Source: Pseudomonadales bacterium (GTDB lineage: Bacteria > Pseudomonadota > Gammaproteobacteria > Pseudomonadales > Pseudohongiellaceae). Taken from it: a stretch of DNA of 64,000 nt. Below, piece after piece: positions 1-64,000 of the stretch; positions within the stretch are counted from its first letter, which is position 1; every line of letters starts with the position of its first letter. The position numbers and the translations under genes are program-made. The notes under the pieces were generated by a model, which was not told where the DNA came from, did not search any database, and saw nothing but the letters and a program-made list of their open reading frames with translations. The stretch spans positions 124,001 to 188,000 of the forward strand of contig JALRBQ010000013.1 of NCBI GenBank assembly GCA_023257655.1, given 5' to 3'.

Positions 1-7
1 CCACTTC

Positions 8-53
8 AGCAAGTTCGAGCAAGTTCCAAAGCAAGTTCCAGAGAAGTTCAAGG
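8..53. repeat. Short degenerate tandem repeat, period ~12 bp (agcaagttccaa-like, 4 units)
   Basis: agcaagttcg/agcaagttccaa/agcaagttccag/agaagttcaagg read directly. Confidence 0.7.
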
Positions 54-218
54 ACACCCAATTAACTCTTCATAGTGGAAAGAACCTCAAATTTTCGCTT
101 TGTCGATTCAGTTATCGTGAATTCAGCCGACCGCAATAGACAATCAGGCGCAGGCCCTGAATGGCAAATGTGGCAGCGGTCACTCAACAACCGCGCCGTG
201 ACACTGAGGAAATGAATT

Positions 219-932
219 ATGTCCAACTCACACCGAATCCTCGCCTGTGTGCTCGCCGCGGCGATCAGCAGTCCCTCTCCCGCTCAGGAAGAAAGCAGCA
301 TGGCCACCCAGGTTGAGCTGGGGGCGATCATCACCTCCGGCAACACCGAGGACCAGAACATCAAATACAAGGTCGTCTTCGACTGGGACACCGGTGACTG
401 GGCCTATCGGTTGTCCTCCGAAGGCTTCCGTTCCAAGAAAGAGAAAGAATTGGCAGCGCAGCGGGTCTACCATGTGGCGCGCGCCCAATACACGATCAAT
501 GAAGACAGCTTCGTACTCGGTCGAGCTGCGTACGAAGACGACCGGTTCAGCGGTTTCGACAGCCAGTCGGATCTCTCATTGAGCTATGGTCGCAATCTGT
601 TGAACAACATCCAGACCATGCAGCTCGCCGTCAACCTGGGTGTCGGTGTGCGCCGCTCCGAAACGGCGATCGAGACAACCAGTGAGGCGATTCTGCGCGC
701 GGAAGCAAACTATGCGTGGGATCTTTCCGAGACGGCAGACTTCACCCAGGACTTCAGTATTGAATCCGGCAGCGACAGCAGCATCTATCGTTCCGAGAGC
801 GCGATACAGACCGACATCATGGAAAACCTGTCGATGAAATTTTCGGTGAAAGTGAAACACCAGACCGAAGTTCCCTTATTGCGGGAGAAGACCGATACTG
901 AGACCGCGGTGACTCTGGTGTGGAGATTCTAG
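219..932 (+). CDS. DUF481 family outer-membrane beta-barrel-like protein
   Basis: Signal peptide followed by VELGAIITSGNTEDQNIKYK and alternating beta-strand pattern ending WRF, typical of DUF481/YdiY. Confidence 0.85.
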   Translation: MSNSHRILACVLAAAISSPSPAQEESSMATQVELGAIITSGNTEDQNIKYKVVFDWDTGDWAYRLSSEGFRSKKEKELAAQRVYHVARAQYTINEDSFVLGRAAYEDDRFSGFDSQSDLSLSYGRNLLNNIQTMQLAVNLGVGVRRSETAIETTSEAILRAEANYAWDLSETADFTQDFSIESGSDSSIYRSESAIQTDIMENLSMKFSVKVKHQTEVPLLREKTDTETAVTLVWRF

Positions 933-965
933 ACAGGCTAGCTCCAGCGCCCGGGCACGCGACTC

Positions 966-995
966 CGCGGGACTTCGGTCCCGCGCTAATTTTTG
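966..995 (+). terminator. Intrinsic terminator after DUF481 gene
   Basis: CGCGGGAC-TTCG-GTCCCGCG stem-loop followed by ctaattttt. Confidence 0.75.
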
Positions 996-1009
996 CCTGA
1001 GGCGATCCT

Positions 1010-2629
1010 ATGACACCGGTTGTACGACTGTACTGGGCAGTAGCCCTGATCCTGTTACCCCTGAGCACAGTCTGGTTGCTCAGCAGCACCAATGGGCTCA
1101 TGTCCCTGCAGGCACTCGCGGCGCATCCGGTGCCACTCACCTGTTTTCTGATCACGCTCGCCTGGACGCTGATCGGCGGCTACGAGTTGCTGTTTGGCGT
1201 CAGCAACCTTCGGCGCAACTACCCGGTGCTCGCCAACATCCGCTACGGCCTGGAATTTATCCGCCCCGAGATTCAGCAGTATTTCATTGCCAACAATACC
1301 GAGGAGAAGCCGTTCAGCCGTGAGCGCCGCAATCTGGTCTATCGCCGCGCCAAAGGCGCCGACGACACCCTGCCTTTCGGTACCCAACAGGACATCCTCG
1401 CCGAAGGCTATCACTCACTGCTGCACTCGCTGAAGGCGACGCAGGTTGCCGAGCAATACAAGCGAGTCGTGTTCGGTGGCATTGAATGCAAGCAGCCCTA
1501 CAGCGCCTCGCGCCTGAATATCTCCGCGATGAGTTTCGGCTCACTGAGTTCAACCGCCATTGCCGCACTAAACAAAGGCGCCAAACTCGGCGGCTTCGCA
1601 CATAACACTGGCGAGGGCGGACTGAGTGACTATCATTTGTCACATGGTGGCGACATCATCTGGCAGATCGGCACCGGCTACTTCGGCTGCCGCAACCCGG
1701 ATGGCTCGTTCAATCCGGAGGCCTTCACCCAACGCGCCAGCCTCGAAGTCGTCAAGATGATCGAGATCAAGTTGTCTCAGGGTGCGAAGCCCTCACACGG
1801 TGGCGTGCTACCTGGCGCCAAGGTCACCGCGGAAATCGCCCGCATTCGTCTGGTGGAGGAAGGCAAGACCGTGCTGTCACCGGCGACGCACCCCGCCTTC
1901 AATACTCCAAAGGGCTTGCTGGAATTCGTCAGGCAATTGCGTGAGTTAAGTGGCGGCAAACCCACCGGCTTCAAACTCTGCCTCGGCAAGAAATCGGAGT
2001 TTCTCGCCATCGTCAAAGCCATGCTGGAAACCGGCATCCTGCCGGACTTCATCACCATCGACGGGGCCGAGGGTGGCACCGGAGCCGCCCCCGTGGAATT
2101 CTCCAATCGACTCGGTACGCCCTGCCTCGAAGCAACGTATTACATTCACCAGGTGCTGCGCGGCGCCGGCTTGCGCAATTCGATCAAGCTGATCAGTGCC
2201 GGCCAGACGGCCTCGGGGTTCGATATGCTGGAGAAGATTGCGGTCGGCGCCGACACCGTCAACGCGGCGCGGGCGATGATGCTCGCGCTTGGCTGCGTGC
2301 AGGCCCAGAGCTGTAACACCAACAAGTGTCCCTCGGGTGTGGCAACCCAGGATCCGTATCGGGCCCGCGCCATCGATGTCGAGGACAAGTCACAGCGCGT
2401 CGCCAATTATCAGCGCCTGACGGTTCACGCCTTCGAAGAGTTGTGCGGCGCGATGGGCATCGACAATCCCGGCGATCTGACCCCGGCCGATCTCTACAGC
2501 CGCTGCGAACTGGGCCTCAAGCACTATGACCAGATCTATCAGCCGTTACTCACCGGCCAATTGCTGACGGACTCCATTCCTGAGCAGTACCGCGATGACT
2601 GGCACAAGGCGACTGCCGCTTCCTTCTGA
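1010..2629 (+). CDS. FMN-binding glutamate synthase family protein
   Basis: ISAMSFGSLSSTAIAALNKGAKLGGFAHNTGEGG and DGAEGGTGAAP motifs of the GltB-like synthase domain; N-terminal TM segments. Confidence 0.9.
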   Translation: MTPVVRLYWAVALILLPLSTVWLLSSTNGLMSLQALAAHPVPLTCFLITLAWTLIGGYELLFGVSNLRRNYPVLANIRYGLEFIRPEIQQYFIANNTEEKPFSRERRNLVYRRAKGADDTLPFGTQQDILAEGYHSLLHSLKATQVAEQYKRVVFGGIECKQPYSASRLNISAMSFGSLSSTAIAALNKGAKLGGFAHNTGEGGLSDYHLSHGGDIIWQIGTGYFGCRNPDGSFNPEAFTQRASLEVVKMIEIKLSQGAKPSHGGVLPGAKVTAEIARIRLVEEGKTVLSPATHPAFNTPKGLLEFVRQLRELSGGKPTGFKLCLGKKSEFLAIVKAMLETGILPDFITIDGAEGGTGAAPVEFSNRLGTPCLEATYYIHQVLRGAGLRNSIKLISAGQTASGFDMLEKIAVGADTVNAARAMMLALGCVQAQSCNTNKCPSGVATQDPYRARAIDVEDKSQRVANYQRLTVHAFEELCGAMGIDNPGDLTPADLYSRCELGLKHYDQIYQPLLTGQLLTDSIPEQYRDDWHKATAASF

Positions 2630-2686
2630 GGTGGGTCTGGCTGAGCTGGTTCTGGCTGAGGTGTGTCCGGCTGAGGTGGGTCTGGT
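2627..2686. repeat. 15-bp tandem repeat (4 units) starting at the stop codon
   Basis: tgaggtgggtctggc/tgagctggttctggc/tgaggtgtgtccggc/tgaggtgggtctggt. Confidence 0.8.
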
Positions 2687-2743
2687 CAAGTCCGCGCTGC
2701 ACTGACTATACTGACCAGACACACGCACAGGAATCCTGTCCCG

Positions 2744-3286
2744 ATGCGACGCGCACTCCTTTTCATTGCCTGTCTCTGTTCGGCCTCGCTGATGGCCGAT
2801 CAGAGCGATACCCGCTTGAACGAGCTCTTCGACGTGCTGCAGCACGACACCGACACCCTGGCCATTCGCCGCGCGGAGAACCGCATCTGGGAGATCTGGT
2901 TGCAACATCCGGATGCCGACGTCGAACGCCTGATGAGCTTGGGCACACAGCGCATGAATCAGCAGCGCTACAACGATGCCCTGCTGATCTTCAGCCAGAT
3001 CATCGAACGCTTTCCCGAGTACGCCGAAGCCTGGAACAAGCGTGCCACGCTGTATTACCTTGTCGGCAACTACGATGCCTCGCTGGCCGACATTGAGAAG
3101 ACGCTGGCGCTGGAACCGCGTCACTTCGGCGCCATCTCGGGTCTCGGCATGGTCTATATCCAGCGCCATGAACTGGCGAAGGCAAAGCAGGCTTTTGAGG
3201 ATTTGCTCGAGATCAATCCCCACAGTCCAAACGCGCAGCAGAATCTGGACATCGTCAACGAATCGCTGCAGTTCGACATCATCTAG
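2744..3286 (+). CDS. Secreted tetratricopeptide repeat protein
   Basis: Signal peptide; TPR pattern (YNDALLIFSQIIERFPEYAEAWNKRATLYYLVGNYDASLADIEKTLALEPRHFGAISGLGMVYI). Confidence 0.85.
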   Translation: MRRALLFIACLCSASLMADQSDTRLNELFDVLQHDTDTLAIRRAENRIWEIWLQHPDADVERLMSLGTQRMNQQRYNDALLIFSQIIERFPEYAEAWNKRATLYYLVGNYDASLADIEKTLALEPRHFGAISGLGMVYIQRHELAKAKQAFEDLLEINPHSPNAQQNLDIVNESLQFDII

Positions 3287-3357
3287 CTGACATGGCTGTC
3301 GGAATCACGGGGAATAAAACACAAGCAGTACACAACAAACATGAAAAAAAGGGTAAC

Positions 3358-3390
3358 AAAAAAGGGATCCCGCGGGATCCCTTTTTATTT
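3358..3390. terminator. Bidirectional intrinsic terminator
   Basis: aaaaaagggatcccgcgggatcccttttt perfect inverted repeat with A/T tracts. Confidence 0.85.
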
Positions 3391-3429
3391 ATCTCCGACC
3401 GCCAGTGCTGGCGGGTGGGGACAGGTGTC

Positions 3430-3789
3430 TTACTGACGTGTGCCAGTCACACCGAAGGCGCCAAAATCGCTGCCGAATTCACCAGTCAGTGAATCGCCTT
3501 CGATCGTGCCTTTGAACTCCAGTACCAGAGTTTGACCCTGAGCGTCGACTTCCGCGTCGAAGTTCACCGCATTACCCTCAACCATGATGCCAGCCAGCGG
3601 CGCTTCACCCAGTCCATCGGCTGCCATGCTGCCAGTACCATCGGCGTTGATGGTCAGTACCGCAGGCATCGCGCCGAGCGGAGTATTCATTTCGATATTC
3701 CATGCGCCTACCGCGGGATTCGTGCCAGCCGCGCAGCCTACCAGAGTCGCCAGAGAGAGAACCATCAACCCGCTTAATAATTTTTTCAT
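3430..3789 (-). CDS. Small lipoprotein, hypothetical
   Basis: MKKLLSGLMVLSLATLVGCA lipobox; start refined to internal ATG. Confidence 0.75.
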   Translation of the reverse strand: MKKLLSGLMVLSLATLVGCAAGTNPAVGAWNIEMNTPLGAMPAVLTINADGTGSMAADGLGEAPLAGIMVEGNAVNFDAEVDAQGQTLVLEFKGTIEGDSLTGEFGSDFGAFGVTGTRQ

Positions 3790-4057
3790 AATAAAACCCA
3801 CCTGATTGTAATAAAAAGCTCGTACTGTTTTACAAAGGAAGCCTGGCATCAAGACTGGAGTAAAACCAGCACACATCCCCTGGCAGCTTTCGCTCCCTAA
3901 TCCCCCTTAGCGAGACTAGCCTCAATTGCGAAACGGTGTGCCTATTGTCCGGTTAAACGCCCACGAGTCAACCGAAATAACCGCAACCAGCGGGGATTAC
4001 GTCCCGTTACCGATGGCGTCTGTCAGCCGCAACCAGAACCGTGGCTGGCCGTCCGGT

Positions 4058-4714
4058 TTAACTCGTTTCCGGGGTTCCGCCAAAGGGACAGGACGCCACC
4101 GGGACGGTAAGTGTTCTGGGTCGTCGCTCCGAACCCAGATAGGCGACGATCGCCGGCCGCGACTCGATGCGGTGCTTGAAGGCGGCTAGTGCGCTGAACT
4201 GATCCAGGGTCTTTTGCGAGAAGGGCCGTACATAGTCGAGAAAATGCCAGGCGAGAAAATCCACATAGGACAATCTTGTCCCCGCCCAATATCCACTGTT
4301 AGCCGGATTACTGAGAAACAGCTTCTCAAGCCGCGTCATCAGTGCCGGAAGCTGCACGTGCTCATACTCGTCGCGCAACTTTTCGAACTCCGGATTCCAG
4401 AAAAAGGTACCGATGTTGTTCTGGGCATCCACGAAGGTCTCTTCCACAATATCGCAACGGATGCGGTCTGCCTCGTCGTCACCGTACAGATTGAAGCGGC
4501 GCGCCAAATGCCGGCAGATCGCGTGACTCTGATGTATCACCAGATCGCCTTCGGTGTAGACCGGCAGCTGTCCGTAGTCGAGTGTTGCCTTGAGCGTTGG
4601 CCATTCTTCCACTGTAAACCTCCGTTCCGTGTAGGCCGTGCCCGTCTCCTCCAGAATCAGCCGAATCGCCTCGGCACGGCCGCGGACATTGAAATAGATC
4701 AGGTGCGGTAGCAT
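4058..4714 (-). CDS. Glutathione S-transferase
   Basis: MLPHLIYFNVRGRAEAIRLILEETGTAYTE... GQLPVYTEGDLVIHQSHAICRHLAR: sigma/pi-class-like GST N-domain; start refined. Confidence 0.88.
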   Translation of the reverse strand: MLPHLIYFNVRGRAEAIRLILEETGTAYTERRFTVEEWPTLKATLDYGQLPVYTEGDLVIHQSHAICRHLARRFNLYGDDEADRIRCDIVEETFVDAQNNIGTFFWNPEFEKLRDEYEHVQLPALMTRLEKLFLSNPANSGYWAGTRLSYVDFLAWHFLDYVRPFSQKTLDQFSALAAFKHRIESRPAIVAYLGSERRPRTLTVPVASCPFGGTPETS

Positions 4715-4746
4715 GGCTTTAACCTCGTGAATGACGCTTTTATTTG

Positions 4747-5943
4747 TCACCGGGCGAGCTGCAGGATTTCCTCGCACTGCGCCGGCCCAGTGATCGCGCG
4801 GGGATTGTTGCGCACCACCGGATGGCGGCTGGCGCGACGCGCGATTTCCTCAAACTGTGATTCTGCTACACCAACCTCACGCAGACTCGTCGGCAAGCCC
4901 AGACTCCTGACGAGATCGCGCACCGCCGTGGCTGCATCCGTGTCCGGTCTGCCGAGGGCTTCCGCCAGTGCCTGCTGACGCTCGCCATTGACCGCCGCGT
5001 TCCACTGCAGCACAGCCGGCAGCAAGACACAGGAGGTATAGCCATGGGGAACGCCGCACAGACTGCCGAGAATATAGCCCATGCCGTGGCTGGCACCGTG
5101 CGCTACCGTGCCGAGCCCGCAACAGGCGAGCCACACCGCCTGCTGGTTAAGACTGCGAGGAGCGAGCGCCTCCGGATTGGCCCGGGTCTGCGGCAGGGAC
5201 TCGGCGAAGAGCCGTAGCGCATGCAGAAAGTGACCGTCGAGAAAGCCGGTACTGTCGGCGGAACAATAGCCTTCCACGGCATGATCCAGAGAACGGATGG
5301 CCGTAGACAGCCACAGCCACTCGGGGGTGTGCCGACCCAGTGCCGGATCGTAGAGGATGTGCTGGGGACACAGATCAAGCCCGCGATAACCTTCCTTCGC
5401 CGACTTCGCTGTGTCCAGCACACCGGCATTGTTGCTGTATTCAGCGCCGGACAAGGTCGTGGGAATCGCAATCTGGCGCACGCGGGACGGCGCGGTGAAG
5501 AGGCTGTAGTCCCCTGACTTTGCGCCGCGAGTGCCATCACTGAACTGCGCGTACTCCAGCAGTTCCGCCTCCGTGTGCAGCTCCTGATTCAGTGCCAGTT
5601 GTACCACCTTGCAGGCATCGATGATGGAGCCGCCGCCGATCGCCACCAGCAGATCCGCGTCCGCGGCCCGGGCGGCGGCTAGCGCACTGAGTACATCCTG
5701 CCGCGGACTGTGAGCGCCGATGCGATCGAACACGCCGACGACTCTGCCCTCGAGAGCAGTAGAGAAGTCCGCGAAGGTCCCGGTGACACGACTCAGGCTG
5801 GCCGACCCCAGGATGAACACCCGCTGTGCCCGCAACTCCAGCACCCGTTCTGCCAGGGCAGACGCGGCGTCGACACCGACGCTGACGCTGGCCAGTGCAG
5901 AGTAATTGAAGCGGAACTGCGAGGGGCGGTTGTCGGGGGACAT
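4747..5943 (-). CDS. Iron-containing alcohol dehydrogenase / maleylacetate reductase-like
   Basis: IGGGSIIDACK and GASHGMGYILGSLCGVPHGYTSCVLLP motifs. Confidence 0.88.
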   Translation of the reverse strand: MSPDNRPSQFRFNYSALASVSVGVDAASALAERVLELRAQRVFILGSASLSRVTGTFADFSTALEGRVVGVFDRIGAHSPRQDVLSALAAARAADADLLVAIGGGSIIDACKVVQLALNQELHTEAELLEYAQFSDGTRGAKSGDYSLFTAPSRVRQIAIPTTLSGAEYSNNAGVLDTAKSAKEGYRGLDLCPQHILYDPALGRHTPEWLWLSTAIRSLDHAVEGYCSADSTGFLDGHFLHALRLFAESLPQTRANPEALAPRSLNQQAVWLACCGLGTVAHGASHGMGYILGSLCGVPHGYTSCVLLPAVLQWNAAVNGERQQALAEALGRPDTDAATAVRDLVRSLGLPTSLREVGVAESQFEEIARRASRHPVVRNNPRAITGPAQCEEILQLAR

Positions 5944-6131
5944 GGTTCACTCCGTGACCGGGACTGCATTGTGCGACCGCGTGTCACGGCCAGTGTCGGG
6001 CCGACATTCTCCCACAGCCGGCGATATGCGCCTACCCGCCCGGATCGTGTCGGACCATCGTATTGTTGCACTCGATCCGCTACTATATCTGGCTCTATTG
6101 CCTCGTAAACAAATCATCAGGGGGAACTGCT

Positions 6132-6602
6132 ATGGCTAGTTTCAAATTGAATGGCATCCAACAGTCACTGGACGTCGAACCAGAGATGCCACTGTTATGG
6201 GTGCTGCGCGATGAGCTCGGGTTGACAGGCACCAAATTCGGTTGCGGCATCGCTTCTTGCGGTGCCTGCACCGTTCACGTCAATGGCCTCGCCGTCCGCA
6301 GCTGCGTGACGCCGGTCAGCGCCATCGAGGGACAGGACATTACCACGATCGAAGGCCTCGCCAGTGTCGCCGCCGGCGCCAATCCGAGCGCGCCGTCACT
6401 CACCGCCGTGCAACAGGCCTGGATCGATCATCAAGTGCCCCAATGCGGCTATTGCCAGTCCGGCATGATCATGGCGGTCTCTTCCCTGCTCGCCAGCAAT
6501 CCCAATCCAACCGATGCCGAGATCGACAGCAGCATCACGAACGTCTGCCGCTGTGGCTCGTACCCGCGAGTTCGCAAAGCGATTCGTTCACTGACGGCTT
6601 AG
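6132..6602 (+). CDS. (2Fe-2S)-binding protein, small subunit of a molybdenum hydroxylase
   Basis: [16 protein letters not shown] and [11 protein letters not shown] ... [13 protein letters not shown] motifs (IorA/CoxS-like); start refined to ATG 6132. Confidence 0.92.
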
Positions 6603-6612
6603 GAGGCTTGCC

Positions 6613-8826
6613 ATGAAGATTTCTCGACGACGTTTCATCGTTAGTACCGCCGTTGTCGGTGGTGGTGTGCTGATTGGCTATTCGGCAACCCGTCCCAGCC
6701 GACATCGCCGCGCCAATGCCCAACTGGCCAGCGACGGCGCACACTATGTCACCTCATTCCTGAAGATTACCCCGGACAACCGCGTCACCGTGTATGTGCC
6801 CCACGCCGAGATGGGCCAGGGCATTCACACCTCGCTGTCGATGATGGCCGCGGATGAACTGGATGCCAATTGGGAGCTCGTGGATATCGAGCAGGCCCCC
6901 GCGATCGACCTGTTCGCCAACGGCGATCTCGTAAAGGGCTTCGCCAGCGAACTGGGTGTGCCGGCCTTCCTGCAAGGCCTCGTCAATGCCAGCGCCTTTA
7001 AGGTGGCCGAGGTCATGAACCTGCAAATCACCGGCGGCAGTTCCTCCGTGCGCTACACCGGCGAGACCGCGATGCGCACGGCCGGTGCGGCAGCGCGCCA
7101 GATGCTGCTGGACTGCGCCGCCGCCCGCTGGGGCGTGCCGGTCGCCGAATGTTCAACCAGCCTGAGTTACGTCCAACACAATGCCAGCGGCCGCTCGTTG
7201 GCTTACGGTGAACTCGCCGCCGATGCCGCCCTGCTGGAACCGGCAACCAATCCGGTGCTGAAGACGCCCGCGCAATGGAACATCATGGGCAAGGCCATCT
7301 CCCGCAATGACATACCGGCGAAGGTGGATGGCTCGGCTCCCTACGGCATCGATGCGCACAGCAAGGACATGCTGTACGCGGCGATTCGCTTCGCGCCGGT
7401 GTTCGGCACCAAACTCGTCAGTGTCGATGACGCCGGCTTGCTGAGCCGCCCCGGAGTGAAGAAGGTCATCCAACTGGAAGATTCAGTGGCTGTTGTCGCC
7501 GACAATTACTGGCGCGCGAAAGAAGCCCTGAAGCTGGTGCAAGCCGAATGGGAAACCTCGGAATTCGATAACGTCACCAGCGCCGATATCTTCGCCGGCT
7601 TCGATCGCAGTCTCGCCGCAGACGACAGTGACCAAGACAAGGAACAGGGTGATGCTGAAGCCGGACTCAGTGCGGCAGTCGACACCATCGAGGCCTCCTA
7701 TCGAGTGCCCTTCCTCGCGCACGCCGCCATGGAACCGATGAACTGCACCGTACACATTCACGGCGACACCGCCGACCTGTGGACCTCCACTCAGGACGCG
7801 CTCGGGATCAAGGGCCGCGTGGCGAAGATTGCCGGCCTGTCTGAGAACAACGTGACCTTCCACCATTCCTATCTGGGCGGTGGTTTCGGACGGCGTCTGC
7901 CGTTCAACTGGAACGTGATCGATCATGCCACGCTGATCGCGAAGCAATTCGATGTGCCGGTTAAAACCGTGCTGAGCCGCGAAGACGATCTGCAGCAGGA
8001 TTACTATCGTCCTGCCGTGAGCAGCAACTTCAAGGCCGCGTTCGACGGAGCCGGCAAGGTCACGACCTGGCATAATCGCTTCACCGGTCCAATCCAGGTG
8101 GCCGGCGCCTCACACATTCCCTACGCGATCGAGAATCAGTCGATCCGCGTCGTCGACGGACCGACCCACGTGCCGATCGCCGCCTGGCGCAGTGTTGACC
8201 ATTCCCAGCAGACCTTCTTCACGGAATCCTTCATGGATGAGCTGGCGCATCGCGCCGGCAAGAACCCCTACCAGTTCCGTATGGATCTGCTGCAGGAGCA
8301 TCCGCGCCATCGCAAGGTGCTGGAAGTCGCCGCCGAGGCAGCCGGTTATGGTTCCAATCTGCCCGAGGGCCATGCACTCGGCATCGCGGTGCAGGAGAGT
8401 TTCGGCAGCATCGTCGCTGAAGTCGCCGAGGTGTCGATCGGTGCCGACAACCGTCCGATCGTCCACAAGGTTACCTGTGCCATCGACTGCGGTCGCGCCA
8501 TCAATCCCGACACCGTGGAATCCCAGGTGGAGAGTGGCATCATCTTCGGCCTGACCGCCGCGCTGTATGGTGAAATTTCCATCGAGAAGGGCCGGGTCGC
8601 ACAGAACAACTTCCCGGACTATGAGATGGTGCGCATGGCCACGTCACCGGAGATCGAGGTGCACATCGTCGAGTCCGGCGAGGCGCTCGGTGGTCTTGGC
8701 GAACCCGCCACGCCGCCGATCGCAGCAGCCGTGACGAATGCGATCTACATTCTCACCGGTCAGCGCGTCCGGGAACTGCCGCTGAGCAAACACAACTTCG
8801 CCCGTAATTCCCTAGCGAACGTGTAA
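6613..8826 (+). CDS. Molybdopterin-binding aldehyde dehydrogenase / isoquinoline 1-oxidoreductase beta-like subunit
   Basis: Tat-like RRRFI signal; GGGFGRRLPFNW and GALGGLGEPATPPIAAAV-type motifs; directly downstream of the 2Fe-2S subunit. Confidence 0.92.
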   Translation: MKISRRRFIVSTAVVGGGVLIGYSATRPSRHRRANAQLASDGAHYVTSFLKITPDNRVTVYVPHAEMGQGIHTSLSMMAADELDANWELVDIEQAPAIDLFANGDLVKGFASELGVPAFLQGLVNASAFKVAEVMNLQITGGSSSVRYTGETAMRTAGAAARQMLLDCAAARWGVPVAECSTSLSYVQHNASGRSLAYGELAADAALLEPATNPVLKTPAQWNIMGKAISRNDIPAKVDGSAPYGIDAHSKDMLYAAIRFAPVFGTKLVSVDDAGLLSRPGVKKVIQLEDSVAVVADNYWRAKEALKLVQAEWETSEFDNVTSADIFAGFDRSLAADDSDQDKEQGDAEAGLSAAVDTIEASYRVPFLAHAAMEPMNCTVHIHGDTADLWTSTQDALGIKGRVAKIAGLSENNVTFHHSYLGGGFGRRLPFNWNVIDHATLIAKQFDVPVKTVLSREDDLQQDYYRPAVSSNFKAAFDGAGKVTTWHNRFTGPIQVAGASHIPYAIENQSIRVVDGPTHVPIAAWRSVDHSQQTFFTESFMDELAHRAGKNPYQFRMDLLQEHPRHRKVLEVAAEAAGYGSNLPEGHALGIAVQESFGSIVAEVAEVSIGADNRPIVHKVTCAIDCGRAINPDTVESQVESGIIFGLTAALYGEISIEKGRVAQNNFPDYEMVRMATSPEIEVHIVESGEALGGLGEPATPPIAAAVTNAIYILTGQRVRELPLSKHNFARNSLANV

Positions 8827-8834
8827 ACCGATCA

Positions 8835-8863
8835 CCGGCAGGCGACGCCACGTCGCCTGCCGG
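8835..8863. terminator. Terminator-like hairpin between convergent genes
   Basis: CCGGCAGGCGAC-GCCAC-GTCGCCTGCCGG, 12-bp perfect arms. Confidence 0.6.
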
Positions 8864-8895
8864 CGTACCACGCAGTCCACCTCTAAAAATTCCCG

Positions 8896-9996
8896 CTAGT
8901 CCAGCCGCTTTCGGAACCGGGCCACGGCCAGTGTCAGCGCGACGACCATGAAGGCGCCCAGCGCCGCTAGCTCCAGCCACAAGGTACTGATATCCGCGCC
9001 TCGCAGCACAATGCCCCGAATCAGTCGATTGAAATGCGTCAGGGGCAGAATCTCCGCAATGTTCTGCGCGAGCTGTGGCATGCCGTCGAACGGGAACATG
9101 AAGCCCGATAACAAAATGGATGGAAGGAAGAAGAAGAACGTCAGTTGCATGGCCTGAAACTGGGTGCCAGCCGTGGTGGAGATCAGCAGACCCAATGACA
9201 GATTGGTGGCAATGAACATCAGCGCAGCGAACAATACGTGCAAGCCGCTGCCACGAATCGGCACCTCGAAGAAATACCAGCCCAGGCTCAGGATGATGAC
9301 GAGTTGAATCAGACCGATGAGGATGTAGGGAATTATTTTTCCTAACATCAATTCAATGGTTCTGACTGGTGTGTTGATCAGCAGCTCCATGTTACCCCGC
9401 TCCTTCTCCCGCACGATGGCGACGGCCGTGAACAACACCATGGTCATTGTCAGGATCACCCCGACCAGCCCCGGCACGATATTGACCGCCGACCGCCGCT
9501 CCGGGTTATAGAAGTTGCGCACCTCGATCTTCGCCCCCTGTCGCGCTGGCGGCACCTGGCTGTCGAAATGCACCGGCACCGAGGTCAGTTGCTGGGCGAC
9601 ACCCAAAATAATCGTGTCCGACCCATCGACGAGCAGTTGGGCGACGGATCGATCCTGTTGCTGCACGCGGCGATCGAAATCGTTCGGGACATACACACCG
9701 ATCGATATCTGCCCGGCGTCCAGCAACGCCATGAGCTCGTCCGCGTTGTTCACCCGTTGCTGCATCGAAATCACCTGGGAGGCGGTGAGGTCGGCGATGA
9801 ATTGCCGTGACAGATGGGAATCGGTCTCGTCGGCATAGGCCGCGGTCAGGTTGCGGACGTCGGTATTGATAGCGTAGCCGAACATCATCAGCTGAATCAG
9901 CGGAATGCCGACGATCATGCCAAACGTGAGACGGTCACGGCTCAGTTGCAGAAATTCCTTGTGCAGGACTGCGAAGATGCGAATCAGCGCGTTCAC
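8896..9996 (-). CDS. ABC-2 type transporter permease
   Basis: Hydrophobic TM pattern, LLINTPVRTIELMLGKIIPYILIGLIQ; overlaps ATPase gene by 4 bp. Confidence 0.9.
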   Translation of the reverse strand: MNALIRIFAVLHKEFLQLSRDRLTFGMIVGIPLIQLMMFGYAINTDVRNLTAAYADETDSHLSRQFIADLTASQVISMQQRVNNADELMALLDAGQISIGVYVPNDFDRRVQQQDRSVAQLLVDGSDTIILGVAQQLTSVPVHFDSQVPPARQGAKIEVRNFYNPERRSAVNIVPGLVGVILTMTMVLFTAVAIVREKERGNMELLINTPVRTIELMLGKIIPYILIGLIQLVIILSLGWYFFEVPIRGSGLHVLFAALMFIATNLSLGLLISTTAGTQFQAMQLTFFFFLPSILLSGFMFPFDGMPQLAQNIAEILPLTHFNRLIRGIVLRGADISTLWLELAALGAFMVVALTLAVARFRKRLD

Positions 9997-10934
9997 GGTG
10001 TCACCTCGGCGCGGCGCCTCTGGGTCACAGCCACGAAGATGTCTTCGAGATCCGGAAACACCTCCCGCACCTCGGCGTTGATCGCCGCCGACTGCAGATT
10101 GTGCTGCACCATCTGCAGTGCATCGGGCAGCGTCTTCGGTAACAACACCCGCAGCCTGACACCGAGCTGGGTGATGCTGGTGATCTTCGTCTCCTGCGCC
10201 AGACTCAGGCGCGCACGATTGGGATCACTGGCCTCGACCTCAATCACGCGCATGTCGATGTTTTCGCCGAGACTGCGCGGCGACCCGTCCGCGACCTTTA
10301 CACCGCGGTCGAGAATCGCAAGGCTATGGCAGCGCGCCGCCTCGTCCATGTAATGGGTCGAGACCAGAATCGTCGTGCCCTGCTCGGCCAGTTCGAACAG
10401 CGTCTCCCAGAAGTCGCGCCGATTCTGGGGATCGACCGCGCTAGTCGGTTCGTCCAGCAGCAAAATCTTCGGCCGGTGCAGCGTCGCTGCGGCCAGAGCC
10501 AGTCGTTGTTTCTGGCCGCCGCTCAGGGTGCCGGCACGCTGGCGTTCCTTTTCCCGCAGGTTGTACTGGGTCAGCAGTTCTTCCACACGTGCTTTGCGCT
10601 GGGCGCGACTGACGGCATACACCTCGCTGATGAACCGCAGGTTCTCTTTTACTGTGAGGTCCTCGTACAGCGAGAAGCGCTGGGTCATGTACCCGATCTG
10701 CTGCTTCAAGGCTTCGGACTCCTGACGCGTGTCCATGCCCATGACCGTCGCTGTGCCGGCGCTCGGCAGCAGCAACCCGCATAACATACGAATTGTGGTA
10801 GATTTGCCGGAGCCGTTAGGCCCCAGGAAGCCATAGATTTTGCCGGCCGGAATCTCGAGATCGACATTATTCACAGCCACGAGTGAGCCGAACTTGCGAG
10901 TGAGCCCGTGCGCGGAGATGGCGGGTGCGTTCAT
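9993..10934 (-). CDS. ABC transporter ATP-binding protein
   Basis: GPNGSGKSTT Walker A, LSGGQKQR signature, ILLLDEPTSAVD Walker B. Confidence 0.95.
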   Translation of the reverse strand: MNAPAISAHGLTRKFGSLVAVNNVDLEIPAGKIYGFLGPNGSGKSTTIRMLCGLLLPSAGTATVMGMDTRQESEALKQQIGYMTQRFSLYEDLTVKENLRFISEVYAVSRAQRKARVEELLTQYNLREKERQRAGTLSGGQKQRLALAAATLHRPKILLLDEPTSAVDPQNRRDFWETLFELAEQGTTILVSTHYMDEAARCHSLAILDRGVKVADGSPRSLGENIDMRVIEVEASDPNRARLSLAQETKITSITQLGVRLRVLLPKTLPDALQMVQHNLQSAAINAEVREVFPDLEDIFVAVTQRRRAEVTP

Positions 10935-10944
10935 GGGTGACAGC

Positions 10945-11889
10945 CTATTCGAAGCTGATCTGCACGGGCACCCCGTCTGGCAAACGCTCGGCGCGCTCGG
11001 GCAGGGTTACTTCGGCGACGTAGGACAGGCGACCACGATCGCGTTCGGTGAGGGCGAAATACGGCGTGAAGCTGGGCTCGGCGGCAATGCGACGCACCGT
11101 TCCCGTAAGCGCTTCAGTCACGCCGTCCACGTGCACCTGCAATGTACTGCCGGGTCGTAGTGAGGTGCGCATGATCTCCGGAATATAGACGCGGGCATAG
11201 GGCTGGGTACCACCCAGCAGCACGGCCACCACATCACCCGGTCGCGGGCGTTCACCGACTTCAAACGGCAGGGAATCAACGAGGGCTGCCACCGGCGCAG
11301 TTATCTCAAGCCGTTCCAGATTCAGGCGCAGACCGGCGATCTCGGCCTCCACCTGCTGCAGTTGATTGCGGGTCTGGACGACGCGCTCTTCACGTGTGCC
11401 TGCATGCAGCAGCGTCAGTTGCGCCTCGACATTGTCGATGCGTGCGACCGCGGCATCCAGCAACCGACGCGCGTTGTCGACGCTCTCCTGTGAGCCCAGG
11501 TTCTGCTGCCGCAGGCTCTCCGCGCGCGCCAGTTCCTTCGAGCGGTAGTCGTGTTCGATTATCGCCTCCGCGAGAGACGTTTCCACGATCGCGATCTGTT
11601 CCGGTCGCTCACCGTTGAGCTGTTCCTGCAACACGGCGAGCAGACGCTGTCGGTTCGCGTCGGCGGCTGCGATCTGCGACTCGATCCGCGAGCCGTCCTG
11701 CCGCAGCACCAAGGCACCCGGCTGCAGTCCATCGCCTTCAGTGACGGCTATCGCCAGAATGGGTTCGGCGTACTCGGCAACGAGTTCGATGCGATCAGAT
11801 TCCAGCTGTCCGACCGCCTGCAAGGCTGCTTCCTCGCAGGAGGCCAACAACAGGCACAGCATCACGAAACCGGTTTTGTAGATGTTCAT
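10945..11889 (-). CDS. HlyD-family periplasmic adaptor (putative lipoprotein)
   Basis: LLASCEE lipobox; coiled-coil and barrel-sandwich pattern; sits between TetR and ABC genes. Confidence 0.88.
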   Translation of the reverse strand: MNIYKTGFVMLCLLLASCEEAALQAVGQLESDRIELVAEYAEPILAIAVTEGDGLQPGALVLRQDGSRIESQIAAADANRQRLLAVLQEQLNGERPEQIAIVETSLAEAIIEHDYRSKELARAESLRQQNLGSQESVDNARRLLDAAVARIDNVEAQLTLLHAGTREERVVQTRNQLQQVEAEIAGLRLNLERLEITAPVAALVDSLPFEVGERPRPGDVVAVLLGGTQPYARVYIPEIMRTSLRPGSTLQVHVDGVTEALTGTVRRIAAEPSFTPYFALTERDRGRLSYVAEVTLPERAERLPDGVPVQISFE

Positions 11890-12560
11890 GGATTTTTCTC
11901 CAGTGCGGCACCGGCACTCGCCGTGTGCACTCCATGCAGGAAGAGTTGGGTGTTATGGCTCGCGTAGCGGGACGCGAAATCGGCATCGACCTTGATGTTC
12001 AGTACCTGCTCTACCATCGGCTTGGCAAGGAAGGGAAAGATCGTCATGCCCATCAGCGACAACAGCATCATCGCCGGATCCAGATTGTCTCGAAATTGTC
12101 CGCCGGCCATGCCTTTATGAATCGAGGTGATGAGCCGCGGTGCGAAGCTGGTAGCGAACTTCTGGATCACGGCCTGCTTGATCTCGCCCTCGCTGAACAG
12201 CACCTCGCGCACCACAAAGTTGGGCCACCAGGGATTCGCCGCCAGCAACAGGCAGTAGCTGTGGCTGAATTCCTCAATCGTGAATTCGGTACCGGGGTGC
12301 AGGGCTTCCAGACTCTGCTCCAAGGACTCCAGCACGTCCTCCACCATGGCCAGATAGAGCCCCTGCTTGCCGCCAAAGTAGTAACTGACCATGGCGCCGT
12401 TGACGTTCGCCGCCGCCGCGATCTGGCGGATCGATACCGCCTTGAATTCATTGCTCAGGAACAGCGCACGCGCCGCTTGCAGCAGGCTGTCCCGCACCCG
12501 GTCGCCATCGCTGCCACTGGGGCGCCCGGCACCGCTGCGGGGGAGTTCGTTGTCTATCAT
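11886..12560 (-). CDS. TetR/AcrR family transcriptional regulator
   Basis: N-terminal HTH: LLQAARALFLSNEFKAVSIRQIAAAANVNGAMVSYYFGGKQGLYLAM. Confidence 0.93.
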   Translation of the reverse strand: MIDNELPRSGAGRPSGSDGDRVRDSLLQAARALFLSNEFKAVSIRQIAAAANVNGAMVSYYFGGKQGLYLAMVEDVLESLEQSLEALHPGTEFTIEEFSHSYCLLLAANPWWPNFVVREVLFSEGEIKQAVIQKFATSFAPRLITSIHKGMAGGQFRDNLDPAMMLLSLMGMTIFPFLAKPMVEQVLNIKVDADFASRYASHNTQLFLHGVHTASAGAALEKNP

Positions 12561-12614
12561 GCCGGTTATGTCCTGTGGATCGGGGCCTGGTCTAACCTGA
12601 TCATGGTCGAAGGG

Positions 12615-12640
12615 TTATTAATTAAACATTTAATTAATAA
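12615..12640. promoter_or_regulatory. Putative TetR-family operator (perfect palindrome)
   Basis: TTATTAATTAAA-CA-TTTAATTAATAA, 12-bp perfect arms, ~55 bp upstream of the TetR start. Confidence 0.7.
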
Positions 12641-12749
12641 ACTGTCAAGCCCAAATCCGCGACCAGGCATGCCCTCAATCCAGACCCACAGGACGGCCAC
12701 AGGTCTGCTACACTGCCGGCTGCGTAATCGGGGGCTATCAAACGTGTGG

Positions 12750-13304
12750 ATGTTGAGTGCTGGACTGATCCTGTTTCTGCTGCCCCATCTGGTGCGGGAG
12801 CTGGGCCTGCGAGAACCGCTGCGGCGACGCCTGCCGAGCGAAGGGGCCTACAAGGGACTCTACAGCCTGGTAGCCCTGGCGGGTCTCGGGCTCATCATTC
12901 TGGGAAAATCCCGCGCGCCTTTCATCATGATCTGGGAACCGCCCTTCGAGCTGCGGTACATCAGCCACCTGCTGATGATCCCCGCCTTCATGCTGGTGCT
13001 GCTCGGTAATCTGCCACCTTCGTACCTGCGACGCGTGCTGGGCCACCCGATGTTGCTCGGGGTCTGCCTGTGGGGAGCGGCTCATCTCTGGGCCAATGGC
13101 GACCTCGCCTCCATGCTGCTGTTTGGCAGTTTCACCGTGTGGGCCGCGTTCAAATTCATCGCGCTCAGCCGGTCAACCTCAGCCTCCGCTCGGCCACCGG
13201 CCTGGAAGTGGGATATCACTGCCGTGGTTGCGGGACTGCTCGGTTATGTCATCATCAGCGTCTTTCATGGCCAACTGTTCGGGGTGGGACTGAATTTTGT
13301 GTAA
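12750..13304 (+). CDS. NnrU family membrane protein
   Basis: MLSAGLILFLLPHLVRELGLREPLRRRLPSEGAYKGLYSLVALAGLGLI ... hydrophobic segments; in-frame upstream extension of the ORF track rejected. Confidence 0.8.
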   Translation: MLSAGLILFLLPHLVRELGLREPLRRRLPSEGAYKGLYSLVALAGLGLIILGKSRAPFIMIWEPPFELRYISHLLMIPAFMLVLLGNLPPSYLRRVLGHPMLLGVCLWGAAHLWANGDLASMLLFGSFTVWAAFKFIALSRSTSASARPPAWKWDITAVVAGLLGYVIISVFHGQLFGVGLNFV

Positions 13305-13704
13305 GCCTCTGGAAAAGCTGCTATCGGGTCTGGTGCTGCTCAGCGCCCTCACTCTCTCCCTGCCGGCGCAAGCAGCGGAAGATCTGTCCGCGCACTGGAA
13401 CGGCGTCTGGAATGCCGAAGGCACCCTGTTCACGATTGGTGTCGAGGTGACGGACAAGGTCATGAAGGTGACGAAGATTGAGACGATGGGATTTGAGTGG
13501 AGCAATAGCGACGGCGAGGTGGAGGGCAATATCGTACGGGTTACCGTCGAATACGCCGGCGTCACCGGCGTCGTGCAGGCTGAACTGATTGACGCCACCA
13601 CGGCGATTGCCTTCGCGGCGAGCTGCACCCCCGAGTACATGGTGGTCTGCGCCCTGGCCAAGGACCGTCAGGCGGTCTTCAAGAAGACCGCCACAAGCCC
13701 CTGA
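13297..13704 (+). CDS. Small secreted hypothetical protein (TTG start)
   Basis: Signal-peptide-like N-terminus (LLSGLVLLSALTLSLPAQAAE); overlaps the end of the NnrU-like gene. Confidence 0.6.
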   Translation: MCKPLEKLLSGLVLLSALTLSLPAQAAEDLSAHWNGVWNAEGTLFTIGVEVTDKVMKVTKIETMGFEWSNSDGEVEGNIVRVTVEYAGVTGVVQAELIDATTAIAFAASCTPEYMVVCALAKDRQAVFKKTATSP

Positions 13705-13713
13705 ACGTTCAGG

Positions 13714-14310
13714 CTAGATTTCGGTGATTGACGTCACGACCTTGCTGACGATGCCGTAGTCGATCGCTTCCTCAACCGTCATCCAGTAATCGCGGTCGGT
13801 ATCCTGGGCGACCCGCTCCAGCGGCTGGCCGGTTTCTTTGGCGATGAGCTGATTGATGCGGGCGCGCATCTTGACGATCTGTTCGGCCTGAATCTTGATG
13901 TCGCTGGCCACCCCCATCGAGCCCCCTGAAGGCTGGTGTACCAAAAACCGTGTGTTAGGCAAGGAAAAGCGATTTTCCTTGGCTGCAGCCAGATAAATCG
14001 TAGTTGCCGCACTCGCCACCCAACCCGTGCCTATTACCTTCACTACCGGCTTGATGAACTTGATCATGTCGTACACCACATCGCCGGATTCGACATGACC
14101 ACCCGGAGAGCTGATATAGATTGTAATCGGAGCATCGCTCTCGGCGGCCAGGGCCAGCAGCTTCTCGGTTACCGAACGCGCCAGCTTGTCGTTGATTTCG
14201 CCGAAGATCGTAATCGCGCGGGACTTGAACAGCTTCTCATCCATAAATCCCGAAGGCGTTGGCGCCTTGTTGTCCTTGTTGTCGTCCCCTTCGGGAGAAT
14301 TCACGTGCAT
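13714..14310 (-). CDS. ClpP-family protease subunit
   Basis: ITIYISSPGGHVESGDVVYDMI, GTGWVASAATTIYLAA (Ser), FLVHQPSGG (His), DTDRDYWMTVEEAIDYGIV (Asp). Confidence 0.9.
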   Translation of the reverse strand: MHVNSPEGDDNKDNKAPTPSGFMDEKLFKSRAITIFGEINDKLARSVTEKLLALAAESDAPITIYISSPGGHVESGDVVYDMIKFIKPVVKVIGTGWVASAATTIYLAAAKENRFSLPNTRFLVHQPSGGSMGVASDIKIQAEQIVKMRARINQLIAKETGQPLERVAQDTDRDYWMTVEEAIDYGIVSKVVTSITEI

Positions 14311-14345
14311 TTGAAACCTCTGCGTTAAGTAAATAAAAAATCGTG

Positions 14346-14738
14346 CTATTCGACTGTGTCACACCCGACCTGCTTGCTGCGCAACCAGGCCACGATCTTC
14401 CACAGGTCGGCGTCGCCCTCCGGAAAGTTAGACCCGAAGCCTACCATGCGCGTGCCGGAGATGCCGACCCGAATGGTCCTGGCAATTTCTTCGTCACTCG
14501 AGCCATGATTCCATACGCAATCAAACAGGTAACTGGCCTCGGTAGTCTCGACCGGCTCGAGCGCGTGACAGGTATCGGCGCAGCTTCCCGCAAACAGGGC
14601 TGAGGCGCGTGACATCGCCTCGGCATTGGCCATGTAACTCTGCACCTCTGTGAGCGGCTCCGGTTCGACAACCGGTTCCTCTCTACAGGCCACAAGGGTG
14701 AGCAATACGCCGACAAGCAGTGCAGTCTTGTTCATCAA
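14346..14738 (-). CDS. Putative c-type cytochrome lipoprotein with CX3CH motif
   Basis: LVACREE lipobox; LFAGSCADTCHALEP and GTRMVGFGSNFPEGDADLWKIVAWLRS C-terminal cytochrome-c-like helix. Confidence 0.65.
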   Translation of the reverse strand: MMNKTALLVGVLLTLVACREEPVVEPEPLTEVQSYMANAEAMSRASALFAGSCADTCHALEPVETTEASYLFDCVWNHGSSDEEIARTIRVGISGTRMVGFGSNFPEGDADLWKIVAWLRSKQVGCDTVE

Positions 14739-14863
14739 AGGCTACTCAAAGGCTCCGGGTTGACCTGTCAATCTGACCGCGCACGCTGACGCGTTGTTGG
14801 CCGCATCCGATTGTAGGCGCTTGCCGAAATCTTGCCAACTGACAGCCTCTGCCACAATGTCGG

Positions 14864-17368
14864 TCAGCGTTCCTCTTTGCCCAATGGCTGGAACGCAATC
14901 AGAAGCTGCGGCAGCAGGGTCAGGGCGCCGGTGAGGGCCACGATCATCGCCAGGCTTGTCAGCAAGCCGAACACGATCGTGGGGATGAAATTGGACAGCG
15001 CCAGGATTGAGAAGCCGGCGACGATGGTCATCGACGTAAAGTACATGGCGCGCCCGATGCTGTTATGACAGAAGTACATCGTTTCCCGGTAATTGCCGAA
15101 GCGGGGGAATTCGCGCTTGAAACGGTGCATATAGTGAATGGTGTTGTCCACGCCAATCCCCACCGAGATCGACGCGATGGTGATCGTCATGATGTCCAGC
15201 GGCAATCCCAGCCAGCCCATGACGCCCAGCACGAAGGCGGCGGCGATCGCATTCGGAATAATGCACAGAATGGCGATTTTCATGGAGCGGAACAGGGTGA
15301 GGAACATCAACATGATCACAAACATCACCACGCCCAGCGTCAGAATCTGGGAGTCATAAAGGCTCTGCAAGACGTTGTTATAGAGCACCAGGATGCCGGT
15401 GACGCGAACCTGCTGATCGGTAAACCCGAACTGCTGCTCGACACCGGATTCCAGCCGCCGCAGCAATTCGTTGCGGCGCAAATTGGGATCGGACTCCGGC
15501 ACGCGCACGTTAAACCGTAACTCGTTCTCCTCGATAGAGACGAAGGGATTCAGCACCGATACTTTCAATGCCTCGGGGATGCGGGAGTACAGCAGTGCCC
15601 ACATCACGCCGTCGATCGGCTCGTTGCCATTGAGTTTTTCGGCGAGTTGGATGACGGCGCCGAAGGACAGCACCTTGCCGGTCTGTGGATCGGCGTCGAG
15701 ATAGCTGTGGATGTCCTCGATCAGGTTCATCTTGGGCGCCGTAAACCAGTAGGCGTCGCCACTGGAAGCACCACCGAAATCGCTGTCGAAACCATCGTCA
15801 AACCCATCATCGAAGCCATCGTCAAAGCCGTCGTCGAAACCGTCATCGGCGGCCTCTTCCGTGGGCAGATCAACGATCAAATCGAACGACAGTGTGCCGC
15901 CGAGTTTCTCATCGAACAGGGTCATGCCCTGATAGATCTCGGTCTTCTCCCGGAAATAGTCGATGAAGCTGTTCTCGACCTCCAGGCGTGTCAGGCCGAT
16001 TACGCTCAGCAGCGCGATAGCGGCGTAGACATACAACATGCCATTTTTCATCTTGTCAGTAATAGCCGCGAGTGCCGCCGTGAGGTTCATCTGTAACGAG
16101 GCCGACACCTTCGACTGGTCCACGCTCAGCAGACTCATGACGGCGGGGAATAACAGGAACACGACGGTGAGTGCGACGAGCACACCCATCACCATCATCC
16201 AGCCGAAGGAGATGATGGGCGAGATGCCACTTACGATCAGTGAGCCGAAGGCCACGGCCGTCGTCAGGGCGGTGTAGAGGCAGGGCATGAACATGCTGAG
16301 CACCGAATGCCGCAGCAGCTTGTCGTGGTTGCTGAAGTGCCGGGTCGCCCGCAATTCGCGGTAGCGAACTGTCAGGTGCACCGTCAACGAGATGGTGATG
16401 ATCAACAACAGTGAAATGAAGTTGGATGAGACGACCGTTACCCGCCAGTCCATAAACCCAAGAAAGCCCACCATGATGACACCGGCCACGGCACAGCAAG
16501 CCAGCGGTAACGCCACCCAGCGCACGCGCCGAAAGATCAGGCCCAGTGCGATGATGATGAAGGCCAGCACGCCGAAGCTGAAGCTGCTGAGGTCGCCGCG
16601 CACAAACGTGACGAGGTCATCGGCGATCATCGGTGCGCCGCCCAAATAGATCTGGGCCTTGTCCCGGTGTTGATCGAGGATGCCGCGGATGGTGGCAATG
16701 GTTTCGGTTTGACGGCGTCCGGTCTCGACGGTGTAGGCGGCGTAGTCGGCCTCGACCTGTCGCAGCTCAAAACCCTCTTCCTCGGTCAGCGTTCCCGCCG
16801 CCTCCTTGTTGCGCAGGTCGGTGCGCTGATCGAGCAAGGTGCGCAGCCGTTCGTCCGGCGCGAAGCTCACGAGCAAACCCGCAGTCTCGCCGTCGGGGCT
16901 CACCACCGCGTTGCGGAACACCGGGCTATTGGTGATTTCCTCGCGGGCCTGTGCCAGATCCAGTTCCGGGTCCATCACGGTCAGGTAGTCTTCGGAAATA
17001 CCGGTCAGCGGCGTGTCGAGAAATACCGGCACATTGAGAATGCTGTCGATGGACTGCACGCGCTCCACCTGCATCAGGTCATCCCGCAGGGCGACGAGGT
17101 CATTGAGCACCGGCCGCGAGAACAGCTCGCCGCTGAGGGGTGTGTAGGCGACGATGACCGAGTCGCGCACGCCGAAGCGGTTATTGATCAGGCGCGAATA
17201 TTCCAGGTCCTTGTCGCCTTCCAGCAGCAACGAATCCGCCGACGCGTCGAGCCGGAAATATCGTGTCTGATAGGCAAAGGCGGCCGCGATGGCCAGCAGA
17301 ATGACGATAACGAGCAGCGGCCTGCCAAAGACGAGATTGGTATAAGCCCGCGTGAGTCTGGAGAGCAT
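14864..17368 (-). CDS. MMPL/RND superfamily exporter
   Basis: SVGIGVDNTIHYMHRFKREF and duplicated 6-TM organisation; start refined to MLSRLTRAYTNLVFGRP. Confidence 0.9.
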   Translation of the reverse strand: MLSRLTRAYTNLVFGRPLLVIVILLAIAAAFAYQTRYFRLDASADSLLLEGDKDLEYSRLINNRFGVRDSVIVAYTPLSGELFSRPVLNDLVALRDDLMQVERVQSIDSILNVPVFLDTPLTGISEDYLTVMDPELDLAQAREEITNSPVFRNAVVSPDGETAGLLVSFAPDERLRTLLDQRTDLRNKEAAGTLTEEEGFELRQVEADYAAYTVETGRRQTETIATIRGILDQHRDKAQIYLGGAPMIADDLVTFVRGDLSSFSFGVLAFIIIALGLIFRRVRWVALPLACCAVAGVIMVGFLGFMDWRVTVVSSNFISLLLIITISLTVHLTVRYRELRATRHFSNHDKLLRHSVLSMFMPCLYTALTTAVAFGSLIVSGISPIISFGWMMVMGVLVALTVVFLLFPAVMSLLSVDQSKVSASLQMNLTAALAAITDKMKNGMLYVYAAIALLSVIGLTRLEVENSFIDYFREKTEIYQGMTLFDEKLGGTLSFDLIVDLPTEEAADDGFDDGFDDGFDDGFDDGFDSDFGGASSGDAYWFTAPKMNLIEDIHSYLDADPQTGKVLSFGAVIQLAEKLNGNEPIDGVMWALLYSRIPEALKVSVLNPFVSIEENELRFNVRVPESDPNLRRNELLRRLESGVEQQFGFTDQQVRVTGILVLYNNVLQSLYDSQILTLGVVMFVIMLMFLTLFRSMKIAILCIIPNAIAAAFVLGVMGWLGLPLDIMTITIASISVGIGVDNTIHYMHRFKREFPRFGNYRETMYFCHNSIGRAMYFTSMTIVAGFSILALSNFIPTIVFGLLTSLAMIVALTGALTLLPQLLIAFQPLGKEER
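15784..15843. repeat. 12-bp in-frame tandem repeat encoding (DDGF)x5
   Basis: Protein reads DDGFDDGFDDGFDDGFDDGFDSDFGG; five 12-bp units in DNA. Confidence 0.9.
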
Positions 17369-17525
17369 GGATAGTCCTGTGAACGTGTTCGACGGGTTCT
17401 GGAGACCGCGCGTGGGCGGCGGGGAAGCTCCCGGGTGCTTGCGGCGCTTACTATACGTGTTTCGGCGCCCGAATTCGAATGCTGCCCGTGATTCAGGCCA
17501 CATTATTCCCCGGCTGTTGGGTAAA

Positions 17526-17554
17526 AAAAAGCCGGAACGGGGGTTCCGGCTTTG
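17526..17554. terminator. Intrinsic terminator
   Basis: aaaaGCCGGAAC-gggg-GTTCCGGCttt. Confidence 0.7.
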
Positions 17555-17574
17555 GTTTGCAGGTGGCGCGCCTG

Positions 17575-17649
17575 TTGACTCAGGTCCTTTTGACTCAGGT
17601 CCTTTTGATTAAGGTCCTGTTGGTTCAGAGCTTATTGATTCAGGGCCTC
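17575..17649. repeat. 15-bp degenerate tandem repeat (5 units) spanning a stop codon
   Basis: Minus strand: GCCCTGAATCAATAA/GCTCTGAACCAACAG/GACCTTAATCAAAAG/GACCTGAGTCAAAAG/GACCTGAGTCAACAG. Confidence 0.8.
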
Positions 17650-18630
17650 CTGATGCTCCAGTTGGCGGGCCCCGCCGAGAATGCCGGGGAAGGCGTAGTT
17701 GCCTTCGTGGCAGGCATACTCATACATGCGGTCGCCGGCCGGCCGACGGTTCATGGCGATCTCGCCGGTCCAGGCGCGCTGATAGGAGGCCGGGTCGTCC
17801 ATGGTGAAACTGTACTTGATCTTGTCCGGTCCGATCAGCTCGAAGCGTTCGGTGATCTGCAGCTGCTCCGAGCTGCCGCGGTAGGACTGGAAGTCGTTGA
17901 AGTTCTTGGTTTCAACCACCAGGGTGTCGCCCTCCCAATGCCCGACCGAGTCACCCATCCACTTGTTCAGGTCGGTGTTGTTATGGGCCTTGTTCAGGGG
18001 AATGATGCGGGTGTCATGCACCATCTCCACCAGAATCACCACGTAGTCTTCGGTCTGCACAATCTGGTAATTGTTGTTATACATCACCGGCAGCATGGGC
18101 GGGCCGGAACTGGAGCCGAAGGACAGCAGGCAGCGCTCACCCAGCGGTCGCAACTCGGGACCATCGAAGTCCTCGACGCCGGGCATGGCGCGCAAGCGGC
18201 TGACCATGGCATTGGAGCGGAAACCCTCGACGAACGGAATGCGGCCATTGGCCGGATCGACGATGATGGAGGTGCGATATTCGCCATTGATCTCGATGGC
18301 ATTGGTGCCGCGGTCGACCCAGAAATTGTTATACCCGGCTTCCGTGTTGCCGTCTTCTGGGGGAGCCCGTTCCGGGTCGCTCGGCAGGTCGGCACGAGCG
18401 ATGCGGTCGCGCCAGCCCTGCTCCTGATCGGCGGCCTCGGCGGCGGTCAAAAAGCCTTTCTCGCCGAATTCCACCGGACGTTCCAGTGGGGTCTGGGTGG
18501 CATTGGTCCAGATGCCTTGCAGGTCAGGCTGGCCACTCGGCGTGCGGGGCGGGGTCCATTCCTGCCCAAAAGCCGGCAGCGCGAGAAGCGAGATGAGTGA
18601 AGCAACGAGGACGGGGGCGCGTGTTGTCAT
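17632..18630 (-). CDS. Secreted conserved hypothetical protein
   Basis: Signal peptide MTTRAPVLVASLISLLALPAFGQ; GQPDLQGIWTNATQTPLERP; start refined. Confidence 0.75.
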   Translation of the reverse strand: MTTRAPVLVASLISLLALPAFGQEWTPPRTPSGQPDLQGIWTNATQTPLERPVEFGEKGFLTAAEAADQEQGWRDRIARADLPSDPERAPPEDGNTEAGYNNFWVDRGTNAIEINGEYRTSIIVDPANGRIPFVEGFRSNAMVSRLRAMPGVEDFDGPELRPLGERCLLSFGSSSGPPMLPVMYNNNYQIVQTEDYVVILVEMVHDTRIIPLNKAHNNTDLNKWMGDSVGHWEGDTLVVETKNFNDFQSYRGSSEQLQITERFELIGPDKIKYSFTMDDPASYQRAWTGEIAMNRRPAGDRMYEYACHEGNYAFPGILGGARQLEHQEALNQ

Positions 18631-19022
18631 TGTTATTCTCCAGACACAGATTGACCCGATGTCAGGCAGGGTACTCCTTCTCCCCTGCCCCCTCAATATG
18701 CGCCGCGACACAGCTCCCGAGCGCCGGGACAGAATGCAGAAGCGAACATGACGGCGAGCCGAGCGGGGTTTGCGACGAAGCGGATGCCGGCGCCGGGCGG
18801 GCCTAACAATCCTCAGTTACTTATTCCTGAAAACCCGTTGAATAACAGGCTACTGATTCCTGCAAAGCCTGCAGATTACGGCCTTCGGTGGCGCGTTCTG
18901 CAATAATCTGTGACATTAAACATCGGCACTGGGATGCCCGCCGATAAATTGCTACTATTCTTCCCACGTTGCCGCCGCCTGTTGAAAGACGGCGTTGCGC
19001 GCCCAATACTCATGACTCGACG

Positions 19023-19056
19023 CAGACTTGTTCAGACCTTGTTTCGACCTTGTTGA
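19023..19056. repeat. ~12-bp tandem repeat upstream of redoxin gene
   Basis: cagacttgtt/cagaccttgttt/cgaccttgttga. Confidence 0.55.
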
Positions 19057-19075
19057 GAGAAGAGGAGTTGTACAC

Positions 19076-19672
19076 ATGAAGTTTCCGGTCCGCTTATTCA
19101 CTGCAGCCGCCTGCCTGCTGGTCACGGTCAATGCCGTTGCCGATGAATGGCTGCGCTCTATCCCCGATTTCACGCTCACTGACCAGTTCGGCAAGACGCA
19201 CTCGCTGGAGCAGTACAAGCAGGATGAACTGCTGGTGCTCTACGTTCAGGGCGTCGGTTGCCCGATCGCCCGTATCGCGCTGCCCAACTATCGTGCTGTG
19301 CGTGATGAATATGCGGCCAAGAACATCGACTTCATCATGTTCAATGCCAATATCCAGGACAGCCCGCAGCGCATCGCGAAAGAAGCCGATGAATTTGGCA
19401 TCGATTTCCCGATTCTGAAAGACGAAGGCCAGATGCTGGCCAAGGCTTTAGGCGTTGAGCGCACCGCCGAGGTTTTCATCGTTAATCCGAAGACGCAGGA
19501 AGTGCTGTTCCGCGGCCCGATCAACGACCAGCTCGGTTACGAGACCCAGCGCAACAACGCCAGCCAGCATTATCTGAAGGATGCGCTGGACACGGTGTTG
19601 GCCGGTGGTGTCGTCAACATGGACGACATTCCCGATTCCAAGGGATGTCTCGTAGCGATTTTTGATTCGTGA
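19076..19672 (+). CDS. Secreted redoxin (thioredoxin-fold) domain protein
   Basis: IPDFTLTDQFGKTHSLEQYK ... LVLYVQGVGCPIARIALPNYRAV; start refined to ATG 19076. Confidence 0.8.
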   Translation: MKFPVRLFTAAACLLVTVNAVADEWLRSIPDFTLTDQFGKTHSLEQYKQDELLVLYVQGVGCPIARIALPNYRAVRDEYAAKNIDFIMFNANIQDSPQRIAKEADEFGIDFPILKDEGQMLAKALGVERTAEVFIVNPKTQEVLFRGPINDQLGYETQRNNASQHYLKDALDTVLAGGVVNMDDIPDSKGCLVAIFDS

Positions 19673-19707
19673 TTTGAAGATTGAGTTTGCAGAAATAAAA
19701 CAGAATT

Positions 19708-19733
19708 AAAAAAGGGGCTTAGGCCCCTTTTTT
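19708..19733 (+). terminator. Intrinsic terminator after redoxin gene
   Basis: aaaaaaggggc-ttag-gcccctttttt. Confidence 0.9.
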
Positions 19734-19757
19734 GTCGGCGTCCCCTTAGGTCCTAAT

Positions 19758-20279
19758 TTAATTAGAAGGACTATTTATGCGCGCCCTGATTCTATTCAAA
19801 TTTTGCAGTTCTGAATCGGAAGCTATCTCTAGCAATCTGTCGTCGATAATTTTTACCAATTCAGGGTTCCAGTTAGCTCGATTTTCAGTCCACCATACTT
19901 GTGAATATCGGTTGCCAAAAACATCAGCAACTGCTTCCCCAATCGTTTCTGTTGGATCGTTTTTGAATACGCCCAATTGATACAAAACCAATGTTCGTGC
20001 GAATTGGTCCATGTGAGCATAGATGTAACCTCGCATTTCAAGCATCTCCGAAGTACTGAGATTTTCCGGTTCTTCTATTGCTTTCTGAAGAACCTGAGCA
20101 AAGTTCTCGCTTTGCAAGCTCTGATCAATTTCCATCCATCCATTCTGGTGTTCACTAAACAATGATGCCCTTGCGAGCTCCGAATTTTGATTAATCTGCA
20201 TCCAGACCAGAACCAGACCGGCAACAATCCCTATATTTGCACCTAGTTGAATCCAGCCATTTAATCTATTCCAATCCAT
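19758..20279 (-). CDS. Small membrane-anchored hypothetical protein (paralog family member 1)
   Basis: MDWNRLNGWIQLGANIGIVAGLVLVWMQINQNSELARAS; start refined to ATG downstream of the 113-bp repeat. Confidence 0.75.
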   Translation of the reverse strand: MDWNRLNGWIQLGANIGIVAGLVLVWMQINQNSELARASLFSEHQNGWMEIDQSLQSENFAQVLQKAIEEPENLSTSEMLEMRGYIYAHMDQFARTLVLYQLGVFKNDPTETIGEAVADVFGNRYSQVWWTENRANWNPELVKIIDDRLLEIASDSELQNLNRIRARINSPSN

Positions 20280-20300
20280 TTGATTTTCCTGGGGAACTTT

Positions 20301-20413
20301 AGGGGACACTAATGCCTTGATAACTTAACAATCTCGCTATGACTTTTGAGTGCACTGAGTAATTAGTAACCTCTGCGTGAATTCGTAAAGTTATTAAGTT
20401 ATTAGTGTCCCCT
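20301..20413. repeat. 113-bp element copy A with 13-bp terminal inverted repeats
   Basis: AGGGGACACTAAT ... ATTAGTGTCCCCT perfect TIR; aligns without gaps to copies B and D. Confidence 0.9.
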
Positions 20414-20791
20414 GTTTCCCGCCAGTGCCGCGAGAAGTCCGGCTGCCGCAGCAGTGTTCAGATATTCGCGAAGTTCGCAAATTTTTCCATCACGCACATC
20501 ACCAACAACACACGCTGCCAGATCCAGGTTGCTCCCGTCCGGTAAGACGCCCCGAACCTTGTGCTCCTCGACGAATCCGCTTGGCGTTGCAGACCGTCTG
20601 GTTTCTTCGTAGCGAAAATTATGCACTACTCGAAGGACTGCTCGAGAAAATCCCAGCAGTGACTCAAGATCCATCGGTGGATTGTTGTTTTGTATCGCCT
20701 GAAAGTTCGCAGCACACAGACTACGAACACTTTCATCATCGCCCTTGGTAAAAGCATCGAATAGCGCTTCACATAAATTGATATTATTCAT
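20402..20791 (-). CDS. NTF2/SnoaL-like domain protein (putative)
   Basis: EALFDAFTKGDDESVRSLCAANFQAIQNN ... GSNLDLAACVVGDVRDGKICELREYLNT pattern. Confidence 0.65.
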   Translation of the reverse strand: MNNINLCEALFDAFTKGDDESVRSLCAANFQAIQNNNPPMDLESLLGFSRAVLRVVHNFRYEETRRSATPSGFVEEHKVRGVLPDGSNLDLAACVVGDVRDGKICELREYLNTAAAAGLLAALAGNRGH

Positions 20792-20864
20792 AGGGATTGC
20801 AATATTTTTCCTATACCGTTCTTAACAATAGTCGTGGTTTTTATTTTTGGAACTCTAGAACTCC

Positions 20865-20977
20865 AGGTGACATAAATAACTCAGTAACTTAACAAGCTCG
20901 CTATGACTTACGCGCGCTCTCAATAACGCGCAATCTCTGCATGAATTCCTAAAGTTATTAAGTTATTAGTGTCCCCT
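20865..20977. repeat. 113-bp element copy B
   Basis: aggtgacataaataac...ctctgcatgaattcctaaagttattaagttattagtgtcccct; same length as A and D. Confidence 0.9.
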
Positions 20978-20986
20978 ACTTGCTCT

Positions 20987-21433
20987 TTATGCGGCAGCAA
21001 TGCACTCGATTTCTACGCGACTATCCCCACCCAGACTAATGCCAATGGCGGTGCGGGCTGGCTTGTTCTCAGGAAAGAATTCAGCATAAACCTCGTTCAT
21101 GGAGCTCCACTCAGCCATGTCGACCAGATAGACCGTGCATTTCACAACTCGATCCATTGATGAGCCGAAACGTTCGAGTGCGTCTTGAATCGCTTCAAGT
21201 GCACGTCGTGTTTCGGGTTGCACTCCCGCTTCTCCGGGACCCCCGGTTTTGCCAGCCAGGAAAATCAGTCCGCCATAGCGCACACCTTCGGAGTAAGGTG
21301 CGCGCGAGTTTGGATTCAGATATTCCGGTGCAGCCGACTGTTGAGTTGCTTCGGCGGCTTGTGCGGTGGATGTCTCAGGTTGGCAGGCGAGCAATAGATT
21401 CACGAGAGCGATAACGGCTATGATTCTGAACAT
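20987..21433 (-). CDS. RidA-family protein with lipoprotein signal peptide
   Basis: MFRIIAVIALVNLLLACQPE lipobox; APYSEGVRYGGLIFLAGKTG ... PARTAIGISLGGDSRVEIECIA RidA pattern; start refined. Confidence 0.85.
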   Translation of the reverse strand: MFRIIAVIALVNLLLACQPETSTAQAAEATQQSAAPEYLNPNSRAPYSEGVRYGGLIFLAGKTGGPGEAGVQPETRRALEAIQDALERFGSSMDRVVKCTVYLVDMAEWSSMNEVYAEFFPENKPARTAIGISLGGDSRVEIECIAAA

Positions 21434-21615
21434 GCTATTCCTCCAGGGAAAGTCTCTTAGCGAGAAGAAGTGAAATTGCGAAATACTGGAAACGTCCATA
21501 GCTAACCAGCTTAACCGATAACCCCGCTAATATAGCAGCCTTGATCTGCTAAGCTGTGTTAATTCTCCGAGGTCTCACAGCTTAAACTGTCAGACTCTGG
21601 GTGTCCCCTTATAAC

Positions 21616-22056
21616 CTAGTTCCTTATTAGTTCGATGAACTCCGGATCAAAATTTGCCTGATCTATGCCTAGACTTTCCCACAAAGGGAGAAGGTCCCTG
21701 GCCCCGACAAGGAGGTCTTCAAATGAAGGGTCGTCCAAGAAACCTTGCCTGTATTGATAGTGTTGACCCTGCATTCGATAAACCCTGGCAGTTTCCCAAT
21801 CACGCAGCCGTCGCAGCTCTATGCTAGACAATGAGCTTACACCTTCGCTTTCCAGTTGATCGTAAATGCTTGGAAGATAGTCAGACAAGGCTGCGTTCTG
21901 AAAAGACGCTTCTATCTCAGAAATTCTCGCCTGATAAGTCGCCGCAGCGGTAATTTTATTGGATTGATTTATCTGAATTCCCAGAAAAACCAGACCTAGA
22001 ATCACCCCAAGATTTGCTGCTAAAGACAACCAATCATTTAATTCATTTCTATTCAT
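21616..22056 (-). CDS. Small membrane-anchored hypothetical protein (paralog family member 2)
   Basis: MNRNELNDWLSLAANLGVILGLVFLGIQINQSNKI; same N-terminal motif as 19758..20279; start refined to an internal ATG. Confidence 0.75.
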   Translation of the reverse strand: MNRNELNDWLSLAANLGVILGLVFLGIQINQSNKITAAATYQARISEIEASFQNAALSDYLPSIYDQLESEGVSSLSSIELRRLRDWETARVYRMQGQHYQYRQGFLDDPSFEDLLVGARDLLPLWESLGIDQANFDPEFIELIRN

Positions 22057-22217
22057 GCTTATAAGATCTTGAGGTTGAGACATTCTTGAGTTTGTCTATG
22101 ATCATAATGCCCATCTAAACGAGGCAGTTAGCGCACAACGAGTTCGTTGGGATTAATATTTGGTCTTCCCGACCCCTTTATTTCGCTGTGCTCAGTGCGA
22201 AAAAAAGTAAACTAGAC

Positions 22218-22247
22218 TAAAGTTATTAAGTTATTGGTGTCCCCTAT
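22218..22247. repeat. Half copy (right end only) of the 113-bp element
   Basis: ctaaagttattaagttattggtgtcccct. Confidence 0.75.
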
Positions 22248-22269
22248 CTCTCTTATTTTCCTTCGATTG

Positions 22270-22680
22270 TTATGTAGCCCCATCGGCAGGGCTCGAACTA
22301 CGTTGATAGAAGAAAAATGCTATGCAGCCTAAAAACCCGCCGAATGAAACCAAATTTGTAATTATAGTTAAAACTGGAACGGCCCAGTCAGGATTGGTAC
22401 CGAACCAGATGAGTGATTCTGGATTAGAATCCTTTAGGCTAAGTAGATACAGATACATTCCACTCATATCGTTTCTGATCAGGTTCATGCGGAAAATCAA
22501 CATGATGCAAACGAGTGAGAACAACGATAAAACTAGAACACTAAGTACTCTGTTCAATTTGTCAGCTGCAGCAAAACACATCACCAGAAAGGCAGAAAGA
22601 ACACCTATGTAACCGTACATGAGTTGGTTATAACCACTTATATACCCAAGTAGAAGCTCTGCTGCATCATGTGGGGTCAT
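22270..22680 (-). CDS. Small multi-TM hypothetical protein
   Basis: Three to four hydrophobic segments (YGYIGVLSAFLVMCFAAA, VLSVLVLSLFSLVCIMLIF, VLTIITNLVSFGGFLGCIAFFF). Confidence 0.65.
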   Translation of the reverse strand: MTPHDAAELLLGYISGYNQLMYGYIGVLSAFLVMCFAAADKLNRVLSVLVLSLFSLVCIMLIFRMNLIRNDMSGMYLYLLSLKDSNPESLIWFGTNPDWAVPVLTIITNLVSFGGFLGCIAFFFYQRSSSPADGAT

Positions 22681-22702
22681 GTACTATTTACCTTGGAAAT
22701 TT

Positions 22703-22815
22703 GGGAGACACTAATAACTTATTAAGTTCAGAAGCTCGCTATGACTCTTGGGTACGTTGAATGACTAGTAATCTCTGCATGAATTCCTAAAGTTATTAAG
22801 TTATTAGTGTCCCCT
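22703..22815. repeat. 113-bp element copy D
   Basis: gggagacactaataacttattaag...gttattaagttattagtgtcccct; same length as A and B. Confidence 0.9.
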
Positions 22816-22834
22816 ATTTCTCTGAATAAGTAGC

Positions 22835-23305
22835 CTAGTTTTCGCTGTCTATTTCCTGTATGAGACGATCTATCTCATCACGGAAACTCTGAGAGTATTG
22901 ATATTGTGCCCCTGCCCAGACACGTTGAATTCCAGGCTCACCAAGTTGACGCTTCCATCTGACAAGCCTTGGTTCGAATTCTTCCGCGTCATACAACCCT
23001 TGTTGATACTGGTACCATTCGTTGGATAGGATCGTAAAGTAACTCGTTGCCATCATCAAAAATACAAAATACTCTGGGCCGGGTTCTAATTCGTTCCTTT
23101 AGCCTAATCCAAAGATATTTGCATGTTCAATATCACTTCCAGCAAAGTAGCTCCATGATAATTGCTTTTCCGTCATGCTATCCCTAGTTTAAGATCGAAT
23201 CATTTGGGTATTTTGTTGAATTTCTAAGCCTTAAAAAATTATCCCCAGGATTACACCGATATTTCCGATCACACTTAGCCATTTGTTAAGTAATTCAGCG
23301 TTCAT
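22835..23305 (-). pseudogene. Pseudogene of the small membrane-protein family (paralog 3), three in-frame TAA codons
   Basis: One frame reads MNAELLNKWLSVIGNIGVILGIIF*GLEIQQNTQMIRS*TRDSMTEKQLSWSYFAGSDIEHANIFGLG*RNELEPGPEYFVFLMMATSYFTILSNEWYQYQQGLYDAEEFEPRL... Confidence 0.85.
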
Positions 23306-23396
23306 AACGATCTATCCGGCTGCAGATATTTTTCTAAGAAACATAACGCCCGTAATAATGGGCTCGCTTTAGCGAGTCCTTTGATTGATTTGATGG

Positions 23397-23939
23397 TTAT
23401 TTGTACATTTCTCGCAGTTCGCCAATAGTCAATTCGCATTTACGAATAGCCAAATTCAATCTTTCCTTCTCTTGCGCATCTAAATGTGTGTAGAAATTGT
23501 GGTCAATAGCAAGACGGCGAACTACATTTAAGACATTGAGAATATGGTCTGGGAATCCGCTAATTTCAATACTCCATGAGCCTGGATTGAAATATTCGAA
23601 ATTGTTCCGAAAGGTGTTCTGAATAAGGTTAATTGATTCACGCTCCTCTTCAGACAACTCCAGTGGTCCACGTGCTCCAATTGCTTGCTGACATATCTCA
23701 ATTGCTTCTCCGCAAGTGATGAGCCTAGATTGACCTTTCTTGGTCTTACGGACCACAAACAGATCATCAGTACCCTTCGCTACCTGTATCGCGAATCCAT
23801 AAAGTGCGCCAAAGCACGACATTACAACCCATTTCCAGTCTTCGGGATTGCACTTTGCTCTGTCGAGAAAAATTGCAACTTTTTCAAGATTATCTAACGC
23901 ATTAGTTTCCGTATTAAAACGAGCCCATCTCTCAGTCAT
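23397..23939 (-). CDS. Hypothetical helical protein, possibly HEPN-like
   Basis: NALDNLEKVAIFLDRAKCNPEDWKWVVMSCFGALYGFAIQVAKGTD ... IQNTFRNNFEYFNPGSWSIEISG. Confidence 0.7.
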   Translation of the reverse strand: MTERWARFNTETNALDNLEKVAIFLDRAKCNPEDWKWVVMSCFGALYGFAIQVAKGTDDLFVVRKTKKGQSRLITCGEAIEICQQAIGARGPLELSEEERESINLIQNTFRNNFEYFNPGSWSIEISGFPDHILNVLNVVRRLAIDHNFYTHLDAQEKERLNLAIRKCELTIGELREMYK

Positions 23940-24286
23940 TCACGATGTGCCTCTGTACACATAATATCTGTATAAAGTGCATGCGCACATTGAATTTCGT
24001 GGTAGGTCAGTTTATTCCTCAACCCGCTAATTTGGCAACAGAACGGTTTCCGGCCGAGACGCTTCGATCCTGCATACCAGGTGTCCTATTAAAACCCAAT
24101 AGCAGGTTTCCTCTAATGCCTCGCTGACACATCAGAAAGAAGCGATAAATCAATTGGATATTGCAGGGATACTGAGAGAATGAGCCTTCAATAACTTGAT
24201 GAATCTGAATGACCACAACAGAACCGCTTGATAAGGGCCACGTTGCCTAAACGTGCGGTTTTAAAAGAGATGAGCAAAAACGAAAA

Positions 24287-24318
24287 CCGGGCAATGAGCC
24301 GCAAAGCCCATTGCCCGG
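24287..24318 (-). terminator. Intrinsic terminator of the fpr-like gene
   Basis: CCGGGCAATG-12 nt-CATTGCCCGG, followed on the minus strand by TTTTCGTTTTTG. Confidence 0.8.
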
Positions 24319-24365
24319 ATGTGGAATTACGATTAAAAGCCAGTCAGACGCCGGCTCGAAGTGTC

Positions 24366-25136
24366 CTACTCGACAAACGCCCGCTCAATCACGTAATGCC
24401 CCTTGATCCCATGCCGTGACTCTTCAAACCCCCAACCATTGAGGATGTTACAGGTGTCTTTCAGCATGCTCGGGCTGCCGCAGATCATGAAGCGGTCGTG
24501 CTCGGGGTTGGCTTGTGCCAGGCCGACGTCGCTGAACAGCTTGCCGGAGGCCATGAGGTCGGTCAGACGGCCCATGGTGGGGTAGTCTTCGCGGGTGACT
24601 GAGGGGTAGTACACCAGCTTCTCGCGCACTTCGTCGCCAAAGAATTCATTCTGCGGCAGTTGCTCGGTGATCAGCTTCTGGTACGCCAGTTCTGATTTGT
24701 AGCGCACGCCGTGGGTGAGGATGATGCGGTCGAATTTTTCGTAGACCTCGGGATCCTGGATGATGCTGATGAACGGCGCCAGACCGGTGCCGGTGCTGAT
24801 CAGGTACAGGTTGCGGCCTTCCAGCAGGTGATCGACGACCAGGGTGCCGGTGGGCTTGCTGCTGACCAGCACTTCGTCGCCCACCTTGATGTTCTGAAGG
24901 CGTGAGGTCAGGGCGCCGTCGGCGACCTTGATGCTGAGGAATTCCAGGCCTTCCTCGTAGTTCGGGCTGGCGATGCTGTAGGCGCGCAGCAGCGGCTTGC
25001 CGTCCACCGGCAGGCCCAGCATCACGAAGTGGCCGTTTTCGAAACGCAGGCTGCGGTCGCGGGTGGTCTTGAAGCTGAACAGGGACTCGTTCCAGTGATG
25101 GACTTCGGTAACGCTCTGGGTCGAAATGCTGGCCAT
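24366..25136 (-). CDS. fpr: Ferredoxin--NADP reductase
   Basis: LRAYSIASPNYEEGLEFLSIKV, LISTGTGLAPFISIIQDP, CGSPSMLKDTCNILNGWGFEESRHGIKGHYVIERAFVE C-terminus. Confidence 0.93.
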   Translation of the reverse strand: MASISTQSVTEVHHWNESLFSFKTTRDRSLRFENGHFVMLGLPVDGKPLLRAYSIASPNYEEGLEFLSIKVADGALTSRLQNIKVGDEVLVSSKPTGTLVVDHLLEGRNLYLISTGTGLAPFISIIQDPEVYEKFDRIILTHGVRYKSELAYQKLITEQLPQNEFFGDEVREKLVYYPSVTREDYPTMGRLTDLMASGKLFSDVGLAQANPEHDRFMICGSPSMLKDTCNILNGWGFEESRHGIKGHYVIERAFVE

Positions 25137-25245
25137 GGGTCTGGACTCCGGTAATACCTGAAAATACTGATTGCGCGGAGTCTAGGGCTTGCCTACTATA
25201 TCTGTAAAATTGATTATTTAGCTATATCTTATCTATTTTTTAACT

Positions 25246-26199
25246 ATGTACTTCACCCTGAAACAGCTCCAGGTCTTCCTCGCCGTGGCCAATCACGAGA
25301 ACGTGAGCCGTGCCGCCCAGGAGTTGGCCATGTCGCAATCCGCGGCCAGCGCGGCGCTGAAGGAACTGGAGCAGCGCTTCGATGTGACCCTGTTCGACCG
25401 CATTGGCAAGCGCCTGCAATTGAACGAGCAGGGCTCGGCCCTGCGACCCCGGGCCGCCGCCCTGCTGTCACAGGCCGAAGAGCTGGAGGAGAATCTGACC
25501 CGCCACAGCGACATCGGCGAGATTACGGTGGGGGCCACGCTCACGATCGGCAACTACCTCGCTATTGGCATCATGGCCGGCTTCATGAACGAACACCCGT
25601 CGGCTCGGGTCGAGCTGACGGTGGAGAACACGGCGGCCATCGCCGCGCGGGTGCGCAACTTCGAGATCGACATCGGTTTGATTGAAGGGGAGTTGCAGGA
25701 ACCCGACCTTGAGGTACGCTATTGGCGCGATGACGAGCTCGCCCTGTTCTGTGCGCCGGAGCATCCTCTGGCGCAGAAGCGGGTGCTGACTGACGAGGAT
25801 CTGCTCGCCGCGCGCTGGATCGTACGTGAACAGGGTTCCGGCACCCGCCAGGCCTTCGATCGCGGCATGAGTGGTATCCTGCCCAACATCGATCTGCGCC
25901 TGCAGTTGCAACACACTGAGGGCATCAAGCGCGCAGTGGAGGCGGGTCTCGGGATCGGCTGCCTGTCGAAGATCACGTTGCAGGAAGCATTTCAGCGTGG
26001 CTCACTGGTGCCGCTGAGCGCACCCCATCGCACCTGGACCCGGAAGTTTTATTTTATTTTGCACCGACAGAAATTCCTCAGCACGGGAATCAAGAGTTGG
26101 ATTGAACATTGCCTGCGCTCTGGTATCAGATCAGATAGCAGCCCGGATAAGCGCCCCGATAGCCGCCCTGATAACAACCTCGAGAACAAAAACCCGTGA
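25246..26199 (+). CDS. LysR family transcriptional regulator, divergent from fpr
   Basis: MYFTLKQLQVFLAVANHENVSRAAQELAMSQSAASAALKELEQRF HTH. Confidence 0.93.
   Translation: MYFTLKQLQVFLAVANHENVSRAAQELAMSQSAASAALKELEQRFDVTLFDRIGKRLQLNEQGSALRPRAAALLSQAEELEENLTRHSDIGEITVGATLTIGNYLAIGIMAGFMNEHPSARVELTVENTAAIAARVRNFEIDIGLIEGELQEPDLEVRYWRDDELALFCAPEHPLAQKRVLTDEDLLAARWIVREQGSGTRQAFDRGMSGILPNIDLRLQLQHTEGIKRAVEAGLGIGCLSKITLQEAFQRGSLVPLSAPHRTWTRKFYFILHRQKFLSTGIKSWIEHCLRSGIRSDSSPDKRPDSRPDNNLENKNP
26133..26192. repeat. 12-bp in-frame tandem repeat in LysR C-terminal tail
   Basis: agatagcagccc/ggataagcgccc/cgatagccgccc/tgataacaacct/cgagaacaaaaa; protein ...SDSSPDKRPDSRPDNNLENKNP. Confidence 0.75.
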
Positions 26200-28538
26200 G
26201 TCAATCTTCGCAGCAACTCAATTCCTTCAGTCGTCACTGCGCACGCTTCGCCGTCACCCATCGCTTGTTGCTGCTGTTGGGTTCGATCGTGCTCACGGGC
26301 CTGCTCGCACTCGGCATTCTGCGCAGCGGCTTCGATACTTCCCTCGGTGCCCTGCTCACGCAGAGCGATCCCTACCTCGATGAGATGGCGGAATTGGAGG
26401 AACAGTTCCCGGATCCCCTGCAAGTCACGTTCGCATTTATCCCGATGCAAACCGACACGGTATTCGAGCCAGCCGTGCTGGATGCCATCGCCGATCTGAG
26501 TGAGCACTACACCGACATTCCCCACACCGACCGTTTCACGTCATTAATCGATTACTTCTCGCCGGAGACCCAAACCCGCCTGTTCGAGCGACCCTATAAC
26601 GACTACTCTGCATCAGAGTTGCTGAGTTTGCGTGACAAGGCCATCAACGACCGTCTGTTGACGAACAATCTGCTCGCGAACGACGCCAGCCTGACGTTCG
26701 CCAATGTTGTTATCGAAGACACTGAGCTGTCGGATGATGAGCATCTGCAGATCGCCACTGCCGTACTCGCCTTGCGGGAGGAACTGCGCGCGCGCCACCC
26801 CGGACTGACCATTCACGTCAACAGCGAGGTGATTCTCGAGCAGTCCAGTGAGCAGGCGATGGTGGACGACCTCACCCAGCTACTGCCCTTCGTGATTCTC
26901 GCCTGTGTGCTCGCCATCTGTTACTGCTTCCGCTCCGCCACGCTGGGCATCTGCATCCTGACTCACACGATCTTCACCTTGCTCTGCACCGTCGGTGTGT
27001 TCGGGTACGCCGGACTCGCCTTCAATACGATCTCCATCATCGCGCCGCTCGTCGTCGTCATCATCGCGGTGGCAAACAGCGTGCATCTGATCTCCATCTT
27101 CAACCAGGCGCGACATCGCGGTGACACGAAGCTCGACGCCATGGCATTCAGCATCGCCTATAACCTGCAACCCATTTCACTGGCGGCGTTGACCACGGCG
27201 ATTGGTTTTGCCTCGCTCAATCTGTGCTCTTCGCCGGCGATTCAGGACTTCGGCACTATCGTCGCGGTGGGCATCGCCTTCGCCTATCTGTTGACCCTGA
27301 CTGTGCAACCAGCGCTGTTAATCTGGCTGTCAAAAGCGATTGTGGACAATGACCCGAGCCGTGCGCCGTTTCTGCAGGATAGCCTCAAGCGTCTGGTCGC
27401 CTTCACGCTGAGCAAGGACAAAACCTTGTTCTGGGGTTTCTCTGCGCTCTCGCTCGTCACCCTGTTGTTGCTGCCGCTGAATGAGACTGACTTCAATCGC
27501 CTCGACTTCATCGCCGCCGATGGCGATATCCGCGATTTCTACGATGAGGTCGGCGCGCGCATGAACCGCGGACCGGCACTGACCTATGCGATCGACACCG
27601 GGGCCATCGACGGCGCCATCGAGCCGCGGTTTCTGCAGCAGGTTGATGCGTTTCTCACCGACTTGCAGGCACGCGGAGACATTGAAACCGCCGCCAGCGT
27701 CACCGACGTGGTGAAAACCGTCAATCGCGTGCAGCATCAGGAAGACCCGGCCTACTACACTCTGCCCGATGACATCGACACCATCGCCGCCTATCTCAAC
27801 GGTTATGAGGCGGTGCAGAGCGAAGATTTCCCACTGCTCGGTTTCATCAACGCCGATTTCTCCATGATCACCCTGTTCTTCAACGCCACGCCGATGTCGA
27901 ACCAGTCGTTGATCGATCTGGATATGGAACTCACCGCCGAATTCGAAGCGCAATTCGCTGACGCGTTTCCTGAAGCGCGCCTGCTCCACGGCAGCGGCAT
28001 CCTGTTGTTCTCGCGCATGGACGAACTCGTCACGACCGAGTTGCTGGAAGGATATTCCCTGAGTCTGTTGTTGATCACCCTGAGTCTCATCATCGGCCTG
28101 CGCAGCGTCTTTTTCGGCATTCTCAGTATTCTTCCGAACCTGTTCCCGGCCACCATTGTGTTCGGGTTCTGGGCGTTGATCGTCGGCAAGCTCGATCCCT
28201 TCGTGATGATGTTGTTCAGCATCAGCATCGGCCTGGTCGTCGATGACACGGTGCATATCCTCAGCCACTACTTAGAAGGTCGCCGTGAAGGCAAGGACAA
28301 GCAGGACGCCATTGCCCACTCGATACGCACCGCCGGACCGGCGCTGATCATCACCACGCTGATTCTCGCGCTCGGCACCACTATCCTGATCGGCGCCAGC
28401 ACCATCTATTTCCAGCAGGCGGCGAAGCTGCTGGTCCCGATTGTGATCATCGCGCTGGTGTTGGACCTGCTGTATCTGCCGTCTATCCTGTTGCGATTTG
28501 ACCGGCAGAAACCGGCTGAAAACGCTGTGGCGAATTAG
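26196..28538 (+). CDS. MMPL/RND superfamily transporter
   Basis: SIGLVVDDTVHILSHYLEGR, duplicated TM blocks; 4-bp overlap with the LysR gene. Confidence 0.9.
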   Translation: MSQSSQQLNSFSRHCARFAVTHRLLLLLGSIVLTGLLALGILRSGFDTSLGALLTQSDPYLDEMAELEEQFPDPLQVTFAFIPMQTDTVFEPAVLDAIADLSEHYTDIPHTDRFTSLIDYFSPETQTRLFERPYNDYSASELLSLRDKAINDRLLTNNLLANDASLTFANVVIEDTELSDDEHLQIATAVLALREELRARHPGLTIHVNSEVILEQSSEQAMVDDLTQLLPFVILACVLAICYCFRSATLGICILTHTIFTLLCTVGVFGYAGLAFNTISIIAPLVVVIIAVANSVHLISIFNQARHRGDTKLDAMAFSIAYNLQPISLAALTTAIGFASLNLCSSPAIQDFGTIVAVGIAFAYLLTLTVQPALLIWLSKAIVDNDPSRAPFLQDSLKRLVAFTLSKDKTLFWGFSALSLVTLLLLPLNETDFNRLDFIAADGDIRDFYDEVGARMNRGPALTYAIDTGAIDGAIEPRFLQQVDAFLTDLQARGDIETAASVTDVVKTVNRVQHQEDPAYYTLPDDIDTIAAYLNGYEAVQSEDFPLLGFINADFSMITLFFNATPMSNQSLIDLDMELTAEFEAQFADAFPEARLLHGSGILLFSRMDELVTTELLEGYSLSLLLITLSLIIGLRSVFFGILSILPNLFPATIVFGFWALIVGKLDPFVMMLFSISIGLVVDDTVHILSHYLEGRREGKDKQDAIAHSIRTAGPALIITTLILALGTTILIGASTIYFQQAAKLLVPIVIIALVLDLLYLPSILLRFDRQKPAENAVAN

Positions 28539-28578
28539 CCGAAACCAGTACACTGGCACCTCACACGAGGAATTCGTT

Positions 28579-29121
28579 ATGACCGCATCCGATAACAACA
28601 AGCAACCCGGCGCTGTGATGAGCCGCCGTGAATTCACCACACGCGGCGCCTCTGTCCTGGGCGCCACCATTCTGGGCGGTACTGCCCTGGGAGTCAGTCA
28701 GATGGCAACAGCACAAACCCCCGCCAGCGCACTTGAGTCCGTCTACCTGATGGAACTCGCGCTGGATGTCGATCCTCAATTGAACACAGGCCATACCCGC
28801 ATCGCCCCGGTGACCGGCGGCGACTTCTCCGGCCCGCGCCTGCGCGGCAAGGTGCACAACGGCGGAGCCGACTGGATTACCCAGGTCGCCGGGCACAGCA
28901 GTCTGGATGTGCGCATCACGCTGGAGACCGACGACGGCGCGCTGATTTACATGACGTACAAGGGTGTGGTCATACGCAGCGACAGCGGCGTGTACTGGCG
29001 CGTGACGCCGGTGTTCAACACGGCTTCGGAGAAATACGACTGGCTCAACCATATAGTGTGTGTGGGTAAGAGCAAGACGATCGAGGGCAAGGTGGCTTAC
29101 GACATTTTCCAGATTCTGTAA
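28579..29121 (+). CDS. DUF3237 domain protein with Tat-like signal
   Basis: SRREFTTRGASVLGATILGG; LRGKVHNGGADWITQVAGHSSLDVRITLETDDGALIYMTYKGV; start refined. Confidence 0.85.
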   Translation: MTASDNNKQPGAVMSRREFTTRGASVLGATILGGTALGVSQMATAQTPASALESVYLMELALDVDPQLNTGHTRIAPVTGGDFSGPRLRGKVHNGGADWITQVAGHSSLDVRITLETDDGALIYMTYKGVVIRSDSGVYWRVTPVFNTASEKYDWLNHIVCVGKSKTIEGKVAYDIFQIL

Positions 29122-29146
29122 CCCATTCTGTAAAAACCCGCGCAAG

Positions 29147-29184
29147 AAAAAAAACCGGTCAGTTGTCCACTGACCGGGTTTTTT
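29147..29184. terminator. Bidirectional intrinsic terminator
   Basis: aaaaaaaaCCGGTCAG-ttgtcca-CTGACCGGgttttttg. Confidence 0.85.
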
Positions 29185-29225
29185 GTGGGTCGACTCTGGT
29201 TCTGGAGCGAACCAGATGTGAATGA

Positions 29226-30926
29226 TCAGTCGCTGCCCTGCTCGGTGTACTTCCAGCGCACAGCACCGAAGAACATCTCATCCCAGCTCTGCTCACCCCA
29301 GGGCACAGAGCGCTCCGGGTCGGGATTGGCCGGGTTCTGGGCAGAGTTGTCGAAAGTACCGATCGCGGTGATCTTGGTGCCGGCGGGCACGAACTTCGGC
29401 TCGGCGTAGGTGTACGACAACTGCCAGTTGTAGTTGTAGTTCGCGATGTTGATCAGCTCCTCGGTGGTGCCATCGGGATAGGTCGCCTCGAAGCGCATGC
29501 TCTTGCCACGGAAATGCATGTGGGGAAGCATGCTGTGGATGCGCGCATCCTTCGCGATCGTGATGCTCTGGCGTTGTTCGAAGGCCGGATCGTGGGGCGG
29601 AATATTGGTCCAGCCCGGTGTGAAGATGCAGGCACAGCGACCGGACATGCGCTCTTCCGGCACTTCGCCCTCGGGATAGAACCACAGACCGATCTCACCA
29701 CGGTCCACGGTCTCACGTCCATTCGTTGTGTAATGAATGTTCAGTTTCAGCACCGAGCCGTCCTTCAACAGGCCACCGGTATTGGGCGGATCCAGTCGCG
29801 GCGTACCGCCGGGAACATACGCGGTGATGTTGGCCTGGTCGGGGCTACCCTGACGGCCCTTCTGACCCGGATCGATCAGATCGTTCACGGTATGGTGCAG
29901 CACGGTACGATCGCCCGGAATGTATTCACTGCCCCGCAGCCAGCGGTCCTTGCCGCCGAGATCAATCGGAACGTCGACAAAGCGGTAATCGAGTACGCCG
30001 GTGGCAGGCACATATTGCTCGGGCACTGTGAGGATCATATCCGGTTCGCCGAAGCTCCACTTGGTGGTGGGCCAGGACAACTGCGCCAGCGGATCTTTGT
30101 CGCTGTCCTTGACGGCGCCGGCTTCGACCCAGTGCACGAGTTTCTGAATATCGGCATCGGCCAGGGTGCGGCCATTGATAAATTCACCCACGTCAGGATC
30201 GAGTTGGCCCGGCGGCATGCGCTTGGTCATCAACACTTCACGAATCATTGGCGACCAGCCCTGCACCATGGTGTGGCTGTCCATCGCGAACGGCGCGATG
30301 CCGCCTTCGCGGTGGCAGGTGGCACAGTTGTCGGCGATGATCGGGGCGATGTCTTTCTCATAGGACAGGGGCTGTTGCTGATGGGCCAGCGAAATTGGAT
30401 AGGTCACGGCCTTGCCCTGCATCGCCACCTGGGGCTGGCTGACTTTTTGTCCGGCCAGCATTTCCTTGATCGCCGCTTCGGTATTGGCAACGGGACCCCG
30501 GAACTCCACCATGAAGGATTTCGGATTGAACAGGAACACCTCACCCAGCTTGTCGACGCCTAGACTCTCGGAGATGACACGGGAGTCGTCCATCAGCACC
30601 GGCATGTCGATGCCGTAGTCCGCCAGTTGGGCTTTCACGGCGGCGCGGTCATGCAGACCCATGGGGTTGAGCATCATGAATTCGATGCCGGCGTTGTCGT
30701 ACTGACTGCGCAGGGCATCGAAGGCGGCGGCATTGGCGGCATCGGCCGTGTCGCTCGCCTGCACCAGCAGCGCGATGGCGACATGGTCGTCATACCAGCT
30801 CATGTTATGGAACGTGCCGGACTGATCCAGCAGCGAGAAATCGCCAACCCGGTCGGCTGCTGTGCCGGCAACGGGCAAAGTGAGACAGGATACGACGAGG
30901 GCGGTGAGCAGGTTTCTCTTGTTCAT
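29226..30926 (-). CDS. Redoxin-like / cytochrome c / Cu type II monooxygenase-like fusion protein, copy 1
   Basis: VGDFSLLDQSGTFHNMSWYDDH; CATCHREGGIAPFAMDSHTMVQGWSPMIREVLMTKRMPPGQ; HHTVNDLID, PHMHFRGKSMRFEATYPDG. Confidence 0.85.
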   Translation of the reverse strand: MNKRNLLTALVVSCLTLPVAGTAADRVGDFSLLDQSGTFHNMSWYDDHVAIALLVQASDTADAANAAAFDALRSQYDNAGIEFMMLNPMGLHDRAAVKAQLADYGIDMPVLMDDSRVISESLGVDKLGEVFLFNPKSFMVEFRGPVANTEAAIKEMLAGQKVSQPQVAMQGKAVTYPISLAHQQQPLSYEKDIAPIIADNCATCHREGGIAPFAMDSHTMVQGWSPMIREVLMTKRMPPGQLDPDVGEFINGRTLADADIQKLVHWVEAGAVKDSDKDPLAQLSWPTTKWSFGEPDMILTVPEQYVPATGVLDYRFVDVPIDLGGKDRWLRGSEYIPGDRTVLHHTVNDLIDPGQKGRQGSPDQANITAYVPGGTPRLDPPNTGGLLKDGSVLKLNIHYTTNGRETVDRGEIGLWFYPEGEVPEERMSGRCACIFTPGWTNIPPHDPAFEQRQSITIAKDARIHSMLPHMHFRGKSMRFEATYPDGTTEELINIANYNYNWQLSYTYAEPKFVPAGTKITAIGTFDNSAQNPANPDPERSVPWGEQSWDEMFFGAVRWKYTEQGSD

Positions 30927-31163
30927 CAGCGGCTCCTTGGTGCTTCTTCTAATTATTCTTTCTATTAATCATTGTTTTTATGGTTCGTACTTTTGAACCT
31001 GTTTGTTCTTGATCTGATTTGTTCTGAGCTCGCCAACGATCCCACGGACCTGGTGACGGAATAACAGCTGTACCAGCGCGACTCTACTCCCGGGGCCAGC
31101 ACCGCGCAAGCGACGGTGACTCCACTCGTCGCAGCCTCGCGGGAGCCCACGGAGAACGGGCAG

Positions 31164-31199
31164 AAAAAAACCCGGGCATCTTTTGAATGTCCGGGTTTC
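31164..31199. terminator. Intrinsic terminator between the two paralogs
   Basis: aaaaaacccgggcat-cttttga-atgtccgggttt. Confidence 0.75.
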
Positions 31200-31231
31200 T
31201 TGAGACATGGGCTTATCGCCGCTGCGGGGGG

Positions 31232-32947
31232 CTAGTCGCTGCCCTGATCCGCGTACTTCCAGTTCACGGCACCGAAGAACATCTCATCCCAGCTCTGCTG
31301 GCCCCAGGGCACTGAACGCTCCGGATCGGGGTTGGCAGGATTCTGGGCCGAGTTATCGAATGCACCCACGGCGGTAATCTTGGTTCCGGCAGGCACGAAC
31401 TTCGGCTCTTTATAGGTGTACGCCAACTGCCAGTTGTAGTTGTAGTTGGCGATGTTGATCAGCTCTTCCTGCGTGCCATCGGGATAATCCGCATAGAAGC
31501 GCATGTATTTGCCGCGGAAATGCATGTGCGGCAGCATGCTGTGGATGTAGGCATCCTTGGCGATAGTAATGGATTCACGCTGCTCGAAGTTCGGATCGTT
31601 CGGCGGAATATTGGTCCAGGTCGGCGTGAAGATACAGGCACAGGCACCGGACATGCGCTCTTCCGGCACAACTCCCTCCGGATAGAACCACAGGCCGATC
31701 TCGCTGGCATCCACGGTTTCCTTGCCATTGGTGGTGTAGTGCAACTGCAGGTTCAGAATGGAACCGGCTTTCAGCAGACCACCGGTATTCGGCGGCTCCA
31801 GCTGCGGTTCAGCACCCGGAATATAGGCCGAGATATTGGCCTGGTCCGGATTGCCACCACCCAGGAAGCCACCACGACGGCTGGCGCCAGGTTCGACGAG
31901 GGAATTCAGCGTGTGGTGCAGCACGGTACGGTCACCCGCGACATACTGGCTGCCGCGTACCCAACGGTCTTCCGGAATATCGATCGGCACGGACACGTGA
32001 CGATAATCGAGTACGCCAGTCGCCGGAATTGATTGCGGGGGCACTTTAATAATGTAGTCCGGCTCACCGAAGGCCCACTTGCTGTCGGGCCAGGTCAGTT
32101 GTGCCAGCGGATCGGTAGTGCCGTCTTTTGGCGCACCGGCTTCGACCCAATGCACAATCTGCTGGATCTGTTCGTTGGAAATCAGCATGTCGTTAATGAA
32201 TTCGCCAACATGACCGTCGAGCTGGCCCGGCGGCATGCGCTTGGTCATCAGCACTTCACGAATCATCGGCGACCAGCCCTGCACCATGGCATGGCTGTCC
32301 ATCGCGAACGGGGCGATACCGCCCTGGCGGTGACACTTCGCGCAGTTCTCGGCGATGATCGGGGCGATGTCCTTCTCATAGGAAGGCACGTTCTTCGCGT
32401 GCATCTCGGCGACCGGATAGCTCACTGGTGAACCGGTGGTGGCTACCATCGGTGAGCTGACTTTTTTGCCGGCGAGAATTTCAGTGATCGCGGTTTCGGC
32501 AGCGGAGACCGGACCGCGGAAATCCACCATGAAAGATTTCGGATTGAACAGGAAGACTTCGCCAGTCTTGTCGATGCCCATGGCTTCGGACACGACGCGG
32601 GAGTCATCCATCAATACCGGAATGGACACGCCGTAATCGGCGAGCTTGGCTTTCACCGCATCCCGGTTGTTCAAGCCCATCGGGTTGATCATCATGAATT
32701 CGATACCGGCATCGGCATATTTCGCCTGTAAAGCGGCGAAGGCCGGAACGGCTGCCGCAGTATCCGCGCTGTCGTTGGCCTGCACCAGGAGGGCGATGGC
32801 GGCATGATCGTCATACCAGCTCATGTTATGGAAATAGCCATCCTGATCGAGCAGGGAAAAATCCCCTACCCGATCTGCGGCGCTGGCAAAGGCCGGTATC
32901 GCCAGTGCGGCCAGCAACACCGATCTGAAAAGCGTTGAATTGGACAT
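31232..32947 (-). CDS. Redoxin-like / cytochrome c / Cu type II monooxygenase-like fusion protein, copy 2
   Basis: Same architecture as 29226..30926 (CAKCHRQGG, HHTLNSLVE, PHMHFRGKYMRFYADYPDG); start refined to MSNSTLFRSVLL. Confidence 0.85.
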   Translation of the reverse strand: MSNSTLFRSVLLAALAIPAFASAADRVGDFSLLDQDGYFHNMSWYDDHAAIALLVQANDSADTAAAVPAFAALQAKYADAGIEFMMINPMGLNNRDAVKAKLADYGVSIPVLMDDSRVVSEAMGIDKTGEVFLFNPKSFMVDFRGPVSAAETAITEILAGKKVSSPMVATTGSPVSYPVAEMHAKNVPSYEKDIAPIIAENCAKCHRQGGIAPFAMDSHAMVQGWSPMIREVLMTKRMPPGQLDGHVGEFINDMLISNEQIQQIVHWVEAGAPKDGTTDPLAQLTWPDSKWAFGEPDYIIKVPPQSIPATGVLDYRHVSVPIDIPEDRWVRGSQYVAGDRTVLHHTLNSLVEPGASRRGGFLGGGNPDQANISAYIPGAEPQLEPPNTGGLLKAGSILNLQLHYTTNGKETVDASEIGLWFYPEGVVPEERMSGACACIFTPTWTNIPPNDPNFEQRESITIAKDAYIHSMLPHMHFRGKYMRFYADYPDGTQEELINIANYNYNWQLAYTYKEPKFVPAGTKITAVGAFDNSAQNPANPDPERSVPWGQQSWDEMFFGAVNWKYADQGSD

Positions 32948-33189
32948 GTAAACTCCTGTTCCCTGACGGGACACCTGTAAATCCTGAACGAGTCCAACCG
33001 ATTCCCTCGTGGAATGAGCGGCTCGTACTTCCCCCTGAAAATTTGTTGCCTGGATGGTTCGGGGAACCCCTTTTTTAAAGGACACCCATCTAACCACGCC
33101 ATTTAGCAGGCGTACTGTACGAAGTCAGTTCCGGGTCGTCAACGCAAAGCCGCCCACCACGGGCGATTCGTCGATGAGTGGAAGTGCGC

Positions 33190-34029
33190 TCAGGCCGGGA
33201 TTTGGGGAGAAATGCCGTCGCTCTGGTGGGAAGCCTGCAAGACAGCCAGCAGTTGCGGGTAGATCGAAGGATTTGCGATCAGAATGTCGGTGGCGTGGAA
33301 CTGCGGGTTAGAGCCTGGCGGCACCGGGCTGAAATGACCGAAGCGGGCGCCTGCCTCGGTAGCGATGAGCTGGGCGGCGGCGAAATCCCAGACGCTCAGC
33401 GATTCGTAGTAGCCGTCCAGTCGACCCGCCGCCAGCCAGCAGATGTCCAGTGCTGCGGAGCCGAGTCGGCGAATGTCGGCACAGTGCGCCAGGACGCCGT
33501 GAAGGCGATCGACCAACGGCCCAATGACCGACTTGTCATAGGGAAAGCCAGTGGCGACCAGCGCCTGCCGCAGTTCGGTTACCGCACTGACCTGAATTGG
33601 TTCGTCATTGAGCGTCGCACCGCCACCCAACCGAGCGGCGAACAACTCGTCAGTAAACGGGTTGTAAACCACCCCGCAACGCACCTGCTGCGCTTCGACC
33701 CAGGCGATGGAGACGGCTGACTGGCGATGTCCGTGGGCGAAATTCACGGTGCCGTCGATCGGATCGATAATCCATAACGGTTTGTTGATCGTTTCGGGAT
33801 TGCCAAGGGTCGGTGAGGATTCTTCCGAGAGGATAGCGTGCTCCGGAAACCGTGCGGCGATAGCCCTGCAAATCAGCGCATCCGCCTGCAGATCGGCGTT
33901 GGTCACGAGTTCATTGCCATTCTTGAAGGCCTGCGTCAACGGCGCGTCCTCGCGCAGTTGGCGGATCAAGGTGCCCGCTTCGCGCGCGAGGGCTTTGGCA
34001 AAATCAAATTCGGTCGTCATCGCTGTCAC
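33190..34029 (-). CDS. Inositol monophosphatase family protein
   Basis: LSEESSP, WIIDPIDGTVNFAHG, VWDFAAAQLIATEAGARF motifs. Confidence 0.93.
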   Translation of the reverse strand: MTAMTTEFDFAKALAREAGTLIRQLREDAPLTQAFKNGNELVTNADLQADALICRAIAARFPEHAILSEESSPTLGNPETINKPLWIIDPIDGTVNFAHGHRQSAVSIAWVEAQQVRCGVVYNPFTDELFAARLGGGATLNDEPIQVSAVTELRQALVATGFPYDKSVIGPLVDRLHGVLAHCADIRRLGSAALDICWLAAGRLDGYYESLSVWDFAAAQLIATEAGARFGHFSPVPPGSNPQFHATDILIANPSIYPQLLAVLQASHQSDGISPQIPA

Positions 34030-34249
34030 TGCCGCCTGTTATCTGTTCATCCAATTCATCAAATTCTGTCAGCGGGATTTCACACTTCTATCTCGCCGTG
34101 GGTTTGCGCGTGCGATTCACCACCGAGTGGAACTGATCCTGTGTTCCGACTGGGCGAGTGCGGATTATATGTCCCATGTGCGTCGAGTGCATTACACTCG
34201 CCACGTTTGTCTGTCCGTATTCGCTTCACTCACTGGAAACCTTTCCCCG

Positions 34250-34642
34250 ATGTGGCTCGCCCTGAAGTACAGTGCCTTTGCACTCCTCGCGACCGTGCTG
34301 AACCTGTTGTCACAGGAGATCGTAGTGCAGACCTACACCGGCAACCATGCCCTCTATCTGGCGATGGCGGTCGGAACATTGAGCGGACTGATCAGCAAGT
34401 ACTGGCTCGATAAACATTACATCTTTAACGTCGCCGTCGACACGTCCCGTCGCGATGCGCACAAGTTTGTCGTGTACGGACTCACGGGTGTTGTTACCAC
34501 ACTGATTTTCTGGGGCTTCGAACTGGCCTTCGATGCGCTGTTTTCAGGACGCATGGCGCGCTATGTTGGCGCCTGTGTGGGATTGGCGATTGGTTATGGG
34601 TTAAAGTACCGGCTGGACAAACACTTCGTGTTCGCCAACTAG
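34250..34642 (+). CDS. GtrA family membrane protein
   Basis: Four TM helices, SKYWLDKHYIFN and LKYRLDKHFVFAN repeated GtrA-type motifs; start refined. Confidence 0.88.
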   Translation: MWLALKYSAFALLATVLNLLSQEIVVQTYTGNHALYLAMAVGTLSGLISKYWLDKHYIFNVAVDTSRRDAHKFVVYGLTGVVTTLIFWGFELAFDALFSGRMARYVGACVGLAIGYGLKYRLDKHFVFAN

Positions 34643-34651
34643 GAATGAGCA

Positions 34652-35983
34652 ATGGAACTATCGGGCTGGGGGCGATTCCCTGTCGTCTCTGCGGAGTTTG
34701 TCGAACCCCTGGATTTTTCATCCTTGCAGATGCTGCTGGCAAGCTCGGACCCGTCGGCAAAACTGGTGCCGCGCGGTGCCGGACTCAGCTACGGTGACAG
34801 CGCGCTGGCGGCCCGGGTCATCGGCAGTCGCTTCATGGATAACTTCTCGGCGATTGATGAGACCGCGCGCACGATTCGTTGCGGTTCCGGGGTCAGTCTG
34901 AGGCAGCTGCTGCGACTGTGCATGCCCCGGGGCTGGTTTCTGCCAGTCGTACCGGGCACTGCCAACGTCAGTGTGGGTGGCGCGATTGCGGCCGATGTGC
35001 ATGGCAAGAATCACCACCTCGATGGCAGCTTCTGCGATCATGTTCTCGACCTCACTCTGTTACTGGCCAATGGCGAGCTCATTCGCTGCAGCAAGACCTC
35101 CAATCCCGAGTTGTTCCAGGCCACCTGCGGCGGCATGGGATTGACCGGCATCATCATCGAGGCGACTCTGCAGCTACGTGAGGTGCCGGGTGTCTTTATC
35201 CAGCGTCGTTCACTACTCGCGCATTCGCTGCGCGAGTGTTTCGAGTTGTTCGAAGTGAACTCAGCCAGCTCCTATTCCGTCGCCTGGCTCGATTGCCTCG
35301 CCCGCGGCAAGCAGCAGGGCCGGTCAGTGCTGTATCTGGGCGAGCATGTCGACGTTTCGAACAAGCGCCCTTCGCAGCACCCAACTCGCGGCTGGTTGAC
35401 CGTGCCCTTTGACTTGCCCGCGTCATTGCTGAATTCCTATTCGCTTAACCTCTTCAACAGCGCATATTTCCAGGCCAAGCGCTATGCGCCCAAGTCCGAT
35501 ACGGTGAACAGCACTTCCTATTTCTTTCCGCTCGACGGCATTGCGCACTGGAATCGGTTGTACGGCCAACGCGGGTTCCTGCAGTACCAGTGTCTGATTC
35601 CCGACGACGGGGCGTTCGAAGCGATCTCTGCAATCCTGCACAAGGTCAGTCGAGCCGGCAAAGGCTCGTTCCTGTCGGTACTCAAGAAAATGGGTGCGGC
35701 CAACTCGAACCTGCTGTCTTTTCCCGGTCCAGGTTATACCCTGGCGCTGGATTTCAAGTTCGAGCCGGGCCTGTTCGCACTGCTGGAAGAGTTGGATGCG
35801 GTCGTGCTCGCCTATGGGGGACGTTTGTATCTCGCCAAGGATGCGCGCATGAGCGAAGCGGTCTTCAAGGCCGGCTATCCGCAATGGGAGAAATTCGTCA
35901 CCCTTAAGCAGAAGATCGATCCCCATGGCCTCTTCGCGTCCCAACAGTCAGACAGAGTTGGTCTGACGCAGGCCGTGCGATAA
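34652..35983 (+). CDS. FAD-binding oxidoreductase, DprE1-like
   Basis: VPRGAGLSYGDSAL; GNVSVGGAIAADVHGKNHHLDGSFCDHVLDLTLLLANGE; KxxRMS-like LAKDARMSEAVFKAGYPQWEKF C-terminus. Confidence 0.85.
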   Translation: MELSGWGRFPVVSAEFVEPLDFSSLQMLLASSDPSAKLVPRGAGLSYGDSALAARVIGSRFMDNFSAIDETARTIRCGSGVSLRQLLRLCMPRGWFLPVVPGTANVSVGGAIAADVHGKNHHLDGSFCDHVLDLTLLLANGELIRCSKTSNPELFQATCGGMGLTGIIIEATLQLREVPGVFIQRRSLLAHSLRECFELFEVNSASSYSVAWLDCLARGKQQGRSVLYLGEHVDVSNKRPSQHPTRGWLTVPFDLPASLLNSYSLNLFNSAYFQAKRYAPKSDTVNSTSYFFPLDGIAHWNRLYGQRGFLQYQCLIPDDGAFEAISAILHKVSRAGKGSFLSVLKKMGAANSNLLSFPGPGYTLALDFKFEPGLFALLEELDAVVLAYGGRLYLAKDARMSEAVFKAGYPQWEKFVTLKQKIDPHGLFASQQSDRVGLTQAVR

Positions 35984-36022
35984 CATTGCATCCACCAGCA
36001 GCGCGTCGCGGAAAAACGAAGC

Positions 36023-36757
36023 ATGAAGATACTGATAATAGGCGCCACCTCGGCCATCGCGATCGCCACGGCGCGACTCTATGCTGAACGCCGCGACCAT
36101 CTGTTTCTCATCGCACGCAATGCCGAACGGCTGTCGGATCTTGCGGCAGACCTGCGTGTGCGCGGCGCCCAATCGGTGGCTTGCAAGGCCCTCAATCTCG
36201 ACGAGGTTGGCGCACACGCCGCCGTCATCGCCGAGGCCGAGGCGTTTCTGCAACACATCGATGTCGCGCTGATTGCCCATGGCGTACTGCCCGACCAGAC
36301 GGCAAGCGCCACCGACTACAAGCACGCCCTGAATTCCATCACAACCAATGGTCTCAGTGTTATCTCGCTGCTCACGGAGTTGGCGAAACGCATGCAGGCC
36401 CAACGCTCGGGCACTATCGCGGTCATCACCTCAGTCGCTGGCATGCGCGGCCGACAGCCTAACTATGTTTATGGGGCCGCGAAGGCGATGGTCTCGACCT
36501 ATCTGCAGGGTCTGCGTGGACGCCTGCATGAATTCAATGTTCATGTCGTCGACATCCGCCCCGGGTTGGTAGACTCGCCCATGACGGCACAGTTCCCGAA
36601 AGGCCTGTTATGGTCACGACCGGAAGTTGTCGCCAACAAGATTGTAAACAGCGTCGCACGCAAGCAACACACCGTGTACGCGCCTGGCTACTGGCGCTGG
36701 ATACTGCTGTTCGTCATCGCGATTCCCGAAGCCCTGTTCAAACGCATGAAGTTCTAG
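36023..36757 (+). CDS. SDR oxidoreductase, DprE2-like
   Basis: ILIIGATSAIAIATARLYAERRD, ITSVAGMRGRQPNYVYGAAKAMVSTYLQGLRGRL. Confidence 0.85.
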   Translation: MKILIIGATSAIAIATARLYAERRDHLFLIARNAERLSDLAADLRVRGAQSVACKALNLDEVGAHAAVIAEAEAFLQHIDVALIAHGVLPDQTASATDYKHALNSITTNGLSVISLLTELAKRMQAQRSGTIAVITSVAGMRGRQPNYVYGAAKAMVSTYLQGLRGRLHEFNVHVVDIRPGLVDSPMTAQFPKGLLWSRPEVVANKIVNSVARKQHTVYAPGYWRWILLFVIAIPEALFKRMKF

Positions 36758-36761
36758 GCCT

Positions 36762-38192
36762 GTGCTGACCGGCGATTCCCAACTTCCACTCTATGTAGAT
36801 CTGGATGGCACACTGCTGAAGACAGACGTGCTGCTCGAATCCATCGTGCTCCTGCTCAAGCGGAATCCGCTCTATGGCTTTCTGCTGCCGGTTTGGTTGC
36901 TGCGCGGGCGGGCGCGACTGAAGCATGAGCTGGCCCGGCGTGTGCAGGTGGCGTGCGAATTATTGCCGTTGAATCCGGAACTGCTGGCGTTCCTGCGTCA
37001 GGAAAAGGATCGAGGTCGCCGCCTGGTGCTGATCTCGGCCTCCAACGAGGCCGCCGTGCGCGCCGTCGGCGCTCATCTGGACCTGTTCGACCTGTGTCTG
37101 GGCAGCGACGCTGATTTGAATCTGCGCGCCGAGGCCAAGCTGGCGTCGATTCGTCGCCTGCAACCGGAGGGCGGCTTCGCCTATGCCGGTAACTCCCGAG
37201 CCGATCTGGTGATTTGGGCGGCGGCGACACAACTCTACCTTGTCAACTGTCACCCGCGTCTGGTCGAGCGACTGGTTCCGCGCGCCAACGCGATCACGCA
37301 GTTCGATCAACCCGAGCCCGGACTGCGCCGATTCATTGAGGCCTGTCGCCCACACCAATGGCTCAAGAACGGCCTGGTGTTTCTGCCGCTCCTGCTTTCC
37401 CACCAGCTGAATGACCTGGGACTGCTGCTCGCGGCCTGCATCGGCTTCATCAGCTTCAGCCTGTGCGCCTCCAGTGTGTACCTGCTCAATGACCTGCTCG
37501 ATCTGGAGAGTGATCGCCTGCATGCCACCAAGCAGCGACGCCCGTTTGCCGCCGGCGAGTTGTCTTTGACTGTGGGTTTGCTTGGCAGCCCGGCCCTGCT
37601 GGTGGCGTCGATTCTTGTCGCCCTGCTGTTACCGCTCGCGTTTCTGCAAATTCTGCTGGCCTATTGGCTACTGACCTGTCTCTATTCCTTCGTGCTGAAG
37701 CGCGTGTTTCTGCTCGACGCCCTGATACTCTCCCTGCTTTACACCTTGCGCATCATCGCCGGCTCGGCGGCCATCGGTGTGGTGACCACCAATTGGTTAC
37801 TGGGTTTCTCGGCCTGTCTGTTCTTCGGACTGGCGTTGCTGAAGCGGTACACCGAGGTGTCGAAGCTGCTGGCGCAGGGCAAGTCGGCGATCGCCGGACG
37901 CGGTTACACGGCGGCGAGTCTGCAGGGAGTAATGCTCGCGGGTGCCGTCAGTAGTTTGCTGGCGGTGATCGTGTTCGCCTTCTACATCAACGCGCCCGAC
38001 ATCACCGAGCTTTACAGCCGTCCCGGACTGTTGTGGCTGATCTGCCCACTGCTGCTGTATTTGCTGTGGCGCATCTGGTCATTCGCGCGTGAGGGCAGAT
38101 TGCAGGAAGACCCCTTGTTGTTCGCCGCTTCCGATCACCGCAGCCAGTTCATCACCGGCCTGTGTGCGCTGATTATCTGGGCCGCGATCTAG
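36762..38192 (+). CDS. HAD-domain / UbiA prenyltransferase fusion (DPPR-synthase-like)
   Basis: [12 protein letters not shown] (HAD motif I) then [41 protein letters not shown] (UbiA). Confidence 0.88.
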
Positions 38193-39043
38193 CGCAAGTA
38201 CTGGGCGTGAAAGCGCAGGTGGTCCTCGATGAAACTGGCGATGAAGAAATACCCGTGATCGTAGCCCGGCCGCCAGTTGTACTGAACGGGATAGCCCACG
38301 GCGCTGCACGCCTCGATGAACAATGCCGGCTTTAATTGTTCTTCGAGGAACTGGTCGGCAGCTCCCTGATCGATCAACATCGGCAACGGCCGTGGCCCGG
38401 CTTGCATGAGTGCCACGGCATCATAGTCACGCCAGGTGCTCTGGTCTTCTCCCAGATAGTGGGTAAAGGCCTTCATTCCCCACGGACATTGCATGGGTGC
38501 CACAATCGGCGCGAAGGCTGACACGGAGCGGAAGCGTTGCGGATTCTTCAGTGCGACCGTCAACGCCCCATGTCCGCCCATGGAGTGGCCGCTGATCGCG
38601 CAACGGTCTGCGTCGGCGGGAAAATGGGTATTGATCAGGTCAGGCAATTCCTGTGTGACGTAGTCATACATGCGGTAGTTGTCGCGCCAGGGCGCGCGCG
38701 TGGCATTCAGATAGAAGCCGGCACCGAGGCCAAAGTCATACGCGCCGTCGGGATCATCAGGGACACCCTCTCCGCGGGGACTCGTATCCGGCGCGACGAG
38801 GATCAGGCCCAGCTCCGAGGCAACGCGCTGCGCGCCCGCCTTCTGCATGAAATTCTCATCGGTGCTGGTCAAGCCCGACAGCCAGTAAACAACTGGAAAG
38901 CGCAGCGACTGCGTGGCCGTGCCAGCCGCGAGCTGGTGCGGGAGATAGAGGGAGAAATGCATCTCGCAATTGAGGCTGGTGGACTGGTGTTTGTAGCGCA
39001 GCTGCTCACCACCGAAGCAAAAACTGTTCGCGACTCTTTCCAT
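38189..39043 (-). CDS. S-formylglutathione hydrolase
   Basis: [88 protein letters not shown]. Confidence 0.95.
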
Positions 39044-39046
39044 GTC

Positions 39047-40129
39047 TCAGTTTCCCGTGCCGAGGTCAACGCGGGCGAGGGCAATTCCGCTCTCGCCACC
39101 AACTGCGTAGAACAGATAGATCGTGTCCCCTTCCTCAAAGATCGCCGGATCGCGTAGCTGGTTCACGAGTCCATAGGCTGTGCTGCGCACCGACGGTTCC
39201 AGCGGCGCATTCGCGCCTTCCCACTCACGCTCGGGTCGTAATACCACGCGCGGCTCGGACGGCTGCCAGTGTTGCCAATCGCCACTGATGTCGATGCTGC
39301 TCACCATGATGCTCTCCGGAACGTCTCCGACACGCGTCCAGAACACATACAGCGTATTCCCGCGCTTCAACAATCCCGTGTGTCGCATGTTAGGTTCAAA
39401 CAGCTGCGGGCCGGTTTCGAAATTGGTGAATCCGTCTCGCGAGCGATAGAGCTGACCCGGCATGGCGATGAAATACGTCATGTCCTGATGCGCGAAGGCG
39501 CGCAGATAGGTGCGACCGAGGTTCTGGGGTTGCGCCACAAAATGAATGCCATCGCTGGAGGTGGCAACGCGGGAGTGCTGTCGGCCGGGACCGGCGAGGC
39601 CGTGGTAATACATGATGAAGCGACGGTTCGCTTCGTCCACGTGCACATCCGGCGAGGCGATGTGAATCGAGGTCAGCTCGGTTCTGAGATCGTGCGCGAT
39701 CTTGACCCCGTTGGCATCCCGGTCGGCCTGCATCTCACGCAGCACGGCGTCAGACACCTCGGGTGGCTCGGTAAGAAAGAAGGACTCGCCGATCTGCAGG
39801 CTGCCCGGTGCGTAAATGTGCCAGGGCCCCGTGAGCACATCGGCATAGGCGAGGCGGATGTAGTCGCCTTTGTGATCGGCGAAGTATAAATAGTAGTTGC
39901 CCAGCCGTCCCTCGACCCAGTCGGGGACTCGTACGACACTCGGTCCCTGGATGTTGGCACCGATGCTGGGATCGATGCCCGGCGCGATGATCGGATGATC
40001 CAGCAGACGGGTCACGGTGATCCTGGTGAGGTCGGGCGCCTGCGCTGTCGCGGCTGCACTGAGCAGGGTGAGTAAGGTCGACGCCATCAGGGAGAAAAAC
40101 AGCCGGGAAGAGAAAACTGAAGTGGGCAT
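39047..40129 (-). CDS. Secreted glycosidase-like five-bladed beta-propeller protein
   Basis: Signal peptide; NIQGPSVVRVPDWVEGRLGNYYLYFADHKGDYIRLAYAD, repeated blade pattern, LRDPAIFEEGDTIYLFYAVGGESGIALA. Confidence 0.75.
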   Translation of the reverse strand: MPTSVFSSRLFFSLMASTLLTLLSAAATAQAPDLTRITVTRLLDHPIIAPGIDPSIGANIQGPSVVRVPDWVEGRLGNYYLYFADHKGDYIRLAYADVLTGPWHIYAPGSLQIGESFFLTEPPEVSDAVLREMQADRDANGVKIAHDLRTELTSIHIASPDVHVDEANRRFIMYYHGLAGPGRQHSRVATSSDGIHFVAQPQNLGRTYLRAFAHQDMTYFIAMPGQLYRSRDGFTNFETGPQLFEPNMRHTGLLKRGNTLYVFWTRVGDVPESIMVSSIDISGDWQHWQPSEPRVVLRPEREWEGANAPLEPSVRSTAYGLVNQLRDPAIFEEGDTIYLFYAVGGESGIALARVDLGTGN

Positions 40130-40218
40130 GGTGAGTCCGCCATAAAAATTCAGCGACCAGAGTAAGAAATGACCATCAAAATGTCCATCTCCGCTGCCCG
40201 AGGCAGCATAGCGGGATC

Positions 40219-41454
40219 TCAGGTCACGCGGGCGCGGTGCGCGTACTCGGGTGCCTGATATCGGCGCTCGCGCTGAATCTCCCGCAGAATTTGTACCGCG
40301 TCCCAGATGTCCACATAACGCAAGGTGAGAGGCGTGATTCCAATGCGCAGAATGTCGGGCGCCCGGAAATCCACGATGACACCGGCAGCGATCAGCGCCT
40401 GGCAGATGCCGTAGGCTTCAGCGTGAGCGAAGGCGAGATGGCTGCCGCGTGCCGCGTCCTCGGTCGGAGAAGCAGGCCGCAGCGCGGCCAGGTCCGGACT
40501 AGCAGCGACCAGCGCGAGGAACAGGCGACTCAGCGCGAGTGACTTGGCGCGCACCTGCAACAGATCGACATCGGTAAACACCTCCAGCGCCGCATCGAGA
40601 GCTGACATCGCCAGAATCGGCGGCGTCCCACAGAGCATCTGTTGTACTCCTGATGCCGCCTCGTAGTCAGGCGCGAAGGCGAAGGGATTGGCGTGGCCCA
40701 TCCAACCGGTGAGTGGCTGGCGAATGACGGCCTGATGCCGCGCCGCGACATAGAGAAACGCCGGTGCACCGGGTCCTCCGTTGAGGTACTTGTAGCCGCA
40801 GCCAACCGCGAAATCCACCTGCCATTCGTCCAGTGCAAGCGGCATGGCGCCGACGCTGTGGGCCAGGTCCCAGACCACCAATACTCCCTTCTCGTGCGCC
40901 GCTCGCGTGAGTACCTGCATATCATGCATGGCTGCCGTCTTGAAGTTCACGTGTGTGAGCAGCAAGACCGCGACCTCGGTGGAGAGCGCATCCGCGATCT
41001 CCTCCGCCGCCACAGCACGAATCTCGCACACTGCCTGTCGATTGTCGCGCGCGATGCCTTCGGCAATATAAAGGTCGGCGGGGAAATTATCGCGCTCGGT
41101 GAGCACGATGCGTCGCTCCGGTTGCAGATGCAAGGCGGCGGCGAGCAGTTTGAACAGGTTGACCGAGGTCGAGTCGCAACAAATCGTTTGGCCAGGGGCC
41201 GCACCAATCAACTGAGCAATCTTCTCGCCCGTGAGTTGAGGCAGGTCGATCCAGTGATGCCGGTTCCAGCTCTGTATCAGGTCAGTGCCCCACTGCCGCG
41301 CTACCACTTCGTGCAAACGGGCCTGTGCCACATGAGTCAATGGACCCAGTGAGTTGCCATCGAGATAGATGGCATCGTCGGGTAAGGCGAACGCGGCCCG
41401 TTTGTGGGCTAGCGGGTCGGTCGCGTCGAGCGCCAGCAAGTCGTCCCGGGTCAC
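40219..41454 (-). CDS. kynU: Kynureninase
   Basis: FALPDDAIYLDGNSLGPL, FAVGCGYKYLNGGPGAPAFLYV, QPLTGWMGHANPFAF motifs. Confidence 0.95.
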   Translation of the reverse strand: MTRDDLLALDATDPLAHKRAAFALPDDAIYLDGNSLGPLTHVAQARLHEVVARQWGTDLIQSWNRHHWIDLPQLTGEKIAQLIGAAPGQTICCDSTSVNLFKLLAAALHLQPERRIVLTERDNFPADLYIAEGIARDNRQAVCEIRAVAAEEIADALSTEVAVLLLTHVNFKTAAMHDMQVLTRAAHEKGVLVVWDLAHSVGAMPLALDEWQVDFAVGCGYKYLNGGPGAPAFLYVAARHQAVIRQPLTGWMGHANPFAFAPDYEAASGVQQMLCGTPPILAMSALDAALEVFTDVDLLQVRAKSLALSRLFLALVAASPDLAALRPASPTEDAARGSHLAFAHAEAYGICQALIAAGVIVDFRAPDILRIGITPLTLRYVDIWDAVQILREIQRERRYQAPEYAHRARVT

Positions 41455-42308
41455 AGCGGCAGTTGCTCCTGCAACACCGCAAGCAAGTGCCGGAAGGCGA
41501 CCGTACCGGGATGCACCCAGTCGAAATGTCCGGCGCCGGCTTGTCGGTAGACGTCGCGCGCGGAGGTCAGCGTTTGCGCCAGGGGGACGATGACATCGCG
41601 ATCACCTTGCATCAGCAAGGTATTGGGGTGCAGGGTCAGTGCCGCCGGGTTCGCGGCGCGGAAACTGGCCGGCGCCGCATCAGGCTCGGCTCCCATGAAA
41701 GCTGAAGTGACTGCCTCACAGCTGTTGCTGCCGCGCGCGTAGGCCGCAATATCGGTGATTGCCGCCAGCCCGATGACAGCCGTCGCGGTTGGCGTCTGCG
41801 TGCCCGCGAGCAGGGCCAGATGTCCTCCGGCGGAATGACCGGTGAGCACGAAGTGATCGCGGGCGATGGGGTAGTCGCTAGCTTCGGTGATGTATTTGAT
41901 GCCGGCGAGAATGTCTGCGAAGGTTCCGGGCCAGCCACCTCCCGGGTCGCCGGTGCGGCGATATTCCAGCGACCACACCGCGTAGCCGGCCGCCGCCAGG
42001 GCACTCGTCAGGGGCAGGGAATGTTCAATAGTGTATTCATTGAGCCAGCAACCGCCGTGGATGAAGATGACGAGCGGTGCAGGAGCCTCCTCACTGACGT
42101 TATCGGGAAGCCAGAGCAAGCCATACTGCAACTGGGGTTGCTCTTCGCCATAGACCAGCTTTGCGGTAGGTGGACTCGAGGGCAACGCGATCACACTGTC
42201 GAAACTGACATCGCTCGCCACCTGGGCAACTTCCTGCGCATCGACAAGACCCACCCACGCCAATAACAGGAAGGGGATGCAACTGTGCTGAAGTTGTTGT
42301 CTTCTCAT
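41451..42308 (-). CDS. Alpha/beta hydrolase, candidate kynurenine formamidase-like
   Basis: VIFIHGGCWLNEY, LTGHSAGGHLALLAGT; 4-bp overlap with kynU; start refined to ATG 42308. Confidence 0.78.
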   Translation of the reverse strand: MRRQQLQHSCIPFLLLAWVGLVDAQEVAQVASDVSFDSVIALPSSPPTAKLVYGEEQPQLQYGLLWLPDNVSEEAPAPLVIFIHGGCWLNEYTIEHSLPLTSALAAAGYAVWSLEYRRTGDPGGGWPGTFADILAGIKYITEASDYPIARDHFVLTGHSAGGHLALLAGTQTPTATAVIGLAAITDIAAYARGSNSCEAVTSAFMGAEPDAAPASFRAANPAALTLHPNTLLMQGDRDVIVPLAQTLTSARDVYRQAGAGHFDWVHPGTVAFRHLLAVLQEQLPL

Positions 42309-42994
42309 TTCCCCCCCTGCCCCACAATCAGGAAGCTGTCTGCTATCGGGTCCCATTTGCTGGGCTTGCCGATGCGCGTCACTTTCATCGGCTTGCGCAC
42401 TTTCGGCTCCAGCAATGGCGCGAATTCGGCGACGTCGTGGAACGTCGGGTCCAACCATTTCGCCACCAGTGCCTCGTCTTCAAAGTCCAACATGAGCGGC
42501 ATAGACTTCGGATGAATCTCGTTCCATTCCGGGACCAGGGGCGGCAGAGTGATGATCGAGGCGGAATAGACACTCTCGCCGGTGTCCCGGTTCAGATACT
42601 CTTTATAGACGCCGCCGAAAGCAATCGCCGACCCGTCCAGCTCGATCATGTGATAAGTCTTCTTGTCGCCCAGACCCTCGATGAAGGCGCTGGCAGGAAT
42701 CAGGCAACGGGATTCGCGGTACGGGTGGTAGGCAAGAGAGCGCTTGATATCCAGCTTGTCCGAACGGGAATTGAAGCTGGCGTATTTGTAGTTGGGCTTG
42801 AGGGTGTCGGCATCGAGGAAAAGCCACCAGATCGCATCCGACACGCGCCGTTCGCCCGCGACCTCGTGCACGATGGCGATGGTGCCACCCGGAGCGATGT
42901 CGCCCTGCGCCTTACGCGGCCCCAGGGTGACACCCAGCGACTGACAGAGCCACTGGATTTCCGGACTATCGATAAGATTGAAGCGGCCGCACAC
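42305..42994 (-). CDS. SOS response-associated peptidase (SRAP/YedK-HMCES family)
   Basis: MCGRFNLID N-terminal Cys, RCLIPASAFIEG, EIHPKSMPLML. Confidence 0.92.
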   Translation of the reverse strand: MCGRFNLIDSPEIQWLCQSLGVTLGPRKAQGDIAPGGTIAIVHEVAGERRVSDAIWWLFLDADTLKPNYKYASFNSRSDKLDIKRSLAYHPYRESRCLIPASAFIEGLGDKKTYHMIELDGSAIAFGGVYKEYLNRDTGESVYSASIITLPPLVPEWNEIHPKSMPLMLDFEDEALVAKWLDPTFHDVAEFAPLLEPKVRKPMKVTRIGKPSKWDPIADSFLIVGQGGK

Positions 42995-43066
42995 GAATTC
43001 GACTCATTGCTGCATGAAAGCCTGACTTAAGCAGGAATCGTCGCCGAGGTAAAGCGCTTCCGATCT

Positions 43067-43090
43067 GGCAGCCCCACGCGTGGGGCTGCC
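43067..43090. repeat. Perfect 24-bp palindrome
   Basis: GGCAGCCCCACGCGTGGGGCTGCC. Confidence 0.8.
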
Positions 43091-43096
43091 GCCCTC

Positions 43097-44587
43097 TTAT
43101 CGCAGACTGAGCAGACGACTCAGGCCTGCTGATTCTGATTCCCGAAAGCTGAGATTGACCGCAAACGTGGCCGCGACTGGCGTTCCCTGCCGCATGGCCG
43201 GCCGAAAGGGAATCGCCTTGATGCGTGCGAGAGTCGCCTTCAATTCGCCGGAATCCAGTTCGGTTTCGTCCTGGATGGCGATGTCAGATGGCGTCACGTA
43301 ACTCGCGGTCGTGTAACCGCCATTGTTGGTGCGCGATTGCACAGCGGGGTCCACATCGAGCGACAAGGCGAGCGTAGTCCACTCGCCCGTGGCCTCCGGC
43401 AGTTGTTCCTTGCCGGCTCGCTCCTCAACCAGTCCCGACAATTCGTGATTGCTCTCCAGCAGACTCAACTGGTAGGTGGTAGAGCTGGCCACTGCGTTGC
43501 CGTCGGCGCCGGCGACGCTGGTCAGCACATAGCTGGTGGCCGTCTCGATCGTTGTCAGCGCCTGCTCGAAACTGAGCGTGAAGTCGGTTCGCGGCAACAC
43601 GACCGGATTGGCGAAGAAACGCTCGATGCGCTCCGGCGTAATACCCGCCTCCTTCAGCAGCGCGATCGCCGTCGCGTATTCGCCGGCGATGTCCGTGCTG
43701 CGATTGAACGCCAGCTTCCAGTCAGCGACGTAGATTTCTGCCATCGCGATTGCTTCGGCAGACGCATTGGTCTGGCCCGCGACCACGTCGCGTAGCATCA
43801 GCAGCTTCTCCAGTCCGGCCCGGTAACGCACGTCCCTGGCCTCGCCCTTCGACACCATGATGTCCATGCCCGGGAAGAGTCTGCGAATGGCGTAACTGAC
43901 CTTCGAATCTCCGAACACGCTCCGCGCCTCGGCGTAATATTTTCCGCTCAGGGTATGCAGCAGTTGCGGGTAAATCGGTTCATCGGTGTGGCGTGTCAGT
44001 TGCGCCATCTGCACGGCAGTTTCGCTCAGCATCGTCGCCTTGATCAGATGCGCGGCGCGGTAATTGGTGTCGGTATCGAGGGCGCATTGCAGATGGGTAT
44101 TCGCCAACCAGTTCAGCGTCTGCAAATGGGTTTCACTGTCGCCTTCAAATTTGCGCGCAGTCAGCCAGGTCAGGTGATCGAGTTGCTCGAGGGTCTCGTC
44201 CCAGTCTCGACGAGCCCGGGAGATTTCAATTTCCAGTTTCAACAACGGGTATTGCGTGCTGCTGTAAAGCCCGTCCGAGAAGCGTGCGATTTGAATGGCC
44301 TGCTCGATGGCGGCTTCAGCGTCATCGAAGCGATTGGCGCGCATCTGAATTCGTGCGAGTTGCTCGAGCGGTTCCATCAACTGGTAGTTATAGCGACCCA
44401 GTGTGACTTCGAGTTCATCGACATGGGCGAGATTGCCATCCATCTCGTATTGCAACTCTATGTAATCAACAGCAGGTGCTGACTGTGCATTGCTGGCACA
44501 ATACAAAAGAACACTTGTTAGTAGAGAATGAAATATACCAGGAGAGCTGCGGAGTAGTTTTTTCCGGGCAATAGCATGCTTCTTCAC
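43097..44587 (-). CDS. TPR-like protein with TonB-C-like C-terminus
   Basis: Helical TPR-like region; C-terminal ATLARIKAIPFRPAMRQGTPVAATFAVNLSFR resembles energy-transducer TonB C-domain. Confidence 0.65.
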   Translation of the reverse strand: MKKHAIARKKLLRSSPGIFHSLLTSVLLYCASNAQSAPAVDYIELQYEMDGNLAHVDELEVTLGRYNYQLMEPLEQLARIQMRANRFDDAEAAIEQAIQIARFSDGLYSSTQYPLLKLEIEISRARRDWDETLEQLDHLTWLTARKFEGDSETHLQTLNWLANTHLQCALDTDTNYRAAHLIKATMLSETAVQMAQLTRHTDEPIYPQLLHTLSGKYYAEARSVFGDSKVSYAIRRLFPGMDIMVSKGEARDVRYRAGLEKLLMLRDVVAGQTNASAEAIAMAEIYVADWKLAFNRSTDIAGEYATAIALLKEAGITPERIERFFANPVVLPRTDFTLSFEQALTTIETATSYVLTSVAGADGNAVASSTTYQLSLLESNHELSGLVEERAGKEQLPEATGEWTTLALSLDVDPAVQSRTNNGGYTTASYVTPSDIAIQDETELDSGELKATLARIKAIPFRPAMRQGTPVAATFAVNLSFRESESAGLSRLLSLR

Positions 44588-45005
44588 GGGTTTGGCCTCG
44601 CAAATAATAACAATGAATTTGTACTCTCGACAGCATCACTACATTGTTGTTATGTGCTTAGCGCGTCTCAGCCTGCTCGTCTGATACCGCTTCGGTGAAA
44701 TCCCTTTGCGCCAAGCGTTTAGCGTAGATCTTTTTGAGATACTGCCACGCAAGATTCTTTGCAAGACACGTGCCAGCGCCGGCGAAAACCTGAACCGGAC
44801 TCGGTAACGGCCGCGAATTGTGGATTCTCACCGCGGTTTTTGCCGCTGTGGCCCTAGCGGGTTGCACCAATTTCGATTTGACTGCACTATTTGCGCTCAC
44901 ACGTTGCGGTCACACGCTTCCGCGGATACCCGGCACCGTCAGGTGGGAAGTGCGACCTTGGGCTCTCAAGCATGAGGTCTATGGAAGAAATCAGGTCTTT
45001 CGAAC

Positions 45006-45059
45006 AGACTGGCCTCAAATAATAAACTGGCTTCAAATCATAGACTGGCCTCAAACCAT
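45006..45059. repeat. 18-bp tandem repeat (3 units) upstream of tannase-like gene
   Basis: agactggcctcaaataat/aaactggcttcaaatcat/agactggcctcaaaccat. Confidence 0.85.
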
Positions 45060-45090
45060 AAAAAGGTTCTTCATATTAAAAGGTAATCCC

Positions 45091-46752
45091 ATGAACCGTC
45101 TCCGCCTGCGCCTTGCTACCTGCGTTGTTCTCCTGTCCGGTTTGCTGCCCCTTGTGCCCCTGTCCTCGCAGGCCCAAACCGGGGCCTCGGCCCAGTCCCT
45201 GGCCTGTGAGGCACTGCGGGACCTCCCTGACCTCACCATCACCTCGGCCGCGCTGCGTGACAATGACGCCTCCGACAGTCCGTATTGCTACGTCCGCGGC
45301 ATCATCGCCCCGGCGATTCATTTTCACGCGCAGTTACCGCTGCCGGATAACTGGAACGGACGCTTCCTGCAGTGGGGCGACGGTGGCAAGGACGGCGATC
45401 TTGATTTCGCCAATCACCGCGTGGCCGAAGGCTATGCGGTGACCAACAGCAACACCGGGCACGACAGCGCGACAGAACCGGGCTCAGCCTTTGGTTTCAA
45501 TAACCGGCAGTCCGAGATCGATTTCGGCTACCGGGCAGTCCATCTGACTACGCTGGCGGGCAAGGCCCTGGTCAACAGCTACTACCGCCGCCCGGCGCAA
45601 TACTCCTACTTCGAGGGCTGCTCTACCGGCGGTCGTCAGGGGCTGATGGAAGCCCAGCGGTATCCGGATGACTTCGACGGCATCGTCGCCGGCGCGCCGG
45701 TGAATTTTTACCAGGCGATGAACGCGGCTGGAGTCTGGCATCTGCAGCAGATGTTCAAGGACGACTACGCCGGCAATCTCGCTGTCGACGCGGATGGCGA
45801 TGGCAGCCTCGAGAATGTGGAACTCGTGAATATCCTTAACACGGCTGTGATGAACAAGTGCGATGCCGCCGATGGTGTGCGGGATGGCGTCCTCGATGAT
45901 CCGTTTTCCTGCAGCTTCGATCCGGTGGTGGAACTCGCCGACTATCATTGTCCGAATGCGGGCGCTGCCGGCGTGTGCTTCACGGATACCCAAATCCAGA
46001 CCATCGCCAATTTCTACCGCGGTCCTGCTGACCGCGATGGCAATGTGATTTACCCGGGCAAGATGCTGGGCTCGGAGCCGGACTGGATCAACCTGTTCAT
46101 GCCCACCGCCCGCAACAACATGCTGCCCTCGATGCTGCGCGGCCCGGCTGGCGACCATGTGAACTACCTGTTTTATGAAGAAGATCCCGGCGTGACAATC
46201 CCGGCGCTGGAGGACATTCACTACCAGGCCCGCACCACCGGCATGAACCCGGAATTCCACTGGCTGGATTTCGATGTGCAGGACTTCGCCGACGGCAAGG
46301 CGGAGACCATGAGCGCCCTGATGGACGCGACCGATCCGGATCTGAGCAGCTTCCTGCTCAGTCGCGGCGGCAAGCTGATTGTGTATCACGGACTTACCGA
46401 TGCGCTGTCTGTCTCCAAGGCGACCGTCGGTTACTTCAATGACATGGTCGATGCCACCTTCGACGGCTCATTCGCCGCGGCCAATGATGCGGCACGCCTG
46501 TTCCTGGTTCCAGGCATGGGGCATTGCGGTGGCGGCGCCGGCCCGAATACCTGGGACAAGCTGGTACCGCTGGTGAACTGGGTTGAGAACGGCGTGGCGC
46601 CTGACCAGATTGTCGCCACACACAGCAGTGGCGGTCGGATCGACAACGAGCGACCGCTGTGCACGTTTCCGCAACGTGCCCGCTATATCGGACCAGCGGG
46701 AGGCGCCAACGACAGTGCCAACTGGACCGCGGCCAATTTCGAGTGTCGCTAG
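45091..46752 (+). CDS. Tannase/feruloyl esterase family protein
   Basis: YFEGCSTGGRQGLMEAQRYPDDFDGIVAGAPVNF, LVPGMGHCGGG; start refined after the tandem repeat. Confidence 0.92.
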   Translation: MNRLRLRLATCVVLLSGLLPLVPLSSQAQTGASAQSLACEALRDLPDLTITSAALRDNDASDSPYCYVRGIIAPAIHFHAQLPLPDNWNGRFLQWGDGGKDGDLDFANHRVAEGYAVTNSNTGHDSATEPGSAFGFNNRQSEIDFGYRAVHLTTLAGKALVNSYYRRPAQYSYFEGCSTGGRQGLMEAQRYPDDFDGIVAGAPVNFYQAMNAAGVWHLQQMFKDDYAGNLAVDADGDGSLENVELVNILNTAVMNKCDAADGVRDGVLDDPFSCSFDPVVELADYHCPNAGAAGVCFTDTQIQTIANFYRGPADRDGNVIYPGKMLGSEPDWINLFMPTARNNMLPSMLRGPAGDHVNYLFYEEDPGVTIPALEDIHYQARTTGMNPEFHWLDFDVQDFADGKAETMSALMDATDPDLSSFLLSRGGKLIVYHGLTDALSVSKATVGYFNDMVDATFDGSFAAANDAARLFLVPGMGHCGGGAGPNTWDKLVPLVNWVENGVAPDQIVATHSSGGRIDNERPLCTFPQRARYIGPAGGANDSANWTAANFECR

Positions 46753-46857
46753 GCTGTTATCCAGCGCATCTGCGGCCTTGCGCCAATTGCAATGCGCTGG
46801 AAATTGCGGCATGTTAGCCAGCCGCTCGACTCAAAATACACACGCCAAGAGGTCACT

Positions 46858-47289
46858 ATGAAACCCGGCTACAAAGCGCTGCTATTTATTACCACCCTGC
46901 TCTTCACCACTGTTCTGCAGGCCCAGTCCGGCGCCTATCGGGCCCGACTGTCACCCATGCCAGTGAATCCACAGACCGTGAAGACCATTACTGGTGGCGG
47001 AGAAGTCAGCGTCACGCTCACAGGCAACAAGCTGGTAGTCACCGGCAGTTTTTCCGGCATGAGTTCGGCCGCGACAATGGCGCATCTGCACAATGGTCCG
47101 CCCGCACAGCCGGGTCCGGTGGTGCAGCAATTGCAGGTGACGGCCGCTCCCGAAGGCACCGTCAGCGCGGAGCTGGAATTGACGCCTGAACAGGTCACGG
47201 CCCTGCAAGCCAACTCGCTCTATATCCAGATTCACAGCTCGACGAATCCCGCCGGCGAATTACGCGGCTGGATTTTCCCCCGTAGCTGA
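46858..47289 (+). CDS. CHRD domain protein
   Basis: VTGSFSGMSSAATMAHLHNGPPAQPGPVV ... LYIQIHSSTNPAGELRGWIFP. Confidence 0.9.
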   Translation: MKPGYKALLFITTLLFTTVLQAQSGAYRARLSPMPVNPQTVKTITGGGEVSVTLTGNKLVVTGSFSGMSSAATMAHLHNGPPAQPGPVVQQLQVTAAPEGTVSAELELTPEQVTALQANSLYIQIHSSTNPAGELRGWIFPRS

Positions 47290-47321
47290 CACACTCAATA
47301 AAATACCAAGAGGCACGTCCC

Positions 47322-49445
47322 ATGCGTTTCACACTTGATGCGACAACCCGATTAGCCGGACTCAGCCTGTTGCTCGGTCTGGGCCTGACCGCCTGTGACA
47401 GCGGCAGCGAAGCGCCGGTGGCAAGCTCGACGGTGGTCGAAGAACTGAACTTTGCCAGCCAGGCCCAGGCAGGCGCGGTCGCCTTTGCCGCGAACTGCGC
47501 GGCCTGTCATGGTCAGAATCTGGAAGGCTCAACACTCGGCCCGATTCTGTCTGGCGCCGCTTTCCTGCAGCGCTGGGGCACCCAGTCGCCAAACCTGTTG
47601 CTGGCCAATATCCAGGCCAATATGCCGCCCGGTGGCAATGCCGGCATCAGTGCGACGGATTACCTGAACATCACCGCGCATCTGCTGAAATCCAATGGCG
47701 TCAACGCCGTCACCGCGGCACTGACCCCGACCACCGATTTCATGATCGCGGAAAACATCTCCCGGGTGGCGGAACAGCAGCAACGTCGTGAGCCCGAATC
47801 ACCCCAGGGCCTGACGGTCGCCGGTACAGTGCCGAACTTCGTGCCTGTGACCGATGCCATGCTCGAGAACCCCGACCCGGCGGACTGGCCAATGCATCGC
47901 CGCACCTACGACGCACACAGTTATTCGCCGCTCGACCAGATCAACACCGGCAACGTGAAGAATCTGCGACTGGAGTGGGTCTGGAACATGTATGAAGGCG
48001 ATTCCGAGCCCGCACCGCTGGTCTATGGTGGCATCGTCTACCTGATTAACCCCGGCAATGTGGTGCAGGCACTCGACGGTAAAACCGGCGAGCTGATCTG
48101 GGAGCACTGGACAGGTCCGGCGAATCGTCAGGACATGCGCAATATTGCGATCTACAACGACAAGATTATCCAGGCCACCACCGATGCCCGTCTGGTCGCC
48201 CTCGATGCCCGCACCGGCGAGAAGGTGTGGGAGACCGAAGTGGCGGATGCGACCAAAGGCTTCTCCAATTCCAGTGGTCCGATCGTCGCCGATGGCAAGG
48301 TCATTCTCGGTCTGGCCGGCTGCCAGCGTTATATTCCTGAAGACTGTTACATCAGCGCCCATGACGCCAACACCGGCGAGTTGCTATGGCGCTTCAACAC
48401 GATCGCCAAAGCCGGCGAACCGGGTGGCGACACCTGGGGCGAGCTCGACAATGTGTTCCGCGCCGGTGGTGAAACCTGGATTACCGGCAGCTATGACCCC
48501 GAGCTGAAACTGACTTACTGGGGCACTGCCCAGCAGAAGCCGTGGGTACCGGTCAGCCGTCATCTCACTATCTTCGACGTCGGCCTGTTCACCAATTCCA
48601 CTGTGGCCGTGAACACCGACACCGGCAAGCTCGACTGGTACTTCCAGCACGTACCGGCCGAAGCCCTGGATCTGGATGAAGTGTTCGAACGCGTCCTCGT
48701 GAATCGCGGCGACGAGAAACTCGTGTTCTCACTCGGCAAGTACGGCATCCTCTGGAAGAACGATCGCGTGTCCGGTCAGTTCAAGGGCTACGTGGAGACA
48801 GTGTTCCAGAATGCCTTCACGAACATCGATCCGCAGACCGGTGAGGTGACCTACCGCGAGGATATCCAGAACGCGAAACTGGATGAATGGACTTCCGCCT
48901 GCCCCAGCAGCACCGGCGGCAAGGACTGGCATTCGATGACCTACCATGAGCCGACCGGCACCATGATCGCGCCGCTCAGCCAGACCTGTCTCGAGAACGC
49001 GGCACGCGAAGTCGCCCTGGTTCAGGGGGGAGGCGGTCTCGCGGCGAGTCGCCAATTCTTTGAGATGCCGGGCACTGATGGCCGCCTCGGCAAGATTGGT
49101 GCTTATAACGTGGATACTATGGAAGAAGTGTGGAATCACCAGCAGCGTGCCTCATTCCACACTGGCACGATGTCCACCGCCGGTGATCTGGTGTTCGCGG
49201 GCGACCTCGATCGTCGCTTCAAAGCCCTCGACGTGAAGACCGGCGAAGTAGTGTGGGAGACTCGTCTGGGAACATCCGTGCAGGGTCACCCCGTTGCCTT
49301 TGCCATCGATGGCAAGGAATACATCGCTGTCACTACCGCGCTCGGTGGTACCAGCCCGCGCCAGGTGCCCGCACTGGTGGCACCGGAAATTACTTATCCA
49401 CAAACCGGCAACGCGATCTACGTGTTCAGCCTGCCGGACCAATAG
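47322..49445 (+). CDS. PQQ-binding-like beta-propeller dehydrogenase with N-terminal cytochrome c
   Basis: CAACHGQNLEGSTLGPIL near the N-terminus; repeated W-motif blades (VQALDGKTGELIWEHW, LVALDARTGEKVWETE, FKALDVKTGEVVWETR). Confidence 0.88.
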   Translation: MRFTLDATTRLAGLSLLLGLGLTACDSGSEAPVASSTVVEELNFASQAQAGAVAFAANCAACHGQNLEGSTLGPILSGAAFLQRWGTQSPNLLLANIQANMPPGGNAGISATDYLNITAHLLKSNGVNAVTAALTPTTDFMIAENISRVAEQQQRREPESPQGLTVAGTVPNFVPVTDAMLENPDPADWPMHRRTYDAHSYSPLDQINTGNVKNLRLEWVWNMYEGDSEPAPLVYGGIVYLINPGNVVQALDGKTGELIWEHWTGPANRQDMRNIAIYNDKIIQATTDARLVALDARTGEKVWETEVADATKGFSNSSGPIVADGKVILGLAGCQRYIPEDCYISAHDANTGELLWRFNTIAKAGEPGGDTWGELDNVFRAGGETWITGSYDPELKLTYWGTAQQKPWVPVSRHLTIFDVGLFTNSTVAVNTDTGKLDWYFQHVPAEALDLDEVFERVLVNRGDEKLVFSLGKYGILWKNDRVSGQFKGYVETVFQNAFTNIDPQTGEVTYREDIQNAKLDEWTSACPSSTGGKDWHSMTYHEPTGTMIAPLSQTCLENAAREVALVQGGGGLAASRQFFEMPGTDGRLGKIGAYNVDTMEEVWNHQQRASFHTGTMSTAGDLVFAGDLDRRFKALDVKTGEVVWETRLGTSVQGHPVAFAIDGKEYIAVTTALGGTSPRQVPALVAPEITYPQTGNAIYVFSLPDQ

Positions 49446-49458
49446 GCCCCGCCCGTGT

Positions 49459-49482
49459 GCGCGCCGGTTTGCACCGGCGCGC
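49459..49482. terminator. Terminator-like GC hairpin after the PQQ-dehydrogenase
   Basis: GCGCGCCGGT-TTGC-ACCGGCGCGC, no clear U-tract. Confidence 0.5.
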
Positions 49483-49549
49483 TGATCCCGGCTGAGTCTG
49501 GTCCCGAGCTGCACGCGCGCCGGCGACGATCCGCCTCTGCGAGCAGCCA

Positions 49550-50104
49550 ATGGCCAAGCGTTACGAACAACTCAATGACGAACTGATCGGCTTCATCGCG
49601 GCGCAGCCGCTGTACTTCGTTGGCACGGCTGCCAATGACGGCACGATCAATGTGTCACCGAAGGGATTCGATTCTCTGCGCGTACTCTCGCCCACACGTG
49701 TCGTCTGGTTGAATCTCACCGGCAGTGGTAACGAGACTGCCGCGCACCTGCAACAGAATCATCGACTCACCATGATGTTCTGCGCCTTCGAAGGCCGTCC
49801 GAAGATTCTGCGGCTCTACGGCAAGGCACAAGTTGTGCATCCGCGTGATTCAGCCTGGCAGGAATTATCCAGTCTGTTTCCCGCCCACAAGAGTGCCAGG
49901 CAATGCGTCGACTTCAGCATCGAGCTGGTGCAGACCTCCTGCGGATTCGGTGTCGGCTTGTTCGACTATCAGGGCGAGAGAGACAATATGCACCTGTGGC
50001 TCGCGAGCAGTGACGAGACCGGTCTGCGAGACTACTGGCGAGAGAAGAACCAGGTCAGCCTCGATGGCCTGCCGACACACATCCTCGAAGATGAAGCAAA
50101 CTAA
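49550..50104 (+). CDS. Pyridoxamine 5'-phosphate oxidase family protein
   Basis: FVGTAANDGTINVSPKGFDSLRVLSPTRVVWLNLTGSGNETAAHLQQNHRLTMMFCAFEGRPKILRLYGKA. Confidence 0.88.
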   Translation: MAKRYEQLNDELIGFIAAQPLYFVGTAANDGTINVSPKGFDSLRVLSPTRVVWLNLTGSGNETAAHLQQNHRLTMMFCAFEGRPKILRLYGKAQVVHPRDSAWQELSSLFPAHKSARQCVDFSIELVQTSCGFGVGLFDYQGERDNMHLWLASSDETGLRDYWREKNQVSLDGLPTHILEDEAN

Positions 50105-50136
50105 GCTGGTCCGTTCAAACCAACCACGGAGTAACC

Positions 50137-50556
50137 ATGTCTGACACCCCTGAAGAGAACAGCACCGACGCGACGCCGGCCGCCAAGCCCGCGAACATAG
50201 GTCGGGTCGAATGGCTCGACCTGACAGTTGAAGATGCCGGACGCGTGCGGAATTTCTACAAGGCCGTGGTGGGCTGGAGCAGTTCCGATGTCCCCATGGG
50301 TTCATACGATGACTATTGCATGAACATGCCAGGCACCCAGGATACCGTCGCGGGTATCTGCCATGCGCGGGGTGTGAACAGTAATCTGCCAAGCCAGTGG
50401 CTCATCTATGTGCGGGTGGCGAGTGTCGCGGACAGCGTGGTCCAGTGCGAGAAACTGGGTGGTCGTGTGCTACAGGCGCCACGGCGCATGGCGGGAAGCA
50501 ATTTCTGCGTGATTCAGGATCCTGCCGGCGCCGTGATGGCGCTGATGTCCGACTAG
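50137..50556 (+). CDS. VOC/glyoxalase family protein
   Basis: RVEWLDLTVEDAGRVRNFYKAVVGWSSSDVPMG ... FCVIQDPAGAVMALM. Confidence 0.9.
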   Translation: MSDTPEENSTDATPAAKPANIGRVEWLDLTVEDAGRVRNFYKAVVGWSSSDVPMGSYDDYCMNMPGTQDTVAGICHARGVNSNLPSQWLIYVRVASVADSVVQCEKLGGRVLQAPRRMAGSNFCVIQDPAGAVMALMSD

Positions 50557-50778
50557 GCGCCGCCCGACGCTGCCAGACGCCATTTGAAATCGTCTGCAAT
50601 CCCCTTTACCCTGTTCTGACGCCTTCTCTGTCGAAGAGTCCGGGCCAGTTGCCGGTCTCTCGTCAATAATCACCAACAGTGATCTAAGTCCGGCGGTTCG
50701 AACCCGCAGGGCTGTTACAATGGGCCGGCTGGCAGCGCAAGAGCCGGTCCTGAGCAGTAAGCACACAAAACCCAATCC

Positions 50779-52530
50779 ATGCCCAAATCCAACTCCAGAT
50801 TGTCTGCCTACTGCAGGGTGCTCAGCCTGTTGCTGCTGCCCTGGCTGGTGTGTGCGAGTCAGGCGGCCGAAGAGGGACTACCGGTACTTAACGTCACGGG
50901 TGCCGACGCGGAACTGGAACGCAATATCCGCGCCCATGTCTCGCTGACCGGACTCGACTGCGCAACGCCGATCGCGCGCCTGAATCGACTGTTGCCCGAG
51001 ATGCGCCAGAATCTGCTCCGAGCCAGTCGGGCGCTCGGCTACTACCGGATGGAGAGCGAGATCACTCTCGGACAGTCCGCGACGTGCTGGTCGCTTAACA
51101 TGCATCTCGAACCCGGTCCGCGCGTGACCGTGTCAGACATCAACATTGCCATCAGCAGTTCCGAGAACCTGTTCGCCGGTCTCTACGACAATCTGTCCAT
51201 GCGCGTCGGCGAACCTCTCAATCACGCCGCGTATGAACAGATCAAGTCCGACCTCAGCGGGCTGGCGGTGGAGCAGGGCTTCTTCGCCGCGCGTTTCGCG
51301 AGTTCGCAATTACAGCTCGACCTGCAGTCGAATACGGCGAGCTTCGACATTGAATTCGATCCAGGTGAGCGCTTTCGTTTTGGTGCAATCATGATCGACC
51401 CGATCGCGGAACTGTCCGATGAATTCATTCGCCGTTACATCGAATTCAGCGCTGACGCCTACTATTCCGCCTCCACCCTGCTGGAACTGCGCAATGCGCT
51501 TAATAATAGTCAGTACTTCAGTGAAGTTTCGGTGACGCCGTCGCTCAGCGAAGCCGAGAATCAACGCATTCCGATTCAGGTTGTGTTGCGCACCCGTCCA
51601 CGTCGCGTCTATTCCGCGGGCACCGGCGTAACAACCGATATCGGTCCACGACTGCGTCTGGACTACGAAGACCGATATCTGAATCCGAGTGGCAACAAAT
51701 TTGAAGTGAAATCCGGCGCCTCGCCAATTCAGCAGAACATCGACCTCAATTACCTGATACCGATGAGTAAACCCGCCACGGAGAGCTTGCAGATTTCCAG
51801 TGGCTTCCTGCGCGAGGACAATGACACCTACCAGAACAAGACGACAAAACTGGGTGTCACTTACAGCACAATTAATCGTTTTAACTGGCGGCAGAACCTG
51901 TTCACGAACTACCAGCACGACGACTACACACTGAACGACGAGAGAGAGATTGCAGATATTCTGCTGGGCGGCCTTAACCTGAGCCGCACTCGTGCCAATG
52001 ATGCGCTGTATCCAACCAAGGGCTGGCGTCTGTTCGGCCAGATCAGCGGCGCTTCCGCCGACCTGCTGTCGACAACGACCTTCCTGCAACTCAATCTCGC
52101 CGGCAAATTGATCCAGGGCGTCGGCGTGGGCCGGGTGTTGCTGAAATTCGAAGCCGGAACCACGCTCGTCGATGATTTCGCCGATCTGCCGGTATCCCTG
52201 AAATATTTCAGCGGCGGTGACCAGAGCGTGCGAGGCTATCGCTACCAGTCATTGGGCCCGCTCAATGCTGACGGGGAAGTCGAGGGTGGCAAGCACGTAC
52301 TCTCCGCCGGAATCGAATACGACTTTCCGGTCGCGAATAACTGGAAGATGGCGGTATTCACGGATGCCGGTAACGCCTTCGACAACTGGAACGATTACCG
52401 GCTGAACAAGAGTCTGGGTGTGGGCATTCGCTGGCTGTCACCTATTGGTCCGATTCGTTTCGATCTCGCGTCGGCACTGGACAATGACAACAAGCTGCGG
52501 CTGCACATCACGATGGGGCCAGACCTGTGA
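50779..52530 (+). CDS. tamA: TamA-like Omp85 family assembly protein
   Basis: POTRA-like repeats then beta-barrel; GGDQSVRGYRYQSLGP motif; overlaps TamB by 4 bp. Confidence 0.93.
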   Translation: MPKSNSRLSAYCRVLSLLLLPWLVCASQAAEEGLPVLNVTGADAELERNIRAHVSLTGLDCATPIARLNRLLPEMRQNLLRASRALGYYRMESEITLGQSATCWSLNMHLEPGPRVTVSDINIAISSSENLFAGLYDNLSMRVGEPLNHAAYEQIKSDLSGLAVEQGFFAARFASSQLQLDLQSNTASFDIEFDPGERFRFGAIMIDPIAELSDEFIRRYIEFSADAYYSASTLLELRNALNNSQYFSEVSVTPSLSEAENQRIPIQVVLRTRPRRVYSAGTGVTTDIGPRLRLDYEDRYLNPSGNKFEVKSGASPIQQNIDLNYLIPMSKPATESLQISSGFLREDNDTYQNKTTKLGVTYSTINRFNWRQNLFTNYQHDDYTLNDEREIADILLGGLNLSRTRANDALYPTKGWRLFGQISGASADLLSTTTFLQLNLAGKLIQGVGVGRVLLKFEAGTTLVDDFADLPVSLKYFSGGDQSVRGYRYQSLGPLNADGEVEGGKHVLSAGIEYDFPVANNWKMAVFTDAGNAFDNWNDYRLNKSLGVGIRWLSPIGPIRFDLASALDNDNKLRLHITMGPDL

Positions 52531-55500
52531 CCCTCACCCACTCTCGTCTCATTCGATTCAGTCTATGGAGCCTCGGCAGTCTCGTTGGCGCTATTCTGCT
52601 ACTACTCGGTGTCGTCAGCCTGCTGCTGTATACCGAGGGCGGCAGCCGCCGTGTAACCGAGACCCTGTTCACTCGGCTCAATACCCTGGACGGCATCGAC
52701 GTTTCGAGTGGTCGCATCTCCGGCAACCTGCTGCGCGGCCTGACCCTGGATGGAGTTCTTGTGCATACGCCGGCAGCCGACATCCGCGCAAACTCTGTGC
52801 GCGCAAGCTGGAATCCCTATTCCATCCTGTCCGGCAATTTCACGCTGTCTGCGCTGGAAGTCGACGCGCTGCAGGTGAATGTGCTGGCGGATGACAATGC
52901 CGCTCCCGTCGACGTCATCGCCGCCTTGCAACTGCAGCCACTGCCGATCGATGTGGCTGTTGGTCGGCTTCGGGTGTCAGATTTCGAACTGACAGGCGCG
53001 GCACCGGCGATCGCGATTACCGAGCTGACTCTCGGCGCGTCGCTTAACGGTCAGAACCTGCGGCTGCGCGATGCCCGCGTCACCCTGGCTGACCTGAGCC
53101 TGGAGCTGGAGCTGCAGGCTGCGCTGCGCGACAACATTCCGCTGCAGGCCACAGTGAACTGGGAGTACCGCGGACCGCTCTTTGCCAACTATCAACTAGC
53201 TGTTGGTAACGCGGCGGTTACCGGTGATCTGGAAAACCTCGCAGTCGAGCATGCCCTGCTGGCACCAGAGGCCATACAGAGCAGTGGCGAGTTGCACGCA
53301 CCGCTGTCCGAGACAGAGCGCAGCCTGCGTTTCACGCATTCCACGGCGGCGTTGCGCCTGCCTTACGAGGTTATGGAAGCCGTAGAGTTCCGTGATGTCA
53401 GTCTGGAGACGCGCTGGACCGGCGCAGATCTGGCGATGACATTGGACAGTGGCGTCACGAGTGCCGTTTTACCCCAGGCCCACCTGACCGCCACCGGTTC
53501 GCTGCTAGGCTCCGTGCTGACGATCGATACCGTGCAACTTGCCACGGACACCGGAGCGTTGAGCGGCGACAGCCGGATCGACTGGACCGGGCCGGTCGAG
53601 ATCGCCTCGCATTTTGCCCTGACCGAGTCGAATCCCCTGCAATACCTGCCAACTTCGCTGCCCATCGATCTCCGGGATATCTCCGGCAGCGGCCAGATCG
53701 ACTACCGCTATCTCGAAGACGAAAATCGGGTCGACCTGAGTCTGGATAGCTTCGATGGTTTTCTCGGGGAGTATCCCCTCACCGGACGCGCCGAATTGCA
53801 CAGCCGGGATACTGCCATTCAGTTTGATAGCCTGAAGCTGCGTACCAGCAGTAATTCCATCGACCTGTCCGGCACCGTGGACGAGACCGTCAATCTGAAC
53901 TGGCACATCGACGCCCCGGCATTGCAGCAGTTGCTGACGGGCTACACCGGCGTGGTGTCTGGCACCGGCAGCCTTATCGGCAACCTCGACGATCCCGGTG
54001 TCGCCGGGGCACTGCAAGTTCGCGACTTCGCGACGGGACCAGTGACGGTGGCCGCAGCGGACATCACACTGGCCGGGACACTGGCTGATCTCGAGAGTGC
54101 CGCCAGCCTGACCGAGGTGGCAATTAAGAGCGAAACGGGCTCCGCGCAGCTGGAGCGCCTCACGCTGGAGTTCGCGGGTGGTCGCGCCGCCCACACCGTG
54201 CAGGCCGAGATTGCGTCGGAGTACGGCGCGCTCTCACTGCGCCTGCAAGGCGGGCTTCCCGACGGCACCGCGGACCAATGGCAGGGCAATCTGATAGCTA
54301 CGGAACTGCAAGGCGACTTCGGACACTGGACGCAACAGGGTGGTCCCCGCCCGTTGACCCTGTCACGCACCGCTTCGCGCCTGCCGGAAACTTGCTGGAC
54401 CCAGCAAGCCACACGCGCGTGTGTGACGCTAACTCAGCGTACCGCCGATCAGTTCGGACTGAGCCTGACCGTCTCGAATTTCCCGCTCAGTGAATTCAAT
54501 GCGGAAACCGGCGCCGACGCGCTCATTCCCTGGCCGGTGCTGCCGCGATTACCGGTCGGCATCCGGCTGGCAGGAGCGACGAATGCCACACTTACCGGGG
54601 TAATCGATCTCGCCACGACGCCACAGATGCAATTCGAGGTGGCGTCTCAGCAGGCGGTGTTGACGATAGCGAGCACAACGACCACGGATGCTGCCATCGA
54701 CGATGCCTTGCTGACGCCGGAGATACAGCAATACGACTGGGATGTCCTGCGCATCGAAGGCAGTTATACCGATGGTAATTGGCGCTTGCAGAGCAGCGCC
54801 GAGTTATCGCAACAGAATCTCGCCGGCACTACCCTGGGCCTGCGCGGTCTGCTCGACAGCGAGATCGCCATCGACGGCGCTGGCAATCTCGGAGGTAATC
54901 TGTCGGCCCGCTTCGATGAGCTTGGCTGGGTTCAGGCCTTCCTGCCGGAGCTGAGTAATGTGAGCGGCAATCTGGTTGGACAGGCTTCGGTCAGTGGCAC
55001 GCTGGCTGCCCCGGTGTTCGCCGGCGAGCTGGACCTGCGCCAGGGGCAGGCCGACCTGGCCGCTCTCGGACTGCACTTCACCGGCGCCAATTCGGCGCTT
55101 CGTGTGCGAGAGACGGGTGAGGCGCAATTCGATGGCGGCCTGACTTCCAACGCGGGGAACATCGCTTTCTCCGGCTCGTTCACTGACCTCTATCAGGCAT
55201 CCCGACAGTTGCAGGCAGAGCTCTCAGGCAGCCGATTCCAGGTCTCCAACACCACGGACGCAATTATGGAACTGTCGCCGGATCTGCGAGTCACGGCGGA
55301 TCGCAACCTCATTCATCTCACTGGCAATCTGGATATACCACTTCTCACTCTCGTTCTACGGGAACTGCCTGAGAGCGCCGTCGATATTTCGCGCGACACG
55401 GTTATTGTCAATTTTCCGGAAGACCGTCCCGAGCTCGGCAGAACCATTACGGCGAGCGAGAACACGCTGTTCGATATTCCGGTTGCGGCCGAGATCAATC

Positions 55501-56180
55501 TCACGCTCGGTGAGGCCGTCACCGTATCGGGATTTGGAATGGATGCGGACCTGGGCGGACAATTGGCGATACAACAACGACCCGACGGCAGTAATCTCAC
55601 CTACGGCGAGCTGGCCATCGCCAAAGGCAGTTACCGGATCTACGGCCAGGAACTGAATCTGAGTCAGGGCAAGCTGCTGTTCTTCGGTGCTGTCGATAAT
55701 CCCGCGCTGGATATTCGGGCGACACGGGAAGTGGAAGGGGTGACTGTGGGAGTGTTGATGAACGGCACACTCAAGAACATCCGATCTCAGCTGTTTTCCA
55801 CGCCTGCCTTGCCGGAAAACGACATCATCGCCGTTCTGGTGACCGGCCGTCCCTATTCCGAGATGGGCGAACAGGATGGCAACGCCGTGATTGGTGCGAT
55901 CGCCGCGCTCGGTCTCGACAAGGGACAGGGTTTGACGTCCCAGATTCGCGACACTCTGGGCCTGGATACGTTCGGCATCAACAGTACCGGCAACATCAAC
56001 AGCAGTATGCTGACAATCGGTAAATATCTGACGCCGGATATCTTTATTCACTACGGTGTCGGGCTGTTCGATCGACAATCCAAGATTGCCATCGACTACA
56101 GCCTCAGCGAACGCGTGAAGTTACAGGCCGAATCTGGCGAGTATCAGAGCCTTGACGTGACGTATCGCGTCGAACGCTGA
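52527..56180 (+). CDS. tamB: TamB-like translocation and assembly module
   Basis: Very long beta-repeat protein, C-terminal DUF490 (FSTPALPENDIIAVLVTGRP ... GKYLTPDIFIHYGVGLFDRQSKIAIDYSLSERVKLQAESGEYQSLDVTYRVER). Confidence 0.95.
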   Translation: MTLTHSRLIRFSLWSLGSLVGAILLLLGVVSLLLYTEGGSRRVTETLFTRLNTLDGIDVSSGRISGNLLRGLTLDGVLVHTPAADIRANSVRASWNPYSILSGNFTLSALEVDALQVNVLADDNAAPVDVIAALQLQPLPIDVAVGRLRVSDFELTGAAPAIAITELTLGASLNGQNLRLRDARVTLADLSLELELQAALRDNIPLQATVNWEYRGPLFANYQLAVGNAAVTGDLENLAVEHALLAPEAIQSSGELHAPLSETERSLRFTHSTAALRLPYEVMEAVEFRDVSLETRWTGADLAMTLDSGVTSAVLPQAHLTATGSLLGSVLTIDTVQLATDTGALSGDSRIDWTGPVEIASHFALTESNPLQYLPTSLPIDLRDISGSGQIDYRYLEDENRVDLSLDSFDGFLGEYPLTGRAELHSRDTAIQFDSLKLRTSSNSIDLSGTVDETVNLNWHIDAPALQQLLTGYTGVVSGTGSLIGNLDDPGVAGALQVRDFATGPVTVAAADITLAGTLADLESAASLTEVAIKSETGSAQLERLTLEFAGGRAAHTVQAEIASEYGALSLRLQGGLPDGTADQWQGNLIATELQGDFGHWTQQGGPRPLTLSRTASRLPETCWTQQATRACVTLTQRTADQFGLSLTVSNFPLSEFNAETGADALIPWPVLPRLPVGIRLAGATNATLTGVIDLATTPQMQFEVASQQAVLTIASTTTTDAAIDDALLTPEIQQYDWDVLRIEGSYTDGNWRLQSSAELSQQNLAGTTLGLRGLLDSEIAIDGAGNLGGNLSARFDELGWVQAFLPELSNVSGNLVGQASVSGTLAAPVFAGELDLRQGQADLAALGLHFTGANSALRVRETGEAQFDGGLTSNAGNIAFSGSFTDLYQASRQLQAELSGSRFQVSNTTDAIMELSPDLRVTADRNLIHLTGNLDIPLLTLVLRELPESAVDISRDTVIVNFPEDRPELGRTITASENTLFDIPVAAEINLTLGEAVTVSGFGMDADLGGQLAIQQRPDGSNLTYGELAIAKGSYRIYGQELNLSQGKLLFFGAVDNPALDIRATREVEGVTVGVLMNGTLKNIRSQLFSTPALPENDIIAVLVTGRPYSEMGEQDGNAVIGAIAALGLDKGQGLTSQIRDTLGLDTFGINSTGNINSSMLTIGKYLTPDIFIHYGVGLFDRQSKIAIDYSLSERVKLQAESGEYQSLDVTYRVER

Positions 56181-56186
56181 GTCACC

Positions 56187-57059
56187 TTACGCTGAGGTGG
56201 AAGCGACGAGCGTACCGGCGTTGTAGTCATTGATTGCCTGGTGGATCTGCTCGGGACTGTTCATCACAAACGGACCATAGTGCACGATCGGTTCGCCAAT
56301 CGGCTTCCCGGTGATGACGAGTACGCGTGTATCGGCGCTGCCTTTCAGTACCAACTTGTCGCCGCGGGACAGGCGTGCCAGATGGCCCTTGCTGAGCGGA
56401 AACCCGCCGCTGCCAATGGTGAGGTTGCCTTCGTAGATATACACCAGAGCGGTGTAATTCTCCGGCACACTCACGTGCAACTCTGAATCGTCAGTGAGGG
56501 CGATGTCCAGATACCCCGGATCGGTGCTGAGTCCGGTTACGACTCCCTTGACCGGTGTGCCATTAATGGCCAGTTCACCGGCGATCGCCTTGATCTGCGC
56601 ACCCGCTACGGTGTATCCGGGAATGCGGTCAGCGGCGATGTCGTTGTACGTGGCAGGTGTCATTTTTTCCGCTGCCGGCAGGTTCACCCACAGCTGAAAA
56701 CCGCGCATATGCCCCTCTTCCTGCTTGGGCATTTCTGAATGGATGACGCCGGACCCGGCTTTCATCCATTGCACGTCGCCGGGTTGCAGCAAGCCAACGT
56801 TACCCATGTGGTCACGATGCTCCATCAGGCCTTCGAGCATATAGGTCACGGTCTCGAAGCCGCGATGCGGATGGGAGGGGAAGCCGCCAATGTAGTCTGC
56901 TGCCTTGTCGGAACCGAATTCATCCAGCATCAGAAACGGATCAAATCGTTCCAGGTTATTGCCGCCGAACACGCGCTTGAGCTGAACTCCGTCGCCGTCA
57001 CTCGCGGCGCGGGCCAGCAGGACTTCTTCCACTCGTCTGTCAGTATTCGCTGTGTTCAT
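56187..57059 (-). CDS. Pirin family protein
   Basis: FDPFLMLDEFGSDKAADYIGGFPSHPHRGFETVTYMLEGLMEHRDHMGN ... DVQWMKAGSGVIHSEMP; start refined. Confidence 0.95.
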   Translation of the reverse strand: MNTANTDRRVEEVLLARAASDGDGVQLKRVFGGNNLERFDPFLMLDEFGSDKAADYIGGFPSHPHRGFETVTYMLEGLMEHRDHMGNVGLLQPGDVQWMKAGSGVIHSEMPKQEEGHMRGFQLWVNLPAAEKMTPATYNDIAADRIPGYTVAGAQIKAIAGELAINGTPVKGVVTGLSTDPGYLDIALTDDSELHVSVPENYTALVYIYEGNLTIGSGGFPLSKGHLARLSRGDKLVLKGSADTRVLVITGKPIGEPIVHYGPFVMNSPEQIHQAINDYNAGTLVASTSA

Positions 57060-57259
57060 GTGAATTCTCCTGGTCAATGGATCGCCTATATGGAGGTCCA
57101 CCCGTGCAAATTCAAGCGCTGCCGCCGCCGTCCCGGTCCGCACCGGGACGCCAGACAGGCTTGCGAGCCACGTCACGCGTGGTTTTCCCTATTCAGGTAG
57201 GGTTCATACGGTGCGCCTATACTGGCGGTTCAGTCGTGCTCAAAAGGGAGACGGAAACC

Positions 57260-57778
57260 ATGCAAAAATACCTCGCCGGCGTGATTCTTCTGGTCAGTCT
57301 TGGGCTGAGTCAGACGGCGGCCGCGGACAGTCGCGACCATCACCGCTCATATCGCGGATCGAGCTTCGGCTCACATTATCGCGGATTCGATCGCTACAGC
57401 TCCCGCTACTATTCGTCGTACCGCGCCAATCCCTATCATTATGGCGTTTCCCGTCGTGGCGGCTTCGATTTCTCCTACAACAATCGCTACTACCGACATC
57501 GCGACAATGAGGCCGGCATATTTGTCGGCGGACTCGTTCTGGGCTCACTGCTCACCCGGCCGTATTACAGCAGACCGCCCGAGCGGGTTATCTATCGCTC
57601 TGTTCCTGTTGTTCAACGTCCCGAAGTGATCGTGGTTCGTGATGCTGACCGCGTCACGCCCTCGTCCACAGGGCGACGCCTGTTACGGGATCTGGATGGC
57701 AATTGCTTCGAGATCGAGAGAGATGAAGCCGGCAACGAGATTCGCGTACAATTGGACGCGTCGGAGTGCCGTTTCTAG
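57260..57778 (+). CDS. Secreted Tyr/Arg/Ser-rich hypothetical protein
   Basis: Signal peptide MQKYLAGVILLVSLGLSQTAAA, then YRGSSFGSHYRGFDRYSSRYYSSYRANPYHYG; start refined. Confidence 0.75.
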   Translation: MQKYLAGVILLVSLGLSQTAAADSRDHHRSYRGSSFGSHYRGFDRYSSRYYSSYRANPYHYGVSRRGGFDFSYNNRYYRHRDNEAGIFVGGLVLGSLLTRPYYSRPPERVIYRSVPVVQRPEVIVVRDADRVTPSSTGRRLLRDLDGNCFEIERDEAGNEIRVQLDASECRF

Positions 57779-57835
57779 CGCCCAGCACACCGGCTAAGGT
57801 CCCGTTCTACGGCGCTGGCCGAACCGGTATTCGTC

Positions 57836-58618
57836 ATGCAACCCAGAATCCTTGCCTTCGCTAGTCTCGCTCTGCTGGCCACCTGCACCAGTTCACCCAT
57901 GGATCGTCGGCAGGTTGTGTTCTATTCCGATGCCGAGATGGCGCGGCAGGGAGAGGCGGCCTACCGGCAGATGCAAGCGGAGATCCCCATCTCTGACGAT
58001 CAGCGTGAAACCCAGTACGTGCAATGCGTCGCCAACTACGTGATTGCCGCATTGGAACCGGAGCAGCGGGATCGTTCGCAATGGGAAGTGACTGTCTTTG
58101 ATAACGAGCAAGCCAATGCCTTCGCCCTGCCGGGGGGCAAGATCGGCGTGTACAACGGTCTGCTCGATGTTGCCGTGAACCAGCATCAACTGGCGGCCGT
58201 GATGTCTCACGAGGTCGGTCACGTACTGGCGAACCACAGCAACGAACGTGCGAGCCAGTCTACCCTGCGTACGGTAGGCCTGGTCACTGCCCAGGTGCTC
58301 GGCGCGTCGGACGCGACGATTGAGGCGCTGGATTACGGCACCCAACTGGGTCTGTTTCTGCCGTTCAGCCGCACCCAGGAGAGTGAGGCTGATGCCATCG
58401 GCGTGCTGTTGATGGCGCGGGCAGGCTTCAATCCCAAACAGAGCATCACACTGTGGGAGAACATGAGTGCGACCGGAGGCTCACGCCCCCCTGAACTGCT
58501 TTCCACCCACCCCTCACCCGCGTCGCGCATGAGCGAGCTCAATCGGCTGATGGGCCCGGCAGATGCACTCTACCAGTCGGCGCTTGCCAGCGGACTGAAT
58601 CCCGATTGCACGCCCTGA
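57836..58618 (+). CDS. M48 family metallopeptidase
   Basis: AAVMSHEVGHVLANHSNER (HExxH), ESEADAIGVLLMARAGFNP; lipoprotein-like N-terminus. Confidence 0.93.
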   Translation: MQPRILAFASLALLATCTSSPMDRRQVVFYSDAEMARQGEAAYRQMQAEIPISDDQRETQYVQCVANYVIAALEPEQRDRSQWEVTVFDNEQANAFALPGGKIGVYNGLLDVAVNQHQLAAVMSHEVGHVLANHSNERASQSTLRTVGLVTAQVLGASDATIEALDYGTQLGLFLPFSRTQESEADAIGVLLMARAGFNPKQSITLWENMSATGGSRPPELLSTHPSPASRMSELNRLMGPADALYQSALASGLNPDCTP

Positions 58619-58620
58619 GT

Positions 58621-59079
58621 CTAGTCTGTTAGCAGTGCCGGCCAGTTCGTGTTGGCTTGATTGATGTAATTCGCCATATCTTCCCGCCAGCGCGCGTTGA
58701 TGCGACGGATGTAGTTCAGGTACAGCTTGCCCTCGACGATCGTCCAGAGATCGGGTTCAGCGCTGGTGGTATCGCCATTCGCCACTGCATAGGCGCAGTA
58801 GCCGCCATATTGCGGCGCATAAGCCTCTGGATTCTCGCGAAACATCTCGCGATGTTCGGCGCTGCTGAATTGCCAGATCGCCCCCTGATACTCCAGCGTA
58901 AAGGACTCGCTACCGCGTACCGGCTTGCCCTCGGTGAAATACGCCACCGCGTCGTAGCCGCTGATCGCCGTATTGTTGAACAAGCCGGTATAGACCGGAT
59001 CCACACCCGCACGCACGCCTGAAGCCAGTAGCAGCAACAAACCGCAGACAATCAGTTGCACCCACCGTTGCGGCCTCAT
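58621..59079 (-). CDS. YHS domain protein
   Basis: AISGYDAVAYFTEGKPVRGSESFTLEYQGAIWQFSSAEHREMFRENPEAYAPQYGGYCAYAVANG. Confidence 0.9.
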   Translation of the reverse strand: MRPQRWVQLIVCGLLLLLASGVRAGVDPVYTGLFNNTAISGYDAVAYFTEGKPVRGSESFTLEYQGAIWQFSSAEHREMFRENPEAYAPQYGGYCAYAVANGDTTSAEPDLWTIVEGKLYLNYIRRINARWREDMANYINQANTNWPALLTD

Positions 59080-59570
59080 GCGCGTTTCTCCCGCAGTGAG
59101 GCCTGGGAGCTGTTGCCGAGCAGCGCGGCAAAGGTCTGGCGTCGCAGCCAGATGATCACGAGTGCAGAAATCCAGACACCGACAGCCAGCGCAAACAGCT
59201 GCCCTCCGTCGCGATCACCGGCTTCGTTGATCACGACGCTGACACCCAGTGGCGTGAAGAGATGGAAGAAGATGGCGCCGGAAATGACCCCGAATGCCAG
59301 CACTGCACCGAACGGTTGACTCTTCGGGGTGAGCAACAACCCCGAGGCGATCAGCTCCAGTGTGCCGATCGTGTATCCCCCGTACTGCGCGAAGTTTGTG
59401 GCCACTGCCGCCGGCAGGCCGATGCTGCCCATCCAGCTACCGATAGTGCCGAAGATGAACTGGGTCTCGAAAGAATTGGTGAATTTGAAAAACAGGGACT
59501 GAATGAAGACGATCGCGATAAACAGAGCGAGTCCCCAAGGCAGAGCAGTTTGGAATCGGGATTGGGTCAT
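59076..59570 (-). CDS. DoxX-like small membrane protein
   Basis: Four TM segments; SLFFKFTNSFETQFIFGTIGSWMG, GTLELIASGLLL; start refined. Confidence 0.75.
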   Translation of the reverse strand: MTQSRFQTALPWGLALFIAIVFIQSLFFKFTNSFETQFIFGTIGSWMGSIGLPAAVATNFAQYGGYTIGTLELIASGLLLTPKSQPFGAVLAFGVISGAIFFHLFTPLGVSVVINEAGDRDGGQLFALAVGVWISALVIIWLRRQTFAALLGNSSQASLREKRA

Positions 59571-59722
59571 GACGGCATCCTGGCTGTGGGTCTGGGTACG
59601 GTGAGATTCAGGTACTAGACCGTAGCCTGCCCCAATTCGTTCCGGATGGTTGGATGCCGGTGACGGGGCTAGCGTGAGTCGATCCAGTCTATTCAACCAG
59701 TTAATCTATCGAGCTCCACCAT

Positions 59723-59746
59723 TTAGTAAAGTTATTGCTTTACTAA
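59723..59746. promoter_or_regulatory. AT-rich perfect inverted repeat (operator-like)
   Basis: TTAGTAAAG-TTATTG-CTTTACTAA. Confidence 0.5.
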
Positions 59747-59953
59747 TAGTATTCATCAGAGTCAGAGGACGGACGTGCCAGATCGCCGCTTTCTGGCGCG
59801 ACGAATCCGGTCTCCCCCGTGACTTGTGATTCGCTATATATGGTGGTATTGTCACCCTCGCAACACAGCATGAAGGATTTTGCGCCGTTGCAGTACTTCT
59901 GGTGCGATTTTTACCCACTTGCTATCGCATTAGTAGCGCTCCTTGAGAATTCC

Positions 59954-59990
59954 TATCCTCTACGTGACCTTGATCAGTCCGTAGAGGATA
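59954..59990 (+). promoter_or_regulatory. Strong leader hairpin upstream of DUF3667 gene
   Basis: TATCCTCTACG-15 nt-CGTAGAGGATA, extendable with TTCC/GGAA across one bulge. Confidence 0.6.
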
Positions 59991-60017
59991 CGGAACCTCC
60001 CCCCAGGCCTCTCTATC

Positions 60018-60968
60018 GTGACAGACACGGCAATCAGCGAAGTCCCCACATGCAAGAACTGTCAGCACCCTCTCACGGGTAATTTTTGTGCCCACTGCGG
60101 CCAGGAAGTGAAGGAAATCCGGCGTCCGATTTTCTTCCTGCTGCGTGATGCCTTCAGCTCGGTGTTTGAACTCGATGGCCGAGCCTTCCGCACCGTATTT
60201 TCCCTGTTCACGCGTCCCGGCTTTCTGAGCCAGGAATATCTGTCCGGTCGCCGCGCCCGCTACACGCCGCCGCTACGTCTGTTCCTGGTCATCAGCATCT
60301 CGTTCTTCCTGATTCTGTCTGCCTATAACTCGCTGCAGTCCATGCGCGACACCATCCGCAATCCGGCGCCCACCACCGGGTCGGACACAGCCGCTGCACC
60401 CGCGCCGATTCTGGATGAGGAAGGACGGGAGGAATTGAACCAGCTGCTGGGGCTGATCGATAACTTCAATCTCAGCTTTCTCTCCGAGCGACGCAACGAG
60501 AATCTGCGCCTTTACATGCACACCCAGAGTGAGAAAAATCTCGCCGCCATCGGCGAAGATCCGTCCGGTTTCTTTTTCGACTCCCTGGACTACATCACGG
60601 TGTTCATGTTGTTGATGATGCCAATACTGGCCCTCATCCAGAAGTTGCTCTACCTGTTCTCAAAGCGCTACTACGTCGAACATCTGATTCTCACCCTGCA
60701 CAACCATGCGTTTCTGGTGCTGTCGATGTTTCTGTCGAACCTCACGACCGCACTGGGCAATCTCAATGCAAACCTGCTCGGGCCGGTTATGGGAGTGGCG
60801 GATAGGCTGCTCTGGATGCTGGTCTATCTGTTCCTGAGTCTGAAGAATTTCTTTGGGCAGGGCTACGGCATTACCGCGGCGAAGTTCGTCACGATGGCAA
60901 TTCTCTATGCCATCGTGACGGCGGCCGGCATGCTGTCTTTTGCGGCGGTGTTATTCTTCCTGTTCTAA
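60018..60968 (+). CDS. DUF3667 domain membrane protein (N-terminal zinc ribbon)
   Basis: CKNCQHPLTGNFCAHCGQ; GRAFRTVFSLFTRPGFLSQEYLSGRRARYTPPLRLFLVISI; GTG start. Confidence 0.88.
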   Translation: MTDTAISEVPTCKNCQHPLTGNFCAHCGQEVKEIRRPIFFLLRDAFSSVFELDGRAFRTVFSLFTRPGFLSQEYLSGRRARYTPPLRLFLVISISFFLILSAYNSLQSMRDTIRNPAPTTGSDTAAAPAPILDEEGREELNQLLGLIDNFNLSFLSERRNENLRLYMHTQSEKNLAAIGEDPSGFFFDSLDYITVFMLLMMPILALIQKLLYLFSKRYYVEHLILTLHNHAFLVLSMFLSNLTTALGNLNANLLGPVMGVADRLLWMLVYLFLSLKNFFGQGYGITAAKFVTMAILYAIVTAAGMLSFAAVLFFLF

Positions 60969-60971
60969 CGT

Positions 60972-61778
60972 TCAGTCTTTATGCAGATGCACATCCATCT
61001 GCGGGAACGGAATTGAGAGTCCTTCCTTGGCGAATGTGCGATAGACCTCTTCGTTCATCTTGAAGAACACGCCCCAGTAGTCGGGTGAATTGACCCACAC
61101 CCTGACCACGATATTTACCGAGCTGTCAGCGAGTGCGTGCAGCGCCATGAATGGTTCCGGATCCTTGAGGATGCGCTCGTCGGCGGCAATCAAGCGCTTC
61201 AGCACTGCATAGGCCTTGTCGATGTCATCTCCGTAGGAGATGCCAAAAATCCAGTCGACACGACGCGTCGCCTGTGTGGAGTAATTGATCATGGAGCCGG
61301 TGGCAAGTGGGCCATTCGGAATCAGGACTGTCTTGTTATCGGGTGTGGTCAGGACTGTAATGAAGATCTGGATTTCCTTTACCGCACCAACGTAGCCCTG
61401 CGCCTCGATAACATCACCGACCTTGTAGGGTTTGAAAAGAAGAATCATCACGCCACCCGCAAAATTCTGCAGTGTGCCGGAGAGTGCCATGCCCACCGCG
61501 AGGCCGGCGGCGCCAAGAATTGCGATGAACGAGGTCATCTCGATACCCAGTACACCGAGCGCCGTGATATAAACCAACACCTTCAGCAATACTGCGATCA
61601 TGCTGCTGAGGAAAGTGCGCAGAGATGGGTCGACCTTGCTGCGTTCGAACACCTTCATGATCACACTGCGAATGATGCTGACCACATACAGCCCGATGAC
61701 GAGTGTCGCCAGCGCAGCGATGATCTTTATCCCGTAATCCACAGCAAACGTGGTGATGGTAGCGGTATCAAATTCCAT
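60972..61778 (-). CDS. Small-conductance mechanosensitive channel (MscS family)
   Basis: ILGAAGLAVGMALSGTLQNFAGGVMILLFKPYKVGDVIEAQGYVGAVKEIQIFITVL; PFPQMDVHLH. Confidence 0.95.
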   Translation of the reverse strand: MEFDTATITTFAVDYGIKIIAALATLVIGLYVVSIIRSVIMKVFERSKVDPSLRTFLSSMIAVLLKVLVYITALGVLGIEMTSFIAILGAAGLAVGMALSGTLQNFAGGVMILLFKPYKVGDVIEAQGYVGAVKEIQIFITVLTTPDNKTVLIPNGPLATGSMINYSTQATRRVDWIFGISYGDDIDKAYAVLKRLIAADERILKDPEPFMALHALADSSVNIVVRVWVNSPDYWGVFFKMNEEVYRTFAKEGLSIPFPQMDVHLHKD

Positions 61779-61823
61779 GTGGCTTCCTCATTGGCGAAAA
61801 GGACTGAAAAATAAAACAAAAAA

Positions 61824-61858
61824 GGGGCGGGTCATTACGACCTGCCCCGGCTGGTTTT
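61824..61858. terminator. Intrinsic terminator
   Basis: GGGGCGGGTC-attac-GACCTGCCCC with flanking A/T tracts. Confidence 0.65.
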
Positions 61859-61915
61859 GTAGTTGCTGCTTCCGACGCGCATCTTCATAGTCTGGCTACG
61901 CAGACAAGGATGGAT

Positions 61916-62692
61916 TCAGAGTGACTTCAGAAACGCCATCAGCTGTTGTTGTTGTGCAGCGCTCAGTGTCGCGAAGACGTCAGGCATCAGGGACTCGTCC
62001 GTGTCACGCACGGCTTTCACCCGATCCTTGAAATACGTCACCCAGCGTTTGCCATCTTCGCTCTGTAGCTGGATGGCGAGCGCGGAATCATTGCGGAATC
62101 GTCCCCGGATCACCGTACCATCCTGTTGTTCAACTTCCTTCGCCGCATAGCCAGAGGCGATTGAGGCAGAGGGATTGAGCAAGGCTTCCTGCAGGGCAGC
62201 ATCACTCAGCCGCGAACCAATTCCATCCAGAGCCGGACCTACCGCGCCCCCCTGGTCCTTGTAAGAGTGACACGTGACACAGCCGGCCACGCCCTCGAAC
62301 AAGGACTTGCCTGCCAGCACTGCCGGGTCGTTGGCATTGCCGGCCGCATTATCTTCCGCCAGACTGAGGCCGGGTTTTCCCTGCAACATGCGCACATACG
62401 AGGCGATATCGAGAATCTCCTGTTCCTTGAAGGTTCCACCCCAGGAGGCCATGCCGGTGCCACTGCGACCATTGGTAATGACCCCGATCAGGCCCTCGTC
62501 ACTCAGCCGGTTCGCCATCGAGTCAGTCAATGGTTTGCCCATGGTCTGGCCTTCGCCCAGTCCGCCGTGACAGACCACACAATAGGCCTCATACAACTCC
62601 TGGCCTTCCCCGACACCACCGAGGGAGATAACCGGCAGCAGCCCGAGTGCGGCGGTGAAACAAAAAGCAGTGAATCGTTGTGCTATCCGCAT
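61916..62692 (-). CDS. Diheme c-type cytochrome
   Basis: CVVCHGGLGEGQ and CVTCHSYKDQGG heme motifs; C-terminal heme-binding-domain-like region ending SLMPDVFATLSAAQQQQLMAFLKSL. Confidence 0.9.
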   Translation of the reverse strand: MRIAQRFTAFCFTAALGLLPVISLGGVGEGQELYEAYCVVCHGGLGEGQTMGKPLTDSMANRLSDEGLIGVITNGRSGTGMASWGGTFKEQEILDIASYVRMLQGKPGLSLAEDNAAGNANDPAVLAGKSLFEGVAGCVTCHSYKDQGGAVGPALDGIGSRLSDAALQEALLNPSASIASGYAAKEVEQQDGTVIRGRFRNDSALAIQLQSEDGKRWVTYFKDRVKAVRDTDESLMPDVFATLSAAQQQQLMAFLKSL

Positions 62693-62711
62693 GAATCCCT
62701 TGTGCTCCCGC

Positions 62712-63983
62712 TTACAGACTGAACAGGATGTAATTGCCGGGCGCGATGCCAGTCGCCACGCCGGCCCGGGTTACCGGGTCGCGGGTACCGGAGGCGATCC
62801 CGATGTACTGCTTGCCATCAATGGTAAAGCTGGTCGGGGGCGCGTAAATACCGCTGCCGGTCTGGAACATCCACAATACTTCACCGGTTTCGTCGTTGAA
62901 GGCGTACAGATAGCCGTCGGCACCACCGCCGAAGACCAGACCGCCACCAGTGGCCAGGGTGCCAGACCAGTTGAAGCTACCCGGCACCTCGTGCTGCCAG
63001 GCAATTTCGCCGGTAAGCATGCTGAAGGCAACGACATAGCCCGTGCCCTGGGTATCGAAGCGAGGAATACCGCCGAGGTCCATGGAACCGGGGCGACCCT
63101 CTCCCTCACGGCGAATGAAGGTAGTGCCCCATTCTGTAGTGGGAATATAGAGCATGTGGGTATCCGGACTATAGGAAGCCGGCGGCCAGTTCTTGCCACC
63201 GTACAGGCCGGGGAACACGACTGTATTGCGGGGTTCATACATTTCCTGCTTGAGCACAGGCTTGCCCGTCTCGTCGCGTTCAGCCCAGTTCACCTTCGTG
63301 TATTCGGCTGCGTAGACGAAATCACCCGTCATGCGATCGAGTGCATAGACGTGACCATTGCGTGAGACCTGAACCACCAGCTTGCGCAGCTGACCATTCA
63401 CCATCTCCTCGATGATCATCGGCTCCGAGGTGGAATCATGATCGAACTCATCGCGCGGCGAAGTCTGGAAATACCAGCGTAGCTGACCATTGTCCGGGTT
63501 CAGTGCCACAACCGAGTTGGAATAGAGGTTGTCTCCGACGCGGGCATTATTATTGATATCGGGCCAGGGATTGCCGGTGCCCCAGAACACCTGGTCTGTT
63601 TCAGGATCGTAAGTGCCGGTTACCCAGGTCGGGGCGCCGCCGGTCTTCCAGGAATCGCCTTCCCAGGTTTCGTTGCCGGGCTCGCCTTCGGCCGGGGTGG
63701 TGTAGAAGCGCCAGCGGCGTTCGCCCGTGTTGACGTCATAGGCATCGATGTAGCCGCGAATGCCGAATTCACCGCCGCCAACTCCGATCAGCACCATGTC
63801 TTTGACGACCAGTGGCGCCCCGGTTACAGAGAAGGATTCGCGATGATCGCCGACCTCAGCATCCCAGAGCTGAATGCCCGTGGCGGCGTCGAAGGCCATC
63901 AGGTGAGCGTCCAGCGTGCCCCAGAAGACCTTGTCTTCATACAGAGCCACACCCCGGTTGTGCGGACCACAACACAGGTCCAC
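62712..63983 (-). CDS. PQQ-dependent dehydrogenase (5' end truncated by the window edge)
   Basis: GGEFGIRGYIDAYDVNTGERRWRF, VFWGTGNPWPD, YFQTSPRDEFDHDST; no N-terminus within the window. Confidence 0.9.
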   Translation of the reverse strand: MDLCCGPHNRGVALYEDKVFWGTLDAHLMAFDAATGIQLWDAEVGDHRESFSVTGAPLVVKDMVLIGVGGGEFGIRGYIDAYDVNTGERRWRFYTTPAEGEPGNETWEGDSWKTGGAPTWVTGTYDPETDQVFWGTGNPWPDINNNARVGDNLYSNSVVALNPDNGQLRWYFQTSPRDEFDHDSTSEPMIIEEMVNGQLRKLVVQVSRNGHVYALDRMTGDFVYAAEYTKVNWAERDETGKPVLKQEMYEPRNTVVFPGLYGGKNWPPASYSPDTHMLYIPTTEWGTTFIRREGEGRPGSMDLGGIPRFDTQGTGYVVAFSMLTGEIAWQHEVPGSFNWSGTLATGGGLVFGGGADGYLYAFNDETGEVLWMFQTGSGIYAPPTSFTIDGKQYIGIASGTRDPVTRAGVATGIAPGNYILFSL

Positions 63984-64000
63984 ATCTTCGAAATCATGGT

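Follow-up and report, generated by a model that had tools for sequence, protein, structure and literature searches.

What is the 113-bp palindrome-ended repeat that punctuates a minus-strand array of small genes at this locus, and where does it come from? The window, meaning the whole stretch of DNA analysed, is 64,000 nt long (C15:124001-188000, where C15 is a contig) and belongs to a 3.1-Mb draft genome that is assembled in 101 contigs and is 93% complete. The scope is this one draft genome of its species, compared with relatives in the genus. The repeats are very probably miniature, non-autonomous elements of a TIRtron that were mobilised in trans by its transposase and are now orphans. TIRtrons were named by Di Nocera, De Gregorio and Rocco (2013), who gave the consensus GGGGWSAS (PMC3733652).

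Table 1. Features of the repeat family and of the array in which it resides. Coordinates are those of the window unless a genome and locus are named.
Feature	Position	Strand	Remarks
Copy A, non-autonomous TIR element	20301..20413	-	113 bp; perfect 13-bp TIRs
Copy B, 113-bp element	20865..20977	-	10 bp past stop of RidA-like gene
Copy C, 113-bp element	22703..22815	-	20 bp past stop of ORF 22835-23059
Solitary TIR end (half copy)	22217..22247	-	behind stop of gene 22270-22680
TIR end, second subfamily (CTTAAACTGTCAGACTCTGGGTGTCCCCT)	21581..21609	-	behind stop of gene 21616-22083
Possible degenerate TIR end (GGCGTCCCCTTAGG...)	19737..19758	-	at stop of gene 19758-20279
Small-gene array	19758..23939	-	small membrane-protein families, SnoaL-like, RidA-like, others
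Integron attC	23341..23411	-	outside the repeat; sole one detected in this genome
Intact element	G040 L098 1170-2271		
Intact element	G054 L099 3248-4396		

The three copies (A, B and C) are 113 bp each, align without gaps and are 80-81% identical in pairs, and the coordinates given for them in the preliminary description are right. In an ungapped comparison on the same strand of the window, the true copies match copy A at 90 and 92 of 113 positions, and no further match on this (+) strand exceeds 50/113, which is the level of shuffled sequence. The inverted ends span ~27 bp (GGGGACAC...GTGTCCCC), and the arms of copies A and C pair over 28-29 nt at 86% (29 nt in copy A). Also borne out are the perfect 13-bp TIR of copy A, the conservation of a central box (CTCGCTATGACT) and of the right ~45 bp across copies, and the placement between minus-strand genes. 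Upstream of each copy is a minus-strand gene whose stop codon is close by; for copy A it falls inside the TIR, which thereby provides the stop of a SnoaL-like gene (20402-20791). Folding, which had been suggested as a check, shows that whole 113-bp copies form strong hairpins that are far better than those of shuffled sequences, both as DNA (z -2.2 to -6.3) and as RNA (z -4.3 to -7.5). A single arm has no stable fold as DNA (0 kcal/mol). An Rfam search of 19000-25000 returned no match.

Ends of the same type are also found singly. The half copy placed at 22218-22247 in the preliminary description is recovered at 22217-22247, and an end of a second subfamily lies behind another array gene; a complete 117-bp element with ends related to the latter is present on contig C78 (L031 12444-12560). 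The trace at the low-coordinate edge of the array is weak (77% of 22 nt against family D5) and may be a degenerate TIR end. Setting aside the gene end that bears the attC site, five of the six gene ends of the array have a TIR element or a solitary end and the sixth has this weak trace. From this single case, a preference of the elements for gene arrays of this kind is no more than conceivable, and the TIR elements of the relatives are located in ordinary intergenic sites.

The repeat is not confined to the array. A search with copy A finds the same ends on four further contigs (C88, C78, C74 and C38) in elements of 84-199 bp: (i) C88 carries two additional 113-bp copies, (ii) C78 carries two elements of 150 bp and one of 199 bp, besides the 117-bp element with second-subfamily ends, and (iii) C74 carries one element of 84 bp. 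Five 113-bp copies of the same length are, thus, located in unrelated places on C15 and C88. Both contigs are long (302 kb and 110 kb, respectively), so the 113-bp class is unlikely to owe its spread to mis-binning; the other three, C78, C74 and C38, are short contigs. Among the 60 other members of the genus, 19 have the repeat, mostly as inverted pairs that are 77-117 bp apart, intergenic, near gene ends and linked to a Y1 transposase. The occurrence on other contigs and in several size classes indicates a dispersed family and no mere local duplication, which the preliminary description had named as the finding that would count against a mobile element. A segmental duplication of gene plus spacer, with the copies later kept as terminators or mRNA-stability elements, would suit the shared orientation, the close spacing and the RNA hairpins just behind stop codons; yet it deserves almost no credence, as copies A, B and C adjoin genes that are unrelated to one another, the same ends recur in copies on the four other contigs and in the 19 relatives, and an RNA role leaves the identical TIRs around a transposase unexplained. 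On C38 (L033 4131-4753), the TIR ends are followed by several other palindromic repeats, intermixed and with terminator-like hairpins.

The transposase is found in the relatives. A search for RAYT-type transposases identifies one in G040 between two such ends, in a unit of ~1.1 kb that is composed of AGGGGACACTAATAACTTAGTAACTTAG, a ~42-bp leader, a gene of 335 aa (MPRRGRLHIPGGCYHVIGRGLERR...; L098 1240-2247) and, finally, CTAAGTTACTAAGTTATTAGTGTCCCC. The ends of this element share AGGGGACACTAATAACTTA(A/G)TAACTT with the 113-bp copies. The same plan is seen in G054, G012, G039 and G059, with the transposase within GGGGACAC or GGGACAC TIRs. In relatives, intact transposons with a Y1 transposase gene thus terminate in the GTGTCCCC ends of the repeat, and the RAYT link that the preliminary description had only inferred is substantiated; so is its reading of the repeat as a non-autonomous MITE- or REP-like element, in view of these common ends and the dispersed copies. 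A scan of GTDB genomes gives 80 homologous loci, which are distributed in Gammaproteobacteria (one Pseudohongiella record included) and other phyla. Among 61 of these loci that were inspected, the majority lie between TIRs that score well above shuffled controls. The TIR core is GGGGACAC in most of the closest homologues; it becomes GGGGACG in a second ring of relatedness and GGGGTCAG-like in more distant loci.

In this genome, the cognate transposase is present only as pieces on C78 that adjoin a TIR: 40 N-terminal residues at 83% identity, then residues 115-150, plus a second scrap. Whole-genome searches place no member of the cognate family inside the window, so the earlier statement that the window has no transposase holds for that family, and the suggested search for a RAYT/Y1 transposase elsewhere leads to remnants beside the same ends here and to intact genes in relatives. 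As the draft is 93% complete and fragmented, an intact copy could be missing from the assembly. A close transposase, intact or broken, is present in 8 of the 19 repeat-bearing genomes versus 2 of the 41 without the repeat (Fisher p=0.0009, by a test that ignores the relatedness of the genomes). The association is incomplete in both directions: several genomes, this one included, have copies and no cognate transposase in intact form, and the search with the repeat found no match in G039 and G059, which do have the transposase.

The transposase is a Y1/HUH tyrosine enzyme with an additional C-terminal helix-turn-helix domain. Y1_Tnp scores above the Pfam cut-off in four of four transposases; at the C-terminus, HTH_23 is over the cut-off in two of the four and Bac_DnaA_C is weak in all four. 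The motifs NHYH, VFQ and YIHLNP are conserved, with NHYH and YIHLNP invariant. An AlphaFold model (mean pLDDT 83.7) has the E. coli REP transposase 4ER8 as its best PDB match; a PDB sequence search with the transposase gave no match, and the kinship to PDB entries comes from fold comparison. IS200/IS605 enzymes (ISDra2, IS608) share the Y1/HUH fold, and 2XMA and 2VJV are among the matches; they differ in that the element described here has no TnpB, has the extra C-terminal HTH domain and has long TIRs in place of subterminal hairpins.

The closest known counterparts are TIRtrons (TIRYTs), in which a RAYT-like Y1 gene lies within long GGGGWSAS TIRs and the TIR families occur in genomes as singles, dimers or clusters (PMC3733652). 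Quentin et al. (2018) assign most TIRYTs to TnpA-Y1 subclass 2.1 (group 1 of Bertels), without REP-like repeats (PMC6006769). Members of this subclass have NHYH, FQ and YIHLNP motifs, an HTH_23/Bac_DnaA_C-like C-terminal domain and GGGG[AT][CG]A[CG] TIRs, as here. By contrast, the subclass has no REP-like repeats nearby, whereas a multicopy miniature family with the same ends is present here, and its median length is 238 aa versus ~335 aa (PMC6006769). The features examined as marks of a TIRtron, namely a Y1 transposase, long GGGGWSAS TIRs and a repeat that shares those TIRs, are all found. The element is, thus, a TIRtron/TIRYT of TnpA-Y1 subclass 2.1, and the guess made in the preliminary description is essentially right; its comparison with RAYT-associated repeats stands as to the RAYT-related transposase, and the ends themselves are of TIRtron type and are not canonical GTAG-tagged REPs.

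Canonical REPs or REPINs of a GTAG-type RAYT (Bertels and Rainey 2011, PMC3116915) are the nearest look-alike. They share with this family the inverted arms, the short variable middle, the intergenic location and a proposed movement in trans, and the pairs noted above in relatives, with their spacing, position near gene ends and Y1 link, are REPIN-like. However, in a canonical REP each arm folds into a hairpin by itself and bears a GTAG or GTGG tag at its 5' side, and the arms here are not hairpins alone and carry GGGGACAC instead of such a tag. In addition, the transposase is in the subclass that Quentin et al. describe as lacking REPs, and some of the miniatures are traceable to the transposon itself. 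This identity is, therefore, very improbable.

The tracing of miniatures to the TIRtron depends on the longer copies of C78. The 199-bp element and the C78 transposase remnant have 96 bp in common at 81% identity, including the start region and the TIR side, and the 199-bp element, read in the gene orientation, retains ATACCAAGGAAAAGTCGGCTGCATAT, where the transposase gene begins (MPRKSRLHI; its ATG is damaged). One 150-bp copy retains ATGCCAAGG at the position held in intact elements and has ATGCCAAGGAAAGATTGG where these have the ATG. Because the first codons of the transposase are retained, the 150- and 199-bp copies are internal-deletion derivatives; like MITEs, they carry parts of the parent beyond the TIRs and no coding capacity. 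The interior of the 113-bp copies, when aligned to that of the longer copies, has no convincing similarity (p 0.03-0.40), and is too diverged for an internal deletion to be more than the presumed origin of the 113-bp class, which could alternatively have arisen by two TIRs capturing unrelated DNA. The five copies of equal length on two contigs imply that multiplication followed the deletion.

Movement of the elements is indicated in the relatives by filled and empty sites, which the preliminary description had proposed to look for. Two 93-bp elements occur at one locus of G034; G012 has the insertions as well, and G016, G028 and G019 lack them. The empty sites of G016 and G028 align to the filled ones at 86-87% identity, and 30-40 bp of target DNA differ, so the insertion points are approximate. 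At the second of the two sites, the element displaces the last codons of an ORF and adds a stop, such that the protein ends in SPDMIDEAGDTNNLTT versus SPDMIDEANGVNG. Dispersed copies together with filled and empty sites are a further MITE trait of the family. At this shared site, the element core of G012 is inverted with respect to that of G034, and G012:C5 (L107 1731-1983; L286) has short fragments in tandem, each an element tip joined to flanking DNA (AGGGGACACAGAACTAGGGGACACGAACTAGGGGACAC). The tandem fragments and inverted core are possibly traces of repeated one-ended cutting and rejoining.

The TIRs have an internal periodicity. When each TIR is compared with itself at offsets of 3-12, identity in the GGGGACAC type has one pronounced maximum, at 8 (71% versus an expected 32%), and in the other TIR types the maximum is at 7 (46% versus an expected 28%); the z-scores of 9.5 (lag 8) and 7.3 (lag 7) are inflated by relatedness. 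The repeated words vary among families, while the spacing is constant. From the sequence pattern, this iteron-like tandem repeat of 7 or 8 bp, located within the GGGGWSAS core, is a putative binding site of the HTH domain. At the very ends, a T follows CCCC directly in 85 of 95 cases, which would fit a cut at C^T, given that TnpA-REP enzymes cleave ssDNA next to the repeat at a CT dinucleotide (PMC8266576). G040 and G054 pointed to a CTAG target motif, which was discarded as it is present at only 5 of 95 ends; the T after CCCC and an outer pyrimidine bias remain.

In the most likely pathway, the transposase would bind the TIR by its GGGGACAC core and tandem octamer and would cut ssDNA at the tip of the element, where the C^T of CCCCT is a plausible cleavage point, with the arms paired in one long hairpin. 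By this presumed single-strand pathway, any DNA between two TIRs could be moved by the transposase; loss of internal transposase sequence would yield short copies that are mobilised in trans. As the transposase of this genome now appears broken, the copies would be orphans that drift apart, those of the window having presumably come to rest at the 3' ends of genes in what was once an integron-type cassette array. A bolder extension is two-step end recognition, in which the HTH domain would bind the iteron-like 7/8-bp repeat in dsDNA and the HUH domain would cut the GGGGWSAS tip when the ends pair, a scheme closer to iteron-dependent HUH Rep proteins than to IS200/REP, combined with miniature end pairs that would carry neighbouring small genes and reshuffle arrays; this extension is speculative and rather unlikely.

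The kind of element is known, and the additions made here are the deletion derivatives, the empty sites and the tandem repeat in the TIRs. None of these three subjects is treated in the passages of PMC3733652 consulted, and the examples of that paper come from other species. In the literature searched, no description of the tandem TIR repeat was found, nor were the deletion history and end organisation of the element found worked out. An orphan palindromic repeat is, thereby, tied to its parent transposon, with two sizes of deletion derivative in one genome and with relatives in which sites are either occupied or empty. The intact TIRYT elements, whose ends are defined, also make up a small natural collection for study. 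If the tandem TIR repeat is the HTH site, the way in which REP-less RAYT relatives find their DNA becomes testable by gel shift.

The setting of the repeats invites comparison with integrons. The array is bounded by a peroxiredoxin-like gene on one side and a ferredoxin-NADP-reductase-like gene on the other; in G003, G031 and G002, no more than 64-389 bp separate the two. It includes one intact attC site of the genus's own kind. Such sites are found in G028, where they recur about every 500 bp, and in G011 and G024; all three genomes encode an integron integrase (TIGR02249). Three proteins of the window (19758, 21616 and 22835) have kin that are encoded beside such attC sites or in the loci of relatives. 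The genus-type attC and cassette-related proteins make a decayed cassette array most likely, and the array is probably CALIN-like and was invaded by TIR elements. Chromosomal integron arrays of the genus (L245, G028:C7:153000-161000; L247, L248 and L244) have attC classes of ~70 bp and ~125 bp.

The 113-bp repeats might, then, be taken for attC sites, or derivatives of these, that punctuate the cassettes: each copy is behind a gene stop, the genes are co-oriented, a real attC and cassette-type genes are in the array, the 113-bp length, palindromic arms and variable middle mimic attC, and copy A reaches 13 bits against a long-attC model (E about 0.1 in 7 kb). This reading is nonetheless highly improbable. 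Two models built from real cassette arrays of the genus give no 113-bp copy a meaningful score, and the main one returns none of the copies among its matches in 18500-25500, even unfiltered. The attC boxes of the genus (ACATAAC/GTTATGT) differ from the GGGGACAC ends, and identical ends bound a transposase gene and also occur in ordinary intergenic regions of relatives without a nearby attC. No integron integrase (TIGR02249/IntI) was found in this genome. The "unusual recombination site" offered as an alternative in the preliminary description is, thus, not upheld; the one true attC of the array is a feature separate from the TIRtron-derived copies. A general caution follows, in that palindromes among cassette-like genes need not be attC sites.

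The RidA-like gene (20987-21499) is in different contexts in most of eight relatives (L224-L231), and a degenerate TIR-like end lies behind the RidA stop in G016, G038 and possibly G019, as in the window. Joint movement of RidA with a TIR was considered and not retained, as the contexts vary in most of these relatives and the comparison revealed no mechanism for it.

Two other Y1 genes of this genome were considered as the cognate enzyme and set aside. The gene on C34 (323 aa) is of a distant family and not an obvious cognate; this third Y1 family (L035, G000:C34:9345-9875) has a DnaA-like C-terminal domain (TIGR00362 match), and many genomes of the genus have it at much the same length, as though it were inherited vertically. 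The gene at C15:98 kb (374-aa frame) is likewise of a distant family and has its own GGGGACATCC-type repeats nearby; these are located upstream of the gene (L036 2900-5000, G000:C15:98 kb) and form with it a second transposase-repeat pair in this genome.
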